In this document: positions 1 to 64,000 of the stretch, in pieces
Layout of the letters: every line of letters begins with the position of its first letter
Position numbering within the stretch: position 1 is the first letter of the stretch
Assembly: GCA_016778985.1 (NCBI GenBank)
Contig: JADHOM010000005.1
Coordinates: 1 to 64,000 of the forward strand
Direction: 5' to 3'
Source of the DNA: Alphaproteobacteria bacterium
GTDB taxonomy: Bacteria; Pseudomonadota; Alphaproteobacteria; Puniceispirillales; UBA1172
DNA length: 64,000 nt
Translations under genes and position numbers: made by a program
Notes under the pieces: model-generated
What the model was told of the DNA's origin: nothing
The model's database searches: none
Seen by the model: only the letters and a program-made list of their open reading frames with translations

Positions 1-734
1 TGAACAGGTGTGAGCGGCGGATGCCATGATCTTAACGCAGGGGCTTTGAAATCAGGAGCTTTTAATTCAATAGGACGGCTCAACTCATCAGGCTTTTGTA
101 ACCCTGAGGGTTCAGTTACGGTTGCTGTTCCATCAATATGCTGAAGTGCATTCTGATTAAATTCTATTGCTTGGCTGTCAATGGATTTGTTATCCGTCTT
201 GCGGATAAGACTAGCCAAAACTTGAACGGGATTTTTGGTCTTTCCATAATGTCCGCGGGGCTGACGGCTGGCGGTTTGCGTTGACTGAAATAAAGCATGC
301 TCAGCCTCTAGAGCATTAGCCTTTTTGGCTTGATCGGTTGGTTTAGTGGCCGCGGCTTCATCAGCCAAAGGTGCTGCAAATATATCATTAAGCTGGTGGA
401 TGTGATGCGCTGGCGGGCTTGCAAGCTTGACGGCCTGATCGCTGATTGGGGCGCTATCGGCCTCCTCAAGCAGCTGCGAGATAACAGGCAACAGATCGTC
501 GGCACCAGTCTCATCCAGATACGGCTGAAGGCTCGTGTCAGCCATTAACTGAGTGGCCATGGTTTCCGCCTGTTGCGTCATATCCATGTCAAGATCGGCG
601 CTATTCAACTCAGCAACTGCTACCATAATGGCATCAAATATGGCTATTGCGCCATCAACAGATGGGCTATTTGCACCGATGCCGTCCTCAATTAATGAGG
701 CGGCTTTTGGCATGTTAGCATTGATCAAGGTCAT
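1..734 (-). CDS. fliK: FliK-like hook-length control protein, N-terminal part (cut by window edge)
   Basis: An open frame on the minus strand starts at an ATG at 734-732 and stays open to base 1, so the C-terminus, where the conserved FliK secretion-switch domain would lie, is outside the window. The 244 visible residues are low in complexity, rich in Ala, Asp, Gln and Pro, with no signal peptide or membrane segment. The next in-frame upstream ATG (764) is followed at once by stops, which fixes the start. No strong ribosome site is visible. FliK N-termini are poorly conserved, so the name rests mainly on its place after fliI and fliJ in the operon. Another hook-associated protein is possible. 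Confidence 0.6.
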   Translation of the reverse strand, partial: MTLINANMPKAASLIEDGIGANSPSVDGAIAIFDAIMVAVAELNSADLDMDMTQQAETMATQLMADTSLQPYLDETGADDLLPVISQLLEEADSAPISDQAVKLASPPAHHIHQLNDIFAAPLADEAAATKPTDQAKKANALEAEHALFQSTQTASRQPRGHYGKTKNPVQVLASLIRKTDNKSIDSQAIEFNQNALQHIDGTATVTEPSGLQKPDELSRPIELKAPDFKAPALRSWHPPLTPV

Positions 735-813
735 AGGTATTGCTATCCATTTTCATCAATTCATTGGCAGAATATTGCAAAAACAATGCCAGAATTGCCG
801 GTGATGTGGGGAA

Positions 814-1230
814 TTACCCTTTTGGGTGATGTGGGCGTGGAATATCGGTTTCGGCTTTTTCTTGTTTTTTGTCTCTTTTTGCCAGCTGATATTGGCGCGA
901 TTTTTCTTCTGCTCGATTTTGCCGGTTTAATGCCGTGCCAAGCGTAAATCGCTCTTCATTAATCTCATCTTCAAGAAAGCTCATGCGTTGCTCAATGACT
1001 TTCAGCTGCTCGTTAATTTTACCGCTATAATGTTGGGCGGCGCGCAATGACATCATTGAGGTTAGGCCGGGGTGAGGGCGCGTATTATCCGCCATCTCGG
1101 TCAGCTTATCGCCAATATTGCTTATTTTCTTATGCTCATCATCGAGGGTTCGGATCGTTTCAGCACGTGCCATCACTGTCAATTTTTCGCGCAAGGCAAG
1201 GTGCTGGAATATGTCGCGTGGCTTAGTCAT
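814..1230 (-). CDS. fliJ: FliJ-like flagellar export chaperone/stalk protein
   Basis: This 138-residue protein is almost entirely charged helix, rich in Glu, Lys, Arg and Gln, as expected for the coiled coil of FliJ, which inserts into the FliI hexamer ring and links it to FlhA in the export gate. Length is close to the usual 140-150. It starts 4 bases after fliI stops and precedes the fliK-like gene, the standard fliI-fliJ-fliK order. The C-terminus is basic and then Pro/His-rich. FliJ sequences diverge strongly, so the assignment combines position, size and helix pattern. Confidence 0.75.
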   Translation of the reverse strand: MTKPRDIFQHLALREKLTVMARAETIRTLDDEHKKISNIGDKLTEMADNTRPHPGLTSMMSLRAAQHYSGKINEQLKVIEQRMSFLEDEINEERFTLGTALNRQNRAEEKSRQYQLAKRDKKQEKAETDIPRPHHPKG

Positions 1231-1234
1231 GAGC

Positions 1235-2560
1235 TTACTTTGGCATCAATGCCGACAGTCCTTCTATGCTCGTTGCTATATTAGCTTTCTCGGTTTCTTG
1301 CTGTTGGATATAGGCCATCAATGAAGGCCATAATTGAACAGCGCGATCAAGCTCTGCATCTTGTCCTTGGCGATAGCCGCCCATCAATATGAGATCACGG
1401 TTTTCCAAAAATAAGGCTACAAGCCGCTTAAACTGTCGGGCTTCCGCCTGATGCTTATCACTCGTAACATCATTCATCACGCGGCTCACCGATAGTGATA
1501 CATCAATCGCTGGATAGACGCCCATCTGCGCTTGCGAACGTGACAGAACAATATGCCCGTCCAGAATTGCGCGTGAGATATCAACAACCGGATCATTTTG
1601 ATCATCACCATCAGCAAGGACGGTATAAAACGCGGTTATCGATCCGGCATTTTCCTCACCCGCGCCTGTCCGTTCAATGAGCCGTGGAAGTAATGAGATC
1701 ACGGATGCCGGATAGCCCTTTGAGGTTGGCTGCTCACCCAATGATAATCCGATCTCACGCTGGGCATGCGCTACCCGGGTCAGCGAATCCATGATGAGCA
1801 GAACATTTTTCCCCTGATCGCGATAATATTCAGCAATCGCGGTCGCTCGTTCAGCCCCGCGAATACGCAATAAAGGTGAGCGATCGGCAGGCACCGCAAC
1901 GACTGCTGTTCGGGCGCGGGTGTCGTTATCAAGAACACTATTAACAAAGCTTCCGACTTCACGACCACGTTCACCAATCAAACCAATAACAACAATATCA
2001 GCATCGGTATAACGGCTCATCATAGACAGCAGTACCGATTTACCAACTCCTGAACCTGCAACAATGCCAATGCGCTGACCTTGGCCAACGGTAAGCAATC
2101 CGTTAATGGCCTTTATGCCAACATCCAACGGCTTCGTAATCGGGTGGCGTTTCAGCGGATTGAGCGGCTTTCCCGCGAGTGGCCAGCTGTCATTCAAATC
2201 AGCAAGCGGCTGATCGTCTAATGGTGCCCCCAAAGCATCAGTAACCCGGCCAAGCAAATGATCACCAACGGGTATATGGTGCCCTGTATTGATCAGCTTT
2301 ACCTTCGCACCATCACATATTTTGGCATCATGATCGAGCATGGCAAGCATGTTGCGGCCCTGATTAAAGCCAATAATCTCAGCCATCGCAGGCGCACCGG
2401 TGATGGTATCAATTTCACATAATGAGCCAATGGGGGCAGGAAACCCATCACATTCAACAAACAGCCCGTCAAAGCGGCAGACTTGACCATAATGCGATGG
2501 CGTAGTTTTGGCAGGAAAATGATCAAGTGTATCAAGAACACGCGTGGCAAGACTATTCAT
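1235..2560 (-). CDS. fliI: Flagellum-specific export ATPase FliI
   Basis: FliI is the F1-beta-like ATPase of the flagellar type III export apparatus. In this 441-residue protein the N-terminal beta-barrel domain covers about residues 20-95. The P-loop AGSGVGKS is at about 168-175, followed by the conserved GLIGERGREV segment and a Walker B strand ending LLIMDS. Further family motifs include PTSKGYPASV and the acidic DGDDQNDPV stretch. Length matches the family. The start overlaps the end of fliH by 8 bases, indicating translational coupling. Confidence 0.97.
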   Translation of the reverse strand: MNSLATRVLDTLDHFPAKTTPSHYGQVCRFDGLFVECDGFPAPIGSLCEIDTITGAPAMAEIIGFNQGRNMLAMLDHDAKICDGAKVKLINTGHHIPVGDHLLGRVTDALGAPLDDQPLADLNDSWPLAGKPLNPLKRHPITKPLDVGIKAINGLLTVGQGQRIGIVAGSGVGKSVLLSMMSRYTDADIVVIGLIGERGREVGSFVNSVLDNDTRARTAVVAVPADRSPLLRIRGAERATAIAEYYRDQGKNVLLIMDSLTRVAHAQREIGLSLGEQPTSKGYPASVISLLPRLIERTGAGEENAGSITAFYTVLADGDDQNDPVVDISRAILDGHIVLSRSQAQMGVYPAIDVSLSVSRVMNDVTSDKHQAEARQFKRLVALFLENRDLILMGGYRQGQDAELDRAVQLWPSLMAYIQQQETEKANIATSIEGLSALMPK

Positions 2561-3743
2561 CAGTCACATCCGTTTTGGTATTATTTTTGCTGTCATCATC
2601 TGTTGTGTTATCGGGCGAATTTTCTGGCATCTTATCGGCTTTATGTTTAGCTTTTGCTGTATTAGATTTTGATCCAGTCTTGGGAGGGTTTTGGCCTGGC
2701 TGATCATCTAGCAAATCCATTACCCCGATAGAGCCAACATCAACACGCACATCACCGCGTTTCATGGTCGCATCAGCGCGTAAGGTAATTTGACGCGGTG
2801 CTAGCTGAGCTTCTAATTGCGGCTGAATGGCCGTGATATCTTCAGGGTGGAGATGGATAACAGGGTCTTCAATGCGGTTGCGGATACGGCTAACCATACT
2901 CGCCACTTTTGCCGAAAATGGCGCAGGATTTATCGCAATCTCAATCCCGGCACGTTCGCTTGCCAGCTGATTAATAGCGTTGAACATGGCGGTCTCTAGC
3001 TGGGCTATATCAATGCTGTCTTCTCTGCTAATGGCGTCGGCAGCGGCGATAAAACTGGTCATAGCGGCGTTCAGATTAGCGTCAATTTCGGCATGGGCAG
3101 CGGCTTTTCCCGCTTCAAACCCACGCTCATATTCAGCCTCTGATGCAGCTGATACTGGCGCCTGCTGAGCGGGGCTGATCGTGGTTTTGAACCCATCTGC
3201 TTCACTATTATCCTCTGGTGAAATCCCATTATTATTATCTGGGTCATTATTATCTGGCAGATTATCCGCATCAGGCGTGTCTTGAGCGGCTTCTTGAGAT
3301 GCTTCTTGATCTATTTCTGAGGTGGCTTCTAATTCTACTTCTGGTGGCGTTTCTTGATTTGCATCAGCTTGATCTGGTAATGAGGTGCTCGCATCTTCCG
3401 CCGCACTGGCTGCATTTTGTGGCGCAGCTTCTGCGCTTGGCATAGCTTCCTGATTAGCTTGTGGATCGGTTTGCTCTTGTCTATCATCAGGCGTGACAGG
3501 TTCAGGCGCAGCTTCTTTCGTTGGCTGCGATTGCGCCTGTTCTTTAATGGTCTTCATATTACTTTCGGCGATATCTCTTAATGTCCGTGATTTGAACTCA
3601 CCTTTCGGCTTGCTAAAATTATCACTGGTTTTGATATAGCCTTTTTCATTAGCTGTCCGCACCAGCTGTAAGATATCGGACACGTCAATCTGCTGATTGT
3701 CGCCCGTCTCTTGTTCAGGATATCGCTGGGGTGCGGTTGTCAT
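2553..3743 (-). CDS. fliH: FliH, negative regulator of FliI, with long acidic insert
   Basis: FliH dimers bind FliI and deliver it to the export gate. The C-terminal half (about residues 200-350) has the pattern of the FliH/YscL family: a Glu/Ala-rich helix beginning around EYERGFEAGKAAA, then a mixed domain ending VDVGSIGVMDLLD. Residues about 70-190 form a disordered-looking tract of Gln, Glu, Asp, Ala, Pro and Asn, making the protein 396 residues against about 230-250 usually. The last 45 residues are a Lys/Asp/Asn-rich tail. It lies between fliG and fliI and overlaps the latter. Confidence 0.85.
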   Translation of the reverse strand: MTTAPQRYPEQETGDNQQIDVSDILQLVRTANEKGYIKTSDNFSKPKGEFKSRTLRDIAESNMKTIKEQAQSQPTKEAAPEPVTPDDRQEQTDPQANQEAMPSAEAAPQNAASAAEDASTSLPDQADANQETPPEVELEATSEIDQEASQEAAQDTPDADNLPDNNDPDNNNGISPEDNSEADGFKTTISPAQQAPVSAASEAEYERGFEAGKAAAHAEIDANLNAAMTSFIAAADAISREDSIDIAQLETAMFNAINQLASERAGIEIAINPAPFSAKVASMVSRIRNRIEDPVIHLHPEDITAIQPQLEAQLAPRQITLRADATMKRGDVRVDVGSIGVMDLLDDQPGQNPPKTGSKSNTAKAKHKADKMPENSPDNTTDDDSKNNTKTDVTDE

Positions 3744-3782
3744 TTCTATTTAACCTTTTGGCTGACCTGTTGGCTCTGTCGA

Positions 3783-4820
3783 TTACACAAAATCATCACC
3801 ACCACGACCAGCCAGGACGATTGAACCTTCATCTGAGAGACGGCGGGCGACGTTAATAATGCGCTTCTGGGCTTCTTGAACTTCGGTTAAGCGGACAGGC
3901 CCCAAGGCCTCCATTTCATCTTGAAGGTTTGCGGCAGCCCGTGATGACATACATGAAAATAACTTATCACGTAACGGTTCATCTGCCCCTTTAAGCGCCA
4001 GCACGAGATCTTCTGTGTCAACCGAACGGAGCAGGGTCTGAAGCGACTTATCATCTGACATCACCAGATTATCAAAGATGAACATGCTTTCCTGAATAGC
4101 GACCATGAGATTTTTATCATCCTTGGCCAGGGTTTTCATAATCCGCGCTTCCATATCCTGCTTGGTGAAGTTCATGATCTTAGCGGCGGCTTGGACACCG
4201 CCAACTTGTGATGCACGCAGATTAGTGTTGGTCGCAAATTTTTTCTGCATGACCAGTTCTAGTTCCTTTAAGGCATCAGGTTGAACGGTTTCTAATGTCG
4301 CGATACGGCCAACAACCTCAGGCTGAATTTCTTCTGGTAAAAGACCAAGAACATCGGCGCCAACGCCAAAATCAAGATAGGATATGATGAGCGCAATGAT
4401 CTGCGGATGCTCATCAAGGATAAGCTCGGCAATAGATTTGGAATCCATCCAGTCAAGAATCTCAATAGGCTGGTTGCTGCTTGATGGCGTAATGCGACTG
4501 AGAACAGATTGCGCCTTATCTTCACCAAGGGCTTTATTAAGAACATTCTTGATATAATTCCCGGCGCCTAAACCAAGGCTGGTTTGCTCTTTAATAATGG
4601 CAAGAAACTCATCCAGCACCAAATTCACTGTGTCCTGGTTAAGCCCTTGAACTGAATACATCGCTCGGCCAAGATGCTGAACTTCACGTGGGTTCAGATT
4701 GCGGAGAATCTCCGATGCCTCATCTTCACCCAATAGCATCATCAGAATGGCGGATTTTTGAGTGCCACTTAACGCCTCAAAAACGGCCTCTTTTTTAACT
4801 GGGTTATCTGTTTCTGCCAT
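3783..4820 (-). CDS. fliG: Flagellar motor switch protein FliG
   Basis: FliG is the rotor protein that couples MotAB stator force to rotation and sits on the FliF ring. Its 345 residues match the family length of about 330-345. The middle-domain signature DEHPQIIALIISYL is present near residues 153-166. The C-terminal torque helix is intact: DLVLALKGADEPLRDKLF, then CMSSRAA and ALGPVRLTEVQEAQ. The N-terminal domain carries the FliF-binding helices (GTQKSAILMMLLGEDEAS). It is followed by fliH and preceded by fliF after a 102-base gap in which I see no promoter. Confidence 0.97.
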   Translation of the reverse strand: MAETDNPVKKEAVFEALSGTQKSAILMMLLGEDEASEILRNLNPREVQHLGRAMYSVQGLNQDTVNLVLDEFLAIIKEQTSLGLGAGNYIKNVLNKALGEDKAQSVLSRITPSSSNQPIEILDWMDSKSIAELILDEHPQIIALIISYLDFGVGADVLGLLPEEIQPEVVGRIATLETVQPDALKELELVMQKKFATNTNLRASQVGGVQAAAKIMNFTKQDMEARIMKTLAKDDKNLMVAIQESMFIFDNLVMSDDKSLQTLLRSVDTEDLVLALKGADEPLRDKLFSCMSSRAAANLQDEMEALGPVRLTEVQEAQKRIINVARRLSDEGSIVLAGRGGDDFV

Positions 4821-4854
4821 GATCTTGTCCTCTTTCTTGCCCCACTTTGGCTCT

Positions 4855-4880
4855 GATATTTTGGCACCGATATTTTGGCA
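4855..4880. repeat. Short direct repeat between fliF and fliG
   Basis: GATATTTTGGCA occurs at 4855-4866 and again at 4869-4880, separated by 2 bases, in the 102-base gap between fliF and fliG. It resembles half of a sigma-54 -24 element, but no correctly spaced -12 GC exists on either strand. Its function is unknown. Confidence 0.4.
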
Positions 4881-4922
4881 ATGATATTAACTAACAACAA
4901 TATATTTTAGCTCATATCATGC

Positions 4923-6629
4923 TTAATCCAAATCTTCTTTCATCATATTTTTAAAGACGTTAGATACGCGACCTGCTTCGTCACTGACGATCATGCGAAT
5001 AACGGCAACTTTATCGTCATAGGTATTAGCCGTATCCAGCATCTCGGCGGAGATGGAGGCCTTTTTCGGCTTCAGCTTTGACTTGATATCCTCAAGGCTT
5101 TCGCCTTCGGAAATCTCAACTGTATCTAGATCGACTTCATCTTCAAGATTGACCAGAGCCTCACCAGGCTTGCCAGGAGCAACCGGCACAATAATCCGTG
5201 AGATTAATGGACGGATAACACCAAGAATAATGACGCCCATAATAAGTAAGGTCATTAGCTGCTTCATGACATTAGAAATCCAATCAATTTCGTACCATGA
5301 CTTTTCAATGCCTTCGATCGCTGACGCAAATTCAGAACTGCTGACAGTTAATTTATCACCGCGCTCTATATTTATACCTATTGCACTTTCAACAAGAGCA
5401 CGAATTTCTGCCAGTTTCTCAGGGGTGATTTTCTGAATTTCTTTCAGACCAGTTTCTGGGTTTTCCACCTCAGGATCACGTAATAAGACCGAGGCATTAA
5501 TCGCCGTGATCAGATTTGATGGTTTTTGGGTGGTAGAGATTGTCCGGCTAACCTCATAATTTTTGACCTCATTAGATGAGCGTGACTGAAACTCACCACC
5601 ACTGCCTTGATTAGAAAAATTTTTATTAATTTCATTAGCTGTCGGTGGTTGATTTGAAGTCGCGCCGGGAATACCTTTAGCTTCAGGTTTTGCCGTCATA
5701 TCAACGCTGGATTGCATGCTGCGGAGCGCACCACCCTCAGGATCAACCAACTCTTCTGTAATCTCATTACGGGTAAAATCAATATCCAGATTAACCTGTG
5801 CGGTCACATTGCCAGCACCAACAATGGGCGATACCAGCTGGATAATTCGGTTACGATAAATCTGCTCAAGCTTCATGCGGTGTTCAAGCTGACCATCTGA
5901 CATAGCATTTGATGGATCATCAATCGGCTTAGACAATAAATTACCATATTGATCAACAATGGTCACATCGCTCTTAGCCATGCTTGGAATAGACGATGAG
6001 ACAAGATGAACAATGGCATTTACCTGATGATTACCAAGGGCGCGGCCACCACTCATTTGAACAAAGACAGAGGCGCTAGGTGGCACAGCAGAGCGCGCAA
6101 AGACTGATTTTTCTGGCAATGCCAGATGCACTCTCGCGGCGATAACGCCCTCAATCTCACCAATGGACCGGGCCAGTTCAATTTCTTGTGCCTGCTTGAT
6201 CTTGACGCTTTCAACAGATGAACTTGAGCCCATCGGGATATCACCAATAGTCGAATAGCCATCAGGAACAGACTCGGGCAACCCTTGCGCCGCCAAGGTC
6301 ATGCGTGCCGTATGATAATCAGTAGTTGGAACAATCACATCACCAGTACTAGGATCAAGGCTGACATCAACACCTGCATTTTTAAGTGCTTCGACAACAC
6401 GGGCTTTTTCACTTTCTGGCAGACCAGCATATAAAGGTGTCAAAGCAGGTTGCTGCATCACAACATAGATGATGAGTCCAACGACCACGCCAATAACGGA
6501 AAAGATAGCTGGTAAGGATTTTTTGACACTTGGGTCAGACGTAATGCGGCGCACGCTAGATAGCATTCCGCCTTTTTCAGCCACAGTCACTGCTGCTGTT
6601 TGATTATCCATGGTGGTTGCGTCGGCCAT
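4923..6629 (-). CDS. fliF: Flagellar MS-ring protein FliF
   Basis: FliF forms the MS ring in the inner membrane, the first assembly platform of the basal body. The 568-residue protein has a first membrane segment at about residues 40-60 (IFSVIGVVVGLIIYVVM). The periplasmic ring-building domains follow, with the motifs PVYAGL-like LTPLYAGL, ARVHLALPEKSVF and PPSASVFVQ. A second membrane segment lies at about 458-480 (LMTLLIMGVIILGVI), then a cytoplasmic acidic tail that binds FliG. Length is typical. It sits between fliE and fliG in one operon. Confidence 0.97.
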   Translation of the reverse strand: MADATTMDNQTAAVTVAEKGGMLSSVRRITSDPSVKKSLPAIFSVIGVVVGLIIYVVMQQPALTPLYAGLPESEKARVVEALKNAGVDVSLDPSTGDVIVPTTDYHTARMTLAAQGLPESVPDGYSTIGDIPMGSSSSVESVKIKQAQEIELARSIGEIEGVIAARVHLALPEKSVFARSAVPPSASVFVQMSGGRALGNHQVNAIVHLVSSSIPSMAKSDVTIVDQYGNLLSKPIDDPSNAMSDGQLEHRMKLEQIYRNRIIQLVSPIVGAGNVTAQVNLDIDFTRNEITEELVDPEGGALRSMQSSVDMTAKPEAKGIPGATSNQPPTANEINKNFSNQGSGGEFQSRSSNEVKNYEVSRTISTTQKPSNLITAINASVLLRDPEVENPETGLKEIQKITPEKLAEIRALVESAIGINIERGDKLTVSSSEFASAIEGIEKSWYEIDWISNVMKQLMTLLIMGVIILGVIRPLISRIIVPVAPGKPGEALVNLEDEVDLDTVEISEGESLEDIKSKLKPKKASISAEMLDTANTYDDKVAVIRMIVSDEAGRVSNVFKNMMKEDLD

Positions 6630-6676
6630 TATTTAGCTCCATCCTTAAAGCGATAAACTGATCAAAATCAATTCAG

Positions 6677-7003
6677 TTAAACAGGCATATTCATAATATC
6701 TTTATAGGCACTCAACATTTTGTTGCGGGCGTTTAATGTCAACTGAAAGCCAAGCGACGACACTTGCTGGCTTATCATGACTTTGCTTAAATCATTCTCC
6801 AGACCCATTTCATATGCTTGTGCCAATTTGAGGCTGTTATTTTGCGCATCTGCTACGGAATTAATGGCGTTGCCCATGCGGTCACTAAAGCTTTCTGTAT
6901 GTGCTGTTTGCGAAGATCGCGCGGCTTCAAGCATCGCTTTAGCATCTTGCAATGCGGTGCTGGGCGTGATCTGAGTGAATGATGCTGGCTTAATCGTCGT
7001 CAT
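6677..7003 (-). CDS. fliE: Flagellar hook-basal body protein FliE
   Basis: FliE joins the MS ring to the proximal rod. Its 108 residues agree with the family length of about 100-110. The C-terminal signature is clear: paired helices with NDLSKVMISQQVSSLGFQL, then NARNKMLSAYKDIMNMPV, the usual RNKLxxAYxEIMxMxV ending. It lies 47 bases before fliF and 62 bases after the activator-like gene, all on the minus strand. This places fliE as the first structural gene of the fliEFGHIJK series. No promoter was seen directly before it. Confidence 0.95.
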   Translation of the reverse strand: MTTIKPASFTQITPSTALQDAKAMLEAARSSQTAHTESFSDRMGNAINSVADAQNNSLKLAQAYEMGLENDLSKVMISQQVSSLGFQLTLNARNKMLSAYKDIMNMPV

Positions 7004-7065
7004 GGGATATCCTCTATTGGCAAAATATTTCTAGTTAATCTCTAGCTAATTCCAGGGCTATATCT

Positions 7066-8232
7066 TTAGGCTAGCGCGGTGTGTTGCTGGGTGAAATTAG
7101 GTTGCGGCGGTGCCAGCTGACCAATCGCTGTATCAATAATGATATCAGCATCGGTAATGACACCATTTGTCGCCAAAACCATGGCACGTTGTAAGATGTT
7201 TTCAAGCTCTCTAACATTGCCAGGCCAATGATAATCAACCAGCATTTTAATCGCGCTCTCATCCATCCATGGAATATGATTGAGATCAGAATGATGGCGT
7301 TTTAATAATGCCGTGGCGATCGGAATAATATCTTCGGCGCGATCTGCCATGCTCAGCGTGTGCAATGGGAATACATTTAAACGATAATACAGGTCTTCGC
7401 GGAAACGGCCTTGGTTAATTTCATGCTGCATCGCCCGGTTAGTGGTGGCAATAACGCGAACGTCAACTTCAATTTCTTGCTGGCTTCCTAATGGTGTGAC
7501 TGTCTTTTCTTGCAGAACACGCAGCAGCTTAGCTTGCAGGCTAAGTGGCATTTCGGAGATTTCATCAAGCAATAATGTGCCGCCATCGGCTGCCCGGAAA
7601 ATCCCTTTATTAGCGGTTGAGGCACCAGTGAAGGAGCCTTTTTCATGGCCAAACAAAATGGCTTCGAGCATGTTTTCTGGAATAGCCGCGCAATTGATCC
7701 CAACAAAGGGTTTATCTTTGCGCGCTGAATGAAAATGCACAAACCGTGACAGCACCTCTTTGCCGGTTCCGGTTGGCCCATTGATAAAGACGGTCACATC
7801 AGTTGCTGCCACTTTTTTGGCCAGGGTCAGCATATTAAGACTAGCATCACTGCCGGTGGCGAGATGGCCTTCGGCGTCAACCATCGATGCGATCATATTA
7901 AATCCATAATGCCTTGAGGGGTCTTGCATGGGTATATCGGGGATCGACACGGTAATCAGCTTGCCGCCAAGGTCATTATTAATAGCAAAGCTGTCAGCAT
8001 GTTCTTCGATGACGAGGATAAGCCTTGCCTTAATCTGGCGTGCCATTTCAATCAGTTTTTCACGACCGCCTTGTTTACCAACAAAAGCAGCAGAGCAAAT
8101 CAACGTCGCGCCTGCTGCCGCTGGCTCATCACGAGAAGGTATTGGCGAGACCATAAACATGCGTTTCAGCAAAATGGCTTCAAGGATGTCTGCGCCGTCA
8201 AAAAAATCTTTGGCAAGTCGAATGTTAGACAT
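7066..8232 (-). CDS. Sigma-54 interacting AAA+ activator without a DNA-binding domain (FlbD/FlgR-like)
   Basis: The AAA+ activator core spans about residues 120-365: Walker A GPTGTGKE (152-159), sigma-54 contact loop GSFTGA (199-204), Walker B GGTLLLDE (217-224), an arginine-finger segment RFREDLYYRLNVFPL and the [13 protein letters not shown] sensor 2. The first 115 residues form a separate domain of receiver-like size without a clear receiver signature. The protein ends about 20 residues after the ATPase, so the usual Fis-type helix-turn-helix is absent. H. pylori FlgR also lacks this domain and still activates sigma-54 promoters. It heads the fliE-fliK operon and has a sigma-54-type promoter upstream. 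Confidence 0.85.
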   Translation of the reverse strand: MSNIRLAKDFFDGADILEAILLKRMFMVSPIPSRDEPAAAGATLICSAAFVGKQGGREKLIEMARQIKARLILVIEEHADSFAINNDLGGKLITVSIPDIPMQDPSRHYGFNMIASMVDAEGHLATGSDASLNMLTLAKKVAATDVTVFINGPTGTGKEVLSRFVHFHSARKDKPFVGINCAAIPENMLEAILFGHEKGSFTGASTANKGIFRAADGGTLLLDEISEMPLSLQAKLLRVLQEKTVTPLGSQQEIEVDVRVIATTNRAMQHEINQGRFREDLYYRLNVFPLHTLSMADRAEDIIPIATALLKRHHSDLNHIPWMDESAIKMLVDYHWPGNVRELENILQRAMVLATNGVITDADIIIDTAIGQLAPPQPNFTQQHTALA

Positions 8233-8278
8233 GTTATCCTCAATTAGTTAACAAAAAGTTAATTTCAAAAATGAAACA

Positions 8279-8294
8279 GGCAAAAACCTTGCCA
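8279..8294 (-). promoter_or_regulatory. Sigma-54 promoter for the activator-fliEFGHIJK operon
   Basis: Read on the minus strand the site is TGGCAAGGTTTTTGCC: a -24 TGGCAA and a -12 TTGCC with the required 10 bases between GG and GC. The expected transcription start is near 8267, 35 bases before the ATG at 8232. The sequence is nearly palindromic, so the plus strand (8278-8293) also has correctly spaced GG and GC, facing the divergent activator gene. Confidence 0.7.
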
Positions 8295-8389
8295 ATATTT
8301 CAATAATCTAAATTATTTTATAACTAACTGAAAAATATAGAAAAATTATTCATTTAGATTTTTTTAATTTTCCTGACGGTGTTATTTTT

Positions 8390-8418
8390 TTGACAAATCC
8401 ATAAAATTTTTGTTATAA
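8390..8418 (+). promoter_or_regulatory. Sigma-70 type promoter of the second activator gene
   Basis: TTGACA at 8390-8395 and TTATAA at 8413-8418 are separated by 17 bases, a near-consensus housekeeping promoter. The start codon follows at 8455, giving a leader of about 30 bases. The surrounding 8233-8454 interval is very AT-rich. This promoter would let the activator be made without flagellar sigma factors, as expected for the top of the cascade. Confidence 0.75.
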
Positions 8419-8454
8419 AAATAACAAAATACTGACACTTAGCCAGAGTATCCA

Positions 8455-9549
8455 ATGTTAAGTTCCATTGATAACTATCTCACCGGTCAATCTGCTGTTA
8501 TGGCAGATTTGAAGCATATGGTTGAGATGGTTGCGCCAACCGCATCAACAGTGCTGGTGCTTGGCGAAACAGGAACGGGTAAAGAAATGGTCAGCCGCGC
8601 CATTCATTATTCATCAGGGCGTAATGGTGATTTAATATCTGTAAATTGTGCTGCAATCCCGTCTGAATTGCTTGAATCGGAGCTTTTTGGTCATGAGAAG
8701 GGGGCTTTTACCGGTGCTGAAAAACCGCGGCAAGGGCGCTTTGAGATGGCTAATGGCGGAACATTATTTCTCGATGAGATTGGTGACATGCCATTGTCAC
8801 TGCAATCCAAGCTATTGCGTGCGCTAGAAGACCGAACTATTCAAAGGGTTGGTGGTGGCAAAGATATTCAGGTAGATTTCAGGCTGGTTTGTGCGACGCA
8901 TCAGAACCTAAAATCGAAAGTTGATGAGGGCAGTTTTCGAGCTGACCTTTATTATCGGATTAATGTTTTTCCTGTGCAATTGCCAACGCTGGCTGAAAGA
9001 AAAGTTGATCTGCCGGTTTTAATAAAGGCAATGATGGATCATATGAAAGCGCTTGGTGATAAGCCTCATTTTCAGTTTGACGAAGACGCTGTCGCTGAAA
9101 TGATGCGCTATTCTTGGCCGGGAAATGTGCGTGAATTGCGTAATGTGCTTGAGCGGGCGCAAGTTTTATTCCCAGGCAAAACCATTAGCGCCAACGAGGT
9201 CCGTGAAAACCTATTACGGATGAAAGCACCGAAAAAACAAAAAGAAGCTGATTTTCTCTGGCAGGCAACAGCTGCTCTCGGTGATCCGCTATCCGCAAGT
9301 GGTGACGCTTTAGATAAACCGGCCTTGCCGCATCCTTCTGATTATCGCGATTGGTTTGCCTATTTTGATGATATTGATTTACGCCGCCATCTCCAAGATA
9401 TTGAAGTTATCTTGATCAATTCAGCATTGGACAAGCATGAAGGCATGGTTAGTCGTGCGGCCGATGCGCTAAAGCTGCGGCGGACGACACTAATCGAAAA
9501 AATGCGTAAATATGGAATTGAGAAACCCGCATCCACGCCCGATGACTGA
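8455..9549 (+). CDS. Sigma-54 dependent flagellar activator with HTH, lacking an N-terminal regulatory domain
   Basis: The 364-residue protein begins almost directly with the AAA+ core: Walker A GETGTGKE (37-44), canonical GAFTGA loop (83-88), Walker B GGTLFLDE (101-108) and [12 protein letters not shown] near 219-230. A linker leads to a Fis-type helix-turn-helix at about 325-355 ([23 protein letters not shown]). The order ATPase plus HTH without a sensor domain resembles PspF and differs from FleQ/FlrA/FlrC, which have N-terminal domains. It is divergent from the HTH-less activator and is the likely DNA-bound partner or master regulator. Confidence 0.88.
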
Positions 9550-9567
9550 GCGATAATTCAGATCAGA

Positions 9568-9858
9568 TTATAGATAGCCATGTAGCCGCTTAATATGCTT
9601 GCTTGTCCGAGCATTGAGGTCAAGCATGGCATTTTCGATATTCATAATCTCTGACCTAACACCGTTAAGAATATTTTCCAGCTGATTAATCTGCGCCGTG
9701 GAAAGCGGGCCAATAAATGTTTTAAGAGCATTGAGATGCTGCTGCCTAGACTCATCAAGACTGAGCGCCGAATTAAAATCTGCATTTTGGATTGCGTCGG
9801 CAATATTATAATTGATCTGCTCGATATCTTTAATCATATGGCTAGCTTGATTGCTCAT
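9568..9858 (-). CDS. fliT: FliT-like flagellar chaperone
   Basis: This 96-residue all-helical protein overlaps the end of fliS by 4 bases (ATGA type), so the pair is probably translated together. FliT-family proteins are of this size, are encoded just after fliS, and chaperone the filament cap protein FliD. The sequence pattern, an N-terminal amphipathic helix then LSLDESRQQHLNALKTFI and a C-terminal helix around MLDLNARTSKHIKRLHGYL, suits that fold, but identity in this family is always low. The call rests largely on position and size. Confidence 0.65.
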   Translation of the reverse strand: MSNQASHMIKDIEQINYNIADAIQNADFNSALSLDESRQQHLNALKTFIGPLSTAQINQLENILNGVRSEIMNIENAMLDLNARTSKHIKRLHGYL

Positions 9859-10304
9859 TCTGATGCTCCTTGTTGATCACTCTGCTGTGTTCCTTGCTGT
9901 TCATCTTGCTGGATTCCCTGGCGGCTTAATTGATGCCAAGCACCACGGATCTCATCCAGCGCAATAATAGCTTTTTCGGTTCCATCTATGGATTTCTCTT
10001 TCCAGTCTTGCAGCAGTTGCTGCCTGCCATATTCATAGAGCCGGAACAGGTTTTCCGCGATATCGCCGCCGTCTTCAAAGTTAAGACTGGATTGAAGCGC
10101 ATAGATAATCGTAAGTGAGCGGCTAAATTGTCGTGATTTAGTTTCAGGATTACCAGTGTTAGAATTGCTATGTTTTACAAAATCCTGCATGGAGCGGATT
10201 AATTCATCAAAGAGCAGGGCGACAATGGCAACCGGATCATTGCCCTCTACCACATTGGCATGATCTGATTTGGTATAGGCTTCCATCATTTTTTTAACAG
10301 ACAT
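9855..10304 (-). CDS. fliS: Flagellin chaperone FliS
   Basis: FliS binds the disordered C-terminus of flagellin and prevents polymerisation in the cytoplasm. The family pattern is present in these 149 residues: the start MMEAYTKSDH (for the usual AYxxxxVxxA), then PVAIVALLFDELIRSMQDFV, SLTIIYALQSSLNFEDGGDIAENLFRLYEY in pieces, and a final helix with WHQL. The last 22 residues are a Gln-rich tail made of QQxxQQGTQQS-like repeats, which is not part of the core. It is followed by the fliT-like gene. Confidence 0.93.
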   Translation of the reverse strand: MSVKKMMEAYTKSDHANVVEGNDPVAIVALLFDELIRSMQDFVKHSNSNTGNPETKSRQFSRSLTIIYALQSSLNFEDGGDIAENLFRLYEYGRQQLLQDWKEKSIDGTEKAIIALDEIRGAWHQLSRQGIQQDEQQGTQQSDQQGASE

Positions 10305-10359
10305 GCGTTCAATCCTCTTAAGGCTTCCCTTTTTGCCTTGAATATATTATATTAATATT

Positions 10360-10710
10360 ATGGTATTGCCTGCTTTTACACAAACCTCACCTGTTATGCC
10401 CATCGCAGATACGTTGGCACTTCAGCCTATTGTTGCAAATTCTGTGCCATCACAGCGGCAAACCGCATATGGGCTAGAGGCTGTTGGCGTCACTCAAAAT
10501 CAGCATCGTCAGATGAAACGCCCGCCAGCTACCGTGATCAGCCATCCAAGGCTAGCACCTTCAGGCGTCACAAGTGAGCAATATGTTTCGGCAAGGGCGG
10601 CGCTGTCACCGGGGTTTTTGCATCAGATGGCAGCTACAAAAATCGCCCGCATATCCAATTTATATGCTGATGCGCCGCGGTTTTCGGCACAGGTCGATAT
10701 TCTCGCCTAA
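10360..10710 (+). CDS. Hypothetical protein, 116 residues
   Basis: I do not recognise this protein. It is divergent from fliS and ends 27 bases before the convergent chloride-channel gene. The sequence is rich in Ala, Pro, Gln and Ser, has no signal peptide or membrane helix, and ends with ISNLYADAPRFSAQVDILA. The composition and codon pattern look coding and no better frame exists on either strand. No good ribosome site is visible before the ATG; the AT-rich stretch ahead could hold a promoter. A role in the flagellum is suggested only by location. Confidence 0.5.
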   Translation: MVLPAFTQTSPVMPIADTLALQPIVANSVPSQRQTAYGLEAVGVTQNQHRQMKRPPATVISHPRLAPSGVTSEQYVSARAALSPGFLHQMAATKIARISNLYADAPRFSAQVDILA

Positions 10711-10736
10711 CTGGCTTTTCTGTTAGTGGTTTGGCG

Positions 10737-12455
10737 TTATGACCGTTCCAGATCGGTGATGCGGTTTTGCGTGCTTAGATATAGCCCAAAGATATCACCC
10801 TCAGTAACCACCCCAAGCATTTCACCCGTATCACGATCAATCACTGGAATGGATTCTCCGACAAATGTGCTTGCTATTTCAATCGCCTGCATCAATGAGG
10901 CATCATGTTTGATTGAGATAGCCGCCGTATCTGCCGCCGCAGTTAGGCTAATATCATCAGGCTGCTGAAGAAGCTCATGCAGGGTTAATTTACCAATAAA
11001 CCGTTTCTCATCAAGCAGATAGCTTTCACTAACAGCATTGGCTATCATCCGGTCAACAACATCAGATTTACTGTCAGATTGATAGGCGGTGACAAAATCA
11101 TCACTGACCAGATTACGGACAGGGATTTCCATCATTTCCAAATGCCCGCGACCTTGTGAGATATCAATACCGCGATCAAGCAATTGCCGGTCAAAAAACG
11201 AATGGCTGTAAATATGATGACTGACCAGCGCGGCGGTGACGACGCTCAACATGGCGGCAAGGGCATAATCATAACTCATGGTCATTTCAAGCATGATGAG
11301 GACACCAGAGACTGGCGCGCCGATAACCGCGCTAGCGACTGCCGCCATCCCGCACACAACCATAACCGGCCCGCTAACCATAATGCCGATGCTGGCAAGC
11401 AGTTTGTGGATGCTGGCGCCCGCTGCCGCCCCAATGAATAGGGCGGGTGAGAATATGCCGCCAAAAAATCCCATGCTTAGACACAATGCCGTCATCACGG
11501 CTTTCGCCACCAATATGGTGAGCAGCATAGCTAATCCAAACTCCATATTGAGCATATCAAGAACAACTGCTGTGCCGAGGCCTAGGATTTGCGGCAAGAC
11601 CATGCCCACTAATCCGGTTAATAAAGCGCCAAGAAAGAGCAATTGCGATGGCGTCAGACCTGTCCGTCCAACTAGCCTTGTTCCATGCCGCAAGCCCATC
11701 ATATAAAGCGCCGCAATGACGCCAAAAATAGGCCCGGCGATGAGCGCGATTGGCAGAACCTCAACCAGATTGATATCAGGGACACCAGAAAAAGCGTGAT
11801 TATCTCCAAAAATCCACTTACTCATGCCGGCTGAAGTGATGCTGGCAATGGCGATCGGGGTGACGGTGCGGACTGAAAAATGACGCAATATCGCCTCATG
11901 AGCAAAAACAACTCCAGCGATAGGGGCGTTAAATCCGGCGGCAATGGCGCTGGCGACACCGCATCCGATGAAGATATCTGTGGTGAGGCGGCCGCCCGTG
12001 ATTTGCCTAGCGAAACTACCTATTGTGGCGCCAAAATGCACTAACGGGCCGTATTGTCCGACTGAGGCGCCGCCGCTGGCAGATACGAATGCTGCTAGTG
12101 TCGAGCCAAAACCAGCTTTGACATCAAGTTCGTTATCGGTTCTGTGGGCAGCATAAATACTATCGCCGGGGCCGTGCCAGCGGCTGATCGCAAAGACACG
12201 TCTGATGATAATGATCAATACCGCCGCCACCAGCATGGCCAGCAGCGGCGTGAGTGAAAGCAGGTGTTCGCCAATGCTGAATTGGAACATGCTTAACCCT
12301 TCGCGCATCTGGGTAAGCTGGCCAACACCGATAACAAAACCGTTGGTGACAATGGCCATGAGCAGGCCAAATCCGACGCCTGTGATGATGAGATAGACAA
12401 GCATCCGTATCAATTCAGTGACTGCCTGGCCAGATGCAAGAGGGCGTTGGGACAT
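10737..12455 (-). CDS. ClC-family chloride channel with C-terminal CBS pair
   Basis: The protein has about ten hydrophobic segments over residues 15-430 and two CBS domains at about 440-570. Family motifs include GQYGP (133-137, in place of GREGP), FNAPIAGVVFAHE (175-187) and GGIFSPALFIGAAAG. The external gating glutamate of ClC-ec1 (E148) is replaced by Tyr, and the internal proton glutamate (E203) aligns with Ala. Both are needed for proton coupling in exchangers, so a passive channel is inferred. The first selectivity motif GSGIP is also altered (GPGDS). It is an unrelated gene inside the flagellar cluster. Confidence 0.88.
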   Translation of the reverse strand: MSQRPLASGQAVTELIRMLVYLIITGVGFGLLMAIVTNGFVIGVGQLTQMREGLSMFQFSIGEHLLSLTPLLAMLVAAVLIIIIRRVFAISRWHGPGDSIYAAHRTDNELDVKAGFGSTLAAFVSASGGASVGQYGPLVHFGATIGSFARQITGGRLTTDIFIGCGVASAIAAGFNAPIAGVVFAHEAILRHFSVRTVTPIAIASITSAGMSKWIFGDNHAFSGVPDINLVEVLPIALIAGPIFGVIAALYMMGLRHGTRLVGRTGLTPSQLLFLGALLTGLVGMVLPQILGLGTAVVLDMLNMEFGLAMLLTILVAKAVMTALCLSMGFFGGIFSPALFIGAAAGASIHKLLASIGIMVSGPVMVVCGMAAVASAVIGAPVSGVLIMLEMTMSYDYALAAMLSVVTAALVSHHIYSHSFFDRQLLDRGIDISQGRGHLEMMEIPVRNLVSDDFVTAYQSDSKSDVVDRMIANAVSESYLLDEKRFIGKLTLHELLQQPDDISLTAAADTAAISIKHDASLMQAIEIASTFVGESIPVIDRDTGEMLGVVTEGDIFGLYLSTQNRITDLERS

Positions 12456-12521
12456 GGATAAAACCTACTAAAATCGTATAATGCTAATTTAGTATAATAA
12501 AATATTTGCGTTTCGGCAAAA

Positions 12522-12537
12522 GGGTATAAATTTTGCA
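12522..12537 (+). promoter_or_regulatory. Probable sigma-54 promoter of fliD
   Basis: GGGTATAAATTTTGCA has GG and GC separated by 10 bases and a full TTGCA -12 element, but only a partial -24 element. The predicted start is about 12549, 31 bases before the fliD ATG at 12580. Confidence 0.5.
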
Positions 12538-12579
12538 AGTATTATGTCGTTCTAATGATTGGAAATAGGGACGACCAGA

Positions 12580-14202
12580 ATGGCAACGGATTATTTAAGC
12601 GCTCTTAATGTTGGCAGTGGGCTCAATACGACGGAGATTATTGATGCGATAGTTGCTGCTGAACAAGTGCCTGCAGAGCAATTAATCAATAATAAGGTTG
12701 ATCAGCGTACACTAAGCATTTCAGCATTGGCTGAAGTAAAATCAGCGCTATCTAGTTTTCAGACATCACTCTCTGCTATTAATAATACCACTGGTCTTTT
12801 AGGCAGTAGTGGAGGTAGTGCTGTTGGTGTTGAAGTTACGGACACTGCACTTGCTACCGCTGCTAGCTATGATGTTGCGATTGATACTTTAGCGACATCA
12901 CAAACATTAGTGTTTGATGGATTTACTAGCGTCAATCAATCGCTTGGAGAAGGTAGTCTTGTCATTAACTTTGGGACTTGGTCAGGAGGAACTTTCACAC
13001 AAAATAACAATGCTACGTCACAAACTTTAACAATTTCTGATGGTTCGGATACTCTGGAAGATATTGTATCAGCAATTAATGCTCTAGATGTTGGTATCAC
13101 GGCTTCAATTATTGAAACAGAAACGGATCAATATAGTTTTGTCCTGAAGAGCGCAACAGGATTAGATAATGCGTTGGAGATAACAGCATCAGAAACAGTT
13201 TTAAATACAGGTTTGGCTAATCTTAATTATACCTCTTATGATAATAGCGTAGAGGTTGTAGCTGCAAGTGATGCAACTTTTTCATTAGATGGTGTTGATA
13301 TTACAAGAGAAACTAATGTAATTACAGATGTCATTGATGGCGTAACCCTGACGTTATCGGAAGTTACTAGCTCACCGTTAAACATAAAAACTACTTTTGA
13401 TACAGCAACAGCATATGCTGCAATGAGCAGTTTGGTTGATGCAATAAACAATTTAAATTCAGTACTTTTTGACCTTTCCGAGCGTGGATTAAACGGTGCT
13501 AAAAGTGGACCTTTGGTAAATGATACCATGATAAGAGGGTTAATAACGGACATTAAATCAATAACAACTGATGCTATATATGGGTATGGTGACGATGAAT
13601 ACTATATTGCAAATTATGGGGTAGCTACTCAGAGAGATGGTTCACTTAAGTTGGATTATGATGATTTTGTTGACGCATTTGAAGAAGATCCGGACGCATT
13701 TGCTTTTATAACTCAGAACCGCATTACCTCATCAGATAGTAATGTAGTTGGAACTGTCTATTCCGATGATTGGACAGGTGGAAGCTATAATTTGACCGTT
13801 GATGTTGACGGAACTGTGACACTTGATGATGTGAGTATGACTACTAGTGGGACACGTTATCTTGGGGAAAGTGATAGCACGAGTGGACTTAGCCTATCTA
13901 TTGGATCATCTGTGTCTAGTGCTACCGTTCATATGGGGAGGTCAGTTACGAAATTACTATATAATATTGCTGAAACATTACTGGAAAGTGGAAATAATCT
14001 TGATGAAAAAATATCAAATTACAATATTGATCTTGATAATTATTCTACAAGGTTATCTGACTTAGAAGATAAAATGGCACAACTCCGTGCCCGTTATGTT
14101 GATAAGTTTTCAACTATGCAAATTGCATCAGAAACAATGAAGAAAACTTCGTCAAGCCTCACACAAATGATGGATGCATGGTCTAATAATATCAAAAACT
14201 AA
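12580..14202 (+). CDS. fliD: Flagellar filament cap protein FliD
   Basis: FliD caps the growing filament and promotes flagellin insertion. The N-terminus has the family motif LNVGSGLNTTEIIDAIVAAE, followed by a helix with PAEQLINNKVDQR. A long Thr/Ser/Asp-rich central region (surface domains) follows, and the C-terminal coiled segment ends YSTRLSDLEDKMAQLRARYV, MQIASETMKKTSSSLTQMMD. I chose the ATG at 12580 rather than a TTG at 12559, because AGGGA lies 8 bases upstream and the product begins with the conserved MATDYLSAL. Length is 540 residues, within family range. Confidence 0.93.
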   Translation: MATDYLSALNVGSGLNTTEIIDAIVAAEQVPAEQLINNKVDQRTLSISALAEVKSALSSFQTSLSAINNTTGLLGSSGGSAVGVEVTDTALATAASYDVAIDTLATSQTLVFDGFTSVNQSLGEGSLVINFGTWSGGTFTQNNNATSQTLTISDGSDTLEDIVSAINALDVGITASIIETETDQYSFVLKSATGLDNALEITASETVLNTGLANLNYTSYDNSVEVVAASDATFSLDGVDITRETNVITDVIDGVTLTLSEVTSSPLNIKTTFDTATAYAAMSSLVDAINNLNSVLFDLSERGLNGAKSGPLVNDTMIRGLITDIKSITTDAIYGYGDDEYYIANYGVATQRDGSLKLDYDDFVDAFEEDPDAFAFITQNRITSSDSNVVGTVYSDDWTGGSYNLTVDVDGTVTLDDVSMTTSGTRYLGESDSTSGLSLSIGSSVSSATVHMGRSVTKLLYNIAETLLESGNNLDEKISNYNIDLDNYSTRLSDLEDKMAQLRARYVDKFSTMQIASETMKKTSSSLTQMMDAWSNNIKN

Positions 14203-14209
14203 TATCTTA

Positions 14210-14233
14210 ACTGTAATATAATCATATTACAGT
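14210..14233. terminator. Stem-loop between the convergent fliD and hypothetical gene
   Basis: ACTGTAATAT (14210-14219) and ATATTACAGT (14224-14233) form a perfect 10-base stem with a 4-base loop. It covers the stop codon of the minus-strand gene at 14227. It lacks a run of T on either side, so termination is uncertain; it may act for both converging transcripts. Confidence 0.45.
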
Positions 14234-14712
14234 GCATCAAGAATGCTTACTGTTTTCTGAACAATTTTTTTGAAATTAACAATATGTTCATCATCTTCAA
14301 GCTTCCAGTCTTTAGGTGCAACTGGAACAACCTGTGATCGTAATCCGAATACATAGGCTCGAAATGATTTTATTGTGATTGCAGGATTATATTCACAATT
14401 TTTTGAACCGTCCTCGATAGAGCCAAACATTGATTTCATTTTACGTGGACGATTAATCTGCTCAAAATATATTCTGAAATAACAATAGTCATTAAGAATA
14501 ACAGCTGCTTGCTCACCGGCTTCTACTTCAGCAAGAAACTCAAGGAGATTTGTTGCTGTTTCTAAAATTGTCTCAGCTTTGATTTCATTATAATGTTCAG
14601 ATAAGCCTTCAGCGTATTTTTTTGCGTAGGCAACCATACTCATCTCTGCGGATAAATATTCGTAAGCAGTTCGTGCAGCAGCCACATCAAAGACCCAAAG
14701 TGGAGTAAACAT
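14227..14712 (-). CDS. Hypothetical protein between fliD and flagellin, 161 residues
   Basis: I cannot assign this protein. It lacks signal peptide and membrane segments, is mostly helical in pattern, and has an N-terminal helix with ARTAYEYLSAEMSMVAYAKKY and a C-terminal helix ending KKIVQKTVSILDAL. It does not show the FlaF or FlbT patterns that alphaproteobacteria often carry near flagellin genes. It is divergent from flagellin and convergent with fliD, so a chaperone or filament-related regulator is conceivable, but only from location. No sigma-54 site was found before its ATG. Confidence 0.65.
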   Translation of the reverse strand: MFTPLWVFDVAAARTAYEYLSAEMSMVAYAKKYAEGLSEHYNEIKAETILETATNLLEFLAEVEAGEQAAVILNDYCYFRIYFEQINRPRKMKSMFGSIEDGSKNCEYNPAITIKSFRAYVFGLRSQVVPVAPKDWKLEDDEHIVNFKKIVQKTVSILDAL

Positions 14713-14834
14713 AACTTTTCCTTAATTAATAACAAACAACAACTGTAGCTATGATTAATACATAGAAGAAAAAAGCGATGATGTATATTGTTATATATTT
14801 GTTGCTATGTTGCGATTTTTGCAACACCTGAAAA

Positions 14835-14850
14835 TGGCCATTAATGTGCT
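14835..14850 (+). promoter_or_regulatory. Sigma-54 promoter of flagellin
   Basis: TGGCCATTAATGTGCT has TGGC at -24 and GTGCT at -12 with correct GG-N10-GC spacing. The expected start near 14862 leaves a leader of about 145 bases before the ATG at 15007. The rest of the 14713-15006 interval is AT-rich with no open frame. A sigma-28-like pair (TAAA then GCCAATAT) occurs at about 14874-14902 but has 17 rather than 15 bases between the elements. Confidence 0.6.
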
Positions 14851-15006
14851 GGTTATTAATGGTCTAAATAGGCGATGGCAGTATAGCCAATATATTACTA
14901 AACAAACATACAAAAATAAATTTTTTTATTTTTACCCTAACGAAATTATTTGTGTGTCGTAATACCTATTAAGACTTACTAATTTTATCTTACAGGAGTT
15001 AATACA

Positions 15007-16197
15007 ATGGCTTTAGTAATAAACACAAATATTGGTGCACTTAAGGCGCTGTCTGCTGCATCTAGTGTTGTTCGTGAAATGGAAATTTCTATGGAACGTC
15101 TTTCAACAGGAAAAAGAATAAACTCAGCGTCAGATGATGCCGCTGGAGCAGCAATTGCTTCACGTCTTTCTGCTGAAATTCGCGGAACAAACCAATCTAT
15201 CCGTAATGCAATGGACGCACAGGGCCTAATTGAAACGGCTGAAGGCGCTCATATTGAAATTGAAAATATCCTTCAGCGTATGCGTGAACTAGCTGTTCAA
15301 GGCGCTAACGATACAAATTCAACAAGTGACCGGACCAATCTTGCGGCTGAAATGACTCAGCTAACAACAGAAATCAATCGTATTGCTACAACAACTACAT
15401 GGGCGGGTATTGGATTACTAAATGGTACAGCCACAGCAAACACTACTGCTGGCACTGGTACGTCAAATCTGACACGCAATTTTCAAATTGGAACATCCGG
15501 TTCTGCTAATAATACTCAAATGTCAATAAGTATTGCTGCGATGACTGCAACCGCACTAGGTGTAGGCGGTTCATCGGGAGTTGCAACTGTTGCATCTGCT
15601 GTTACATCACCTACAACTGCTAATGACTTTGAGATGACTGCTACTACATCTACAGGCAAATTAACATTCACTAAAGGTACAGGTACACCTGTATTGACAG
15701 CTGGTGACGCATACGCAGCCACAATTAATGGTGTTTCTGTATCACTTAATCTATCAGCAACAGACGTAGCTCTGGCTGATGATAATGTTACTGCGATTGC
15801 TGCATTGTTTAAAGATGCTATTGAAGACACTTCAGGATTGAACGTGAGTGTATCACAAGCTGCTGGGGTGCTAACAATTACTAATCCTGGTTCTGTAAGT
15901 GTAACTTCTGCATCCAACGCAAGAAGTTCAATTACAAGCATCGATACTGCTTTGACTACTCTTTCTACACAAAGAGCTACACTTGGTGCATATGTTAACC
16001 GGCTGGAAGCTACTGTCAACAATTTGTCAAATGTAGCTACAAATTTGAGTGCTGGTCATGGAAGAATTGAAGATGCAGATTTTGCTACTGAGTCAACAGA
16101 ACTGGCAAGAACACAGATTTTGTCACAGGCATCCACAGCTATGCTTGCACAAGCTAATGCATCGAAGCAGTCTGTCCTGTCCCTTCTCCAAGGGTAA
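15007..16197 (+). CDS. fliC: Flagellin
   Basis: This is the filament subunit. The N-terminal D0/D1 region (residues 1-140) has ALVINTNIGALKAL, RLSTGKRINSASDDAAGAAI and LQRMRELAVQGANDTNS. The C-terminal D1/D0 region includes GRIEDADFATESTELAR and ends NASKQSVLSLLQG. The middle, about 145-310, is Thr/Ala/Ser-rich and forms the exposed domain. Only two tyrosines occur (236 and 329) and there is no cysteine. A clear SD (CAGGAG) lies 8 bases before the ATG. Total length is 396. The RELAV segment matches the TLR5-recognised region of Salmonella FliC, which many alphaproteobacterial flagellins have lost. Confidence 0.97.
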   Translation: MALVINTNIGALKALSAASSVVREMEISMERLSTGKRINSASDDAAGAAIASRLSAEIRGTNQSIRNAMDAQGLIETAEGAHIEIENILQRMRELAVQGANDTNSTSDRTNLAAEMTQLTTEINRIATTTTWAGIGLLNGTATANTTAGTGTSNLTRNFQIGTSGSANNTQMSISIAAMTATALGVGGSSGVATVASAVTSPTTANDFEMTATTSTGKLTFTKGTGTPVLTAGDAYAATINGVSVSLNLSATDVALADDNVTAIAALFKDAIEDTSGLNVSVSQAAGVLTITNPGSVSVTSASNARSSITSIDTALTTLSTQRATLGAYVNRLEATVNNLSNVATNLSAGHGRIEDADFATESTELARTQILSQASTAMLAQANASKQSVLSLLQG

Positions 16198-16225
16198 CTG
16201 ATAACTTAAACTTGATCTATATATG

Positions 16226-16256
16226 AGATGAGCCTAATATAGGCTCATCTTTTTTT
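16226..16256 (+). terminator. Rho-independent terminator after flagellin
   Basis: AGATGAGCCT (16226-16235) and AGGCTCATCT (16241-16250) form a perfect 10-base stem with a 5-base AATAT loop, followed by a run of T to 16256. It lies 29 bases after the flagellin stop and 10 bases before the next start codon, so the sulfotransferase would be made by read-through or from its own promoter. Confidence 0.93.
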
Positions 16257-16265
16257 GAGAAAACA

Positions 16266-17945
16266 ATGGCAAAATCTATTAATAGAAAAGAAATTTTACA
16301 TCAAAAAACTGTGGTAAAGTTTCAAAATTACTATGATAGAGGTGATTTACCTAATGCAGAGAAAACTGCTAAAAAACTTTTATTAGAGAAGCCTGAAAAT
16401 TCAGACTATCATGAAAATTTAGCAATTATATCTTTAAAACTCGGCAAAGTGCATGATGCCATTTCTCATGCTACAAATGCTCTAAAATTAAAAAAAGATA
16501 GGTTCCAAAGCTGGCTAATTTTAGCATCAGGTTTTAATCACTTGAATATGTACTCTGATGCAATTATTTACTCGCAGGAAGCACTTAAAATTGATCCAAA
16601 TTCTATAGATGCTAATTGTGAATTAGGTATTGGTCTTGTTGGAAAGCAATATTTTTATGAGTCGATTGAAATTTTAAAAGATTTCAAAAATTCTGCAAAT
16701 GCCTTGTTTACATGCTCACGCGCTTATGATGGCCTCGCAAAATATGAAGATGCATTAAATTGCATAAAAGGAGCCATTAAACTAAAACCAGGTTCTGGAT
16801 TATACTATAATATGATGGGTAATATATTATATAATCTGGGAAAAAAAGATGAATCTAAAAATGCATTTTTGAAAGCAATTGATAAAACCCCTGACGATGC
16901 TTCAGTATATTGGAATTTAGTCCGAACATCAGATGTAAAAAGCTTAAATAATGACGTGATTGATAAAATAAAAGAGAAATACATTGATAATGAAACCGAT
17001 TATGACCGTAAACTTTTACTAGGAAACTGTCTTGCAAGGATTTTTGATCAATCCAAAATTTATGATTTGGCATTCGATTGTTGGTCGGCAGTAAATAAAA
17101 TCCAAAAAAATCATTATAATTATGATATTAAAAGAGATCAGACCCTTTTTACAAAATTTTATTCATCTTTTACATCCTTTTCACAAAATATTGATCTACC
17201 CAAAAATGATTATTTGAATGAAAATAATATAACCCCAATTTTTATTATTGGTATGCCAAGGTCTGGAACATCTTTGATAGAACAAGTGCTCTCAAGTCAC
17301 TCTCAAGTTGAAGGGTATGGTGAGTTAGAATATATCAATGATTCTGTAAAAAAAGATATAATTATGGCTGATAATAATGATTTATCTAATGAAGAACGAT
17401 TAATAAACGCTCGAGTAAATTATCTTGAAAACATTAAACATCGTGCATCCAATAAATTATTTTTTACTGATAAGATGCCATCTAATTTTAGATTTGTAGG
17501 ATGGATAGCAAATGCTTTTCCAGAGGCAAAAATAATACATATTAACAGATCGCCAATGGCTGTATGTTTTTCTAATTTTACAAATTATTTTCCGGCAAAT
17601 GGAATGTCCTGGACATGTGATTTGAATGACTTAGCAGATTATTATAAGCTTTATAAGGACTTAATGGATTTTTATTCTACTGTTTTTAAAGACCGCATTC
17701 TGCATGTAAATTATGAGGAGTATACGTCAAATCAAAGAGAGATGACTGAAACAATACTTGATTACTGCGGGCTTGAATTTCAGGAAAGCTGTCTTGAGTT
17801 TCATAAAAATAATCGCGCCATGCCTACAGCAAGCCACCATCAGGTCACTCAGCCGTTATACAAGGGCAGTTCTGAAAAATGGAAGTTATATGCTGAATGG
17901 TTAAAACCTTTAGAATATAAACTGAAGTTACATAAACTTATATGA
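16266..17945 (+). CDS. TPR-domain sulfotransferase next to flagellin
   Basis: The N-terminal 215 residues form tetratricopeptide repeats (for example YSDAIIYSQEALKIDPNSIDA). A sulfotransferase domain occupies about 325-555. The 5'-phosphosulfate loop IGMPRSGTSL is at about 328-337, and the 3'-phosphate motif IIHINRSPMAVCFSNF near 423-440. TPR-sulfotransferases of this build transfer sulfate from PAPS to proteins or glycans; no signal peptide or membrane helix is visible, so action in the cytoplasm is inferred. The gene is clearly richer in A and T than its neighbours, with many Lys, Asn and Ile codons, which suggests transfer. Location between flagellin and flgL suggests filament modification, unproven. 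Confidence 0.85.
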   Translation: MAKSINRKEILHQKTVVKFQNYYDRGDLPNAEKTAKKLLLEKPENSDYHENLAIISLKLGKVHDAISHATNALKLKKDRFQSWLILASGFNHLNMYSDAIIYSQEALKIDPNSIDANCELGIGLVGKQYFYESIEILKDFKNSANALFTCSRAYDGLAKYEDALNCIKGAIKLKPGSGLYYNMMGNILYNLGKKDESKNAFLKAIDKTPDDASVYWNLVRTSDVKSLNNDVIDKIKEKYIDNETDYDRKLLLGNCLARIFDQSKIYDLAFDCWSAVNKIQKNHYNYDIKRDQTLFTKFYSSFTSFSQNIDLPKNDYLNENNITPIFIIGMPRSGTSLIEQVLSSHSQVEGYGELEYINDSVKKDIIMADNNDLSNEERLINARVNYLENIKHRASNKLFFTDKMPSNFRFVGWIANAFPEAKIIHINRSPMAVCFSNFTNYFPANGMSWTCDLNDLADYYKLYKDLMDFYSTVFKDRILHVNYEEYTSNQREMTETILDYCGLEFQESCLEFHKNNRAMPTASHHQVTQPLYKGSSEKWKLYAEWLKPLEYKLKLHKLI

Positions 17946-17949
17946 ATTT

Positions 17950-18852
17950 CTACTTGATATAATCAAATAAGCTTCTTTGACCGATAAGTGAAAAGCTTTG
18001 CTGGGATGCATCACGAGTAACCAGAAGGGTTTGAAGTTTTGTCACCATTTCTGCTAAATCAGCATCTTCAAGTTTTGATAAATTCTCTGTAACCATTAAC
18101 TTTCTTTTCTCAAGAGTGTCATATTGCAAGTTTGATATATAGATTTGCGATCCGATTTCGGTTTGTTCCACGGACAGATGATTTATTGTGGCTTTCATGT
18201 CATCGATTATAGTCGCATGGCTTGATATAGTCTGTATGTTATTTTTCAGATCATCAACAATGGAAAATAAATCCTTATAGCCGGCATCTGTTTTAATTCT
18301 CATAAAGGTATCTGCTCCATTAATCGAATTATTAGCCATTTGTGTTTCTGAAATTTGTAATTTGCTTACCCCTTGATTGCCAACAAACGAAACAGTCCCG
18401 TTGTTATCGCTCACAAAAGGATCAATATCAGATTTATATCCGGCAAAAATAGCATCCCCGTTAGTGTCCTTACTATTAGCCAGCGCAACAAGCATGACTT
18501 TCATGCTTTCTACTTCTTTAGCTATGGAATCACGGTCAGATGAATTATTTGTGTCATTTTTTGCAAGAATAGTTAATTCAAGCATTCTGGTCATGATATT
18601 CTGCATATCAGTGATGGCAATTTCGGAAAACTCTAGTCTTGTTTTTACATGATCAATATTTTTCTGATACTGGGTAAGGAGAGTTTTCTGCTCTTTAGCA
18701 ACAGAAATATTTACTGCTGCCACTGGGGCTTCAGATGCGCGTAGTATATTTTTTCCGGTTGATATTTTGGTCTGTGTATCCTGAATTTCTTTATTGATAT
18801 CAGTAAACTTTGCTAATGCCTGATCATTAAATATTTTTGTGCTTACCTGCAT
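17950..18852 (-). CDS. flgL: Hook-filament junction protein FlgL
   Basis: FlgL (HAP3) joins hook and filament and shares the flagellin D0/D1 fold. In these 300 residues the N-terminal helix reads TDINKEIQDTQTKISTGKNILRASEAPVAA in pieces, the usual QxxISTGKxxxxxSDxP pattern. The C-terminus reads LSKLEDADLAEMVTKLQTLLVTRDASQQSF, matching the flagellin-like ending. Family length is about 300-320. It is the last gene of the flgG-flgL series, 37 bases after flgK, and converges with the sulfotransferase gene at a 4-base gap. Confidence 0.93.
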   Translation of the reverse strand: MQVSTKIFNDQALAKFTDINKEIQDTQTKISTGKNILRASEAPVAAVNISVAKEQKTLLTQYQKNIDHVKTRLEFSEIAITDMQNIMTRMLELTILAKNDTNNSSDRDSIAKEVESMKVMLVALANSKDTNGDAIFAGYKSDIDPFVSDNNGTVSFVGNQGVSKLQISETQMANNSINGADTFMRIKTDAGYKDLFSIVDDLKNNIQTISSHATIIDDMKATINHLSVEQTEIGSQIYISNLQYDTLEKRKLMVTENLSKLEDADLAEMVTKLQTLLVTRDASQQSFSLIGQRSLFDYIK

Positions 18853-18889
18853 AGAAACGTACTCCTCAGATTATGTCAGCTAGGTTACA

Positions 18890-21800
18890 TCAGATCAAAT
18901 CTAGCAATTGCTGAAAGATTTCTCGCGCTGTTTGCAAAATGCGTGCCGAGGCCTGATAGGCTTGCTGATACTCTATTAGATTAGATGCTTCAGCATCCAG
19001 ATTTACACCAGAATAAATAGACTCAGCCTCAATACTGGCATCGCGTAAAGATTTTGTGGCCTGTACAATAATTTCAGTTGACTGAATATCTGAGCCAATT
19101 TCAAGCACTATGTTGGAAAAGATTTCTTGAAATCCACCTTCACCATTACTATTAACTTTGCCTAGGGCAATCATTTTATGTAGGTTACGATTGTCAAAGA
19201 CGCCGCCAGCGTTGTTGCTGATAACAAAGCTATCATTGTCATAAAGCTGACCGCTAAAATCAAACTCATATCCAGCGGCATTAGTCTTGCTGTCGCTATC
19301 AAGAGTTCTGGTTGCAATAGATGTTCCTGTCAATGTGTCAACAATTTCAACTGTGCCAGTGCTTGCATTGGTGACGTTTATAGTGAGATCGCGCGGCAAA
19401 CTATTAACATCAATACTTGTCGTATCATAAGTCGCACTGAGTGCGCGCGCTCTGACCCCATTACCATCATCACTTCCGGTTAAAAAAATAATCAGTTCCT
19501 CATCGGGTAGATCTGTAATCTGAACTCTTGACCCAACCTTGCTTGCAACAGATGAACTTATAGTAATCTCATCAGCAAGTGCATCATCATCTTTGGTGAG
19601 GATCAGGGTATTATCATTAACAGTAATATCATAATTAGGGGCCGTGTAGGCGCTACTAATCGTTGTAGGATCATATGAAGCGCTTTCATAATAAAAACTG
19701 GTTGTCGGGGAGGAAGAGCTACTTATCAATCCAAAACTTAGCGCCATAGTGGAGTTATTGCTTATCACGCTATCATCGACAATGGTGATCTCGCTGGCTG
19801 AGATACTGCCGTTACTAGCAGAAATATTGAGCGTATAAGTGCTATCATAGCTAACATTCAAGCGGCCGTTTTCGCCACCAGTAACATCAATATTGCCATT
19901 ATTCATTGTCAGCATATATTCCTGATTCTCAAAGCTTAGCACAAGGCTGCTGCCATCATCAGGTAACTCAGGATAGGAATAACTGATTGTTTGTGTGCTA
20001 TCGTCGAAACTTAATGACAGTTGATTATTGGGGCCTCCGGCAATTGAATAGGTGCTGTCTTCATAAGTCAGATAATAGTCAACGCCTGCGTAAGTGACAG
20101 TTAATTGCCCATCATTATCCAGTGTGGATTTCTGTGCATTAGTAAGAACGATTGTCTCATCATTAATCAGACTACTGACACCGGTGAGACTGGCAATAGG
20201 GGATGTATATCTTATTTGATCCAGCGCAGCCTGGGCAATAGCTTCAGGCGTGTCACCATCAACGTTGCTTTCGTCCAGAGTGATAGCAATACCGTCAATG
20301 GACAGATCATAGCTAAAGATGCCAGCAGAAGATCTTAGACCATCAGTCGAGGCATCTTTATTATCTATTTCACTAATTCTGTTAAAGCTCATTAGATGGC
20401 CTGTATCAGTGTCGGTCACTCTAATGAGATCAGAAGCGTAATCGCTTTGTGTGGTTACGGTCATACCCATATAGCCACTGTTACCGGATAAGTTTAGATA
20501 ATCGGCACGGTATTCTGCTTCCGCATAAAATCCATTGTCTTCGGTGATCAGACTTGTAATCCCTGAATAACTGCTTCCAGCAATATGACGTCCATTACGG
20601 GTGAAAACCTGTATATCTGAGGCGCTGTTAATTCTCGCTGTGGTGATGCCGGTGACATCTGGATAGTTATTAATCGATACTATACCAGAGGTAATTTCGC
20701 TAGTATTCAGGGAAATATTCAGGTTTCCATTATTCCCCGAAACATATCCACCTAGATCATTTATGGTAAATTTTGACGGATTACCATCACTATCCACATC
20801 AACTGAATTAGTCGCTTTTAAGGCTCCAATATTCATCAGGTCGGCAATTTTAGATGCATCTGTCCAATAGAACTTATCATCATCGCTTAACGTGCTATCA
20901 CTATTGATTGTTGAGAGGTAATTGCTCAAATCAAAAGTATAGGTTTTCGCCGCATTGACCCCATCATCAACTACAATGGATAAATCTGATATCTCAGTCA
21001 CCGCCGAATCGGCTACAGAAAACTGAACGCTGGATTGCTGGATCAAGCTGATCATATCAACCGCCGTAACATCAGATGGGATAATAGCAACAGCACCATC
21101 ACGGATGAATTGTGACGCACCTATGGCGGAATGCCCATCGCCTATAATGTCATTGATTATAGGAATACTGTCACTGTTTGTGGTGCTCGCAGTCTTAGTG
21201 ACGATTAAACTCGCGTTACCCTCATTTGTGATATCTGCGGAAATCTGAATAGGCAGGGCGCCGGCAATTTCTTCGGGACGAGTAATGGCGAGAGCAATAG
21301 AAGATGCAGCGCCTTCAGCTGGTGTGATCATAATTTGGTCGCCGTCTTCTGCTGTGCCATTAATTGTGACCTGCATACCAGATAGAGAAATATTCTCACG
21401 CCCGTTAGCAAGCGTCTGGCCAGACTTATTCTTTGCTGTCCATAGCTCATTATCCTCAGAATAGGTGAGGGTGATTTGCGATGAGCTTAGGATATCATAG
21501 TCAGTAATCTCAACTTCTGCGTCCGAAAAGCCCAAGTTTGAGCCACTTGGAATGACGTTGAAATTGATGTTTGTGAAGAACTCTTTGCCCTTATTGCCCT
21601 CAAGGTCGATCCCGTCTTTATGAACGGCATTGACTTCTTGAATGAGCTTAAAGGCAAGACCATCCAATTCAGATATGGTGTTTGACATTGTGTAATAGGC
21701 ATCGTTGATGCCGCCAAGTCTGCCGCTATTGACTTGGGTGGTCAGGCTTTGTGTTGACCCGCTTGACGTATAGAAATTGATTTTATCAAAACTCGCTTCT

Positions 21801-22546
21801 GCACTAAGACGGTTTGATTGATTAGCCTTAACCAAAACTGGGCCATTGCCAGTATCACCTAATGACACGGTTGCAATGCCATTATTTTCCAGAACAGTTG
21901 TGATGCCAACATAATCGCTTATTTTGTCGAGAACAGCATCACGGTTATCCATTAATGCGTTTTGGGCATTTGAGCTAGCGGAAATGAGGTCACTATTTAT
22001 TTTGGCCAAACTAAATGTCAGATTATTCAGCTCTGAAATGGCTTGTTCGGTTTGTGTCATCAACCCGTTCATTAACTCCTCGGTCATGCCAACCGTATTG
22101 TGGAAAATCTCGGTAACATATTCGGCGTTGTGTATGGTTATAATGCGCGGGCCATTATCTGTGGGATTGCTCGCAACCTCATGGAATGATGACAGAAAGC
22201 TGCCAATGGCATTGCTTATATTCGCATCACCAGGAAGTAGCGTATTTTCTAGATCAGAAACATAATTAAGAAAGTTTTGTGAGTTCTCATAATCTGAGCG
22301 GGCATTGCGCGCCTTGTTTAAAAGAAACTCATCAAAGGATCGTTTAATACTATCAACTCTGACACCAAGTCCTGCTTGTGATGAAATTTCGGTAATGCCA
22401 CCGGTGGCGCCACTAACTTCCTCCAGTGAAGCCTCGCGGCGCTTGTATCCGTCTGTGTTGATATTGGCAATATTCTGCCCCGTTACCGAGAGCGCCTCAC
22501 GGTAGGAATTAAGTCCAGATTTTCCAATCTCAAACAAGCCTGCCAT
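18890..22546 (-). CDS. flgK: Hook-associated protein FlgK, very long (1218 residues)
   Basis: FlgK (HAP1) forms the first hook-filament junction layer. The N-terminus is canonical: FEIGKSGLNSYREALSVTGQNIANINTDGYKRRE in pieces, then EVSGATGGI and the KARNARSDYE region. The C-terminus is also canonical: SGVNLDAEASNLIEYQQAYQASARILQTAREIFQ in pieces. Between them lies an insert-rich region, about residues 330-1130, of Ser/Thr/Asp/Asn-rich beta-type sequence with repeated TYSIAGG-, LSFEN- and YDSTYTLNIS-like strands. Typical FlgK is 450-650 residues, so the exposed part is roughly doubled. The frame is uninterrupted, and it starts 6 bases after flgJ. Confidence 0.93.
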   Translation of the reverse strand: MAGLFEIGKSGLNSYREALSVTGQNIANINTDGYKRREASLEEVSGATGGITEISSQAGLGVRVDSIKRSFDEFLLNKARNARSDYENSQNFLNYVSDLENTLLPGDANISNAIGSFLSSFHEVASNPTDNGPRIITIHNAEYVTEIFHNTVGMTEELMNGLMTQTEQAISELNNLTFSLAKINSDLISASSNAQNALMDNRDAVLDKISDYVGITTVLENNGIATVSLGDTGNGPVLVKANQSNRLSAEASFDKINFYTSSGSTQSLTTQVNSGRLGGINDAYYTMSNTISELDGLAFKLIQEVNAVHKDGIDLEGNKGKEFFTNINFNVIPSGSNLGFSDAEVEITDYDILSSSQITLTYSEDNELWTAKNKSGQTLANGRENISLSGMQVTINGTAEDGDQIMITPAEGAASSIALAITRPEEIAGALPIQISADITNEGNASLIVTKTASTTNSDSIPIINDIIGDGHSAIGASQFIRDGAVAIIPSDVTAVDMISLIQQSSVQFSVADSAVTEISDLSIVVDDGVNAAKTYTFDLSNYLSTINSDSTLSDDDKFYWTDASKIADLMNIGALKATNSVDVDSDGNPSKFTINDLGGYVSGNNGNLNISLNTSEITSGIVSINNYPDVTGITTARINSASDIQVFTRNGRHIAGSSYSGITSLITEDNGFYAEAEYRADYLNLSGNSGYMGMTVTTQSDYASDLIRVTDTDTGHLMSFNRISEIDNKDASTDGLRSSAGIFSYDLSIDGIAITLDESNVDGDTPEAIAQAALDQIRYTSPIASLTGVSSLINDETIVLTNAQKSTLDNDGQLTVTYAGVDYYLTYEDSTYSIAGGPNNQLSLSFDDSTQTISYSYPELPDDGSSLVLSFENQEYMLTMNNGNIDVTGGENGRLNVSYDSTYTLNISASNGSISASEITIVDDSVISNNSTMALSFGLISSSSSPTTSFYYESASYDPTTISSAYTAPNYDITVNDNTLILTKDDDALADEITISSSVASKVGSRVQITDLPDEELIIFLTGSDDGNGVRARALSATYDTTSIDVNSLPRDLTINVTNASTGTVEIVDTLTGTSIATRTLDSDSKTNAAGYEFDFSGQLYDNDSFVISNNAGGVFDNRNLHKMIALGKVNSNGEGGFQEIFSNIVLEIGSDIQSTEIIVQATKSLRDASIEAESIYSGVNLDAEASNLIEYQQAYQASARILQTAREIFQQLLDLI

Positions 22547-22552
22547 GGCTTA

Positions 22553-22867
22553 CTACTCCACAAGCTTTCCGAACTGCCGTATCAATCCTTCGGCAATACC
22601 AAGATCAACATCACCAGACAGGCTTGCCGCATATTGCTGATCCAGCATGTCGCGATAGGTTTTTGAGGCTGAGTTTGACAACGGATCATCAGCCAGTTTT
22701 GCCGCTCTTGCCTGTTTTAAGAAAAAATTCAGAAAGATCGATTCAAACTGTTCCGCTACATCACGCAACTCATCTGATTTGCTGTTTTTATTATTATCCA
22801 ATGCAGCGAGGGTTTTATCCTCACTCAGCTGATTAATGCTGGGCATATTACTCATGGGTTCAATCAT
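22553..22867 (-). CDS. flgJ: FlgJ-like rod-binding protein without muramidase domain
   Basis: The 104 residues correspond to the rod-binding domain of FlgJ: ELRDVAEQFESIFLNFFLKQAR, then the SKTYRDMLDQQYAASLSG segment and GIAEGLIRQF. The C-terminal peptidoglycan hydrolase domain found in enterobacterial FlgJ is missing, as in most alphaproteobacteria, where a separate lytic enzyme supplies it. None is seen in this window. It sits between flgI and flgK, the usual position. Confidence 0.9.
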   Translation of the reverse strand: MIEPMSNMPSINQLSEDKTLAALDNNKNSKSDELRDVAEQFESIFLNFFLKQARAAKLADDPLSNSASKTYRDMLDQQYAASLSGDVDLGIAEGLIRQFGKLVE

Positions 22868-22879
22868 GATTTATCTATC

Positions 22880-24028
22880 CTATATAACAATAAGTTGTGC
22901 CCGAAGCGCACCAGCTTCACGCAAGGCTTCTAAGATGGTCACTAGATCAGCTGGACCTGCTCCAACCGCATTAATAGCATCAACAATGTCTGACAGCTCG
23001 GTTCCTGGATCAAAGATAAAGGCTTTCGCTGGCTCTTCTTCGATGGTGATCTCAGTATCTTGAGTGGTCGTCGCGGCGCCCGGTGCTGTTGTAACAACGC
23101 CATCTGCGGTTGTTGTCGTCGCTGTTGTTGTGACATCGGTATCTTCTTCAACCCGAACGGTCAGCGAGCCATGCGTTACGACCGCAGGCGTTACCCGAAC
23201 ATTACCGCCTATGACAATGGTACCTGTGCGCGAGTTAATAATAACTTTCGCCGCAGGTTGGGCGGGTTCGACCTCAACATTTTCTAGCAAGCTTAAAAAC
23301 GCCACACGTTGAGATGGATCAGCAGGCGCCCGGACTTTGATAGAGGAGCTATCAAGAGGGATAGCAACACCATCACCAAAAATCTCATTCACGGCTTCGG
23401 CAACATTAGAGGCGGTGCTGAAATCGCCTTTATGCAAATTAAGAATAATATTTGCGGCATTAAGAAATGGCGTTTCAACCATCCGTTCAACCACCGCCCC
23501 ACCCGGTATGCGGCCAACCGTTGGAATATTAACAATCACAGATGAGCCATCATTGCCGGTTACGCCAAGGCCGCCAACAACCAGATTACCTTGGGCAATG
23601 GCATAGGTTTCGCCATCAGCGCCAAGCAAGGGCGTCATCAGCAAGGTGCCACCACGCAGTGATTTTGCTCCACCTAGAGTGGAGACAGTTATATCAATCG
23701 TCTGTCCAGGTTTAGTGAAGGCCGGCAATTCTGATGTAATCATGACAGCCGCCGCATTTTTTGCGCTCAGGTTAGCGGCATCAATATTGATCCGGAATTG
23801 TGAGATGAGAGCTTCTAATGATTGTTGGGTTAATGTAGATGAGCCATCACCTGATCCGGCTAGACCAACAACAACACCATATCCGATTAACTGATTGCTT
23901 CTGACGCCGGCGATAGAGGTCATGTCTTTGAGACGGTCAGCATAGGCAGATATTGGCATCATGACCAATCCCATGATGGGGATCATAAGGGCCAGGATCA
24001 ATTGGCGTAGGGGGCTTAACATGCTCAA
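22880..24028 (-). CDS. flgI: Flagellar P-ring protein FlgI
   Basis: FlgI forms the peptidoglycan-layer ring around the rod. A Sec signal peptide covers about residues 1-30 ([21 protein letters not shown]), followed by the conserved [20 protein letters not shown] and VVGLAGSGD. Later family segments include [27 protein letters not shown] and the ending [15 protein letters not shown]. Length is 382, within range. A Thr/Ala/Glu-rich loop near residues 300-335 is longer than usual. It follows flgH by 3 bases, so the two are coupled. Confidence 0.96.
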
Positions 24029-24031
24029 CTC

Positions 24032-24712
24032 CTAGAAAGGCGAAATGGCGCGAAGTCCTTGACTTAGCCAACCTTGGTTAACACTGTCATTGACTTGACC
24101 CGCGCCGATATAGATAATCTGGGCATCAGCAATACGGCTCGATAAAATTACATTATCTTCTGAAATATCCTCAGGTCGGACAATGCCGCGGACGCGGATA
24201 TATTCATCACCATTAGTCAGGGTTAGTTTTTTCTGACCACCAATTTCAAGGTTACCATTGGCAAAAACCCGCATCACTGTCACCGAAACTGTACCTGTCA
24301 GGCTGTTTGACTGAGATGCCGAGCCTGAGCCTGCAAAGTTCTGAGCTGTACCACTTGTAAGTGAACCGTTGTTAAAGCCACCAGTTAAAATGTTTGGTAT
24401 ACCTGTTGGAAGGGTAACATCAAACGCATCAGTTTTGCTACTTGCAGCGCTACTTGATTTTGTGGCGCTAAATGTTTCCAGCATCGTCACACTGATGATA
24501 TCACCAACTTGCCGATTACGGCGAGTGGAGGGGAAAAACCCTTGCCCATTATCTGAATAAATTCCGCCCGTAGGGGCTTCTTCAACAATATCAGCAGCTT
24601 CCTGAAAAATAGGCTCATAATCTTCTGACACGACATTTTCAACATATGTAGTGCAGCCAGAAAACAGCAAAATAGCCGGACATAAGAGTAATATAATGCG
24701 ATAATAAGCCAT
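24032..24712 (-). CDS. flgH: Flagellar L-ring lipoprotein FlgH
   Basis: FlgH is the outer-membrane ring lipoprotein. From the ATG at 24712 the protein (226 residues) starts with a lipoprotein signal, RIILLLCPAILLFSGC, with the lipidated Cys at 20. I prefer this start to one at 24766, which would overlap flgG and put 18 unusual residues before the signal. Family motifs include GGIYSDNGQGFFPSTRRNRQVGDIISV in pieces, NGNLEIGGQKKLTLTNGDEYIRVRGIVRPEDI in pieces, and a C-terminus with GQGWLSQGLRAISPF-like NQGWLSQGLRAISPF. Confidence 0.94.
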   Translation of the reverse strand: MAYYRIILLLCPAILLFSGCTTYVENVVSEDYEPIFQEAADIVEEAPTGGIYSDNGQGFFPSTRRNRQVGDIISVTMLETFSATKSSSAASSKTDAFDVTLPTGIPNILTGGFNNGSLTSGTAQNFAGSGSASQSNSLTGTVSVTVMRVFANGNLEIGGQKKLTLTNGDEYIRVRGIVRPEDISEDNVILSSRIADAQIIYIGAGQVNDSVNQGWLSQGLRAISPF

Positions 24713-24731
24713 GAGATTAAGCCAATAATGA

Positions 24732-25520
24732 TTAGAGGTTTTGTGAAATAAAGCGAAGCATCTCATCTACGGATGTGATGGATTTAGAGCTCACTTCATA
24801 AGCCCGCTGGGTTTCAATCATGCTTACCAATTCTTGCACAACATTAACATTTGATGCTTCCAGCGCGCCTTGGATTAATTTACCAAAACCCTGCTCTGTT
24901 GGATTGGCTACCGCAGCAGGGCCACTAGCCACGGTCTCAACATAGAAACTCTCACCAATAGGCTGAAGCCCTGTCCGGTTAGTAAAATCAGCGATTGTAA
25001 TCTGCCCTAATTCCTGTGCCCCGATCTCACCAGCGACCATGGCGCTGACGATACCATCACCAGAAATATTGATATTGGTAACATTATCGGGGATTTGAAT
25101 TTCCGGCTGCAGAACATAGCCGCTTGAGGTCGTCAAGACGCCATCAGCATTTTGTGAAAAGGTTCCATTGCGCGTATAGCCGAGCCGCCCATCAGGCAAC
25201 AGCACCTGAAAGAAACCTGATCCTTCAATGGCAACATCGAGAGAGTTATCAGTGGTGATAAGGCTGCCTTGTGACATCAATTTTTGTGTGTTGAGGGTAC
25301 GGACACCAGTGCCAACGGCAAAAGCTGAGGATAGTTCTGTATCAGCTGAAGTTTGGTCGCCAGCAGAACGGCGCACCTGATATAACAGCGTTTCAAAATT
25401 GACGCGGTCACGTTTAAAACCGGTTGTGTTCACATTGGCAAGGTTATTGGCAATGATCTGCATTCTGGTCTGCTGAGCATTGAGACCGGTTTTTGCAACA
25501 TGCATGGAACTGGTAGACAT
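24732..25520 (-). CDS. flgG: Distal rod protein FlgG
   Basis: FlgG builds the distal rod. The 262-residue length is the family standard (260-262). The N-terminus shows AKTGLNAQQTRMQIIANNLANVNTTGFKRDR in pieces and FETLLYQ, and the core shows SLDVAIEGSGFFQVLLPDGRLGYTRNG in pieces. The C-terminus EASNVNVVQELVSMIETQRAYEVSSKSI is the usual FlgG ending. A sigma-54-type site precedes it, so it probably begins a separate transcript flgG-flgH-flgI-flgJ-flgK-flgL. Confidence 0.96.
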   Translation of the reverse strand: MSTSSMHVAKTGLNAQQTRMQIIANNLANVNTTGFKRDRVNFETLLYQVRRSAGDQTSADTELSSAFAVGTGVRTLNTQKLMSQGSLITTDNSLDVAIEGSGFFQVLLPDGRLGYTRNGTFSQNADGVLTTSSGYVLQPEIQIPDNVTNINISGDGIVSAMVAGEIGAQELGQITIADFTNRTGLQPIGESFYVETVASGPAAVANPTEQGFGKLIQGALEASNVNVVQELVSMIETQRAYEVSSKSITSVDEMLRFISQNL

Positions 25521-25561
25521 GGCTGAAACTCCTCAAAGAAAACATTATTCTAATAAGGAGT

Positions 25562-25577
25562 TGCAAGACCCATGCCA
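25562..25577 (-). promoter_or_regulatory. Sigma-54 promoter of the flgGHIJKL operon
   Basis: On the minus strand the site reads TGGCATGGGTCTTGCA: TGGCAT at -24 and TTGCA at -12, with exact GG-N10-GC spacing. The predicted start near 25550 is 30 bases before the flgG ATG at 25520, and an SD (AGGAG) lies before that ATG. The 97-base gap between flgF and flgG holds nothing else. Confidence 0.75.
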
Positions 25578-25617
25578 AAGAGACCGGGTCCAAAAAGAGA
25601 AACTAGTTAAAAGAGGG

Positions 25618-26370
25618 TTAAGTTGGCATCCGCATCAGACTTGAGCCACCGCGATCAATATCTTCAGCGGCTTTGACCAGCTTGAGATTAATCTCAAAGA
25701 CGCGCTGATCTTCGATTGAGGTGACCAATTCTTCCATTAGATTGACGTTGCTCATTTCAAGATATTTATTGACCACTCTGACATCTTGATTAGCAGTAAT
25801 TGCAGAGCCATCGGCATAGCGAATCTCACCGTCAGGAAATTTTTTAAGCGGTGCCGTTGGCACTGATAAGCCAAGTGTAGCAACAACCTGTCTTGTGCCT
25901 GGTTCACTGTTTAATGGTTCAATAACGATGTCACCAGTTTCTGTAAAATCAATTGCCCGATATGGCGGTATAGTAATTGGTTGAAGATTGTTATCTAAAA
26001 TCACAGCACTGGAGCCATTTATTAATTGGCCTTCCATATTCGTGGAAAAATCACCGCGCCGTGAAAATGAATTGCCATTAGGGGCGTCGGTAATGAAATA
26101 CCCATCACCGCGAATAGCAACATCAAGTGTATTACCTGTTTCATTCAATGTGCCTGATGCCGCATCAAACATATTGCTATCGTCTTTGATCGACATACCT
26201 CGCGTGACATGCGTATCCATAGCCTCAATAAACGCCGTGCCAGCTGTTTTCAAGTGATAGTCAGCACGGAAACCAGGGACAGAATTATTCGCCAGATTGT
26301 TTGACCGAATAAACGCATTATCCTTAACAATATTGAGTGAGTTAAGCGCGGTATGAATAAATCTGTCCAT
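25618..26370 (-). CDS. flgF: Proximal rod protein FlgF
   Basis: FlgF is a proximal rod subunit of the FlgE/F/G family, 250 residues here (family about 245-255). The N-terminus MDRFIHTALNSLNIVKDNAFIRSNNLANNSVPGFRAD in pieces has the conserved SNNLANxxxPGFRA pattern. The core has TLDVAIRGDGYFITDAPNG and SRRGDFSTNMEG. The C-terminus LEMSNVNLMEELVTSIEDQRVFEINLKLVKAAEDID in pieces matches the rod protein helix. It follows the giant flgE gene by 39 bases and precedes flgG. Confidence 0.94.
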   Translation of the reverse strand: MDRFIHTALNSLNIVKDNAFIRSNNLANNSVPGFRADYHLKTAGTAFIEAMDTHVTRGMSIKDDSNMFDAASGTLNETGNTLDVAIRGDGYFITDAPNGNSFSRRGDFSTNMEGQLINGSSAVILDNNLQPITIPPYRAIDFTETGDIVIEPLNSEPGTRQVVATLGLSVPTAPLKKFPDGEIRYADGSAITANQDVRVVNKYLEMSNVNLMEELVTSIEDQRVFEINLKLVKAAEDIDRGGSSLMRMPT

Positions 26371-26409
26371 GGTCTAGCCTCTTGATAGCTGTTGGTTAAC
26401 CCAAATGCA

Positions 26410-29400
26410 TTACATACGAATATTAATGATTGTCTGGGTCAGACCGGTTGTCGTTTCAATCGCCTTAGCTGATGCCTGGAAGTTCCGCTGGGCGGTAATC
26501 AAGTTTACCAGCTCCTCGGTGATATCAACATTTGATCGTTCAAGCGAACCAGAAAGGATGTTACCAAAGCCTTCTGATCCCGCTTCCCCAACCTGTGGCG
26601 TACCTGAAACAGCGGTTTCCGTGTAAGTCGCGTTACCAATCTGCTTCAACCCGTTCTGGTTGTTAAAGTTAGCAACAACAATCTTGCCCAATGGATTATT
26701 CTGACCATTGGTATAGTTAGCGCGGATCGTTCCGGATGAGTCAATCTCAATACCATCCAGTCGGCCTGAGGTGAAACCATCCTGTTCTACGGTTAGAACC
26801 GAGAATGGCTGCGCCAGCTGAGTTGAGGTAGAGAAGTCAACATCTAGCGCGATAGAGAAACCTTCTTCCTGCTTTTCATAATGAACGAGGTTTTTAGGGC
26901 TTAACAATTTACCTGTTTTATCAAAGGTCAGCTCACCTTCATCAATATAGAGCGGATAGTAACCTTCAACGATATTTTCAGGTGGGTTGGTAACAACCTC
27001 GCCATTAGAGTCAACATAAAGCGCCACACCATCAGCATCAGTTGCTTGTACCAGATTATAAATCTCTGGCACTGAACCAACACCAAGAGGAACTTCATCA
27101 AGTCCTAGACGCGCCGCGCCCTTCACCTTGATTGTGGAATCACTTCCCGTTGTTCCAGTTGAAAAGGTAAAGCTGTTAGAGTCGCTGCTATATGATACTG
27201 TTACACCACCAATGGTATCGCCAGTAACAGGATCAACAATCTGGTTAATCCGAGTTTGCAGTGCTTCGGCAAGTGTTGTTCCCACATATGATGTCGCAGG
27301 AACCTCAATGATGCCTGTCACACCGTTCACCGATACGTTAAAGATGTTATCGCCATTTTGGGTAGATAGCTTAAAGACATTGGTGAGAGGCTCATTAGCA
27401 CTGGCGCCAATCGCTTGCGCCGGGGTTGCTTTCAGCCCTGTACCGGCCTCAAAGAGGAAATCATTTTTCGTCTGTCCCAGACCAAAGAGCGAATTGTCAC
27501 CATTACCAATAATGGTAGCATCAACATCATATGTTTGTGGAACTCGGGCACCTGTTTCCTCACTAATAGAATAACGACCAACCTGAATATTTGATGATTT
27601 CTGTTGCGTTGATACACCTATGGCACCGTTAGCAGCAATATCTTCACCTGTTGTTCCGCTTGAGATGCTAAAGTTCTGAAACTCAGAATTATACTCAACC
27701 TTGATGCCATATCGCTTATCGTTTGGCTGAATTTCCTCGCCAGTGGCAACAAATGGATCACCATGCAGAACCTCACCACCTCTAATTTGGACACGAGGCG
27801 AATTATCGGCATTAGTCAGGCCAAGGTTGTTGATCCCTGTTTGTGTGCTTGAGCCGTAAACCGAGAAGGAATTGAAGTTACTATCTGTGCCTGAGCCAAG
27901 AACCGTACGGTCAACTTCAAACTTAAGACGCTGATTAATATCATCATAACCAACCTTTACCGGTGGGTCTTTCTCATCTACCCAGTCAATGCTTGAAGAA
28001 GCAAGAACCGTTGTAGTGAGATTAGTCGCCGTGCTGGCGCTATTAATAGCTGTTGGCGCAGAATTGTTTTCACCTGTAATGCTAGCAGCAAATTGCGCGG
28101 TGGCGTCAGACGAGGATACAGTGAAATCTGTCATATCATCGCGACTAACACGCATTGATGAAATGGTTCCTGCTTGCACTTCAATCAATTCTGTTCCTGA
28201 TGTATTCCAGGTTACGCTTTCATTACCTTCATCATTATATGCCGTTGTTCGGTATAGAACTGATCCATTTCCATCAAGAAATGTGAACGAATACCCTTTA
28301 AGGTCAGTGCCATTAATCATGAGTTGGTCTTTAATTGCCGCTAGACCAGATCCATCATTAGTATCAGCTGGAGTAGCATTAATGCTTAGCGTATTAGAAC
28401 CGTCTGATAAGCTCAAATTAAATGCGGCATTATTATCAAGAGTGCCCTCAGTTATTACCATAGGGTGAATAAGGTTTTGAAGCCCTAGGCTTGATAGGTT
28501 TGTTGACAGATTAGCGGCACTTGCGGTTTCTGTTCCATTTGCAATAAGCCAGTCTTTAGCAACAAAAGCACCTGCTGCTGTATCAGAGGTTGAGCCTTGT
28601 ATTTCTCTTATACTAATTCTCTGGCTACTATATTGTTCTCTTGCCCCATCATAAACAGCGTATGAGCCTTCAAAAAAGGCCTCAACAGTAGGTTCATTGT
28701 CAGATGGGCTGGTTAGAACATAGACTTGATCAGCATCAGAAGTGGCGATATTGAAATCACCATCAGCTAAGGCCAGACCAGATGTGCTGACATCAATATA
28801 CTTATAACCACCATCACTAGTGCCTGTTGAAGATATAACAAAGCTGCGGCCATTTAGGTCACCGGAGAAACTATCATCGCCGGCCAAGACAATGCTGCGG
28901 CCTTGTTCGTAATTGGTAAGATCGGAATTTGAACTATTTGAAGCCTCAACAAATATTCTCAAACGGTTTTCAGTTGCTGAATATTCTATAAAGTTAGTTC
29001 CATTTCCTTCGACTTCATTAAGGACGGAATGAACACTTAAGGTTGGACGATTGTTACTATAAGAATGCACCATATACTGCTGATCAGTTGGATCATCAGC
29101 ACGCTCAAATTGAACGACTTGGGTATATTCATAAACAGTATCGATGCTTTCCCCGCGCGATTTGGTAAATTGAAGCCCGCCAATTCCGAGCGGATCATCA
29201 TTATATTCTCTACCATACTGATTAAGCGTTTCATTCATCCGAACTTGGGTATGAGCCAGAAACTCTTCTTTGGTAAAGTCTGGGGATGTGCCCTCAATAG
29301 CAAAATCATCACCCATAAGTTCGGTCACATAACTATCTGTACCTAACAGTTCCACAGCAATTTTATTGGTTAGTGAAGTGACGGTTCCATCAGCACCAAC

Positions 29401-30615
29401 ACGCTGAAAATCGATTGTGATCGTATCATCAACATTTTGCTCAACCTGAAACTTGCGGTCATCACCATAGGCGGCATTAATCGCGCGTTCAACTTCGGCA
29501 GCTAATTGATCAGCGTTGTAAACGCCGGGATTGATATCAATGCTGACAGGCTGGTCAGAGTCATCGACATTAACGAGGAGGAAATCTTTACCCCAATAGA
29601 CATCACCATCAGCACCGGCTTCACGAGTCGCTTTGAACTGTAATGGGTCGGTCACTATCTCAACCAGTTTGTCACCTTCTTCACCAAAGTCAAAGCTGGT
29701 CGCTTCGCCGCTAATCCGTGCTGGCTGTGATGGCACCAGAGTTTGCAGATCATCCAGCTTATAGAGAGGGGAGCCTTTGCCCTCGATAAAGTAGTTATCA
29801 TCAGGAATGGATGTGGTTTGCTGGCCGAAACGGTCAACAAAAATCTGTTTGCCTGCGTCATCCACCGCACTCACCAGATCAGGATTAATAATAGTGTCAT
29901 TAATCACCAACCGTGTATCATATTTGTTTGTTGGGTCATCAGCAGATGCAGCCTGAGTTTTAATGAAATATACGGTAGCAATCGTTGGGTTACCCAAGTC
30001 ATCAAAGATCGTGATTGATGTTGAGTTTGTAAAAGTTTCAGGATCATTTGGGTCAAAAGTGTAGCCGTCTTGGAACTGCGGTCGGTCTGTCACAACATCT
30101 GATGCTGCGTTTACGTTAACGCCAAGCTTAATATTTGAGGTCGCTTGCGGGTCACCTGATGTCACTGGCAATTGTAGAGGCACGGCACTGTCAAGGTCTT
30201 TGGCGGTTACCGAACCGTCAGTGTTAACGGGATAAGTCAGCAGATACTGTCCTGCGGAGTCCACAACATAGCGGTCGTTATTAACGTTTAACGAACCGTT
30301 TCGTGTATAAACAGTCTGGGCAGATGTCAGGGATGGCTTCAAAGCAAAGAACCCCTGTCCGGAAATAGCCAGGTCAAGCGCGTTCAATGAGGCAGCAATG
30401 TTACCCTGAGTAAACTGCTGTTTAATGCCTTTAAGAATGGTACCTGAACCAATTGATGAAGACGCGTTCTGCAATGGTGATGTAGCAAAGATATCACCAA
30501 ACTCAACACGGCTTCGCTTAAAGCCTGTTGTGCCAACGTTGGCAATATTGTTAGACGTTGCTGAAATATCTGCTGACGAACCATTTAGTCCGGTAAGAGC
30601 GGTGTAGAACGACAT
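26410..30615 (-). CDS. flgE: Giant flagellar hook protein FlgE (1401 residues)
   Basis: The N-terminal D0 is canonical: SFYTALTGLNGSSADISATSNNIANVGTTGFKRSR in pieces, then EFGDIFATS and LDLAISGQGFFALKP. The C-terminus is also canonical: IVVANFNNQNGLKQIGNATY, GSLERSNVDITEELVNLITAQRNFQASAKAIET in pieces. Most FlgE proteins have 400-600 residues, and Campylobacter reaches about 850. Here roughly 900 residues of beta-rich, Asp/Thr/Ser/Asn-rich sequence are inserted between the ends. The frame is unbroken and the base composition uniform, so this is not an assembly fusion. It lies between flgD and flgF, the normal place. Confidence 0.95.
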   Translation of the reverse strand: MSFYTALTGLNGSSADISATSNNIANVGTTGFKRSRVEFGDIFATSPLQNASSSIGSGTILKGIKQQFTQGNIAASLNALDLAISGQGFFALKPSLTSAQTVYTRNGSLNVNNDRYVVDSAGQYLLTYPVNTDGSVTAKDLDSAVPLQLPVTSGDPQATSNIKLGVNVNAASDVVTDRPQFQDGYTFDPNDPETFTNSTSITIFDDLGNPTIATVYFIKTQAASADDPTNKYDTRLVINDTIINPDLVSAVDDAGKQIFVDRFGQQTTSIPDDNYFIEGKGSPLYKLDDLQTLVPSQPARISGEATSFDFGEEGDKLVEIVTDPLQFKATREAGADGDVYWGKDFLLVNVDDSDQPVSIDINPGVYNADQLAAEVERAINAAYGDDRKFQVEQNVDDTITIDFQRVGADGTVTSLTNKIAVELLGTDSYVTELMGDDFAIEGTSPDFTKEEFLAHTQVRMNETLNQYGREYNDDPLGIGGLQFTKSRGESIDTVYEYTQVVQFERADDPTDQQYMVHSYSNNRPTLSVHSVLNEVEGNGTNFIEYSATENRLRIFVEASNSSNSDLTNYEQGRSIVLAGDDSFSGDLNGRSFVISSTGTSDGGYKYIDVSTSGLALADGDFNIATSDADQVYVLTSPSDNEPTVEAFFEGSYAVYDGAREQYSSQRISIREIQGSTSDTAAGAFVAKDWLIANGTETASAANLSTNLSSLGLQNLIHPMVITEGTLDNNAAFNLSLSDGSNTLSINATPADTNDGSGLAAIKDQLMINGTDLKGYSFTFLDGNGSVLYRTTAYNDEGNESVTWNTSGTELIEVQAGTISSMRVSRDDMTDFTVSSSDATAQFAASITGENNSAPTAINSASTATNLTTTVLASSSIDWVDEKDPPVKVGYDDINQRLKFEVDRTVLGSGTDSNFNSFSVYGSSTQTGINNLGLTNADNSPRVQIRGGEVLHGDPFVATGEEIQPNDKRYGIKVEYNSEFQNFSISSGTTGEDIAANGAIGVSTQQKSSNIQVGRYSISEETGARVPQTYDVDATIIGNGDNSLFGLGQTKNDFLFEAGTGLKATPAQAIGASANEPLTNVFKLSTQNGDNIFNVSVNGVTGIIEVPATSYVGTTLAEALQTRINQIVDPVTGDTIGGVTVSYSSDSNSFTFSTGTTGSDSTIKVKGAARLGLDEVPLGVGSVPEIYNLVQATDADGVALYVDSNGEVVTNPPENIVEGYYPLYIDEGELTFDKTGKLLSPKNLVHYEKQEEGFSIALDVDFSTSTQLAQPFSVLTVEQDGFTSGRLDGIEIDSSGTIRANYTNGQNNPLGKIVVANFNNQNGLKQIGNATYTETAVSGTPQVGEAGSEGFGNILSGSLERSNVDITEELVNLITAQRNFQASAKAIETTTGLTQTIINIRM

Positions 30616-30657
30616 GGTATTACTCCTTCAAGTGACAGTATTTATCTATTGACCAAA

Positions 30658-31371
30658 TTATAAAGTTTCAGAGGCGGGGGCGCCGGCCTTGCGAAAACGT
30701 AAGACATCAGCAGCCCGAACTTGTCCATAGTCGCGGACATCTAGCATAACGCCATTGCTGTCATCACCCACTGAGGTGGAAAAGACTTCGGCAAATACCG
30801 ATGGCGTTAAGTTTTCCATGCCATTGCCAAAATTAGCATAAACATCAACCCGCAATGGCGCATCGCTATTGACGATATCGGCTGGAATATCTTCCCATGC
30901 AAAACCCGTTAGACCAGATGCTTGCGGGCCTAAATCCATGCTGTGAATTGGCGCGCCAGTAGCATCAGAAAAAGTCAGCTGTGTCATGGTTGAGGCTGAT
31001 GGCAGATCAATCATGCCATGTATCTCACCATTGCTGTCAGGGCGCGCCACATTGCCAGGCACCATAACAGATGCACCCATCAGGCTAGATGCGGTGGCGA
31101 CGCGAAACTCCTTGATCTGGCTAGACAGTGATTTCAAACTTTCGCCCATTTCGGTAATGCCAGTAACCGTAGAAAATTGCGCCATTTGTGCGATAAACTC
31201 AGCATTTTCCATGGGCGCAAAAGGGTCCTGATTTTGCAGCTGCGTTGTCATCAGCTTCAGAAAATCCTCTTGGCCAAGCTGATCCTTATTGGCTTTCTCT
31301 TCTTCGTTTTTATTTACACCCAGTTTCTGAAGGATCGTATTCAGCTGGTTCTGGCTAGCAGGGTCAATCAT
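30658..31371 (-). CDS. flgD: Hook cap/assembly protein FlgD
   Basis: FlgD caps the growing hook. Its N-terminal signature is present: [41 protein letters not shown] in pieces, the usual DFLxLLxxQLxxQDPxxPxDxxEFxxQLAQFS. The later part has [19 protein letters not shown] and a short beta-domain like the FlgD Fn3-type domain. Length 237 is typical. It is followed by flgE after 42 bases and preceded by flgC after 16 bases. Confidence 0.96.
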
Positions 31372-31387
31372 TGTTCACTCCGTTGGC

Positions 31388-31804
31388 TTATTTGCCCATA
31401 TTGATGGTTCGCATGTCTAAGGCTCTCATGGTGGTGATAACCTCAACATTGTTCTGGTATTGGCGACTGGTCTCCATCATCTCGACATATTCTTCTTCGA
31501 TATTGACAGCAGCGCCGTAAACATAACCTTCTGCATCGGCGTCTGGATGGAAGGGCATGAAAATCCGTGATGGCGTCATATCCATTTCTACGACATCAGT
31601 CACACGGACAGATGCAATGCCGTTTTGCCCAAATTGATCAGCATAGGTGCTTTCAAAAATAGGCTTAATGGATTTATAGGCTTGATTTGGATCGCCAGTC
31701 ATAGTGCCTGCATTGGCAATGTTACTAGCAATCGTGTTCATCCGGATGAGCTGGCTAGCCATAGAATGACCAGCAATATCATAAACATTTTTAATATCAG
31801 CCAT
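31388..31804 (-). CDS. flgC: Proximal rod protein FlgC
   Basis: FlgC (138 residues, family about 135-150) is a proximal rod subunit. It begins VYDIAGHSMASQLIRMNTIASNIANAGTM in pieces, with the rod-family SNIANA motif. It contains YKSIKPIFEST and GVRVTDV-like ASVRVTDVVEMD, then a C-terminal helix VNIEEEYVEMMETSRQYQNNVEVITTMRAL in pieces. It starts 2 bases after flgB ends and precedes flgD, the conserved flgBCD order. Confidence 0.96.
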   Translation of the reverse strand: MADIKNVYDIAGHSMASQLIRMNTIASNIANAGTMTGDPNQAYKSIKPIFESTYADQFGQNGIASVRVTDVVEMDMTPSRIFMPFHPDADAEGYVYGAAVNIEEEYVEMMETSRQYQNNVEVITTMRALDMRTINMGK

Positions 31805-31806
31805 GT

Positions 31807-32193
31807 CTATTCTCCCTTAATTGCCGACATTAGCCCGGCAATTTTATTGTTAAGAAAGGTCAGGCTAGTTTGATAACGCATCGCATTTTCGGAAAACTCA
31901 AGCTGTTCAACCGCGAGTTCAACCGTATTACCATCCATAGACGCGTTAATATTCTGGCGATAAAGAACATCTTTACCAGGAGCGGTCATGGCGATAGGAA
32001 TATGATGACTGTGCGTTGTTGTCATAGGCCCTGATTTCTGTGCTTTTGCCATTTCTTCCTCAAAATTAATATCACGCGCCTTAAAATTTGGCGTCGCAGC
32101 ATTGGAAATATTGGATGCAAGGATCATATTGCGCTTGTTCCGCAACATTAGCGCGGCGCTATGTAATCCTAATGTATCTGCAATTCCCTTCAT
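31807..32193 (-). CDS. flgB: Proximal rod protein FlgB
   Basis: FlgB (128 residues) is the first rod subunit gene of the operon. It shows LHSAALMLRNKRNMILASNISNAATPNFKARDINFE in pieces, the typical R-xxxLAxNIANxxTPxYKARDxxF pattern. The C-terminal helix includes VELAVEQLEFSENAMRYQTSLTFLNNKI in pieces. A sigma-54 promoter precedes it, so flgB-flgC-flgD-flgE-flgF form one transcript read on the minus strand. Confidence 0.96.
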   Translation of the reverse strand: MKGIADTLGLHSAALMLRNKRNMILASNISNAATPNFKARDINFEEEMAKAQKSGPMTTTHSHHIPIAMTAPGKDVLYRQNINASMDGNTVELAVEQLEFSENAMRYQTSLTFLNNKIAGLMSAIKGE

Positions 32194-32247
32194 GGCATTA
32201 TCCGTCTATAATAAATTTCTAATCTGCTTGATTGCGTAAGTTCATTC

Positions 32248-32263
32248 TGGTGCGAAATTTGCA
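32248..32263 (+). promoter_or_regulatory. Sigma-54 promoter of the acidic protein gene
   Basis: TGGTGCGAAATTTGCA has TGG at -24 and TTGCA at -12 with correct spacing. The predicted start near 32275 is about 22 bases before the ATG at 32297. Its -12 element shares the hexamer TTGCAA (32259-32264) with the opposite flgB promoter. Confidence 0.6.
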
Positions 32264-32275
32264 AGAAGGATGCCA
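32260..32275 (-). promoter_or_regulatory. Sigma-54 promoter of the flgBCDEF operon
   Basis: On the minus strand the site reads TGGCATCCTTCTTGCA, a strong match with TGGCAT at -24 and TTGCA at -12 and exact spacing. The predicted start near 32248 is about 55 bases before the flgB ATG. Each of the two opposed promoters has its -24 box at the start point of the other. Confidence 0.78.
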
Positions 32276-32296
32276 ACTTGTTAAAAGGGGATGAAA

Positions 32297-32881
32297 ATGG
32301 AATCAATATCTGACTTGGAAAACTTGAATAGCAGCAATCTGTCGGCGACGACGATTAAGGTACGCGATGCGGTTATTCAGAAATGCGAAGGTAAAAACCT
32401 GCATGAGATGACGCAATTTATTAAAGGTCTTCTCAGTCATGAGGAAAATGATCAGAAACGTCTAGGTGTGCTGGCGGCAAGGGTATATATGCTGCGTGAA
32501 AAAATCAAATTCATGAAAAGCAACGATGATGAAGCCGATGACAGTGCCGACAATATTAAAGATCGTCATACTAATGTCATGGAAGCCAGGCAAATGGAAA
32601 AAGATGCTGATGCTGAGCCTGTGGCAGATGAAGCAGGTGAAGCAGAGCCAAGCAATTGGATACGGGTTCGGATTACTGAAAATGCTGAGGTTAATAATGT
32701 ACGTTTTCCCGCTGGCGTTGTTATCGACGCATTTAATGAAGATGCCCAGCGATTAATTGCTTCTGGAAAGGCTGAGGTCATTGATAAAGATGATGATGAT
32801 AGCGGATTAGATGATCTCAATGATGAAGTAGAAGCGGCAACCGCTGATGCTGATGCTGCCGATGATGATGATGATGCATAG
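32297..32881 (+). CDS. Acidic hypothetical protein, co-located with flgB, 194 residues
   Basis: Not recognised. The first 75 residues look helical (VRDAVIQKCEGKNLHEMTQFIKGLL). Then comes an Asp/Glu/Ala linker, a small domain at about 120-165 (WIRVRITENAEV, FPAGVVIDAFNEDAQRLI) of a compact beta type seen in some phage-associated proteins, and a strongly acidic tail ending in a run of Asp. I chose the ATG at 32297 because AAGGGG lies 6 bases before it; an ATG two codons upstream would sit directly on that site. A sigma-54 promoter precedes it, which ties the gene to the flagellar regulon. No secretion signal. Confidence 0.7.
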   Translation: MESISDLENLNSSNLSATTIKVRDAVIQKCEGKNLHEMTQFIKGLLSHEENDQKRLGVLAARVYMLREKIKFMKSNDDEADDSADNIKDRHTNVMEARQMEKDADAEPVADEAGEAEPSNWIRVRITENAEVNNVRFPAGVVIDAFNEDAQRLIASGKAEVIDKDDDDSGLDDLNDEVEAATADADAADDDDDA

Positions 32882-32891
32882 CCGCCGCTAT

Positions 32892-33236
32892 ATGCTCACA
32901 AGATGTTGTGGGAAAGGCGGGATAATGATGACATTAATGCTTGCTGGATTGCTTGCTGGCTGTGAGCGATTTCGACATGAGACTTATACCTGCCCTTATA
33001 ATGCGATTGGCTTGCATGAGTTGATTATCAATGATGATAAGGCCGGAGCTGATCTGACAGTAATTGAAATTGATGATGAATATTCTATCCCTATCGGCAG
33101 CATAAGCGAAGATCAGATGATGGCTTCAAATACAGAAATGGTGCTTATGCTCAACCGCAAGACAGGTCGGCTAAATATCACAATGGGGACGAGAACGGTT
33201 TTTATGACTTGTGAGAAAACGATCTTCACCATGTAA
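32892..33236 (+). CDS. Putative small lipoprotein downstream of the acidic gene
   Basis: The protein has a hydrophobic stretch MMTLMLAGLLAGC with a lipobox LAGC. The mature part of about 90 residues holds further cysteines (TYTCPY and FMTCEKT), which could form a disulfide in the periplasm. The start is uncertain. The ATG at 32892 gives a basic N-region before the hydrophobic core, while the ATG at 32925 has a better ribosome site (AAAGGCGG). It lies 10 bases after the acidic gene and so shares its transcript. Function unknown; it converges on flgN. Confidence 0.6.
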   Translation: MLTRCCGKGGIMMTLMLAGLLAGCERFRHETYTCPYNAIGLHELIINDDKAGADLTVIEIDDEYSIPIGSISEDQMMASNTEMVLMLNRKTGRLNITMGTRTVFMTCEKTIFTM

Positions 33237-33264
33237 TTAATAGGATTGATGGTGCCTCATCAGC

Positions 33265-33567
33265 CTAACTATCGTCTGTGTTCTGTAAGCGTTTAGCCAG
33301 ATCATCGAACCAGCTTAAATGCGAATGCGTGTGGCTTTCTAATGCCGATATTTTTTTCATCACCGCCAGCAGACGTAGTTTATCCTCAGGGCTTGGAATA
33401 ATCAGCCCGTTTTCTATATCCGCCTGCATGAGATTGAGCGTTTCAGATAGCTGCGCTTGAAATGCCGCTGATGTTGGTTTGGCATCAGCTTGCACAGAAA
33501 CACCCAAACCATCATCAAGCAGGCGCTCAATGATGCTACAATATTTTTCCACAAGGTTATCTGACAT
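33265..33567 (-). CDS. flgN: FlgN-like secretion chaperone
   Basis: FlgN is the export chaperone for FlgK and FlgL. This 100-residue helical protein follows flgM by 21 bases, the position flgN has in enterics and Vibrio. Visible features are an N-terminal helix VEKYCSIIERLLDDGL and a C-terminal helix around LRLLAVMKKISALESHTHSHL. FlgN sequences diverge widely and family length is usually nearer 140, so the assignment rests on size class, helical content and neighbours. Confidence 0.6.
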   Translation of the reverse strand: MSDNLVEKYCSIIERLLDDGLGVSVQADAKPTSAAFQAQLSETLNLMQADIENGLIIPSPEDKLRLLAVMKKISALESHTHSHLSWFDDLAKRLQNTDDS

Positions 33568-33588
33568 CAGAATCCTTAACGGTCTGAC

Positions 33589-33885
33589 TTAGCTTTTAAG
33601 ATCACGATAAGCGTCCATCAATGCATCAGTAATCTGATCAACATCGATAGGATATTTACCTTGCAAAATCGCTTTCTTGATGCGGTTAACAGCTTCGGAG
33701 TTCACAGGTGGCTGCTTTGCAAGCTCTGCCACTACCTTTTGTGATACCACGCCATTCTCAGCTGTGCCATTAGGAGCAGTTGGTTTTGCTACCTTTGCTG
33801 GTGAAGCAGTTGAGGTTTGAGCATCTGCTACGCGACTGCGCTGAATATCAACCCTGTTCATCATATTTTTAATTGACTCTACCAT
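33589..33885 (-). CDS. flgM: Anti-sigma-28 factor FlgM
   Basis: FlgM holds FliA inactive until the hook is complete and FlgM is exported. The C-terminal FliA-binding region is well preserved in this 98-residue protein: VNSEAVNRIKKAILQGKYPIDVDQITDALMD in pieces, matching the usual RVxxIKxAIAxGxYxVDxxxIAxxLL. The N-terminal half is disordered in character (Ala, Thr, Pro, Ser), as expected for an exported factor. It lies between flgA and flgN, and its target FliA is encoded at 41400-42122. Confidence 0.92.
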   Translation of the reverse strand: MVESIKNMMNRVDIQRSRVADAQTSTASPAKVAKPTAPNGTAENGVVSQKVVAELAKQPPVNSEAVNRIKKAILQGKYPIDVDQITDALMDAYRDLKS

Positions 33886-33931
33886 TGGTCTAGCCTCCTC
33901 AAGATGTTAAACGACGCAGAAAGCAAATATG

Positions 33932-34804
33932 TTAGTAAATTGGTGAAATTTTTCTGTTGCCAATAACTTTTCCAAAAACCGTCTTGCCGCTGGACAGGTT
34001 TTCAACCTTAATAACCTCACCAAACTGGCCGTTTTCCAACGATATGCCATTCATCTCAACATAAATTCCTTGCTGCGAAAAAGCAATAGTAACAGGCTTT
34101 TTTTGTTCAACCATGTAAAACGGATGAAGCTGATGTGAATAAATTGGCTTATTTGCATGAATGGCAGTCTTGACACGGCGACCAATGAGATCGTCAGGCT
34201 TCATAAAAATGCCGGTATTTTGTTGCGGCGTGATCGCTATCATCATCAGATCAGCGGCGCTGATCACTTCACCTTTTGTCATGCTGCGGGTTAATGCCAC
34301 CGCGTGCAAATGATGTTTTGATTGTGGCGCATCATGAGAGACTGAAGATACGGATTTTGCTGTCGATATTTTTGGTTTTGGTTTTGGTAGTGGTGTTACC
34401 ATGCTGTTTGAATTGGTATCAGAAGACGCTAGCGGGTTGTCAAAAGCGTTCATTTTGACCCGCACCAGCAGCCGCCATGTATCATCAGATGGGCAGGTTA
34501 ACTTTACCGTTTTCCAGCTTTTGAAAAGCGGCTTGATGTTAAAATCGGCATCACAGCGGATAAACTTTTGTTGGGGATTAATCAATGGGTTGCCATCAAT
34601 CTCATGCTTCCCCAGCGTTGCATTGATATGATTGATCAACTCGACCCCAGTCATTAACTCTGGCGTTAATGCATCTGCCATTTGATTATTTTGACTAGAG
34701 GTGCTGGCATGACTAGCCGTGCTGGCGCCAGCGATACAAGCCCAGATGATGATGCGTTTAGCCGCCGAAAAAATAGATGTCATTGCTAATCGTGTAGTTA
34801 TCAT
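33932..34804 (-). CDS. flgA: P-ring assembly chaperone FlgA
   Basis: FlgA is the periplasmic chaperone for FlgI. A signal peptide lies at residues 1-33 (TSIFSAAKRIIIWACIAGAST then SHA). The C-terminal SAF domain and FlgA beta-clip are clear: LTRSMTKGEVISAADLMMI, GRRVKTAIHANKPIY, and the ending SSGKTVFGKVIGNRKISPIY. The frame overlaps the preceding LysM-like gene by 47 bases; a second ATG at 34783 would shorten the overlap but lacks a ribosome site. Length 290 is a little above the usual 220-250. Confidence 0.9.
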   Translation of the reverse strand: MITTRLAMTSIFSAAKRIIIWACIAGASTASHASTSSQNNQMADALTPELMTGVELINHINATLGKHEIDGNPLINPQQKFIRCDADFNIKPLFKSWKTVKLTCPSDDTWRLLVRVKMNAFDNPLASSDTNSNSMVTPLPKPKPKISTAKSVSSVSHDAPQSKHHLHAVALTRSMTKGEVISAADLMMIAITPQQNTGIFMKPDDLIGRRVKTAIHANKPIYSHQLHPFYMVEQKKPVTIAFSQQGIYVEMNGISLENGQFGEVIKVENLSSGKTVFGKVIGNRKISPIY

Positions 34805-35189
34805 CGCCCTGATCTTCGTTTTGCCCCATTATCATCGCTTTGATTTCATTGAGAGAAGGCAGGTGCAGGATTTTATCCGCATAGAGATAATTGGGATTGT
34901 TACGAACAAAGGCATGTTTGTTTTTCATGACAATTGCCATTTCGATAAAGCGCATATTCAAGCCACTGCCAATGTAATGCTTTTCCATCACATGACTTAG
35001 CGTTTCGCCAGGTTGGACGGTATGTTTAGCGGAATAATTCTGATCAATCACAAACGGATTATCAGGCATGATGCCGTTTTTGCCATAGCTCTGATATTCT
35101 AGCACCACAAAGGGTTGAGAATTAGCTATGGCTAGGGCAGGTAGGCCAGATAGCAGTGCGGCCAGAATAAGCGTTTTAGCTTTCATCAT
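34758..35189 (-). CDS. Secreted LysM/FimV-like protein in the flgP-flgT-flgA operon
   Basis: The protein has a Sec signal peptide (residues 1-22, LILAALLSGLPALAIA) and one LysM-like module (HTVQPGETLSHVMEKHY), followed by FIEMAIVMKNKHAFVRNNPNYLYADKILHLP in pieces. That continuation resembles the FimV-type LysM region, in which NPNxLxAGxxLxIP is standard. LysM modules bind peptidoglycan, so a wall anchor for the basal-body rings is inferred. Length 143. It overlaps the ends of both the FlgT-like gene (4 bases) and flgA, indicating tight coupling. Confidence 0.75.
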   Translation of the reverse strand: MMKAKTLILAALLSGLPALAIANSQPFVVLEYQSYGKNGIMPDNPFVIDQNYSAKHTVQPGETLSHVMEKHYIGSGLNMRFIEMAIVMKNKHAFVRNNPNYLYADKILHLPSLNEIKAMIMGQNEDQGDDNYTISNDIYFFGG

Positions 35190-36409
35190 TGTGTTAGCTC
35201 CATGAATTCAACAGATTTGCCTTCTAACATGCTGATATTATGTGACGTATCAAGCGGGCTCAGTGTTGCGGTTCGATCATTAAGGGCAGTAATTTTTAGC
35301 ACTGTCCAGCCGGTATCACCGCCATTGGTCACAGCTAGTGAGTTTTCATTTAAGCCTTGCTGACGGCCAAAAGGCACGGTCAGCATATCACCTTGTTTTG
35401 CCAAAGTTGCAATCAGCGGCTGGCATAGCATAGCTTCGCTAGCTGCCTTAACAAAAAATGGAATAGGTTGTGATAACGCCGCCGTCCGCTCAGTACGTGA
35501 GGATTTTGTCAGGTGATTTATTGCCCTAAACGGCGTCTTTGTGCTGAACGGTATCTCAGCAATGATGCTTTCGTTAAACGCTGGCATATATGTATTGCCA
35601 TGAAATCCATTCATGACAAAGGTGACGGTCAGATAATCGCTGCGAATAACCCCATTAGTGTTACGCGCATGATCAATATGAATCTCCGGGACAATAGCAA
35701 AATCACCATCATGAACATGGGTCTTGCCACTTGTTAATGCCATATAATCAAAATCATCATTAGTATTAGACAAGTTTCTTGCCGAAAAACTGCGGTTACT
35801 GGCATTGGTCATATCAATCTGTGGGTGGTTATCTACCTCAGCTAAAATCTCTTTGACCATCATATGCGCGTGGGCTGCCGCCCATGAGGGGACCTTTGGG
35901 TCGATCTTGATAATAGGCTTATACATCGTTGCATTAACCCGTGACCGCTGACATTGCTGTTCTGGCTTCTCCCCAATAACCGCCCGGATGGTGACGGAAT
36001 AATGGGTTTCATCTTCGACTTCATTGATCACCGCATAATCCATAATCATGCTAGCAGGTCTGATGACGAAATGGTCGCTAAGGCTAGTATCTGCGCTGAC
36101 GGCTGAAAATCCGTCAATCCGCGCGCCGCCTTGTAATGCTGCCAGATAAAGCGCATCTTCGAGAGCCAGCATACGGGCTTCTGCTTTTGTGTCTTCATGC
36201 ACAATTACCGCCCGGCCAGTTGCTTCTGTGTATCGCAAATCGGCTAATGGTCGTCCTGGCAGAACGAAAACAAATAGCGCCATAAAGACAAACATCATTC
36301 TTAACAGTGGATATGCCCGTTCTGAACTCGCCTGCGACAAGCGTTTCTGGGCAAGCGTCGCCTGCCCCAAGGTTGTTTGTGCCAGTTTTATTTGTGTTGA
36401 TGCGATCAT
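35186..36409 (-). CDS. flgT: FlgT-like flagellar H-ring protein
   Basis: In Vibrio FlgT builds the H ring around the LP ring and helps recruit MotX/MotY. This 407-residue protein has a hydrophobic export segment at about 37-55, then an N-terminal domain, RYTEATGRAVIVHEDTKAEARMLALEDALYLAALQGG in pieces, close to the FlgT-N pattern (EATGxAxIxxxxxxxARxxAxxxAL). The C-terminal part includes a small beta-domain with TGWTVLKITALNDRTATL. Pairing with an FlgP-like lipoprotein supports the name. The start is uncertain because the signal is preceded by about 35 residues. Confidence 0.72.
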   Translation of the reverse strand: MIASTQIKLAQTTLGQATLAQKRLSQASSERAYPLLRMMFVFMALFVFVLPGRPLADLRYTEATGRAVIVHEDTKAEARMLALEDALYLAALQGGARIDGFSAVSADTSLSDHFVIRPASMIMDYAVINEVEDETHYSVTIRAVIGEKPEQQCQRSRVNATMYKPIIKIDPKVPSWAAAHAHMMVKEILAEVDNHPQIDMTNASNRSFSARNLSNTNDDFDYMALTSGKTHVHDGDFAIVPEIHIDHARNTNGVIRSDYLTVTFVMNGFHGNTYMPAFNESIIAEIPFSTKTPFRAINHLTKSSRTERTAALSQPIPFFVKAASEAMLCQPLIATLAKQGDMLTVPFGRQQGLNENSLAVTNGGDTGWTVLKITALNDRTATLSPLDTSHNISMLEGKSVEFMELTQ

Positions 36410-36467
36410 TATAACTGCCTGAATACTCGGTAAATGTCCTTATAATAGAATCTAGCTTTTATAGAAA

Positions 36468-37001
36468 CTAGCCGATATGTCTGGCGCTATCCATCAGATA
36501 GGCGATCATATCGCGATCAATCTCAAGAACAATTTCATATGTGTCAGACCCTGTCGGGTTAATCCGAACAGTTCTGGCGCCTCTAATCGTGCCTGTGACA
36601 ATACCGCGGAAAGTGTCGTTTTGAACCATCAGATCAATGACAGTTGTTGTACTATCGACTTGCAAGCCATGAATCTGTTCAGCTAGGTCACGCATCGCTG
36701 CCATCCGTGCGGCACGAATAGCCATAAGCCTTTTCTGGGCATCTGAGCGTCCGGGCTGCGATGAAATAACAGCATATCCAACCGCGGTTAGGGTCGGGAT
36801 TTGATCGGCCTTCGCATCCAAAACGTCTTTGACAGCAGCCAGAGATTCAGTCTGGCTCATTTCCAGATCACTAACGCCAACCGTATCAGAAGCCCCTGAT
36901 GTGAGCGCTTGTTCGCTTTGCAAGATGACTGGCACCTGACATGCCGCCAATGTTGCCGCAAGCGGTAAAAAGGCCAGAGGTTTTAAGGTCTTATAAGTCA
37001 T
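36468..37001 (-). CDS. flgP: FlgP-like lipoprotein (LPP20 family)
   Basis: A lipoprotein signal (AFLPLAATLAAC, Cys 21) leads to a domain of the LPP20/FlgP type: LTAVGYAVISSQPGRSDAQKRLMAIRAARMAAMRDLAEQIHGLQV in pieces. It continues with VIDLMVQNDTFRGIVTGTIRGARTV in pieces and YEIVLEIDRDMIAYL. In Vibrio FlgP is an outer-membrane flagellar protein and in Campylobacter it forms the basal disk. The 177-residue length matches. It is the first gene of the flgP-flgT-LysM-flgA-flgM-flgN series and has a sigma-54 promoter upstream. Confidence 0.82.
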   Translation of the reverse strand: MTYKTLKPLAFLPLAATLAACQVPVILQSEQALTSGASDTVGVSDLEMSQTESLAAVKDVLDAKADQIPTLTAVGYAVISSQPGRSDAQKRLMAIRAARMAAMRDLAEQIHGLQVDSTTTVIDLMVQNDTFRGIVTGTIRGARTVRINPTGSDTYEIVLEIDRDMIAYLMDSARHIG

Positions 37002-37040
37002 TTGGGTTCTCCATCCGTGAGAAAGTGTTTGATCGCGTCA

Positions 37041-37056
37041 TGCATGTTCTATGCCA
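37041..37056 (-). promoter_or_regulatory. Sigma-54 promoter of the flgP operon
   Basis: On the minus strand the site reads TGGCATAGAACATGCA: TGGCAT at -24, ATGCA at -12, and exact spacing. The predicted start near 37029 lies about 28 bases before the flgP ATG, with GGAG as ribosome site. Confidence 0.72.
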
Positions 37057-37095
37057 GAGCCATGGCGCCTGCAAAATCTCTAATAAAAATCAATC

Positions 37096-37111
37096 TGGCA
37101 CGGGTTTTGCC
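37096..37111 (+). promoter_or_regulatory. Sigma-54 promoter of the flhA operon
   Basis: TGGCACGGGTTTTGCC has the complete consensus -24 (TGGCAC) and TTGC at -12 with exact spacing, the best match in the window. The predicted start is near 37123, about 210 bases before the flhA ATG at 37335. Confidence 0.82.
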
Positions 37112-37334
37112 TTTAATAAACAGAAGTCGCAATGCCATGAGCAGAAGATGATCATTATGAATATTACTAAAGCGTTATATTACAACACGTTAATGAATAG
37201 AGCAGTGCCTATGACTGCTCACGCATGTCAGTTTTCTGACAACGGATTATTGACGTTTGATGCTCAAGAGACAGGACAAACCCACAAAAAGAACCCCCAC
37301 ATAATAAACGACAGAAAGAATAGAGGTTAATATT

Positions 37335-39434
37335 ATGGATGCAGTGATACAACGCCTGAATGTTGATACTCTACTGTCTGTCTTTCGGGGCAGTGTTATG
37401 CCGATTGGTATTCTTATTCTTGTTGCCATGATGGTTGTGCCGCTGCCGGTTATTTTACTAGATATCTTTTTTGTTACTAATATTCTTGTCTCACTGCTTA
37501 TTCTGATGGTGGCCATGCATACTTATAGGCCATTGGATTTTTCCAGCTTTCCTAGCCTTATTCTTATCGCTACGGTGCTGCGGCTTGGTCTCAATGTGGC
37601 TTCAACGCGCATTGTTCTAACCGAAGGGCACGAAGGTGGAAATGCCGCAGGTGAGGTGATTGAATCCTTTGGTGAGTTTGTCATTGCGGGCAATTACGCG
37701 GTTGGTATTTTTGTCTTTATAATTCTGATCATTATCAATTTGGTCGTCATTACCCGTGGTGCTGGCAGAGTATCAGAAGTCTCTGCCAGATTTACATTGG
37801 ATGCTATGCCTGGCAAGCAAATGGCGATTGATGCCGATCTTAACGCTGGCGTCTTGACCAACGAAGAAGCCAAAATCAGGCGTCAAGAGATTGCCAGTGA
37901 ATCTGATTTTTATGGGGCAATGGATGGTGCATCTAAGTTTGTCAAAGGTGATGCCATTGCCGCGATCTTTATTTTGCTCATAAATATCATTGGCGGTCTA
38001 ATTATTGGTCTTACTCAGCATAATTTACCGCTTTCGGTTGCTGCGGAAAACTATGTTCTGTTGTCTATCGGTGACGGGTTGGTTGCGCAAATCCCTTCAT
38101 TACTGCTTGCCATTTCTACTGCGATTATTGTGACCCGCGTCTCGTCAACACAAGATATGGCACAGCATATTGGGGCTCAGGTTAATTTATCCCGCGCTTG
38201 GATACCGGTTGCCGCTGTCTTGGGATTGATCGGTCTTATACCAGCCATGCCTAATCTATTGTTCTTATCTGGCGCGGCCATTGCAGGGGTGCTGGCGGCG
38301 AGCTCATATTTCAAAGAAGAACAGCTCGCAGAGCAGGAAAATCTTGTTTCTAATGCGCTCGAAAGTCCCGAAGAAAATACCGAAGATGTCTCTCTTTCAG
38401 ACATCGCAGATAATTCAGCAATATCAATCATGCTAGGGTATGGGCTGGTTGATATGGTCAATGGTAATGATGGTGGGGTTTTAAGCACAAGAGTGACAGG
38501 GATACGCCGACAAGTCTCAAAAGCGCTTGGATTTGTTGTGCCATCAGTTCGTATTAGAGATGACCTGACGCTTGAGCCAAACACCTATCTGATCAAAGTA
38601 GGGCATACAATTGTTGGTGAGGATAAAGTCTATCCTGATCGCAAGCTGGCTATTCCGGGCGAAGATGCCAATCTCAAAATCGATGGTATCCATGTGAAAG
38701 ACCCGACCTTTGGCATGGATGCTGTGTGGATTAATGCTAATCAAACGCGCGAAGCCGAAACCAAAGGCTATGTTGTGGTGGCACCTGAATCTGTTCTGGC
38801 GACGCATTTAAGCCATTTGGTATATAAATATGCAGGGCAACTAATTGGTCAGGATGATGTTAAGAAATTGCTTGATAACCTTGCTAATAGCGCCCCAAGT
38901 CTGGTGCAATCGGTTGTCCCTAAACTGATCCCTCTGCATAATTTAACGGCTGTCTTACGGAACCTTCTTGATGAGCGTGTGCCTATTGGTGACATGCGCC
39001 GGATTTTGGAAAACATTGCTAATCTGGCCTCTCGTAACCTGAGCACGGCTGATATGGCAGAGGCATTGCGCCCAGTTCTTGCCGGCATGTTGATCCAGCA
39101 AGTTGCGCCTTTGAACAGCCCGTTGCCTGTTGTGACGCTGGCCTCTGATCTCGAAAATATGCTGATCACGATGCAAAAGCAAAGCGGTGAGGAAGGGCTT
39201 ATCCTCGATAATGAATTATCACAGAAATTATTAACCAAACTGAATCAGATCAATGATGATATGTCGTCAAAAGGCAAGCAGGCGGTTTTGGTCGTCTCGC
39301 CTGTTATTCGGCGCTCACTATCTGGCCTCGTCCGCCAGCATATTGATGACATGATCGTCATTGGATTTACCGAAATTCCAGATAACCGCAAGATTGAACT
39401 TGTGGCGACAATTAGCGGTGAAGCCGAGAGCTAA
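37335..39434 (+). CDS. flhA: Flagellar export gate protein FlhA
   Basis: FlhA is the main proton-driven export gate subunit. Its 699 residues match the family (about 690-700). The N-terminal half has about eight membrane segments. The cytoplasmic FHIPEP signature lies at RGAGRVSEVSARFTLDAMPG, followed by GKQMAIDADLNAG. The C-terminal domain includes the conserved VVAPESVLATHLSHLVYKYA in pieces and VLRNLLDERVPIGDMRRILE. An SD (AGAGG) lies before the ATG. It leads the plus-strand operon with the FlhF-like gene, flhG and fliA. Confidence 0.97.
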   Translation: MDAVIQRLNVDTLLSVFRGSVMPIGILILVAMMVVPLPVILLDIFFVTNILVSLLILMVAMHTYRPLDFSSFPSLILIATVLRLGLNVASTRIVLTEGHEGGNAAGEVIESFGEFVIAGNYAVGIFVFIILIIINLVVITRGAGRVSEVSARFTLDAMPGKQMAIDADLNAGVLTNEEAKIRRQEIASESDFYGAMDGASKFVKGDAIAAIFILLINIIGGLIIGLTQHNLPLSVAAENYVLLSIGDGLVAQIPSLLLAISTAIIVTRVSSTQDMAQHIGAQVNLSRAWIPVAAVLGLIGLIPAMPNLLFLSGAAIAGVLAASSYFKEEQLAEQENLVSNALESPEENTEDVSLSDIADNSAISIMLGYGLVDMVNGNDGGVLSTRVTGIRRQVSKALGFVVPSVRIRDDLTLEPNTYLIKVGHTIVGEDKVYPDRKLAIPGEDANLKIDGIHVKDPTFGMDAVWINANQTREAETKGYVVVAPESVLATHLSHLVYKYAGQLIGQDDVKKLLDNLANSAPSLVQSVVPKLIPLHNLTAVLRNLLDERVPIGDMRRILENIANLASRNLSTADMAEALRPVLAGMLIQQVAPLNSPLPVVTLASDLENMLITMQKQSGEEGLILDNELSQKLLTKLNQINDDMSSKGKQAVLVVSPVIRRSLSGLVRQHIDDMIVIGFTEIPDNRKIELVATISGEAES

Positions 39435-39471
39435 GCCAGACCACTTATAAGGGAAAGCAAGGAGAGAAAAT

Positions 39472-40497
39472 ATGCCAACCATTACCGTATCTGCTGCCGA
39501 TAGTGCAACTGCGATGGATCAAATCCTGTCACAGCTTGGTGATGATGCCTTGATTTTGGACACTAAGACCCGTGATGGTAAAGTTGAGATCAGTGCCACC
39601 AATGATCTTGGCTATGCACCCAAAAAGAAAGACAAAATCAGCGATGTCTTTACCAAGGTCATGCAGGAAGAATTGCATTCTCATCAGGGACCACGGCAGT
39701 ATTCTAATCCCATAACAGGTCGGCCAAGTATGGATAAAGCAACCTCAGACGCCTTTATGAAAGCTATCGGGGATGAGCAATCCGCGGCAGCGCAAGCGGA
39801 TAGTAGTTTTGAGGAAGAGGCGCAAATCAATATTCGGGTGAAGCGGCTCAAATGGGAAAATGAAAAACTGGCTAAAGATATTGAAGACCAGCGAAATGAG
39901 ATAAGGGATTCTGTTGAAACCGCTAAAGTGTTCTATGAGAAAGCCATAGAGCAGGGCGAGGAAGCAAAGCAACAGATGAACCTTTTCACCCATGATCTCA
40001 ATGGACTTCGGGCAACGATAAATCAGATGCGCAGTGATATGGTTAGCCGCTCTAAGCATCGGCTAAGCATGGTTGTTCTCATCATGGCGCTTGGCCTGAC
40101 AGCAGGGACATATGCGATGCGTGATCATCTGGCTGGGGTTACCCCTTTTATCTCTGGATTGATGCAAACCATAGGTATTATGCCCGCCGCAAGACCTGAA
40201 CAGATTGAAATTAGCGCGCTAGATGCCACCCGGATGGGTGACACCATCCGCATTAAAGGGACTGTGACCAATCATAATCAAAGCCAGATAGAAGCTCCAA
40301 TGATCCGCTTTCAGGTCAAAGATAAGACAGGCGGCATCCTTAGTGAAAGAGATGTCAGATTAGATCAGGACAGCCTGATGCCTAGTGTTGGCGTTACTGT
40401 CACCACTCAGCTCGTGATGCATTCTAGCATTGATGATGATGTTGAAACCGATATCATTGCCATTCCAATCTTTGACACCACGACAAATGATGCTTAG
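39472..40497 (+). CDS. Membrane protein with FlhF-like N-terminal domain but no GTPase
   Basis: It sits exactly where flhF is found in polar flagellates, between flhA and flhG. Residues 1-47 match the FlhF B domain (VSAADSATAMDQILSQLGDD, then ALILDTKTRDGKVEISAT; compare AxxMxxAxxLVRxELGxDAxIL). The SRP-type NG GTPase of FlhF is absent: no P-loop exists. Instead there is a charged linker, a coiled coil at about 120-190, one membrane helix at about 199-216, and a C-terminal beta-domain at about 243-335 (IRIKGTVTNHNQSQIEAPMI) resembling DUF3426/FxLYD modules. A polar landmark or FlhG partner is inferred, not shown. Confidence 0.7.
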   Translation: MPTITVSAADSATAMDQILSQLGDDALILDTKTRDGKVEISATNDLGYAPKKKDKISDVFTKVMQEELHSHQGPRQYSNPITGRPSMDKATSDAFMKAIGDEQSAAAQADSSFEEEAQINIRVKRLKWENEKLAKDIEDQRNEIRDSVETAKVFYEKAIEQGEEAKQQMNLFTHDLNGLRATINQMRSDMVSRSKHRLSMVVLIMALGLTAGTYAMRDHLAGVTPFISGLMQTIGIMPAARPEQIEISALDATRMGDTIRIKGTVTNHNQSQIEAPMIRFQVKDKTGGILSERDVRLDQDSLMPSVGVTVTTQLVMHSSIDDDVETDIIAIPIFDTTTNDA

Positions 40498-40550
40498 CCA
40501 GGGTCATGGGGTAACAATAAATTGAATAAAAAATATGCACTTCATTTGCT

Positions 40551-40566
40551 TGGATTGGAAATTGCA
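40551..40566 (+). promoter_or_regulatory. Possible internal sigma-54 promoter before flhG
   Basis: TGGATTGGAAATTGCA has TGG at -24 and TTGCA at -12 with correct GG-N10-GC spacing, but the -24 box is incomplete. The predicted start near 40578 lies 26 bases before the flhG ATG. The 106-base gap is unusually long for this operon. Confidence 0.4.
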
Positions 40567-40603
40567 TATAGAAATAAAGAATTACATTTATTAGGAAACA
40601 TTA

Positions 40604-41398
40604 ATGGCAACATCAATCGCAATATGCAGCGGCAAGGGCGGCGTTGGAAAATCCAACATAACTGTCAACTTGGCGATGGTAATTCAAAGCATGGGTAAGA
40701 GAGTTGCCATACTTGATGCTGATTTTGGTATGGCTAACTCGCATATTTTGATGGGAATTAACCCTGAGCATTATATCAGTGAGGCGTTATCTGGAGAAAA
40801 ATCAATGTCAGAAATTGGCTGTCCGGGCCTGAAAGGGGTCAATGTCTATTCTGGCGGCAGCGGTTTGCTTGAGGTGTTAAATCTGGATAAGACCAAACGC
40901 TTTCAAACCATCAGATTAATGGATGAGATCGAAGATCAGATTGATGTTCTGCTCATTGATGTTCCGGCTGGTGCCTCGGATAATTCGGTGTCTTTTGTAT
41001 CGGCGGCAGATCGGGCAGTTGTCGTGCTTGTTGGTGAGCCAACCAGTTTTCTTGATGCCTATTCCTTTATTAAGGCCTGTCATCTGGAAATGAAAATCAC
41101 AAACTTTACTATTGTTGTGAACATGGCTAATAGCGCCGCGGAGGCGAAAAAGCATTTTGATCGGTTTAATGCCATAGCCATGCAATTTTTGGATGTTCGC
41201 CTGCGCTTTGGTGGGCATATCCCTATGTCACAGCGGATACGTAAATCTGTTATAGACCGTAAGCCAATCACCGCCAGAAAATCGGATTTGCCAGAAGTAG
41301 TAGCCTTTCAATCAGTGGCTAAACAGGTGCTTGATGCGCCAATGAATACGACAAATGGTATTCGGTTTTTCCAGCAAGGTAAGTCAGGCGAGGGATGA
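40604..41398 (+). CDS. flhG: FlhG/FleN MinD-like ATPase
   Basis: FlhG controls flagellar number and placement, usually by acting on FlhF and on the FleQ/FlrA activator. These 264 residues show the deviant Walker A SGKGGVGKSN near 9-18, the switch I-like DADFGMANSHILMG, and the Walker B DVLLIDVPAGAS. Later the MinD-family VVVLVGEPTSFLDAYSFIK is present. The C-terminus lacks a clear MinD amphipathic membrane helix. Its usual partner FlhF is replaced by the GTPase-less protein upstream, so its mode of action here may differ. Confidence 0.9.
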   Translation: MATSIAICSGKGGVGKSNITVNLAMVIQSMGKRVAILDADFGMANSHILMGINPEHYISEALSGEKSMSEIGCPGLKGVNVYSGGSGLLEVLNLDKTKRFQTIRLMDEIEDQIDVLLIDVPAGASDNSVSFVSAADRAVVVLVGEPTSFLDAYSFIKACHLEMKITNFTIVVNMANSAAEAKKHFDRFNAIAMQFLDVRLRFGGHIPMSQRIRKSVIDRKPITARKSDLPEVVAFQSVAKQVLDAPMNTTNGIRFFQQGKSGEG

Positions 41399-41399
41399 G

Positions 41400-42122
41400 A
41401 TGAGAGCGCATTATCCTGAACAAAAAGTGGATATTGAACAGCTAATCAACAATCACCTTGATTTAGTTAAAAAGATTGCATGGCATATGCATGGCCGTGT
41501 CCATCTATCTATTGAGATAGAAGATTTAATTCAGATTGGATATTACGGTCTGGTGCTGGCGGCGCAGAATTATACCCCGAAAGAAGGCGCTAGTTTTTCG
41601 AGCTATGCCGGATTGCGCATTAAGGGTGAAATTATTGACTTCTTGCGAAAGAACTCAAACCTATGCCGGACAACAATCAAGCGCCAGCAAGATGTTCGCT
41701 CAGCTGAACAAGAGCTTCGTTCTAAATTAGGACGCGAGCCAGAATTGCATGAACTGGCTAAGCATTTGAACGTTGAAGAATATGAAATGCAGGACTGGCA
41801 ACAAGACTTTGAGGCCAATAATCATCAATCGTTGGATAGCGTATATGATGAGTTTTCTATCTGGTTTGTGTCTGACGACAATAATCCCGAAGATGTGATG
41901 AATGATCTTGAGTTAAGGTCATCGCTGAAAGATGCTCTCCATACTCTGCCCGAACGTGAGGCCCTGATTATTCAACTCTATTATGTTGAGGAGCTTAACG
42001 TCTACGAAATAGCAGAAGTGCTGGAGATTACAACTGGCCGCGTATCACAGATTAAATCCTCAGCCATTAAGCGGCTCCGAGATTATATCGGTAATCCTGA
42101 ACATGGATTTATGGCAGGATAA
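41400..42122 (+). CDS. fliA: Flagellar sigma factor FliA (sigma-28)
   Basis: FliA directs late flagellar genes and is held by FlgM. Region 2 is seen in HLDLVKKIAWHMHGRV, IEDLIQIGYYGLVLAA and FSSYAGLRIKGEIIDFLRKN. Region 4 is seen in HTLPEREALIIQLYYVEELNVYEIAEVLEITTGRVSQIKS in pieces. I chose the ATG at 41400 (240 residues), since AGGG precedes it and it abuts the flhG stop. A start at 41355 would overlap flhG by 44 bases and add 15 residues. It ends the conserved flhA-flhF-flhG-fliA order. Confidence 0.93.
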   Translation: MRAHYPEQKVDIEQLINNHLDLVKKIAWHMHGRVHLSIEIEDLIQIGYYGLVLAAQNYTPKEGASFSSYAGLRIKGEIIDFLRKNSNLCRTTIKRQQDVRSAEQELRSKLGREPELHELAKHLNVEEYEMQDWQQDFEANNHQSLDSVYDEFSIWFVSDDNNPEDVMNDLELRSSLKDALHTLPEREALIIQLYYVEELNVYEIAEVLEITTGRVSQIKSSAIKRLRDYIGNPEHGFMAG

Positions 42123-42150
42123 AAGACAGAAAACAGGAAAGACAGACAGC

Positions 42151-42198
42151 ATGAGAGATTGGCAGCATGAAAGATTGGCAGCATGAAAGATTGGCAGC
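42151..42198 (+). repeat. Three tandem 16-base repeats, each beginning with ATG
   Basis: ATGARAGATTGGCAGC occurs at 42151-42166, 42167-42182 and 42183-42198, the first with one mismatch. As 16 is not divisible by 3, the three ATG codons lie in three frames. Only the third opens the long downstream frame. The first, which has the AGGAAAG ribosome-like site upstream, encodes 11 residues and ends with TGA overlapping the third ATG (ATGA at 42183-42186). Confidence 0.85.
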
Positions 42199-42611
42199 AA
42201 ACGCATGAAATTAGTATGGCTGTGCAAACAGCAGAGATACGTTTAAGACATGCCGATATGCGTGAGACGCTATTTGCCACCTGTAATTTAATTAACATTG
42301 CCAGAGGTCAGAGCATCATCACAGTCACCCCATTCGCGGCTCATGAGATCATGTCAGGGGAGCGCGCTGATCAGCCCATAGGTGAGGTCAAAATTCGCCT
42401 TGATAAAAGGCAAATGGAAATCAATGCTATGTTGCCGCAGCAAGCCTTTGACCGTTTGATCCGATATATCAGACCAGCCTCTACACGGCCAGCGGTTATC
42501 AAGGTTGATGTTGATGAAGCCTTGGCCGTCAGTGTTGATGGCGATCTCAGGATTGATGAAGAAATGACGCTGAATATATCAGATATGTCAATCACTCTGC
42601 CTATTCGTTAA
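42183..42611 (+). CDS. Hypothetical protein after fliA, 142 residues
   Basis: I do not recognise this protein. It has no signal or membrane segment. The first half is mixed helical (ISMAVQTAEIRLRHADMRETLF) and the second has alternating beta-type segments (VKIRLDKRQMEINAML, AVIKVDVDEALAVSVDG, MTLNISDMSITLPIR). It follows fliA on the same strand and ends one base before the convergent hook-type gene. Its start is shaped by the tandem ATG repeat, so it may be translated by coupling to a short upstream frame. Confidence 0.7.
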   Translation: MKDWQQTHEISMAVQTAEIRLRHADMRETLFATCNLINIARGQSIITVTPFAAHEIMSGERADQPIGEVKIRLDKRQMEINAMLPQQAFDRLIRYIRPASTRPAVIKVDVDEALAVSVDGDLRIDEEMTLNISDMSITLPIR

Positions 42612-43400
42612 TTATCTATCTATAAATCTGCTGATAATATCTGCTTCAGCCTGAACCATCCGTGATGAGGCCCCGTAAGCCTGTTGAGCGCGCATCATCA
42701 TTACCATTTCATCGGATACACTGGTGTTAGACGCCTCAATCGAGCCTTGAATAACGCGGCCAAAAAAACCATCATTTGGCGCCCCGACTATTGGCGGGCC
42801 GGATAAGTTACTGGCTTGAAACTCATTAAGACCACGTTGTGTTAAGCCATTGATATTGCGGAACCGCGCAAGTCCAATTTGACCTGCTTGCAAGGATAAA
42901 TTAGTGCCATAATTTGCGGTCACTTCGCCTTTTTCATTGATTGAGATCGCATCGACTTCTTTATATTGTCCGGTATTATCACCTGTTTGAACACGGAAGG
43001 GGATGGTAATCGGTTGACCTGTAGACGATAGCAGAAGCTTTCCGGTGTTTGTGATCATTTGGCCATCTTCGTTGAGGCTAAATGATCCATCACGAGTATA
43101 ATACATGCCGCCATCTGTTGGGTCCGCGCCCATAAACATGCCATAGCCAGAAATGCCAAGGTCAAGCGACAAACTGGTCGTCTTTAATGAGCCTTGGCTG
43201 TAATTTACACGCATACCTGAGTTACGTGTCCCCATGCCAGTGACCGCATTATCGGTTTGATCGGAGGTTTTCGCATAGATATCCTGAAAATCTGTCGTGC
43301 TTCGCTTAAAGCCAGTACTATTCGCATTTGAGATGTTATTTGAGATAGTGCTAATTTCTTTATTTGCGGCTAATAATCCGCTCGAAATGATGGATAACAT
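42612..43400 (-). CDS. Extra FlgE/FlgF/FlgG-type hook-basal body protein
   Basis: A 262-residue member of the rod/hook family, in addition to FlgE, FlgF and FlgG elsewhere in the window. The N-terminus SGLLAANKEISTISNNISNANSTGFKRS in pieces and FQDIYAKTSDQ resemble FlgE. The centre has LDLGISGYGMFMG and YTRDGSFSLNEDGQM, and the C-terminus IEASNTSVSDEMVMMMRAQQAYGASSRMV in pieces matches the rod/hook helix. Its size is that of a rod protein rather than a hook protein. A shorter second hook protein or an extra rod component is possible. It stands alone on the minus strand. Confidence 0.85.
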   Translation of the reverse strand: MLSIISSGLLAANKEISTISNNISNANSTGFKRSTTDFQDIYAKTSDQTDNAVTGMGTRNSGMRVNYSQGSLKTTSLSLDLGISGYGMFMGADPTDGGMYYTRDGSFSLNEDGQMITNTGKLLLSSTGQPITIPFRVQTGDNTGQYKEVDAISINEKGEVTANYGTNLSLQAGQIGLARFRNINGLTQRGLNEFQASNLSGPPIVGAPNDGFFGRVIQGSIEASNTSVSDEMVMMMRAQQAYGASSRMVQAEADIISRFIDR

Positions 43401-43580
43401 GTCTCATTTGCCTCCTTATTGGCTGCACCGGTAAAAGATATCAGCAAGGGTATTCAAATTTCATGCCAGATTATGCCTGTCGCCGCAATAAAGACTAAAC
43501 TTAATAGAGTTGAAATTTTTGCCTTTTATGGCATTATAAAAAATTAATATGATTGATACTAAAATTATGGATTTTGTTTC

Positions 43581-43964
43581 ATGAGCAACCCGCCAAATGC
43601 ACTTGTGCCAGTCAGACCAGCACAACCACCTGCTGTGGTGCGTTCTGAAAATGAAAATCCCATGAGCTTAGTTAAGGATGCAATTAAGCTTACCGATAAA
43701 GAGGATGTGCGTAATCGGCTGCCTGATATTCTTGGCCGAGCCCTAGCGCGAACATGGATTGATACGGCATTTCATGAGAGCTTTTCGCGTGACCCGCAAG
43801 CGACGTTAGCTACCAATGGTGTTGAAATGCCAGATAACATGATTATTGAGTTTCAAAAGCCTGATAGCAATCGCCCACGCATTGTTGTTTATGAAAAAAA
43901 GCCACATTCTAAATTCCGTACCCGCATTTTCTATTTACAGCTTGTTATGATGGCAGGGCGATAA
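43581..43964 (+). CDS. Small protein with nitrile-hydratase-leader-like (NHLP) domain
   Basis: After a Pro-rich N-terminus of about 30 residues, residues about 45-95 read GRALARTWIDTAFHESFSRD, then PQATLATNGVEMPDNMIIEF. This resembles the pattern of nitrile hydratase alpha-like leader peptides (AxAxxDxxFRxxLLxDPxxALxxxGxxxPxxxxVxV). Those leaders serve some RiPP precursors. Here the C-terminus (HSKFRTRIFYLQLVMMAGR) has no Gly-Gly site and no Cys/Ser-rich core, so a natural-product precursor is doubtful. It lies 4 bases before the Sel1-like gene. Length 127. Confidence 0.6.
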   Translation: MSNPPNALVPVRPAQPPAVVRSENENPMSLVKDAIKLTDKEDVRNRLPDILGRALARTWIDTAFHESFSRDPQATLATNGVEMPDNMIIEFQKPDSNRPRIVVYEKKPHSKFRTRIFYLQLVMMAGR

Positions 43965-43967
43965 AGC

Positions 43968-44597
43968 ATGCGTAAAACCTTTATGATTTCGACGCTATCT
44001 GCATGCCTCTTAAGTTACGGATTTGCCCATGCGGATAATCACGGTGATAATATTGCAACCAGCGATGAGACCTTTATGGAAGCTGTCGAAGCAGCTAAAT
44101 CAGGCAATTATACCCATGCCTTCACGCTCTTTGAAATGCAGGCAGAGGCCGCCCAACATGATGCTCAGTTTAATCTGGCGTTATTGCTTAAATCTGGTCG
44201 AGGCACACCGCAACATTATCATGATGCCTTAAAATGGGCTTGGCTGGCGCATCTGGGCGGAATAGAAAAGGCGCAGATGTTGGCCGAGGAGATTGTTGAT
44301 ATCCTACCTGAGGACACCGTAGAAAAAGCCAGAAATGCGATTGCCAAACGGCTTAAAGAACGAATTGATAACGGCGATAAAAGAGCAATTACTCAATATG
44401 CACGGTATTTTAGAGAGATTCTCTATGAGCCAGATTATGAACAATCTTATCTCTGGTATTCTATTGCATCAGCCGTTGGTATTGAGGGAAGTCAAGAAGC
44501 AAGAGATGAAGCGGCCAGCTATCTTGAGCCAGAAGTTATGATTGCTCTACAAGAAGAAGCGAGAACCACATATTACGGCCTGTCATTTGGAAAATAA
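43968..44597 (+). CDS. Secreted Sel1/TPR-like repeat protein
   Basis: A signal peptide (residues 1-22, FMISTLSACLLSYGFAHA) is followed by one or two Sel1-type repeats: HDAQFNLALLLKSGRGTPQHYHDALKWAWLAHLGG in pieces, and a second helix pair around YEQSYLWYSIASAVGIEGSQEARDEAA in pieces. Sel1 proteins act as adaptors for protein-protein contacts, here in the periplasm. Length 209. It is closely linked to the NHLP-like gene before it and to a small acidic gene after it. Its partner is unknown. Confidence 0.75.
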   Translation: MRKTFMISTLSACLLSYGFAHADNHGDNIATSDETFMEAVEAAKSGNYTHAFTLFEMQAEAAQHDAQFNLALLLKSGRGTPQHYHDALKWAWLAHLGGIEKAQMLAEEIVDILPEDTVEKARNAIAKRLKERIDNGDKRAITQYARYFREILYEPDYEQSYLWYSIASAVGIEGSQEARDEAASYLEPEVMIALQEEARTTYYGLSFGK

Positions 44598-44623
44598 ATC
44601 AGCAGGCGATATAAGGAGCTGAC

Positions 44624-44836
44624 ATGCAAGTCAAGATTCACTGGATTATTGACGGGGTTGCTGAATTAGATGCAGAAACCCCAGAAGACGCAGAAGCGCA
44701 AGTCGAAGAGATGTTGAAAAAAGTTCTGGCAGATAATCCAGACCTAATCAATGTGTTGGGAACGCGCGCTATTCAAGGCAAGGCCTATTTGCCAGGATCA
44801 GAAGATGATATTAATGACCTTGAAACGAACGGCTAA
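44624..44836 (+). CDS. Small acidic hypothetical protein, 70 residues
   Basis: The protein begins MQVKIHWIIDGVAELDAETPEDAEAQVEEML in pieces, a beta strand then an acidic helix, and carries no signal. The ribosome site AAGGAGCTGAC lies 5-10 bases before the ATG, which supports real translation. It resembles small DUF-type proteins with a VxGxxxIxAxxxEEA pattern but I cannot name the family. The last 23 bases overlap the start of the next gene, indicating coupling. Confidence 0.65.
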   Translation: MQVKIHWIIDGVAELDAETPEDAEAQVEEMLKKVLADNPDLINVLGTRAIQGKAYLPGSEDDINDLETNG

Positions 44837-45128
44837 CATATCGCGTGTTATTGCAATGACAGCGATGCTGGCTTTGACAGGCGCTAGCGCTATTGGTCTG
44901 ACATCTGTGATCAGTAGCCATGATGCTATGGCTGCGGCAAAAACATACAAATCAAAGGGCTCAATGGAAAATACCCGTCATGTCTTGGAAAAATGCCGCC
45001 TCAAAGCGGTTGAGGTTGTCGATGGTGTTACTATGTGTGTCTATCGATCACAAACGGGGCGGCGAGTGACGCTCACCAATGAAGATCCTAGTGCCGGTTG
45101 TCAAAAACAATTTCAGTGTAAACGCTAG
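44814..45128 (+). CDS. Small secreted protein with four cysteines
   Basis: From the ATG at 44814 the 104-residue protein has a signal peptide of about 39 residues (RVIAMTAMLALTGASAIGL, cleavage near AMA-AAK). The mature part of about 65 residues has four cysteines (EKCRLK, VTMCVY, AGCQKQFQCKR), suggesting two disulfides. An upstream ATG at 44751 would add residues that do not suit a signal peptide. It overlaps the previous gene by 23 bases. Function unknown; an inner-membrane or periplasmic location follows from the signal only. Confidence 0.65.
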   Translation: MTLKRTANISRVIAMTAMLALTGASAIGLTSVISSHDAMAAAKTYKSKGSMENTRHVLEKCRLKAVEVVDGVTMCVYRSQTGRRVTLTNEDPSAGCQKQFQCKR

Positions 45129-45160
45129 ATTGGGGGCGATGGCATCCCATCAGGAGTCTA

Positions 45161-45577
45161 TTAGGATTGGCATGACGCACAAACCCCTCGGATTTCAATA
45201 GCAGTTTTAGTTGGCCTAAAATCAAAATTAGTTAATAGACGGCTAACAATGCCCTCAACATTGGAATGGGCTAATTCCTCAACCAATCCACACATCTCAC
45301 AAATGACAAATGAAGCGCTCTGGCTGTTTCTGGAAGCGCAACTGTCGAGCTGACAGACCGTATAAGCATTAAGGCTTTCCAGCCGGTGAACCATGCCCAG
45401 CGTGATCAGCTGATCAAGCGTTCGGTAGACCTGAAGCGGTGCCTTAAACCCATCGTCGCGCAAGGCATCGAGAATGGAATAAGCGCCTAATGGCCGCTTT
45501 GACTTGGCTAAAGTTTCCATGACAAGGTTTTGCTTTTCAGTCAGTTCTAGCGCGGCATGTTTTTGTGTTTTGATCAT
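45161..45577 (-). CDS. zur: Zinc uptake regulator Zur (Fur family)
   Basis: Zur represses zinc uptake genes when zinc-loaded. The winged-helix part has LTEKQNLVMETLAKSKRPLGAYSILDAL in pieces and VYRTLDQLITLGMVHRLES, the Fur-family recognition region. The structural zinc site is seen in CEMCG and CASC at the C-terminus, and further metal ligands in NAYTVCQLDSC. The substrate specificity follows from the adjacent znuC and znuB genes on the same strand, with which it forms an operon. Length 138 is normal. Confidence 0.9.
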   Translation of the reverse strand: MIKTQKHAALELTEKQNLVMETLAKSKRPLGAYSILDALRDDGFKAPLQVYRTLDQLITLGMVHRLESLNAYTVCQLDSCASRNSQSASFVICEMCGLVEELAHSNVEGIVSRLLTNFDFRPTKTAIEIRGVCASCQS

Positions 45578-45612
45578 GATCTTATCCGATAACCTAGTCT
45601 TATATTACGCCC

Positions 45613-46416
45613 CTAATGGCTGCTTCTCAAAGACAGTTTTAATGGCAAAATTGACAAAATAAAGCATATAACGGCCGCAACAACGATACTAGGGCCGGCG
45701 GGGATATCCCATTCTAGCGAGCCCATTAGGCCAGCACAAATTGAAATAACGCCAATAATCGCTGATAAAACGGCCATTTGTTCGGGTGATGTTGAAAACC
45801 GCCGAGCGCTGGCGGCAGGGATGATCAGTAATGCGGTGATCAGTAACACCCCTACTATCTTCATTGATATCGCAATAACAGCGGCCATGACGATCATGAA
45901 AATGAAATTGATATAGTCTGGTCTTGTGCCTTCTGCTGTGGCTATTTCCATATTCACAGTTGCCGCAAAAAGCGGTCTCCAGATCAGCATCAGGAGGATG
46001 AGGACAGCACCGCCACCGCCCCAGATAATGATCAGGTCACGCGACGTGATGGCAAGAATATCGCCAAATAAAAATCCAATTAAATCGACGCGTATCCAGC
46101 TCATGAAAGACAGAACCACCAAACTAATGGCCAAGGCTGAATGGGCAAGCAACCCTAGCAGTGAGTCTGATGAAAGATTAGCACGCCGTTGCAGCAGCAT
46201 CAGAAGTAAAGACACAGCAACCGAAATGCCAAATACGGCAAGCATGATATTTAATTCAAGCAGCAAGGCCAGCGCAACACCAAGCAGCGCTGAGTGCGAT
46301 AGCGTATCCCCAAAATAGGCTAGCCGTCGCCAAATAATAATACAGCCCAGAGGTCCTGCGATTAGCGCAACCCCGATACCGCCAATCATGGCGCGGACAA
46401 AAAAATCATCAAACAT
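45613..46416 (-). CDS. znuB: Zinc ABC transporter permease ZnuB
   Basis: An ABC-3 family permease with about eight membrane segments. It begins FDDFFVRAMIGGIGVALIAGPLGCIIIWRR in pieces, contains the family motif YFGDTLSHSALLGVAL and the later KIVGVLLITALLIIPAASAR. From the ATG at 46416 it has 267 residues, the standard ZnuB length, and overlaps znuC by 8 bases. A longer frame from 46575 would read through znuC sequence in another frame and is not supported. zur follows after 35 bases. Confidence 0.93.
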   Translation of the reverse strand: MFDDFFVRAMIGGIGVALIAGPLGCIIIWRRLAYFGDTLSHSALLGVALALLLELNIMLAVFGISVAVSLLLMLLQRRANLSSDSLLGLLAHSALAISLVVLSFMSWIRVDLIGFLFGDILAITSRDLIIIWGGGGAVLILLMLIWRPLFAATVNMEIATAEGTRPDYINFIFMIVMAAVIAISMKIVGVLLITALLIIPAASARRFSTSPEQMAVLSAIIGVISICAGLMGSLEWDIPAGPSIVVAAVICFILSILPLKLSLRSSH

Positions 46417-47269
46417 TGTCACTATCCTGATCAGTTTCGACGGTGTCTGCCAAGGCAGGATTTTTGCCTGAAATAGGGTTGCCTGCGGTGCTATCATTTG
46501 TTCTGGCGTTTGTTTTACTAGTGGGGTAATGAATGCCGCCATCAGGAAGATGTTCATGGTCATGTTTATGTTCATAAAAAGCTAGTCCTGACGCAATACG
46601 CTCGCCAAACAGCGATTTAAACTCGGCGCTTGATGCGACCGTTGCCGGCGTCCCGGAACAGCATATATGACCGTTCAAACATATCACCCTATCCGTCGTT
46701 GACATAACAATATGCAAATCATGAGAGATCAAAAGCACCCCACAATTCAGTTGCCGTCTGATATCTTCGATTAAACTAAATAGTGCCAGCTCACCATTAA
46801 AATCAACACCTTGAACAGGTTCATCCAGCACCAGAAAATCAGGTGAGCGGAGAATAGCGCGTGCCAGCAAGACCCTTTGAAATTCCCCCCCTGACAGATT
46901 ATTCATCTGTTCCTTAGCCAGATGGAGTGTCTTGGTGGAGGATAGCGCCGTTTCAATTTCTGATGGACGAGCTCTGTTGGTTAAGCATAAGAAGCGCGTT
47001 ACCGTCAGCGGTAAGGCCCAGTTTAGATCAAGTTTCTGTGGAACATAGCTGGTTCGCAGATTGGGTTTACGGTAAACCTTGCCTTCATCAGCATCTAATA
47101 TACCAAGTGCTAATTTAGCCGTTGTTGACTTGCCTGATCCATTCGGCCCGATCAGAGTGACAATCTCGCCTGCCGATACACTCATCGTAACGCCTTTGAC
47201 TAGCCAGCGCTTTGATCTGAAAATGCCTGCGTTTTCTAGAGATACAAGCATGTCTTTATTTTCCAACAT
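46409..47269 (-). CDS. znuC: Zinc ABC transporter ATPase ZnuC
   Basis: The ABC ATPase has Walker A GPNGSGKST near 43-51, the Q-loop region TSYVPQKLDL, the signature LSGGEFQRVLLARAIL, Walker B FLVLDEP and the switch HDLHIVM. The C-terminus carries a His-rich segment (YEHKHDHEHLPDGG) followed by a disordered Asn/Thr tail, common in ZnuC and thought to bind zinc. Length is 286. It is divergent from znuA, with the probable Zur operator between them, and begins the znuC-znuB-zur operon. Confidence 0.93.
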   Translation of the reverse strand: MLENKDMLVSLENAGIFRSKRWLVKGVTMSVSAGEIVTLIGPNGSGKSTTAKLALGILDADEGKVYRKPNLRTSYVPQKLDLNWALPLTVTRFLCLTNRARPSEIETALSSTKTLHLAKEQMNNLSGGEFQRVLLARAILRSPDFLVLDEPVQGVDFNGELALFSLIEDIRRQLNCGVLLISHDLHIVMSTTDRVICLNGHICCSGTPATVASSAEFKSLFGERIASGLAFYEHKHDHEHLPDGGIHYPTSKTNARTNDSTAGNPISGKNPALADTVETDQDSDNV

Positions 47270-47390
47270 TGAGAATCCATCACTAATTTTTAAAGGGATA
47301 CCATTTCAGGGATAATATTTACAGGCATAATATTATCAGGTCATTTGCCATATCGTTAAACGATTTGCAGAAACTATTTGCAGCTTGAAT

Positions 47391-47405
47391 TGTTATCTTA
47401 TAACA
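47391..47405. promoter_or_regulatory. Probable Zur operator between znuC and znuA
   Basis: TGTTATCTTATAACA is an inverted repeat (TGTTAT-N3-ATAACA) inside a longer near-palindrome. It resembles the alphaproteobacterial Zur box core GTTAT-N3-ATAAC. It lies between the divergent znuC and znuA genes, 61 bases before the znuA ATG, where one site could control both. Confidence 0.75.
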
Positions 47406-47465
47406 TGAATTATCTATTTTGTGATTCTTAAATAATAGGTATGTATGAGCGTTAGGAGCATCGGT

Positions 47466-48557
47466 ATGCCATCAATGAAATCCATGTTTAGTGTAAGCGC
47501 ATTTGTTATTTTATCATCAGGGATAATGGTAACGGATAGACAGGCAAGCGCAGAAGTGAATGTTGTCGCCTCGATTAAGCCTGTCCATTCGCTTGTCGCA
47601 AGTGTTATGGCAGGTGTCAGCACACCTGAGCTGATTATTGAAGGGTCAGGCTCGCCGCATACATATGCGTTAAAACCGTCGCAGGCAAGGCAGCTTCAAG
47701 ACGCGGATCTGATATTCTGGGTTGGTAATAAGATTGAGCCTTTTCTCGAAAAATCAATTGCCGGAATTGCGTCTCATGACGTATCCATTGCTCTCTCAGA
47801 AATCCAAGGATTGACAAAAATTAAGCTCCGTGAAGGCGCCGATTTTGAAACTCATGATGATCACGATCATGGAGATCATGATGACGATGATCATGATGAA
47901 GGACATGATGACCATGCAGATCATGACGATCACGATGAAGGACATGATGACCATGCAGATCATGACGATCATGATGAAGGACATGATGACCATGCAGATC
48001 ATGACGATCATGATGAAGGACATGATGATCATGATGAGGGTTTTGATCAGCATGTTTGGCTTGATCCTGTCAATGCCAAGGCCATGGTACACACGATTGA
48101 GGAGGCGCTGGTCAAAGCTGATCCAAGCAATGCCACGTTATATGAAGCTAATGCCGCCCGGATGCTGACCCGATTGGATATCCTTTTGGAAGATGTTAAT
48201 GCCCAGTTAGAGCCAGTGAAGGGTGAGGGCTATATCGTCTTTCATGATGCTTATCAATATTATGAAAAGCGGTTTGGCATTACTGCCATTGGCTCAATAA
48301 CGGTTTCGCCTGAGCATCTGCCCGGCGCTAAAAGAGTCAGTGAATTGCAGGATAAGGTGCGTTCACTGAACGCGGTTTGCGTGTTCTCTGAGCCGCAGTT
48401 CGAGCCGAAGCTGGTTTCCGTTGTTGTTGAGAACACGGATGCTGGAACAGGTGTTCTTGATCCTCTTGGGGCAACAATTGAAAGCGGCCCTGATATGTAT
48501 TTTGCGCTCATCCGCAACATGACCACCGCATTGACAGATTGTCTTGACGGTAAATAG
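47466..48557 (+). CDS. znuA: Zinc-binding periplasmic protein ZnuA
   Basis: The solute-binding protein of the zinc importer. After a signal peptide (SMFSVSAFVILSSGI to QASA), the mature part begins VNVVASIKPVHSLVASVM. Family zinc ligands are seen in GSPHTYALKPSQ, FDQHVWLDPVNAKAM and IVFHDAYQYYEKRFG. The usual His/Asp-rich loop is very long here because of a 13-residue tandem repeat. I chose the ATG at 47466 because AGGAG lies 7 bases before it; ATGs at 47445 and 47475 are alternatives. Length 363. Confidence 0.94.
   Translation: MPSMKSMFSVSAFVILSSGIMVTDRQASAEVNVVASIKPVHSLVASVMAGVSTPELIIEGSGSPHTYALKPSQARQLQDADLIFWVGNKIEPFLEKSIAGIASHDVSIALSEIQGLTKIKLREGADFETHDDHDHGDHDDDDHDEGHDDHADHDDHDEGHDDHADHDDHDEGHDDHADHDDHDEGHDDHDEGFDQHVWLDPVNAKAMVHTIEEALVKADPSNATLYEANAARMLTRLDILLEDVNAQLEPVKGEGYIVFHDAYQYYEKRFGITAIGSITVSPEHLPGAKRVSELQDKVRSLNAVCVFSEPQFEPKLVSVVVENTDAGTGVLDPLGATIESGPDMYFALIRNMTTALTDCLDGK
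47898..48036 (+). repeat. 39-base tandem repeat in the znuA histidine-rich loop
   Basis: Three nearly identical 39-base units begin at 47898, 47937 and 47976, with a fourth partial unit from 48015. Each unit encodes EGHDDHADHDDHD. The unit length is a multiple of three, so copy changes keep the frame. The repeat extends the metal-binding loop of ZnuA. Confidence 0.95.
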
Positions 48558-48686
48558 GCGTGGCAATTTAAGGCTGAGTGTCATAAAGCGGGATTGAAAT
48601 AGGAGGAGCACGGTTTTTGATGATTATCTGTTAAAATCATGCCAGAATGGCCTTATGCGTAATCTGAAACGATTCGAGAAAGCCTG

Positions 48687-49442
48687 ATGAGAACCCTTAT
48701 ATGCGGTATATTATGCAGCTTGCTGGCTGGTCTTGTTTTCCCCTTTATGGCCCTGGCGGGTGAGAATAGAACCTATATGATTGGCGGCGCGGCATTCGAA
48801 GGCTATCACGCCCCTGCAAATGGTGCATCAAAAGGTCTGGTTCTGGTCATTCATGATTGGGATGGGCTGACCGACTATGAAATGAAACGCGCTGATATGA
48901 TCGCAGAAATGGGCTATGATGCGTTTGCCGTTGACCTTTATGGTAAGGGCAACCGTCCTGTTGATACCGGTGCCAAAAAAGCTGAAGTGGGCAGGCTCTA
49001 TCAAGATCGTGCGTTGATGCGAGAGCTGATCCTTGGTGGTCTTGCCGAAGCCCGTAAACTGCGCCCGGGCAAGGCTGTTGTCATGGGATATTGCTTTGGT
49101 GGGGCGGCGGTTCTGGAACTGGCGCGGTCTGGCAAGGCTGAGGATATTAGCGGCTATGTCAGTTTTCATGGTGGTCTCAAAACCCCGCAGGGACAGGGGT
49201 ATGACAGCACGACACCGCCAATACTGATTGCCCATGGCGGTGCTGATCAGGGCATTCCGATGGATGATGTCGCCGCGCTTTCAAAGGAACTTGAGGGCGC
49301 CAGCGTCAGCTATGAAATTCAGGTCTATTCCGGCGCGCCGCATGCCTTCACTGTCTTTGGTTCACCGCGATACCGTGAACAGGCGGACAGAAAATCATGG
49401 GTAGCGTTTGGTGATTTCCTGACCGAATATCTCAGCGACTGA
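48687..49442 (+). CDS. Secreted dienelactone hydrolase-family protein
   Basis: An alpha/beta hydrolase of the dienelactone hydrolase type. A signal peptide covers residues 1-24 (ICGILCSLLAGLVFPFMALA). The nucleophile elbow is GYCFGG (Cys nucleophile), the Asp is in AHGGADQGIP and the His in SGAPHAFTVFG, completing the Cys-Asp-His triad. Cytosolic family members open dienelactones in aromatic catabolism; exported versions have mostly unknown substrates. Length 251 is typical. It follows znuA by 130 bases with no visible link to zinc. Confidence 0.88.
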   Translation: MRTLICGILCSLLAGLVFPFMALAGENRTYMIGGAAFEGYHAPANGASKGLVLVIHDWDGLTDYEMKRADMIAEMGYDAFAVDLYGKGNRPVDTGAKKAEVGRLYQDRALMRELILGGLAEARKLRPGKAVVMGYCFGGAAVLELARSGKAEDISGYVSFHGGLKTPQGQGYDSTTPPILIAHGGADQGIPMDDVAALSKELEGASVSYEIQVYSGAPHAFTVFGSPRYREQADRKSWVAFGDFLTEYLSD

Positions 49443-49474
49443 TCCGCGCCCTATCGCCACCACTGTCCATGTCG

Positions 49475-49996
49475 TCATGCCATATCCGCATTAGTCTTGT
49501 CGGCGTTTTCTGGATTTTTAGCCAATGGGTCAGGCCCCCATTGGTTGACGCCTGGCTGGCCGCGCCTGAATACCAAGTAAAGCCACAGCAGGACACATAT
49601 TATATGAAGTGTGGTGATGATCACATCCGCCAAAACGCCACCAAACATCAGCTGTAACAGCCCATATTGTATGACGGTGCCATCAACGACAAGGGTGAAT
49701 GTTGAGAGCAGACCCGTGACGATAAATAGTGTTGCCACTGGCCCGCGCGGCAGGCCGATATCATTACTCCGCTGGATAGCAAGCATGATCAGGATAACAT
49801 CAATGACCAGACAATACAGAAGGAATAGGGCAAATGATGCATAGATCATGTTTGTTGAAAGTAGCCATCCGACGGGCAGAATAAAGACTGCCGCAATGAT
49901 GGACATAATAAAAAGCATGATGAGGTTGAAGATATAACTCCGCCGGTTGCGGCGGGTTGAAATGGAAAAATAATCTTCAAAAAGTGGTTTTGACAT
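49475..49996 (-). CDS. DUF805-type membrane protein
   Basis: A 173-residue inner-membrane protein with about four membrane helices. It shows the DUF805 hallmarks: an aromatic and basic N-terminus (FEDYFSISTRRNRRSYIFNLI in pieces), a middle RSNDIGLPRGP motif (usually RxxDxGxSGW) and the C-terminal GPDPLAKN. The family function is unknown. It converges with the hydrolase gene. The SD (GGAGG) lies before the ATG on the minus strand. Confidence 0.78.
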   Translation of the reverse strand: MSKPLFEDYFSISTRRNRRSYIFNLIMLFIMSIIAAVFILPVGWLLSTNMIYASFALFLLYCLVIDVILIMLAIQRSNDIGLPRGPVATLFIVTGLLSTFTLVVDGTVIQYGLLQLMFGGVLADVIITTLHIICVLLWLYLVFRRGQPGVNQWGPDPLAKNPENADKTNADMA

Positions 49997-50178
49997 AGTT
50001 GTCCTCCCTTTTTGGTGCGATGCTCAAAGGCGCTTGTATCACCAATTCTATCAGCGAGAGGTTAATTTTCGGTTAATCAGCGGTGAATTCATAAAGTCAT
50101 GATCAATCTGAACATCCGCTTATCCGCGGCCGATGATATTAATAGGGATAATAATAGGAATAAGAATACGGCTCAGGC

Positions 50179-51105
50179 TCAGGCTTCTGCCTCTGTTTTG
50201 GCCGCCGCACCCGCCGCCGCATCCTCACCATCAGCATAGAGGAAATAGAATGCCAGACTGCCAATGACGATGATTGAGCCTGCCACCATTAAGGCGCTTG
50301 GCCGCTCGCCAGTGCCTAGCCAGACCCAAAGCGGGCCCAAAATGCTTTCCATCAGCATGATCAGCCCAACGGTCGTCGCCGAGGTATAGCGCGGTGCCAC
50401 CATGAGCGCGAAAAACGCCATCGGCAAGACCAGTATTCCCATAGTCAGCAATGCCAGCGCCTTATTCGGCTCCATCGGAAAGGCCGGGACAACCATCGCC
50501 AGCAATAGCCACGCCACTGCCACCGTGATCAGATTGGCGGTGCCGGTTGATAGCATGGTTGGCAATTCAGGGTTTTGGCGTTTTAGCACCATGGCAAAGC
50601 CTAATCCGGCGGCGGTAAAAATGCCTAGCAAGCCGCCAATAACAGGGCTGCCCGTTGGTGCGCCTACCGCCTCATGCCCACTGGTCACAACAATCGTAAT
50701 CCCCAGCATACAGAACAGCACCGTCAGCCATGTCCGGAGTGATGGCCTCTCGCCCAGCATCGGGATAGAAAACAACACGGTGAAAATCGGCATCGTCGCC
50801 AGCGCCGTTAGCATCACCACCGCCGAGGTCATAGTAATGCCAATCGCAAAAGCAATGGCATCCACCGTAAAGACAGCAATTTGCAGTAATCCCACAGGCG
50901 ATAAGGCGACCCGTATATCTTGGCGCAACCGCCGATAGGAAAAAATGAGCCACAGCACCAACAACGTGGCGCCCATCAGCAAGCCGCGCCAGTATAACAG
51001 CATCATGCCTTCGAGTTCAGTGATGCGGATCAATAACGCATCAGGTGCCAGCAAGATGACGCCAAACCACGCGATTAGCGCCCCATTATTTTTGACTGAT
51101 ATCAT
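50179..51105 (-). CDS. EamA/DMT-family transporter
   Basis: The protein has about ten hydrophobic helices in two homologous halves, the arrangement of drug/metabolite exporters. The first half shows AWFGVILLAPDALLIRI and the second begins near GGLLGIFTAAGLGFAMVLKR. The loop TMPIFTVLFSIPMLGERPSLRTW in pieces is the family GExP motif region, and the second copy is GPLWVWLGTGERPS. A short Glu/Ala tail ends the protein. The substrate cannot be told. Length 308. Confidence 0.88.
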   Translation of the reverse strand: MISVKNNGALIAWFGVILLAPDALLIRITELEGMMLLYWRGLLMGATLLVLWLIFSYRRLRQDIRVALSPVGLLQIAVFTVDAIAFAIGITMTSAVVMLTALATMPIFTVLFSIPMLGERPSLRTWLTVLFCMLGITIVVTSGHEAVGAPTGSPVIGGLLGIFTAAGLGFAMVLKRQNPELPTMLSTGTANLITVAVAWLLLAMVVPAFPMEPNKALALLTMGILVLPMAFFALMVAPRYTSATTVGLIMLMESILGPLWVWLGTGERPSALMVAGSIIVIGSLAFYFLYADGEDAAAGAAAKTEAEA

Positions 51106-51190
51106 CTGTCAGCATCCTTAAACTTTTCGTCATGTTGGCGAGTGGAAGAGATTAATATTCAACTATTCTAATATAAAGCCAGCATTTGTC

Positions 51191-52210
51191 TTAATCTTTT
51201 TTAGAGGAGTTAGCGATATCGCGCATAATCGGCAAGGTGTCGCCAGCCGCCGTCTCGGCATGCCAGATACCACGGCAGATTGCCCGTGTCATGGCTAGTG
51301 CTGCACCATGCCCTAGCATCGCCAGATCATAAGCATCACACGGGATATCATGCTGGCCAGTTGAGGCGGCAAAGATCAAGTCACCATCTAGCGGCGTATG
51401 CGAGGGCTGTATCGCGCGGGCAATGCCATCATGGGCAGCGGTGGCAAGCCGAGTCAGGCTAGCCTTATCCAGCATGAGATTGGTCGCCACAATTCCGATG
51501 ACCGTATTGCTCATCTGTTGCGGATGTTGCTTTGTGGTAATGCGGAGTGGGGTATGCTGAACAGGCACGCCAAGTCCGCCATATTCACCATCCATTTCAC
51601 AAGTTGCCCCCCAGAACTGCATACTGTCGGGGCAATGCACAGACCCCATCGGGTTGGCGACAACCAGCGCCCCAATGATGATGCCATTATCAAACATCAT
51701 TGACGCTGATCCTAAGCCGCCTTTGACGGTGGCGGTGGTCGCCCCTGTTCCAGCCCCATGACTGCCTAAGCTGATATCGGTTTGCGCGGCGTCATAGGCA
51801 TGGCCGCCTAAATCGGCATACGGATTATTAGCCCATGCTTTATCGCCGCCATTTAGCAAATCAAATAATATTGCCGCCGGAACAATCGGCACGGTTTGAT
51901 CGCCAACCGCAAAACCGCGCCCTGATTGATGCAGACGCGCCATCACCCCCGATGCCGCATCCAGCCCATGTGCGGAGCCGCCCGATAAGACCAGCGCATC
52001 TATCGCAGACACCATTTTATCAGGGGCGAGCAAATCCGTCTCACGGGTGCCGGGCGCACCACCCATCACATGCAGGGCGGCGGCAAAGGGCTGATCAGCG
52101 GTAAGCACGGTAACCCCTGATTTCAATTTATCATCACTCGCATTGCCAACCCGTAATCCGTCGATATCGGTAATCAGATTTTTAGGACCTGTTGATTGTA
52201 ATCTCATCAT
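51191..52210 (-). CDS. P1/S58-family peptidase (DmpA/NylC-like N-terminal nucleophile hydrolase)
   Basis: The 339-residue protein shows HVMGGAPGTRETDLL, LSGGSAHGLDAASGVM and SHGAGTGATTATVKGG, all typical of the P1 (S58) family. These enzymes cleave themselves to free an N-terminal Ser or Thr nucleophile, which aligns here with Thr 236 in SNTVIGIVATN. Known members are aminopeptidase DmpA and the nylon-oligomer hydrolase NylC. Natural substrates here could be beta- or D-peptides; proximity to a peptide ABC importer on the same strand is suggestive. No signal peptide. Confidence 0.88.
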   Translation of the reverse strand: MMRLQSTGPKNLITDIDGLRVGNASDDKLKSGVTVLTADQPFAAALHVMGGAPGTRETDLLAPDKMVSAIDALVLSGGSAHGLDAASGVMARLHQSGRGFAVGDQTVPIVPAAILFDLLNGGDKAWANNPYADLGGHAYDAAQTDISLGSHGAGTGATTATVKGGLGSASMMFDNGIIIGALVVANPMGSVHCPDSMQFWGATCEMDGEYGGLGVPVQHTPLRITTKQHPQQMSNTVIGIVATNLMLDKASLTRLATAAHDGIARAIQPSHTPLDGDLIFAASTGQHDIPCDAYDLAMLGHGAALAMTRAICRGIWHAETAAGDTLPIMRDIANSSKKD

Positions 52211-52240
52211 CTCACACGTTATCCTGTTATTCTATTTGGC

Positions 52241-53851
52241 TTATGTCATGCTAGTCGGTATAGCATGGAGCAATCTCCGCGTTGCCGCATGCTGAGGGTT
52301 ATGGAAAATATGTTCGGTTTCCCCACTCTCAACACATTGGCCATCTTCCAACACCATAACACGATGACAGATGGCGCGAATGACAGCAAGATCATGACTG
52401 ATAAAAACGGCAGATAGATTATTGGCGGCAACCAGATCACTAATAAGGGCTAATATCTGTTTGCGGATTAATGTATCAAGGCTCGCCGTCGCCTCATCAA
52501 ACAGGATCACTTCGGGATTGGTGATCAATGCCCTAGCGATTGCAATGCGTTGCCGCTGTCCACCTGAAAAGGCATGGATATAGCGATGCATCATATCGGC
52601 GGTAAGCCCTACCGATTCCAGGGCCTGAGCAACCTTTTCCGTTATTGCCTGATCAGTCATGTTTTGGGGCATGTTATTATTAAGCAGCCCTAGCGGTTCA
52701 GCAATAATGCGCCTTACACTATGACGTGGGTTAAAGGCGCTGTTAGGGTCTTGAAAAACAGCGGATATGCGCCGCTGCATTGCTGATGTCATGCGTTTTG
52801 GGTCAACCACATCACCGGCTAACCTCACTTTACCTTGCTGCGGCCTCTCAAGCCCCAGTAACACTCGCATTAATGTTGATTTGCCAGCACCGCTAGTGCC
52901 AACAAGACCAAGACATTCGCCACGCCGTAATGTCAGCGAAATATCGCGCAGAATAGGCTTATTACTGTCCGCAATGCCAAACACATTAAACCCTGAAGCA
53001 TAAGTCACGGATATGTGATCCGCCGCAAGAATAATATCCTGATCAGCCCGATGATTTGGATCAGATGCAACAGGTGGTGGTGCTATATCTAATCGGCTGG
53101 CTTCTATCAGCTGCTGACTTTGCCGATGGGTTAGGGTTTTGGCAAAAGGTGGCGATGCCGCATGATCGACTAGCTTGCCCTGATCAAGAACATGCATTTG
53201 GTCTACGGTCTGGGCAAGAATAGCCAGATCATGACTAATCATTAATAGTGCCATGTGATCTTCATCAGCGAGCTGTTTCAGCAATGCCAAAATCTCCGCT
53301 TGGGTGACTGTATCCAGAGATGTTGTTGGCTCATCAGCGATCAGCAATTTGGGTTTGCCAATAATAGCCATTGCAATCATGACACGCTGGCATTGGCCAC
53401 CTGAAAGCATGTCAGGCAGGCTGTCGGGGGCGATAATACCATGGTCTAGGCCAACCCGTGCCAAGCTGTCTAATGCCATGTCATTGGCGACCACGCGGCT
53501 AACCCCAAGGGCTAATTCTGCGGCTTCAGCAATTTGTGCCGCCACGGGCTTGATCGGATTGAGTGCTAGTCGAGGGTCTTGAAAGATTATGGCTAAATCG
53601 GTGCCGCGGCGATAACGCATGATCGCATCATCCGTTAAATCCACTGCCTCACCATTGATTTGCATGGTGCCGCTAATCTGGAAGTTAGGCGGTAATAGCC
53701 CCATCATAGCCAAGGATAGAACCGATTTGCCGGCGCCACTCGCGCCGATTAATCCAATCTTATCGCCATGCTCAATAGCCAGTGAGACAGATGCCAATAA
53801 TGGTGTATTATGATGCGAAATGGATAGATTTTTGAGCGTCAGCAATGTCAT
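52241..53851 (-). CDS. Peptide/opine-type ABC transporter, fused double ATPase
   Basis: Two ABC ATPase domains of the DppD/DppF type are fused in one 536-residue chain. The first has Walker A GASGAGKSV near 36 and the signature LSGGQCQRVMIAMA. The second has Walker A GTSGAGKSTLM near 320, the signature FSGGQRQRIAIARALI and Walker B ILFDEAT. The family-typical ending with GESGxxxxIFxxPxHxYTRxLL is present as ESGETEHIFHNPQHAATRRLL in pieces. The start overlaps the stop of the permease gene by one base, so the set is one operon. Confidence 0.93.
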   Translation of the reverse strand: MTLLTLKNLSISHHNTPLLASVSLAIEHGDKIGLIGASGAGKSVLSLAMMGLLPPNFQISGTMQINGEAVDLTDDAIMRYRRGTDLAIIFQDPRLALNPIKPVAAQIAEAAELALGVSRVVANDMALDSLARVGLDHGIIAPDSLPDMLSGGQCQRVMIAMAIIGKPKLLIADEPTTSLDTVTQAEILALLKQLADEDHMALLMISHDLAILAQTVDQMHVLDQGKLVDHAASPPFAKTLTHRQSQQLIEASRLDIAPPPVASDPNHRADQDIILAADHISVTYASGFNVFGIADSNKPILRDISLTLRRGECLGLVGTSGAGKSTLMRVLLGLERPQQGKVRLAGDVVDPKRMTSAMQRRISAVFQDPNSAFNPRHSVRRIIAEPLGLLNNNMPQNMTDQAITEKVAQALESVGLTADMMHRYIHAFSGGQRQRIAIARALITNPEVILFDEATASLDTLIRKQILALISDLVAANNLSAVFISHDLAVIRAICHRVMVLEDGQCVESGETEHIFHNPQHAATRRLLHAIPTSMT

Positions 53852-54729
53852 CAGCTGATATCCATTTCCACATAGTTTGCCTGTCTTGACCGATAAGGGT
53901 CGAGGCGCTGACGTAAGCCCTCACCGATTAAATTGACGCCAATGACGGTCAGCATGATGGTCAGCCCAGGGATTATCGCCATATGCGGAGCCAGCCCGAT
54001 CATGGTCTGGCTATCGGCAAGCATCCGCCCCCAGCTAGGCGTTGGCGGCTGTGCCCCTAACCCAAGATAAGACAATCCTGCCTCTGCCAGAATGGCTAGC
54101 GAAAACTGAATACTAGCTTGCAGGATGATAACAGGGGCAATATTTGGCAAGATATGTTCGCAGGCAATTCGCGGCATTGATTTGCCCGCCAGTCGAGCCG
54201 AATGGATATAGGTCATATGCCGCTGTTGCATTGCCGCCGCCCTCGTAATGCGCAGGAATACCGGAATATTAAAAAGCCCAATAGCCAGCATGGCAATACT
54301 GATACCAGCGCCAAATCCGGCGGTTAGTAGCATCGCCATGATTATCGCCGGAAAGGCAAATAAGACATCACCGCCACGGGTTAAGACATGATCAAAAAAC
54401 GGCTTATGGATAAGCGCCGCCATCAGACCAAGCGGGATGCCGCCAATCATGCCGATCATCACCCCCACCAATGCTACCGACAATGTAACAGGTGTTGCCG
54501 CCATGATTTGTGAGAGGATATCACGACCAAAATGATCAGTGCCAAGCCAAGCCGCCATTGATGGCGGTTGCATGCGGTTGCTAATATTCATGATGGTCGG
54601 ATCAGCCGGTGTCCAGAAAAATGAGATCAGTCCAGCCAAGCTGATGATGCCAAGAATAACCCCGCCACTTATCAGGTTGCGTCTGCCGGCTGATGCGATC
54701 AGAAATGGCGATATCCTCCAAACTCTCAT
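53851..54729 (-). CDS. Dipeptide-type ABC transporter permease (DppC-like)
   Basis: The 292-residue permease has about six membrane helices and the N-terminal pattern of DppC/OppC (GVILGIISLAGLISFFWTPADP in pieces). It has the periplasmic motif HWLGTDxxGRDxxS as AAWLGTDHFGRDILSQ, and the EAA loop AAAMQQRHMTYIHSARLAGKS in pieces. The C-terminal part has EAGLSYLGLGAQPPTPSWG. It overlaps its neighbours by 4 bases (DppB-like) and 1 base (ATPase). It partners the DppB-like subunit. Confidence 0.93.
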   Translation of the reverse strand: MRVWRISPFLIASAGRRNLISGGVILGIISLAGLISFFWTPADPTIMNISNRMQPPSMAAWLGTDHFGRDILSQIMAATPVTLSVALVGVMIGMIGGIPLGLMAALIHKPFFDHVLTRGGDVLFAFPAIIMAMLLTAGFGAGISIAMLAIGLFNIPVFLRITRAAAMQQRHMTYIHSARLAGKSMPRIACEHILPNIAPVIILQASIQFSLAILAEAGLSYLGLGAQPPTPSWGRMLADSQTMIGLAPHMAIIPGLTIMLTVIGVNLIGEGLRQRLDPYRSRQANYVEMDIS

Positions 54730-55676
54730 GACTTTGGTCTCCGCAATCGGGGGTCGATCAGCGCATAGATCACATCGGTGATAAAGGTGACTGTGATAAC
54801 GATCAGCACCATCATTAATATAATCGCTTCGACAAGGATAATATCACGCTGTCCAATCGCCTGAACCATTAGCCGCCCCAATCCAGGCAAGGTGAAAACA
54901 TTCTCAATAATAATTGCGCCTGCAATAAGAAACGAAAATTGCATTCCCATAATGGTGACAACAGGGATTAGGGCATTTCGCCATCCATGCCGCCATAAAG
55001 CCTGATCACGGCTTAATCCTTTGGCACGAGCAGTACGGATATAATCTTGGTGCGTGATATCAATAAGCGCCGATCGCAACACCCGTAACAATATTGTTGC
55101 TTGCGGGATGGCAAGGGCGATTGCGGGAAGCGTTAATTCAGCCAAGCCATGCCATAAGCCTTTATCCCAGCCGCTAAATCCGCCTGCTGATACCCAGCCG
55201 AGTTGAATAGCAAAGATAAAAATCAGCAAAAGGGCAAACCAGAAATTAGGTAAAGCGATCCCGATCTGGCTCAAGAAAAGAATAATCCGATCACCCCACT
55301 TGCCCGCGCGCGCACCTGCTAAGAAGCCAAACGGTAAGGCAATCATGACCGTAAAAATCAAAGCATAAATAGCCAGCGGCAATGTTATCGCCATGCGGTC
55401 AGCCAATAGCTCCACAACCGGGGTTCGGTAAGTATAAGACAGCCCAAAATCACCTGTGAGCATACCACCCATCCATGACAGATAGCGTGATAAGGCATTG
55501 GCATTGAGGCCAAGTTCATCACGCAGCGCGGTTAGCGTTTCTGGTGTTGCATTGATGCCAAGCATCGTTAAGGCAGGGTCGCCAGGGATGACCTCAAGCA
55601 AGGCGAAAATAATCACCGACGAGATGAATAAAGTTAACAATAACACGCCAAGTCGGCGCAGTATAAATCCAGCCAT
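54726..55676 (-). CDS. Dipeptide-type ABC transporter permease (DppB-like)
   Basis: The 316-residue permease starts ILRRLGVLLLTLFISSVIIFALLEVIPGDPA in pieces, the DppB/OppB hallmark. It contains DFGLSYTYRTPV, the EAA loop YIRTARAKGLSRDQALWRHGWRNALIPVVT in pieces, and a C-terminal helix with RDIILVEAIILMMVLIVIT. About six membrane helices are evident. It follows the substrate-binding protein gene by 45 bases and overlaps the DppC-like gene by 4 bases. Confidence 0.93.
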   Translation of the reverse strand: MAGFILRRLGVLLLTLFISSVIIFALLEVIPGDPALTMLGINATPETLTALRDELGLNANALSRYLSWMGGMLTGDFGLSYTYRTPVVELLADRMAITLPLAIYALIFTVMIALPFGFLAGARAGKWGDRIILFLSQIGIALPNFWFALLLIFIFAIQLGWVSAGGFSGWDKGLWHGLAELTLPAIALAIPQATILLRVLRSALIDITHQDYIRTARAKGLSRDQALWRHGWRNALIPVVTIMGMQFSFLIAGAIIIENVFTLPGLGRLMVQAIGQRDIILVEAIILMMVLIVITVTFITDVIYALIDPRLRRPKS

Positions 55677-55721
55677 ATGTCATCATATACCTGATTTGGG
55701 CGCTAATTTGGAAAAAAGATA

Positions 55722-57278
55722 CTAGTTTTTCCAGTAAACGCCTGTCATATCCATAGCTTGCGTGGGGGCATGTTGCCATATTCCCACCAAATCAGTTTTG
55801 GTAATACCAGCATTGGCTAGCTGAAACAGATAGACATTGACCTGATCATCCGCAATATGGCGCTGTGCCTGATGTAATAAATCGCGGCGCTTAGTCGGAT
55901 CAGTGGTTATGTCCAGTTCTGCCATAATCGATTGAAACGGCGCGTTGTCATACTTAAAGTAATAATCAGGTCTGGCATAGATATCGATATCAAATGGTTC
56001 TGTATGGCTAACAATTGTCAGATCATAATCTTTATTGCGGAACACTTTTTCCAGCCATTGCGCCCATTCTAATGGTTCTAGCGTCACCTTAATGCCAATC
56101 TGGCTGAGCTGTGCCATTATAATCTCACCGCCTCTGCGCGCATAGACTGGTGGCGGCAAGCTGATCGTCAGATGTAAATCGGTTATCCCGGCATCAGCCA
56201 GCATTTGCCGTGCCACAGCAGGGTCATAAGGGGCGGCATTAGTCAGGTCGATATAATCCGGATGGTGGGGGGCAAAATGTGAACCGATAGGCGTGCCATA
56301 GCCAAACATCGCGCCATCGATAATATCCTGCTTATTGATTGCCATTGCAATGGCTTGTCTAACTGAACGCTGATCAAATGGTGGGCGGGCGTTGTTGATC
56401 GCTAAAATGGTCTCACCTTCGGTTGAGCCATTGATTAATTTGAGCCGCGTATCAGTGGCTAGCATGGCTAGGTTTTCAGGTGCTGGAAAAACGGGAAAAG
56501 CATCAATCTCACCTGTTTGCATGGCGGCCATAGCGGCAACAGGATCAGAAATAAAACGAAAGGTTACTTGATCTAATGCCACAGGCATGCCCCAGTAATC
56601 GGGATTTTTTTGCAGCAATATACGGTCACCCTTGATCCAAGACGTTAGCTTAAATGGCCCTGACCCAATCGGCGATTGTTTGAGCTGATCAACATTGTCA
56701 GGGGCGATAATAACCGCATCACCCCAAGCCAATTTGAACAGAAAATTACCATCAGGCTGTTTGAGATCAATGGTCAGCTGATCTGGTGCGTTAACGGTAA
56801 TGTTCGAAATCCCTTGAAACAGAGCATTCTGAGCATTGGTCGATGTATCAGACCTGGCGCGATCAAGCGAAAACTTTACCGCTGCCGCATCAAGGGTTGA
56901 GCCATCATGAAAGCGCATATCTTGATGCAAGGTAAATTGATAGCGCCTGCCTTCATCTGATATGTCCCATGAGGCGGCTAGGTGCGGGATGATATCACCA
57001 TTTTCAGTAAACCGAGTTAGGCCTTCATACACATTGGCATAAAGCACCTGATCAATAGCCCCGGCGGCGGCGCTTGTCGGATCAAGATGCGGCGGTTCCA
57101 GCTGAAGCCCAATAACGGCGTCCTGACGGGTCTCAGCATAAACATGTACCACCATTGCCGCCATCATTGTTGTGGCCATAATTAGTGGCATGATAAGTGC
57201 CGTCATTAGCCTCATGATCAGCCCGATCATCCGGGCCCCAACAATTCTTGAAAGAACTGAGAAAAATACGCGCGTCAT
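55722..57278 (-). CDS. Family 5 solute-binding protein of the peptide-type importer
   Basis: The 518-residue protein begins with a long hydrophobic export segment (MPLIMATTMMAAMVVHVYA), preceded by several possible start codons. The mature part shows LDPTSAAAGAIDQVLYANVYEGLTRF in pieces, then WDISDEGRRYQFTLHQDMRFHDGSTLDA in pieces, the standard family 5 signature. The C-terminal part ends NLFQLANAG-like VYLFQLANAGITKTDLVG. Substrates of the family include peptides, opines, nickel and glutathione; the residues do not tell which. It is the first gene of the operon with both permeases and the fused ATPase. Confidence 0.92.
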   Translation of the reverse strand: MTRVFFSVLSRIVGARMIGLIMRLMTALIMPLIMATTMMAAMVVHVYAETRQDAVIGLQLEPPHLDPTSAAAGAIDQVLYANVYEGLTRFTENGDIIPHLAASWDISDEGRRYQFTLHQDMRFHDGSTLDAAAVKFSLDRARSDTSTNAQNALFQGISNITVNAPDQLTIDLKQPDGNFLFKLAWGDAVIIAPDNVDQLKQSPIGSGPFKLTSWIKGDRILLQKNPDYWGMPVALDQVTFRFISDPVAAMAAMQTGEIDAFPVFPAPENLAMLATDTRLKLINGSTEGETILAINNARPPFDQRSVRQAIAMAINKQDIIDGAMFGYGTPIGSHFAPHHPDYIDLTNAAPYDPAVARQMLADAGITDLHLTISLPPPVYARRGGEIIMAQLSQIGIKVTLEPLEWAQWLEKVFRNKDYDLTIVSHTEPFDIDIYARPDYYFKYDNAPFQSIMAELDITTDPTKRRDLLHQAQRHIADDQVNVYLFQLANAGITKTDLVGIWQHAPTQAMDMTGVYWKN

Positions 57279-57349
57279 GGTTATGCTTACCTTATTATAA
57301 AATCTTGCTTATATTTATAGTATTTTCAAGTTTCGTGAAGGGGTTTTTG

Positions 57350-57380
57350 TTGACATAATCATTTTTTATTTGAATATAAT
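57350..57380 (+). promoter_or_regulatory. Sigma-70 type promoter of the dicarboxylate gene cluster
   Basis: TTGACA (57350-57355) and TATAAT (57375-57380) are both consensus, spaced 19 bases. A second -10, AATATA at 57373-57378, would give 17. They lie 47 bases before the iron-sulfur subunit ATG at 57428. The region after it is very AT-rich with ATTA/TAAT inverted segments that could bind the LysR regulator at the end of the cluster. Confidence 0.6.
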
Positions 57381-57427
57381 TAACATTAAATAATTATATT
57401 AAATATTTATCAATATTAGAGCTGTTT

Positions 57428-58141
57428 ATGGAAACCCTAACCGTTCAAATATGGCGTGGAGCTGAAACGGGATCATTTGCGTCTTTCTCTGTCCCCAAGC
57501 GAGATAATCAAACTGTTTTAGATGTGGTGACAGAGATACAGCAACGCCAAGATCAAAGCATAAGCTATCGCTTTGCTTGTCGTGTTGGTGTGTGCGGATC
57601 ATGCGCCATGACCGTCAATGGCAAGCCACGCTGGTCTTGCCGCACCCATATCAGCAGCCTGAAATCCTCAGTGATTACGATTGAACCATTAAAAAATATG
57701 CCGCGCATCAAAGACCTTGTGACCGATATGACGGGGTTCTTTGATAAATGGGGGCAAGCGGGCAATGTTTTTGAAAGTGACAAGACACGGCAAGATGCAC
57801 CAGCCAAGGTTGATCCCTCATCGCAGCAGCGTAAGGCGGCAAATGCCGCGATTGAGTGTATTAATTGTGGGGTTTGTTATGCGGCATGTGATGTGGTCAG
57901 CTGGAATGATGAATATTTAGGTCCTGCGGCTTTGAACAGAGCATGGTCGCTGGTCAATGATGAACGCCATACTGGCAAGCAGGATACGCTGGTGGCGGCA
58001 ATGGGGGCTGGTGGGTGCAGCAATTGTCATTCACAAGGCAATTGTATGACCGCATGCCCTATTGGATTAAGCCCGACACGATCCATTGCAGGGCTTAAAA
58101 AGATGAGCTTATTTAGCTTGATGGGAAAGCAAGATGGTTGA
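57428..58141 (+). CDS. Succinate dehydrogenase/fumarate reductase-like iron-sulfur subunit
   Basis: The SdhB/FrdB pattern is complete in 237 residues: the plant-type [2Fe-2S] ligands Cys 51, 56, 59 and 71 (CRVGVCGSCAM to WSC), and a ferredoxin domain with Cys 144, 147, 150 and 154 (CINCGVCYAAC). A final set, CSNCHSQGNCMTACPIG (Cys 197, 200, 206, 210), completes the 3Fe-4S and 4Fe-4S clusters. The segment around 110-140 is a linker not seen in classic SdhB. It overlaps the membrane-anchor gene by 8 bases. Confidence 0.92.
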   Translation: METLTVQIWRGAETGSFASFSVPKRDNQTVLDVVTEIQQRQDQSISYRFACRVGVCGSCAMTVNGKPRWSCRTHISSLKSSVITIEPLKNMPRIKDLVTDMTGFFDKWGQAGNVFESDKTRQDAPAKVDPSSQQRKAANAAIECINCGVCYAACDVVSWNDEYLGPAALNRAWSLVNDERHTGKQDTLVAAMGAGGCSNCHSQGNCMTACPIGLSPTRSIAGLKKMSLFSLMGKQDG

Positions 58142-58487
58142 AGCTAGGCTTTATATTCTGCAACGTCTAACCGCAGCTATGATGGCACCAATGGTGGTTG
58201 GACATCTGTTGACTATTTTATATGCCACGCGCGCAGAATTGACCGCCGCAACTATTCTGGCGCGGGTTCAATCATCACCTTGGCTGATTGTTTTCTATAC
58301 GGCATTTGTGGTTATGGTTGCTATTCATGCACCGCTCGGATTACGCAAGATTTTGGTCGAATGGGGGCGCTTGTCAACGCGCGCTGCCAATCTAATTGCG
58401 CTTTTCTTATTTGTGCTATTCTTAGGGATGGGGCTGCGCGGTATCTGGGCATTAACCGGAGGCTCTATTTCAGGGGGCGCTATATGA
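58134..58487 (+). CDS. Membrane anchor subunit of the SDH/FRD-like complex (first)
   Basis: The 117-residue protein has three membrane helices and two candidate haem-ligand histidines: VVGHLLTILY in helix 1 and VAIHAPLGLRKI in helix 2. Its N-terminus ARLYILQRLTAAMMAPMVVGH in pieces recalls the RxxSG-type quinone region of cytochrome b anchors. It overlaps the preceding gene by 8 bases and the next by 4. These anchors carry electrons between the iron-sulfur subunit and membrane quinone. Confidence 0.8.
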   Translation: MVEARLYILQRLTAAMMAPMVVGHLLTILYATRAELTAATILARVQSSPWLIVFYTAFVVMVAIHAPLGLRKILVEWGRLSTRAANLIALFLFVLFLGMGLRGIWALTGGSISGGAI

Positions 58488-58849
58488 TGACGCGGCATCG
58501 TCTGACAATTAGTTATATGGCCTTCGTTTTGCACCGTTTGTCAGGCATTGGTCTGATTTGTTTTCTGCCTTTCCATTTTTTGGTTTTAGGTCTGGGGCTT
58601 GAGGGTGAGGCGGCATTAGATAATATGCTAGCCTATACCGATCAACCGCTGATCAAGCTCGGGGAATATATTCTGGTGATTTTATTCAGCCTGCATTTAT
58701 TGCTTGGCATTAGGGTATTGATCATAGAATGGATGCCGTGGCCTGATCGTGCTGATGGCCAAGGCGGGCTGCGTGCTGGCTGGATTTTTGCGGCACTAGG
58801 CATAGCCCTGATCTTGGGGTGGATTTTTATCGATGGCGTAATAGCATGA
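58484..58849 (+). CDS. Membrane anchor subunit of the SDH/FRD-like complex (second)
   Basis: The start is the ATG at 58484, overlapping the previous stop (ATGA), giving 121 residues; a longer frame beginning at 58280 lies inside the previous gene and is not used. Three membrane helices are visible. The N-terminus has SYMAFVLHRLSGIGLICFLPFH in pieces, the HRLSGxxL signature of SdhC-type anchors. A second His lies in LFSLHLLLGIRVL. It overlaps the flavoprotein start by 4 bases. Confidence 0.85.
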   Translation: MMTRHRLTISYMAFVLHRLSGIGLICFLPFHFLVLGLGLEGEAALDNMLAYTDQPLIKLGEYILVILFSLHLLLGIRVLIIEWMPWPDRADGQGGLRAGWIFAALGIALILGWIFIDGVIA

Positions 58850-60633
58850 CAGCTTTTCACGGGAATGAGATGGAACAGATTCAAACCGATATTCTGATCA
58901 TAGGTACCGGCGGCGCTGGATTATTCGCCGCGCTTCACGCCAAACAAGCCAACCCTGATCTGGATGTCACCTTGGCTGTTAAGGGGCTGGTTGGCAAATG
59001 CGGCTGCACTCGCATGGTGCAGGGTGGATATAATGTTGCGCTGGCAGCAGGGGATAGCGTTGAACGTCATTTCATGGATACGATTGTTGGCGGCAAATGG
59101 TTACCTAATCAAGATTTAGCATGGCGGCTTTGTGAGACGGCGGTCGAACGCATCAATGAGCTGGAAAATGAAGTCGGCTGTTTTTTTGATCGTAACCCTG
59201 ATGGTAGCCTTCATCAGAAAGCCTTTGCCGGACAAAGTTTTGATCGGACGGTACATAAATCTGATCTGACAGGAATTGAGATTATTAACCGCCTGATGGA
59301 AAAAGTCTGGGCTGCAGATGTCAATAAACTCGAAGAACATCGCGCTATAAAACTGGTGCGTTCGGCAGATCAGTCAGGCATTGCCGGAGCTGTTCTGATT
59401 GATATGCGAAGCGGCAAATATCGGTATGTGGCGGCGAAGGCGGTTATGTTAGCCACCGGCGCGGGCCCAACGATGTATCGTTATCACACCCCGTCAGGGG
59501 ATAAAACCTGTGACGGGCTAAATATGGCGCTCGATTTAGGATTAGGCCTGCGCGATATGGAAATGGTGCAATTCCATCCGACAGGATTGCTCGGTGGCCC
59601 GGATACACGAATGACAGGAACGGTGCTAGAAGAAGGCCTGCGCGGTGCTGGCGGTTATTTGCTGAATGGTGATAAAGAGCGGTTCATGTTCAATTATCAT
59701 GATGCTGGTGAGCGCGCGACCCGCGATATTGTTAGCCGCGGCATCTATCAAGAAATGCGTGAAGGCCGAACAACATCTATGGGCGGCGTCTATATCTCAA
59801 TGGCGCATTTAGGCGCTGATCATGTGGCCAAAAGCTTCCCCGGCATGGTCAAACGCTGCAAGGATTGTGGATTTGATCTGGCTGGTGGATTGGTTGAGGT
59901 TGTGCCTACCGCGCATTACATGATGGGGGGAATTACATTTAATGCTGATGCTAGCACAACCATTGATGGCTTATTTGCTGCGGGCGAGGATTGTGGCGGC
60001 GTTCATGGGGCAAACCGGCTTGGCGGCAATGGCGTTGCTAATTCGACAGTCTTTGGCGGTATCGCCGGGGATAGTATGGCTGCCTATTTGAAACACAATA
60101 AAAGCTGGCGTGATGCTGATCCGAATGATTTAGAGCAAGCCATAGCAGACGCCGAATATCCGTTCACAAAATCTGGTGGCGATATCTTTCAGCTTAGGCA
60201 GGCATTGGCTGAAACGATGTGGGAAGATGTTGGCGTGATGCGTGATCAGGCAGGTTTAGATAGAGGCCTTGCGACGCTGGAGACATATGCTGACGCCATA
60301 AATGAGATGGGAATTAGTGGTCAAGATCATGCCTTTAATATGAGCTGGCATGAATGGCTTAATCTCAAATCCTTAATTCGAATCTCACAGGCTATTGCCT
60401 TGGCAGCGCGCGGCAGAGAAAACTCTCGTGGGGCGCATTATCGTGAAGATTTTCCCGATACAGGCAGCTTAGAAGACTCTGCGAATACGGTTATTCACGC
60501 AACCGATAAGGGCTTGACGTTATCCCTTGAGCCAGTTGATTTCACTATCGTTAAGCCTGGGCAAAGCTTGATTGCTGATGATGCCGGCATCCCGCCACCA
60601 TCAGCACAACACCAACAGGAGCTGATATCATGA
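58846..60633 (+). CDS. SDH/FRD-like flavoprotein subunit lacking the covalent-FAD histidine
   Basis: A 595-residue member of the SdhA/FrdA family. It shows the dinucleotide fold IIGTGGAGLFAAL (18-30), the substrate region MVQFHPTGLLG, GAGGYLLNGDKERFM, and HGANRLGGNGVANSTVFGG. At the position of the FAD-linking histidine (SHTxxAQGG) it has GCTRMVQGGYN, so Cys 54 or another residue replaces His. Free FAD is inferred, as in soluble fumarate reductases and aspartate oxidase. The start at 58846 overlaps the anchor stop. The true substrate may be a dicarboxylate other than succinate. Confidence 0.88.
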   Translation: MTAFHGNEMEQIQTDILIIGTGGAGLFAALHAKQANPDLDVTLAVKGLVGKCGCTRMVQGGYNVALAAGDSVERHFMDTIVGGKWLPNQDLAWRLCETAVERINELENEVGCFFDRNPDGSLHQKAFAGQSFDRTVHKSDLTGIEIINRLMEKVWAADVNKLEEHRAIKLVRSADQSGIAGAVLIDMRSGKYRYVAAKAVMLATGAGPTMYRYHTPSGDKTCDGLNMALDLGLGLRDMEMVQFHPTGLLGGPDTRMTGTVLEEGLRGAGGYLLNGDKERFMFNYHDAGERATRDIVSRGIYQEMREGRTTSMGGVYISMAHLGADHVAKSFPGMVKRCKDCGFDLAGGLVEVVPTAHYMMGGITFNADASTTIDGLFAAGEDCGGVHGANRLGGNGVANSTVFGGIAGDSMAAYLKHNKSWRDADPNDLEQAIADAEYPFTKSGGDIFQLRQALAETMWEDVGVMRDQAGLDRGLATLETYADAINEMGISGQDHAFNMSWHEWLNLKSLIRISQAIALAARGRENSRGAHYREDFPDTGSLEDSANTVIHATDKGLTLSLEPVDFTIVKPGQSLIADDAGIPPPSAQHQQELIS

Positions 60634-61559
60634 CAATAACCGCTGATCATATCGAAGAAGCGGCTTATCAGATTATGAAAAAGGCCGCGATTGATATTCC
60701 TGATGATTACCTGACTGGAATTGAGGCCATGGCTGATAAAGAAACCGGTGATTTATCGGCCTTTGTACTCTCAGCGATGCTGGATAATTATCGTGCCGCC
60801 ACCGAAGATAGGCGGCCGATGTGCGCGGATACAGGCCTGCCGCGCTATTATGTCAAAGTGGGTGATAATGCCGATATGAAAAGCATGGTTGCGCTAGATG
60901 CGGCGTTAAGAAAAGCCACGGCAAATGCGACCCATGACGTGCCGTTGCGACCTAACCGTGTGCATCCGCTTTGGCGAACTGAACATAATAATAACCTTGG
61001 TATCAACGCCCCCGAAGTGGAATGGAGTTTTGAGCCAGATGCCGACTGGATCGATATAACGACCGTCCATAAAGGCGGGTTATTTGGCTCAGACTATCGC
61101 ATGTTGTTTCCGGGTGATGGTATTGATGGCATCAAGCGGTTTTTACTGGATACATTGATTGCCTTTGGCAAACGCGGATTAGCCTGCCAGCCTGCGATTG
61201 TTGGTGTCGGTATTGGCGGCTCCAAAGATACCTGTATGCAATTAGGCAAACAGGCGGCATGCTTGCGTGTTGTCGGTGACCGTAATCCTGACCCGGAGAT
61301 TGCCAAACTGGAACATGAGTTCAAAGAATTAGGCAATTCTATCGGCATGGGGGCAATGGGATTTGTTGGCTCATCTATGGTGGTTGATTGCCATATTGAG
61401 GTTGGCTACACGCATACAGGCGGCATGCCAGTTAGCGTTCATACCTTTTGTCTGTCATCACGGCGTGCGACTGCTCGTATCCATAGTAATGGTGAGATTA
61501 CTTATCGCACTGATCCGAGGTGGTTTACCCCATATATGCGGCGGGAGGGGATCACATGA
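60630..61559 (+). CDS. Class I fumarase/tartrate dehydratase-type alpha subunit
   Basis: The 309-residue protein matches the alpha part of iron-sulfur hydro-lyases such as TtdA and two-subunit fumarases: MCADTGLPRYYVKVG, RPNRVHPLWRTEHNNNLG in pieces, PGDGIDGIKRF and GIGGSKDTCMQLGKQAACLR. Conserved cysteines in MCADTG, DTCMQ and VVDCHIE would hold the [4Fe-4S] cluster. The product adds or removes water from fumarate, tartrate or a related acid. It overlaps the flavoprotein gene and the beta-subunit gene by 4 bases each. Confidence 0.9.
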   Translation: MTITADHIEEAAYQIMKKAAIDIPDDYLTGIEAMADKETGDLSAFVLSAMLDNYRAATEDRRPMCADTGLPRYYVKVGDNADMKSMVALDAALRKATANATHDVPLRPNRVHPLWRTEHNNNLGINAPEVEWSFEPDADWIDITTVHKGGLFGSDYRMLFPGDGIDGIKRFLLDTLIAFGKRGLACQPAIVGVGIGGSKDTCMQLGKQAACLRVVGDRNPDPEIAKLEHEFKELGNSIGMGAMGFVGSSMVVDCHIEVGYTHTGGMPVSVHTFCLSSRRATARIHSNGEITYRTDPRWFTPYMRREGIT

Positions 61560-62236
61560 GCCAAGCCACTAAACGCAAGACGCATCATCTGACAGTGCCA
61601 GTATCAGCATCAGATATTGGTAAGCTAAAGCCAGGTGATATTGTCTATTTAGAGGGTGTTGTTTATACCGCCAGAGAAGGTGTTTATGACAGGGTTTTGG
61701 GGAAAGGTCATGACTTGCCGATACCTGATCTAGCGCCCATTAGTAATGTCAATTTTCATTGCTCGCCTGCTGCCTCACAATCCGAAGATGGTAGCTATGT
61801 GATTGGCGGGGTGACGGCGACCGCGTCTTTTCGGTTTTCAAAATGGATGGCACACTGGCTCGACTTAACAGACACGAAAATTGTCATTGGTAAAGGTGGC
61901 ATGCCGAAAGATGATTATGCTAAAATCCTGGCCCCCAGAGGCGCTGTTTATCTGACAACAGTAGGATATGGCACTGGCGCCTTATTAGGGCGCGGGGTTG
62001 TTGGGGTGAGGGATGTCTTTTGGCTAAGTGATTTAGGCATTGCACAGGCCATGTGGATGTTTGATGTCAGAGCATTTGGGCCATTTATTGTTGATAGCGA
62101 TCTTGAGGGCAACTCCCTTTTTGCTCAGCATAATGATGCCATAGCCGACCATATCAATAGCCTCTATGAGGGGTTAAAGCCGCCAGCATTAAGCCGCTAT
62201 GGTGAAACTGACGACCGCAAAGATGAAGTAATGTAG
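61556..62236 (+). CDS. Class I fumarase/tartrate dehydratase-type beta subunit
   Basis: From the ATG at 61556 (overlapping the alpha stop) the protein has 226 residues. Family motifs are LKPGDIVYLEGVVYTARE, the catalytic FHCSP-like NVNFHCSPAASQ, and the IGKGGMPKDD loop near 140, with YLTTVGYGTGALL. These form the swivelling domain that completes the active site on the alpha subunit. A start at 61520 would overlap alpha by 40 bases and is less likely. LysR follows after 8 bases. Confidence 0.9.
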   Translation: MSQATKRKTHHLTVPVSASDIGKLKPGDIVYLEGVVYTAREGVYDRVLGKGHDLPIPDLAPISNVNFHCSPAASQSEDGSYVIGGVTATASFRFSKWMAHWLDLTDTKIVIGKGGMPKDDYAKILAPRGAVYLTTVGYGTGALLGRGVVGVRDVFWLSDLGIAQAMWMFDVRAFGPFIVDSDLEGNSLFAQHNDAIADHINSLYEGLKPPALSRYGETDDRKDEVM

Positions 62237-62244
62237 GACACATC

Positions 62245-63120
62245 ATGCCAGATATTAAAACCTTAGAAATATATCGCTATATTGCGGATTTAGGTAGCTT
62301 TCAAGCGGCAGCTAAAAATATGGGATTATCGCTTTCCGCTATTAGTCTGCAAATGAAAAGGCTGGAAGAGTTTGCTCAGCTTAAACTGTTTGACCGTAGC
62401 AAGAAACCGCCAAGGCTGACCCGTGATGGGCTGATCTATCTTGATAAAGTTGTTGCGGTTTTGAAAGAATGGCAAGAGCTAGAACCTGCCGATATGCAAC
62501 ACCAAACACAGAAAAGCCTAACGATTGGAACCGTCCATTCGGTGTTGAGCTCTTTCCTGCCATCAGCGCTTATGGCATTTCGCAATGATATGCCGGAGCT
62601 TGATATCATCGTTAGGCTCGATGAAAGCTTTGAGCTGGAAGCTGAATTACAGTCAGGCACTATTGATGTCGCTATCATCAGCAAACCGAGCAAAGATATG
62701 CCAGATATTATATATCATCATCTAAAAGAAGAAGATTTGGTTCTGATCGCCAGCCCAAAAGTAACTGGTAATAATGTCATTAACATTTTTCGGGATAACC
62801 CTTATGTTCGATTTAATAGGTCAGCACGGGTATCTCTCAAAATTGATAAATGGTTTGAACAACAAGGGATTGATATCACCTCCGGCATGGAAATTGATAC
62901 CTTGGAAGGCGTCATTGCGCTTGTCTATGCAGGCCTTGGGGTGTCCATTGTGCCGATGGCTTCATCACGCTTATTTCCTTCTGATATGAAAATTATACCG
63001 CTGAAAGATGCTAGTAAGAGAGAGGTTGTCCTAGCCGTGCCTAGGATTAATCGAAATAACCATACGATACATGATTTGCTGGCATGTTGTGAGAAAGCCA
63101 TTGACGAAGAAAGCCAGTAG
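62245..63120 (+). CDS. LysR-family transcriptional regulator
   Basis: The 291-residue protein has the LysR N-terminal winged helix: IYRYIADLGSFQAAAKNMGLSLSAISLQMKRLEE in pieces, then LKLFDRSKKPPRLTRDG. The effector domain covers about 90-285, with LTIGTVHSVLSSFLPSALMAF in pieces and MEIDTLEGVIALVYAGLGVSIVPM in pieces. It lies directly after the hydratase genes on the same strand, which suggests it controls this cluster in response to one of its acids. The likely binding region is the AT-rich stretch before 57428. Confidence 0.92.
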   Translation: MPDIKTLEIYRYIADLGSFQAAAKNMGLSLSAISLQMKRLEEFAQLKLFDRSKKPPRLTRDGLIYLDKVVAVLKEWQELEPADMQHQTQKSLTIGTVHSVLSSFLPSALMAFRNDMPELDIIVRLDESFELEAELQSGTIDVAIISKPSKDMPDIIYHHLKEEDLVLIASPKVTGNNVINIFRDNPYVRFNRSARVSLKIDKWFEQQGIDITSGMEIDTLEGVIALVYAGLGVSIVPMASSRLFPSDMKIIPLKDASKREVVLAVPRINRNNHTIHDLLACCEKAIDEESQ

Positions 63121-63175
63121 TGATGTGGTAGTGGGAAGTGTTAAACGAAATTAGGCAAGATGAAGAGAGGGTTCT

Positions 63176-63982
63176 GTGGCTAAAAAATATAATCGACTAC
63201 TTCTGACAGGGGCGGCAGGGGCGCTAGGAACGGAATTGCGTTCCATTGTCCATAAATATGCAGACCATGTCCGGCTCAGTGATCAGGTGGATATAGAAAA
63301 TTGCGATGCGCATGAGGAGTTTGTTAACGCTGATCTTGCTGATATGGATGCTATGATTGCATTAACAAAAGATGTTGATGTGGTTGTCCATATGGGCGGC
63401 CAAGCGCGCGAGGGTGAATGGGAAAGAGTGCTGAACTCTAATATTATTGGCGTCTATAATCTCTATGAAGGCTGCCGGAAGAACGGGGTTAAGCGCGTCA
63501 TCTGGGCGAGTTCTGTTCATACTATTGGCTACTACCCTCGGACAGAGATTGTTGATTCTAAGTCACCAGTACGTCCTGACAGCAATTATGGGGTATCGAA
63601 AGTCTTTGGTGAGGCAACGGCGCAATATTACTGGGACAAATATGAACTTGAGAGCGTTTCGGTGCGTATCTATTCCTGTTTCCCTGAACCTCTGGATCGC
63701 CGTATGCTGACGACTTGGTTGAGCTATGATGATTTGCGCCGTCTGATTGATCGCTGTCTGTGGGCGCCTTCTGTGCGCCATACCATTATCTATGGGGTAT
63801 CAAATAATACATCGGTTTTGATTGATAATCACAACGCCCGGCATATCGGTTTCCATCCGCAAGATACGTCTGAGGTCTATCGCGAAAAAGTTGAGGCAAA
63901 TACGCCTGAGCCAGACCCAAAAAGTGATGTTATTGCCCGTCATGGTGGCCAGTTTACGGTTGATCAGCATTTCGATGACTAG
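63176..63982 (+). CDS. Uronate dehydrogenase-like NAD-dependent short-chain enzyme
   Basis: The start is GTG at 63176 with GAGAGGGT upstream. The 268-residue protein has the NAD fold LLTGAAGALGTELR and the catalytic YGVSK (Tyr-x-x-x-Lys), with a Ser in WASSVHTIGYYP. The segments NIIGVYNLYEG, SSVHTIGYYPRTE, SCFPEP and RMLTTW closely follow Agrobacterium uronate dehydrogenase (NIIGLYNLYEA, SSNHTIGYYPQTE, SCTPEP, RMLSTW). That enzyme oxidises galacturonate or glucuronate to aldarate lactones. The exact substrate here is not shown. Length matches the family (265). Confidence 0.85.
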   Translation: MAKKYNRLLLTGAAGALGTELRSIVHKYADHVRLSDQVDIENCDAHEEFVNADLADMDAMIALTKDVDVVVHMGGQAREGEWERVLNSNIIGVYNLYEGCRKNGVKRVIWASSVHTIGYYPRTEIVDSKSPVRPDSNYGVSKVFGEATAQYYWDKYELESVSVRIYSCFPEPLDRRMLTTWLSYDDLRRLIDRCLWAPSVRHTIIYGVSNNTSVLIDNHNARHIGFHPQDTSEVYREKVEANTPEPDPKSDVIARHGGQFTVDQHFDD

Positions 63983-64000
63983 GTAGCTATCTGCTTGATA

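Follow-up and report, generated by a model that had tools for sequence, protein, structure and literature searches.

The flagellar cluster of the window (the whole stretch of 64,000 nucleotides that was analysed) contains, between flhA and flhG, a gene for a 341-residue protein with an FlhF-like N-terminus and a membrane-anchored C-terminal half, here called the chimera. The window lies on contig C43 of a 2.1 Mb genome (G000) that is 98.6% complete, and the nearest named relative is a MAG of the SAR116 cluster, a group of ocean bacteria (91% identity). The gene order is flhA–chimera–flhG–fliA, with the ATG of the chimera 37 nt past the flhA stop and a gap of 106 nt between its end and flhG (Table 1); the position between flhA and flhG, first read from the bare sequence, is confirmed by the TIGR01398 match and the flhG call. 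The cluster also encodes FliI and flagellin. As in Vibrio H/T-ring motors, a protein with a FlgT N-domain (35186-36409) and an LPP20-type lipoprotein (36468-37001) are encoded in this alphaproteobacterial flagellar cluster, and a CLC-type chloride channel gene (10737-12455) lies within it.

Table 1. Coordinates of the chimera gene, its parts and the flagellar genes around it.
Feature	Position	Strand	Basis
fliG, all three domains, presumed FID ligand	3783..4820	-	PF14842, PF14841, PF01706
fliF (MS ring)	4923..6629	-	PF01514, PF08345
flhA	37335..39434	+	TIGR01398, 796 bits
AGGAG ribosome-binding site, 7 nt upstream of ATG	39460..39464	+	read from sequence
FID-coil-TM-DUF3426 chimera (probable FlhF replacement), 341 aa	39472..40497	+	Pfam/TIGRFAM matches, orthologues, dN/dS
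FID (FliG-interacting domain of FlhF), residues 1-47, beta-alpha-beta-beta	39472..39612	+	profile, fold, conservation
Variable linker, residues 48-111, with conserved FlhF-like motif 57-69 (SDVFTKVMQEELH)	39613..39804	+	alignment with neighbouring-family FlhF
Long helix/coiled coil, residues 112-192, conserved RLxWENERLxKE motif	39805..40047	+	AF2, alignment, heptad scan
Single TM helix, residues 198-216, N-in/C-out	40063..40119	+	hydropathy, flank charges in 8 orthologues
DUF3426, residues 243-335, an Ig-like beta sandwich predicted to be periplasmic	40198..40476	+	PF11906, hhalign, fold
flhG (MinD-like ATPase), Walker motifs intact, without N-terminal DQAxxLR helix	40604..41398	+	
fliA	41355..42122	+	TIGR02479, 214 bits

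The FlhF model TIGR03499 matches residues 4-166 of the chimera over model positions 4-155 of 286 (E = 3.2e-7, 30.7 bits, cut-off 174). A profile made from 14 FlhF sequences of neighbouring families scores 72-80 bits on all eight chimeras and at most 9.2 bits on 1000 shuffles of the window protein, and hhalign pairs residues 1-49 with FlhF of the SAR116 order at 99.7% probability (E = 1.1e-26, 59% identity). Residues 1-47 of the AF2 model superpose on the FliG-interacting domain (FID) of Shewanella putrefaciens FlhF (PDB-id: 9en1, Z-score: 8.6, r.m.s.d.: 1.8 Å, 47 residues). By sequence, too, 9en1 ranks first in the PDB, with a weak match for the chimera profile (E = 0.014) and a clear one for the neighbouring-family FlhF profile (E = 4.7e-6). 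When residues 1-52 are folded alone, the helix and two strands are predicted (pLDDT 71) and the first strand is absent. The sequence-only reading had assigned the first 47 residues to the N-terminal domain of FlhF; profile, alignment and fold bear this out, and the likeness does not stop at residue 47 but takes in another short motif near residues 57-69. Judged by profile match and predicted fold, the N-terminus of the chimera is the FlhF FID. In Shewanella, binding of FliG requires the first 60 residues of FlhF and needs no more of the protein, the FID contacts the M and C domains of FliG, and FliG bound to FlhF does not bind FliM/N (PMC11236974).

The AF2 model has a mean pLDDT of 57 and is weak except for the FID and the β domain; a helix spanning residues 112-188 is predicted at low confidence and a six-stranded β domain at residues 245-333. 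Four K/R residues flank the TM helix on its N-side and one on its C-side, and the N-flank is positive in all eight orthologues, so the protein should be oriented N-in/C-out with a periplasmic C-terminus. PF11906 (DUF3426) matches residues 201-298 with 27.1 bits, just below the cut-off of 27.7. A coiled coil and one membrane helix had been proposed beforehand, and both are supported, by the AF2 helix and by hydropathy; the C-terminal β-domain proposed with them stands on its six predicted strands and can now be identified further as DUF3426. Foldseek matches of the whole model are mostly generic Ig-like sandwiches, uninformative on function, and DUF2802, the FipA domain, has no match in the chimera among Pfam matches to E 1.

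A homologue of the membrane half is encoded in the same genome (G000:C27, L106:1474-2121), in a gene that adjoins one for a diaminopimelate decarboxylase-like protein. This 215-residue protein consists of a zinc ribbon (PF13717), a TM helix and DUF3426 (PF11906, 26.5 bits, also below the cut-off of 27.7). The TM helix and DUF3426 of the chimera align with the ZitP-type paralogues of the family over 140 columns (hhalign 99.5%, E = 2.9e-23), and in a tree the chimeras cluster with the zinc-ribbon proteins of SAR116 (100/100) and separately from those of other Alphaproteobacteria; their position among the SAR116 ZitP-type proteins has weak support (84/83). The CxxC-CxxC zinc ribbon itself is not present in the chimera, whose 341 residues include no cysteine. 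On these alignments the anchor of the chimera probably corresponds to the TM-DUF3426 part of a membrane protein of ZitP type. Caulobacter ZitP is bitopic and bipolar, and its DUF3426 domain, predicted to be periplasmic, recruits CpaM to the pole (PMC5182063). Its zinc ribbon binds PopZ and is the seat of both polar targeting and the role in motility; DUF3426 is dispensable for motility and for the polar location of ZitP (PMC5182063, PMC5182065). As the zinc ribbon does that job in Caulobacter ZitP, DUF3426 may not be the polar address. No PopZ (PF10691) was found in the window genome (the Caulobacter control was positive), and no CpaM-type deacetylase (PF04748) was matched there.

The reading frame is open in eight genomes of three genera, one of them a single contig, with 42-91% identity over the whole length. 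Comparison with congeners gives an overall dN/dS of 0.08-0.10, indicating purifying selection, with the FID the most constrained part (0.01-0.05, against 0.05-0.11 for the TM-DUF3426 half). The FID is 98-100% identical in close congeners and 77-79% identical in the most distant chimeras, where overall identity is 42-52%. No plasmid copies were found.

That the protein has neither a P-loop nor an SRP-type NG domain, as the sequence-only reading had it, is borne out by the lack of any NG match in it. A complete flhF elsewhere, which would have spoken against replacement, was found neither in the window genome nor in 11 relatives (12 family genomes in all, one complete), and the TIGR03499 cut-off of 174 bits is reached in none of the 12, nor in any other genome of the order. 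Further TIGR03499 matches in the window genome are FtsY and Ffh only, both on contig C27 and of ordinary make-up; the other family genomes likewise have FtsY and Ffh, plus weak short matches the size of a P-loop. Nor was NG found as a separate gene in the 12 family genomes: a profile of neighbouring-family NG domains gives E values of 1e-64 to 1e-111 in sister genomes, against a best of 7e-7 in the family, where the matches fall mostly at the places of Ffh and FtsY.

With presence of FlhA taken to define a flagellated genome, the chimera occurs in 8/8 FlhA-positive genomes of the family and in 0/4 FlhA-less ones, counts given without a p-value because related genomes are not independent events. 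One single-contig genome of the same genus (G135) has neither FlhA nor the chimera, which points to loss of flagella within the genus. In the genomes sampled more widely, 385 from the class and 397 from the phylum, no further match combining the two halves came up. The same locus and the perfect co-occurrence with flagella strongly support orthologous replacement of FlhF, and to that extent the earlier suggestion of a membrane-anchored substitute holds; its second part, placement free of GTP hydrolysis, is something we infer. We read 39472-40497, with reasonable but not high confidence, as a SAR116 family's orthologue of flhF, with the NG half replaced.

Neighbouring families of the order encode an FlhF of 370-450 residues at the same locus. 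All 29 aligned full-length FlhFs of the order retain G4 (T/SKLDE) and G1 (GxSGSGK/RTT or a close variant), and all 29 have lost G2 (DTxRxxAxxQL) and G3 (DTAG); the ten other alphaproteobacterial FlhFs aligned with them have a G2 of the D[TS]xR/K type and, in nearly every case, a recognisable D[TS]AG or D[TS]PG G3. Because G2 and G3 are missing order-wide, loss of hydrolysis probably preceded the replacement of NG in the family; by these motifs the replacement would be a second step and not the sudden loss of an active GTPase. The FlhFs of L014, L020, L024, L028, L029, L031, L033, L053 and others appear to be pseudo-GTPases that bind GTP and do not hydrolyse it. The same pattern of G1 and G4 kept, G2 and G3 lost is seen in FlhF of L098 and L101, which belong to other lineages of the class.

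The FlhG proteins of the order have the Walker A segment right at their N-terminus and lack the DQAxxLR helix, the known activator of the FlhF GTPase (PMC12826062). The absence of the helix fits a history of GTPase loss but is not specific to the order; as a specific correlate of NG loss it was rejected, for no FlhG examined, from the order or from other Alphaproteobacteria, has the helix. In the chimera family and some relatives the C-terminus of FlhG lies close to a conserved GIRFF motif.

In Shewanella the NG domain of FlhF binds the landmark HubP independently of nucleotide (PMC11236974), and in P. aeruginosa the G domain of FlhF serves polar location and the B domain assembly (PMC12713375). 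With the FID as holder of FliG and NG as holder of the landmark, a swap of NG for a membrane module exchanges one location device for another. By analogy, the cytoplasmic FID would bind FliG as in Shewanella FlhF, gathering FliG-FliF, while the coil would probably give dimers or oligomers as well as reach. The TM helix and periplasmic DUF3426 would fix the protein at the envelope site of flagellum building, an anchor that would stand in for the NG-landmark contact (NG-HubP in Shewanella). A search with TIGR03504 for a HubP/FimV landmark gave no match in the family, with controls that do not establish its sensitivity. Release of FliG to FliM/FliN would proceed via FlhG or through competition by FliM/FliN, not through GTP hydrolysis by FlhF. 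FliG binding, polar location and the role of FlhG we infer from the studied systems. A GTPase-free placement in which the FID recruits FliG, TM-DUF3426 replaces the NG-landmark contact and FlhG is retained is the explanation we favour, and it would mean placement without FlhF GTP hydrolysis in this lineage unless another GTPase took over. The chances are about even that the chimera represents a complete natural bypass of the FlhF GTPase, a one-piece adaptor between FliG and the envelope that evolved in two steps and works with FlhG alone.

The protein could instead be a motor accessory whose FID holds FliG in assembled motors, as a clutch, a brake or a stator-side collar, with placement left to FlhG or to geometry. 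The contacts of the FlhF FID with the M and C domains of FliG (PMC11236974) would suit such a role, as would the suppression of the Caulobacter zitP motility defect by fliG D306G (PMC5182063), and the FlgT-like and LPP20-type genes of the locus suggest that the motor may carry extra parts. The gene, however, sits exactly in the flhF position ahead of flhG, and the finding that FliG held by Shewanella FlhF cannot bind FliM/N fits assembly better than a finished motor; we consider this role unlikely, though it is the strongest of the rivals. More doubtful still is that the FID survives as a vestige that serves FlhG or transcriptional signalling, in a protein that is mainly a ZitP-like organiser of envelope or polarity acting via DUF3426 and placed in the flagellar operon by chance. 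Homology of the TM-DUF3426 half to ZitP-type proteins is clear, and this half is itself conserved, but the FID is the most conserved part of the chimera, and the gene is missing from all four FlhA-less genomes.

It is very improbable that the switch comes in trans from a different GTPase, be it Ffh, FtsY or one unrelated to them: FlhF is paralogous to Ffh and FtsY, both of which are present, yet these two are ordinary, no extra NG-type protein was found, and the FlhFs of neighbouring families already lack the hydrolysis motifs. An assembly error or a pseudogene fusion of two unrelated genes, conceivable where most genomes appear to be draft assemblies, MAGs included, is ruled out for practical purposes by the open fusion in eight genomes of three genera, one single-contig, and a dN/dS of about 0.1.

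The favoured reading, GTPase-free placement by a membrane-anchored FID, bears on the purpose of the FlhF GTP cycle, which is unclear because NG binds the landmark whatever the nucleotide (PMC11236974) and the need for FlhF GTPase activity differs among species (PMC12826062). In a lineage without NG the two jobs of FlhF, keeping hold of FliG and getting to the proper site, come apart, and the prediction is that simple anchoring can do the second. The chimera also links two polarity systems studied in different bacteria, FlhF/FlhG and the ZitP-type DUF3426 proteins. No report of an FID-TM-DUF3426 fusion was found in the literature searched, mostly without subscription journals.

Among known systems, FlhF (TIGR03499) has in common with the chimera the N-terminal FID and the order flhA-flhF-flhG-fliA, and within the family the chimera occurs only with flagella. 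Unlike FlhF, the chimera has no N or G domain and no nucleotide-binding motif, and in their place stand a TM helix and a DUF3426 predicted to be periplasmic; since the defining NG domain was looked for and is absent, it falls outside the FlhF GTPase family. The full-length FlhFs of neighbouring SAR116 families (L014, L020, L029) share the locus, an FID 59% identical by profile and a similar FlhG, but their C-terminal half is of NG size, retaining G1 and G4 and lacking G2 and G3. FipA, the DUF2802 membrane partner of FlhF in γ-proteobacteria, likewise spans the membrane once, has a cytoplasmic coil and acts in FlhF-dependent placement. Its topology is opposite to that of the chimera, its DUF2802 has no counterpart there, and FipA needs a separate FlhF whereas the chimera contains the FID. 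With Caulobacter ZitP and the homologue encoded in the same genome, the chimera shares a single TM helix followed by DUF3426 in a one-pass, N-in protein; it differs in its cytoplasmic FID and coil and in the place of its gene in a flagellar operon, and because the zinc ribbon is absent it is not a ZitP.
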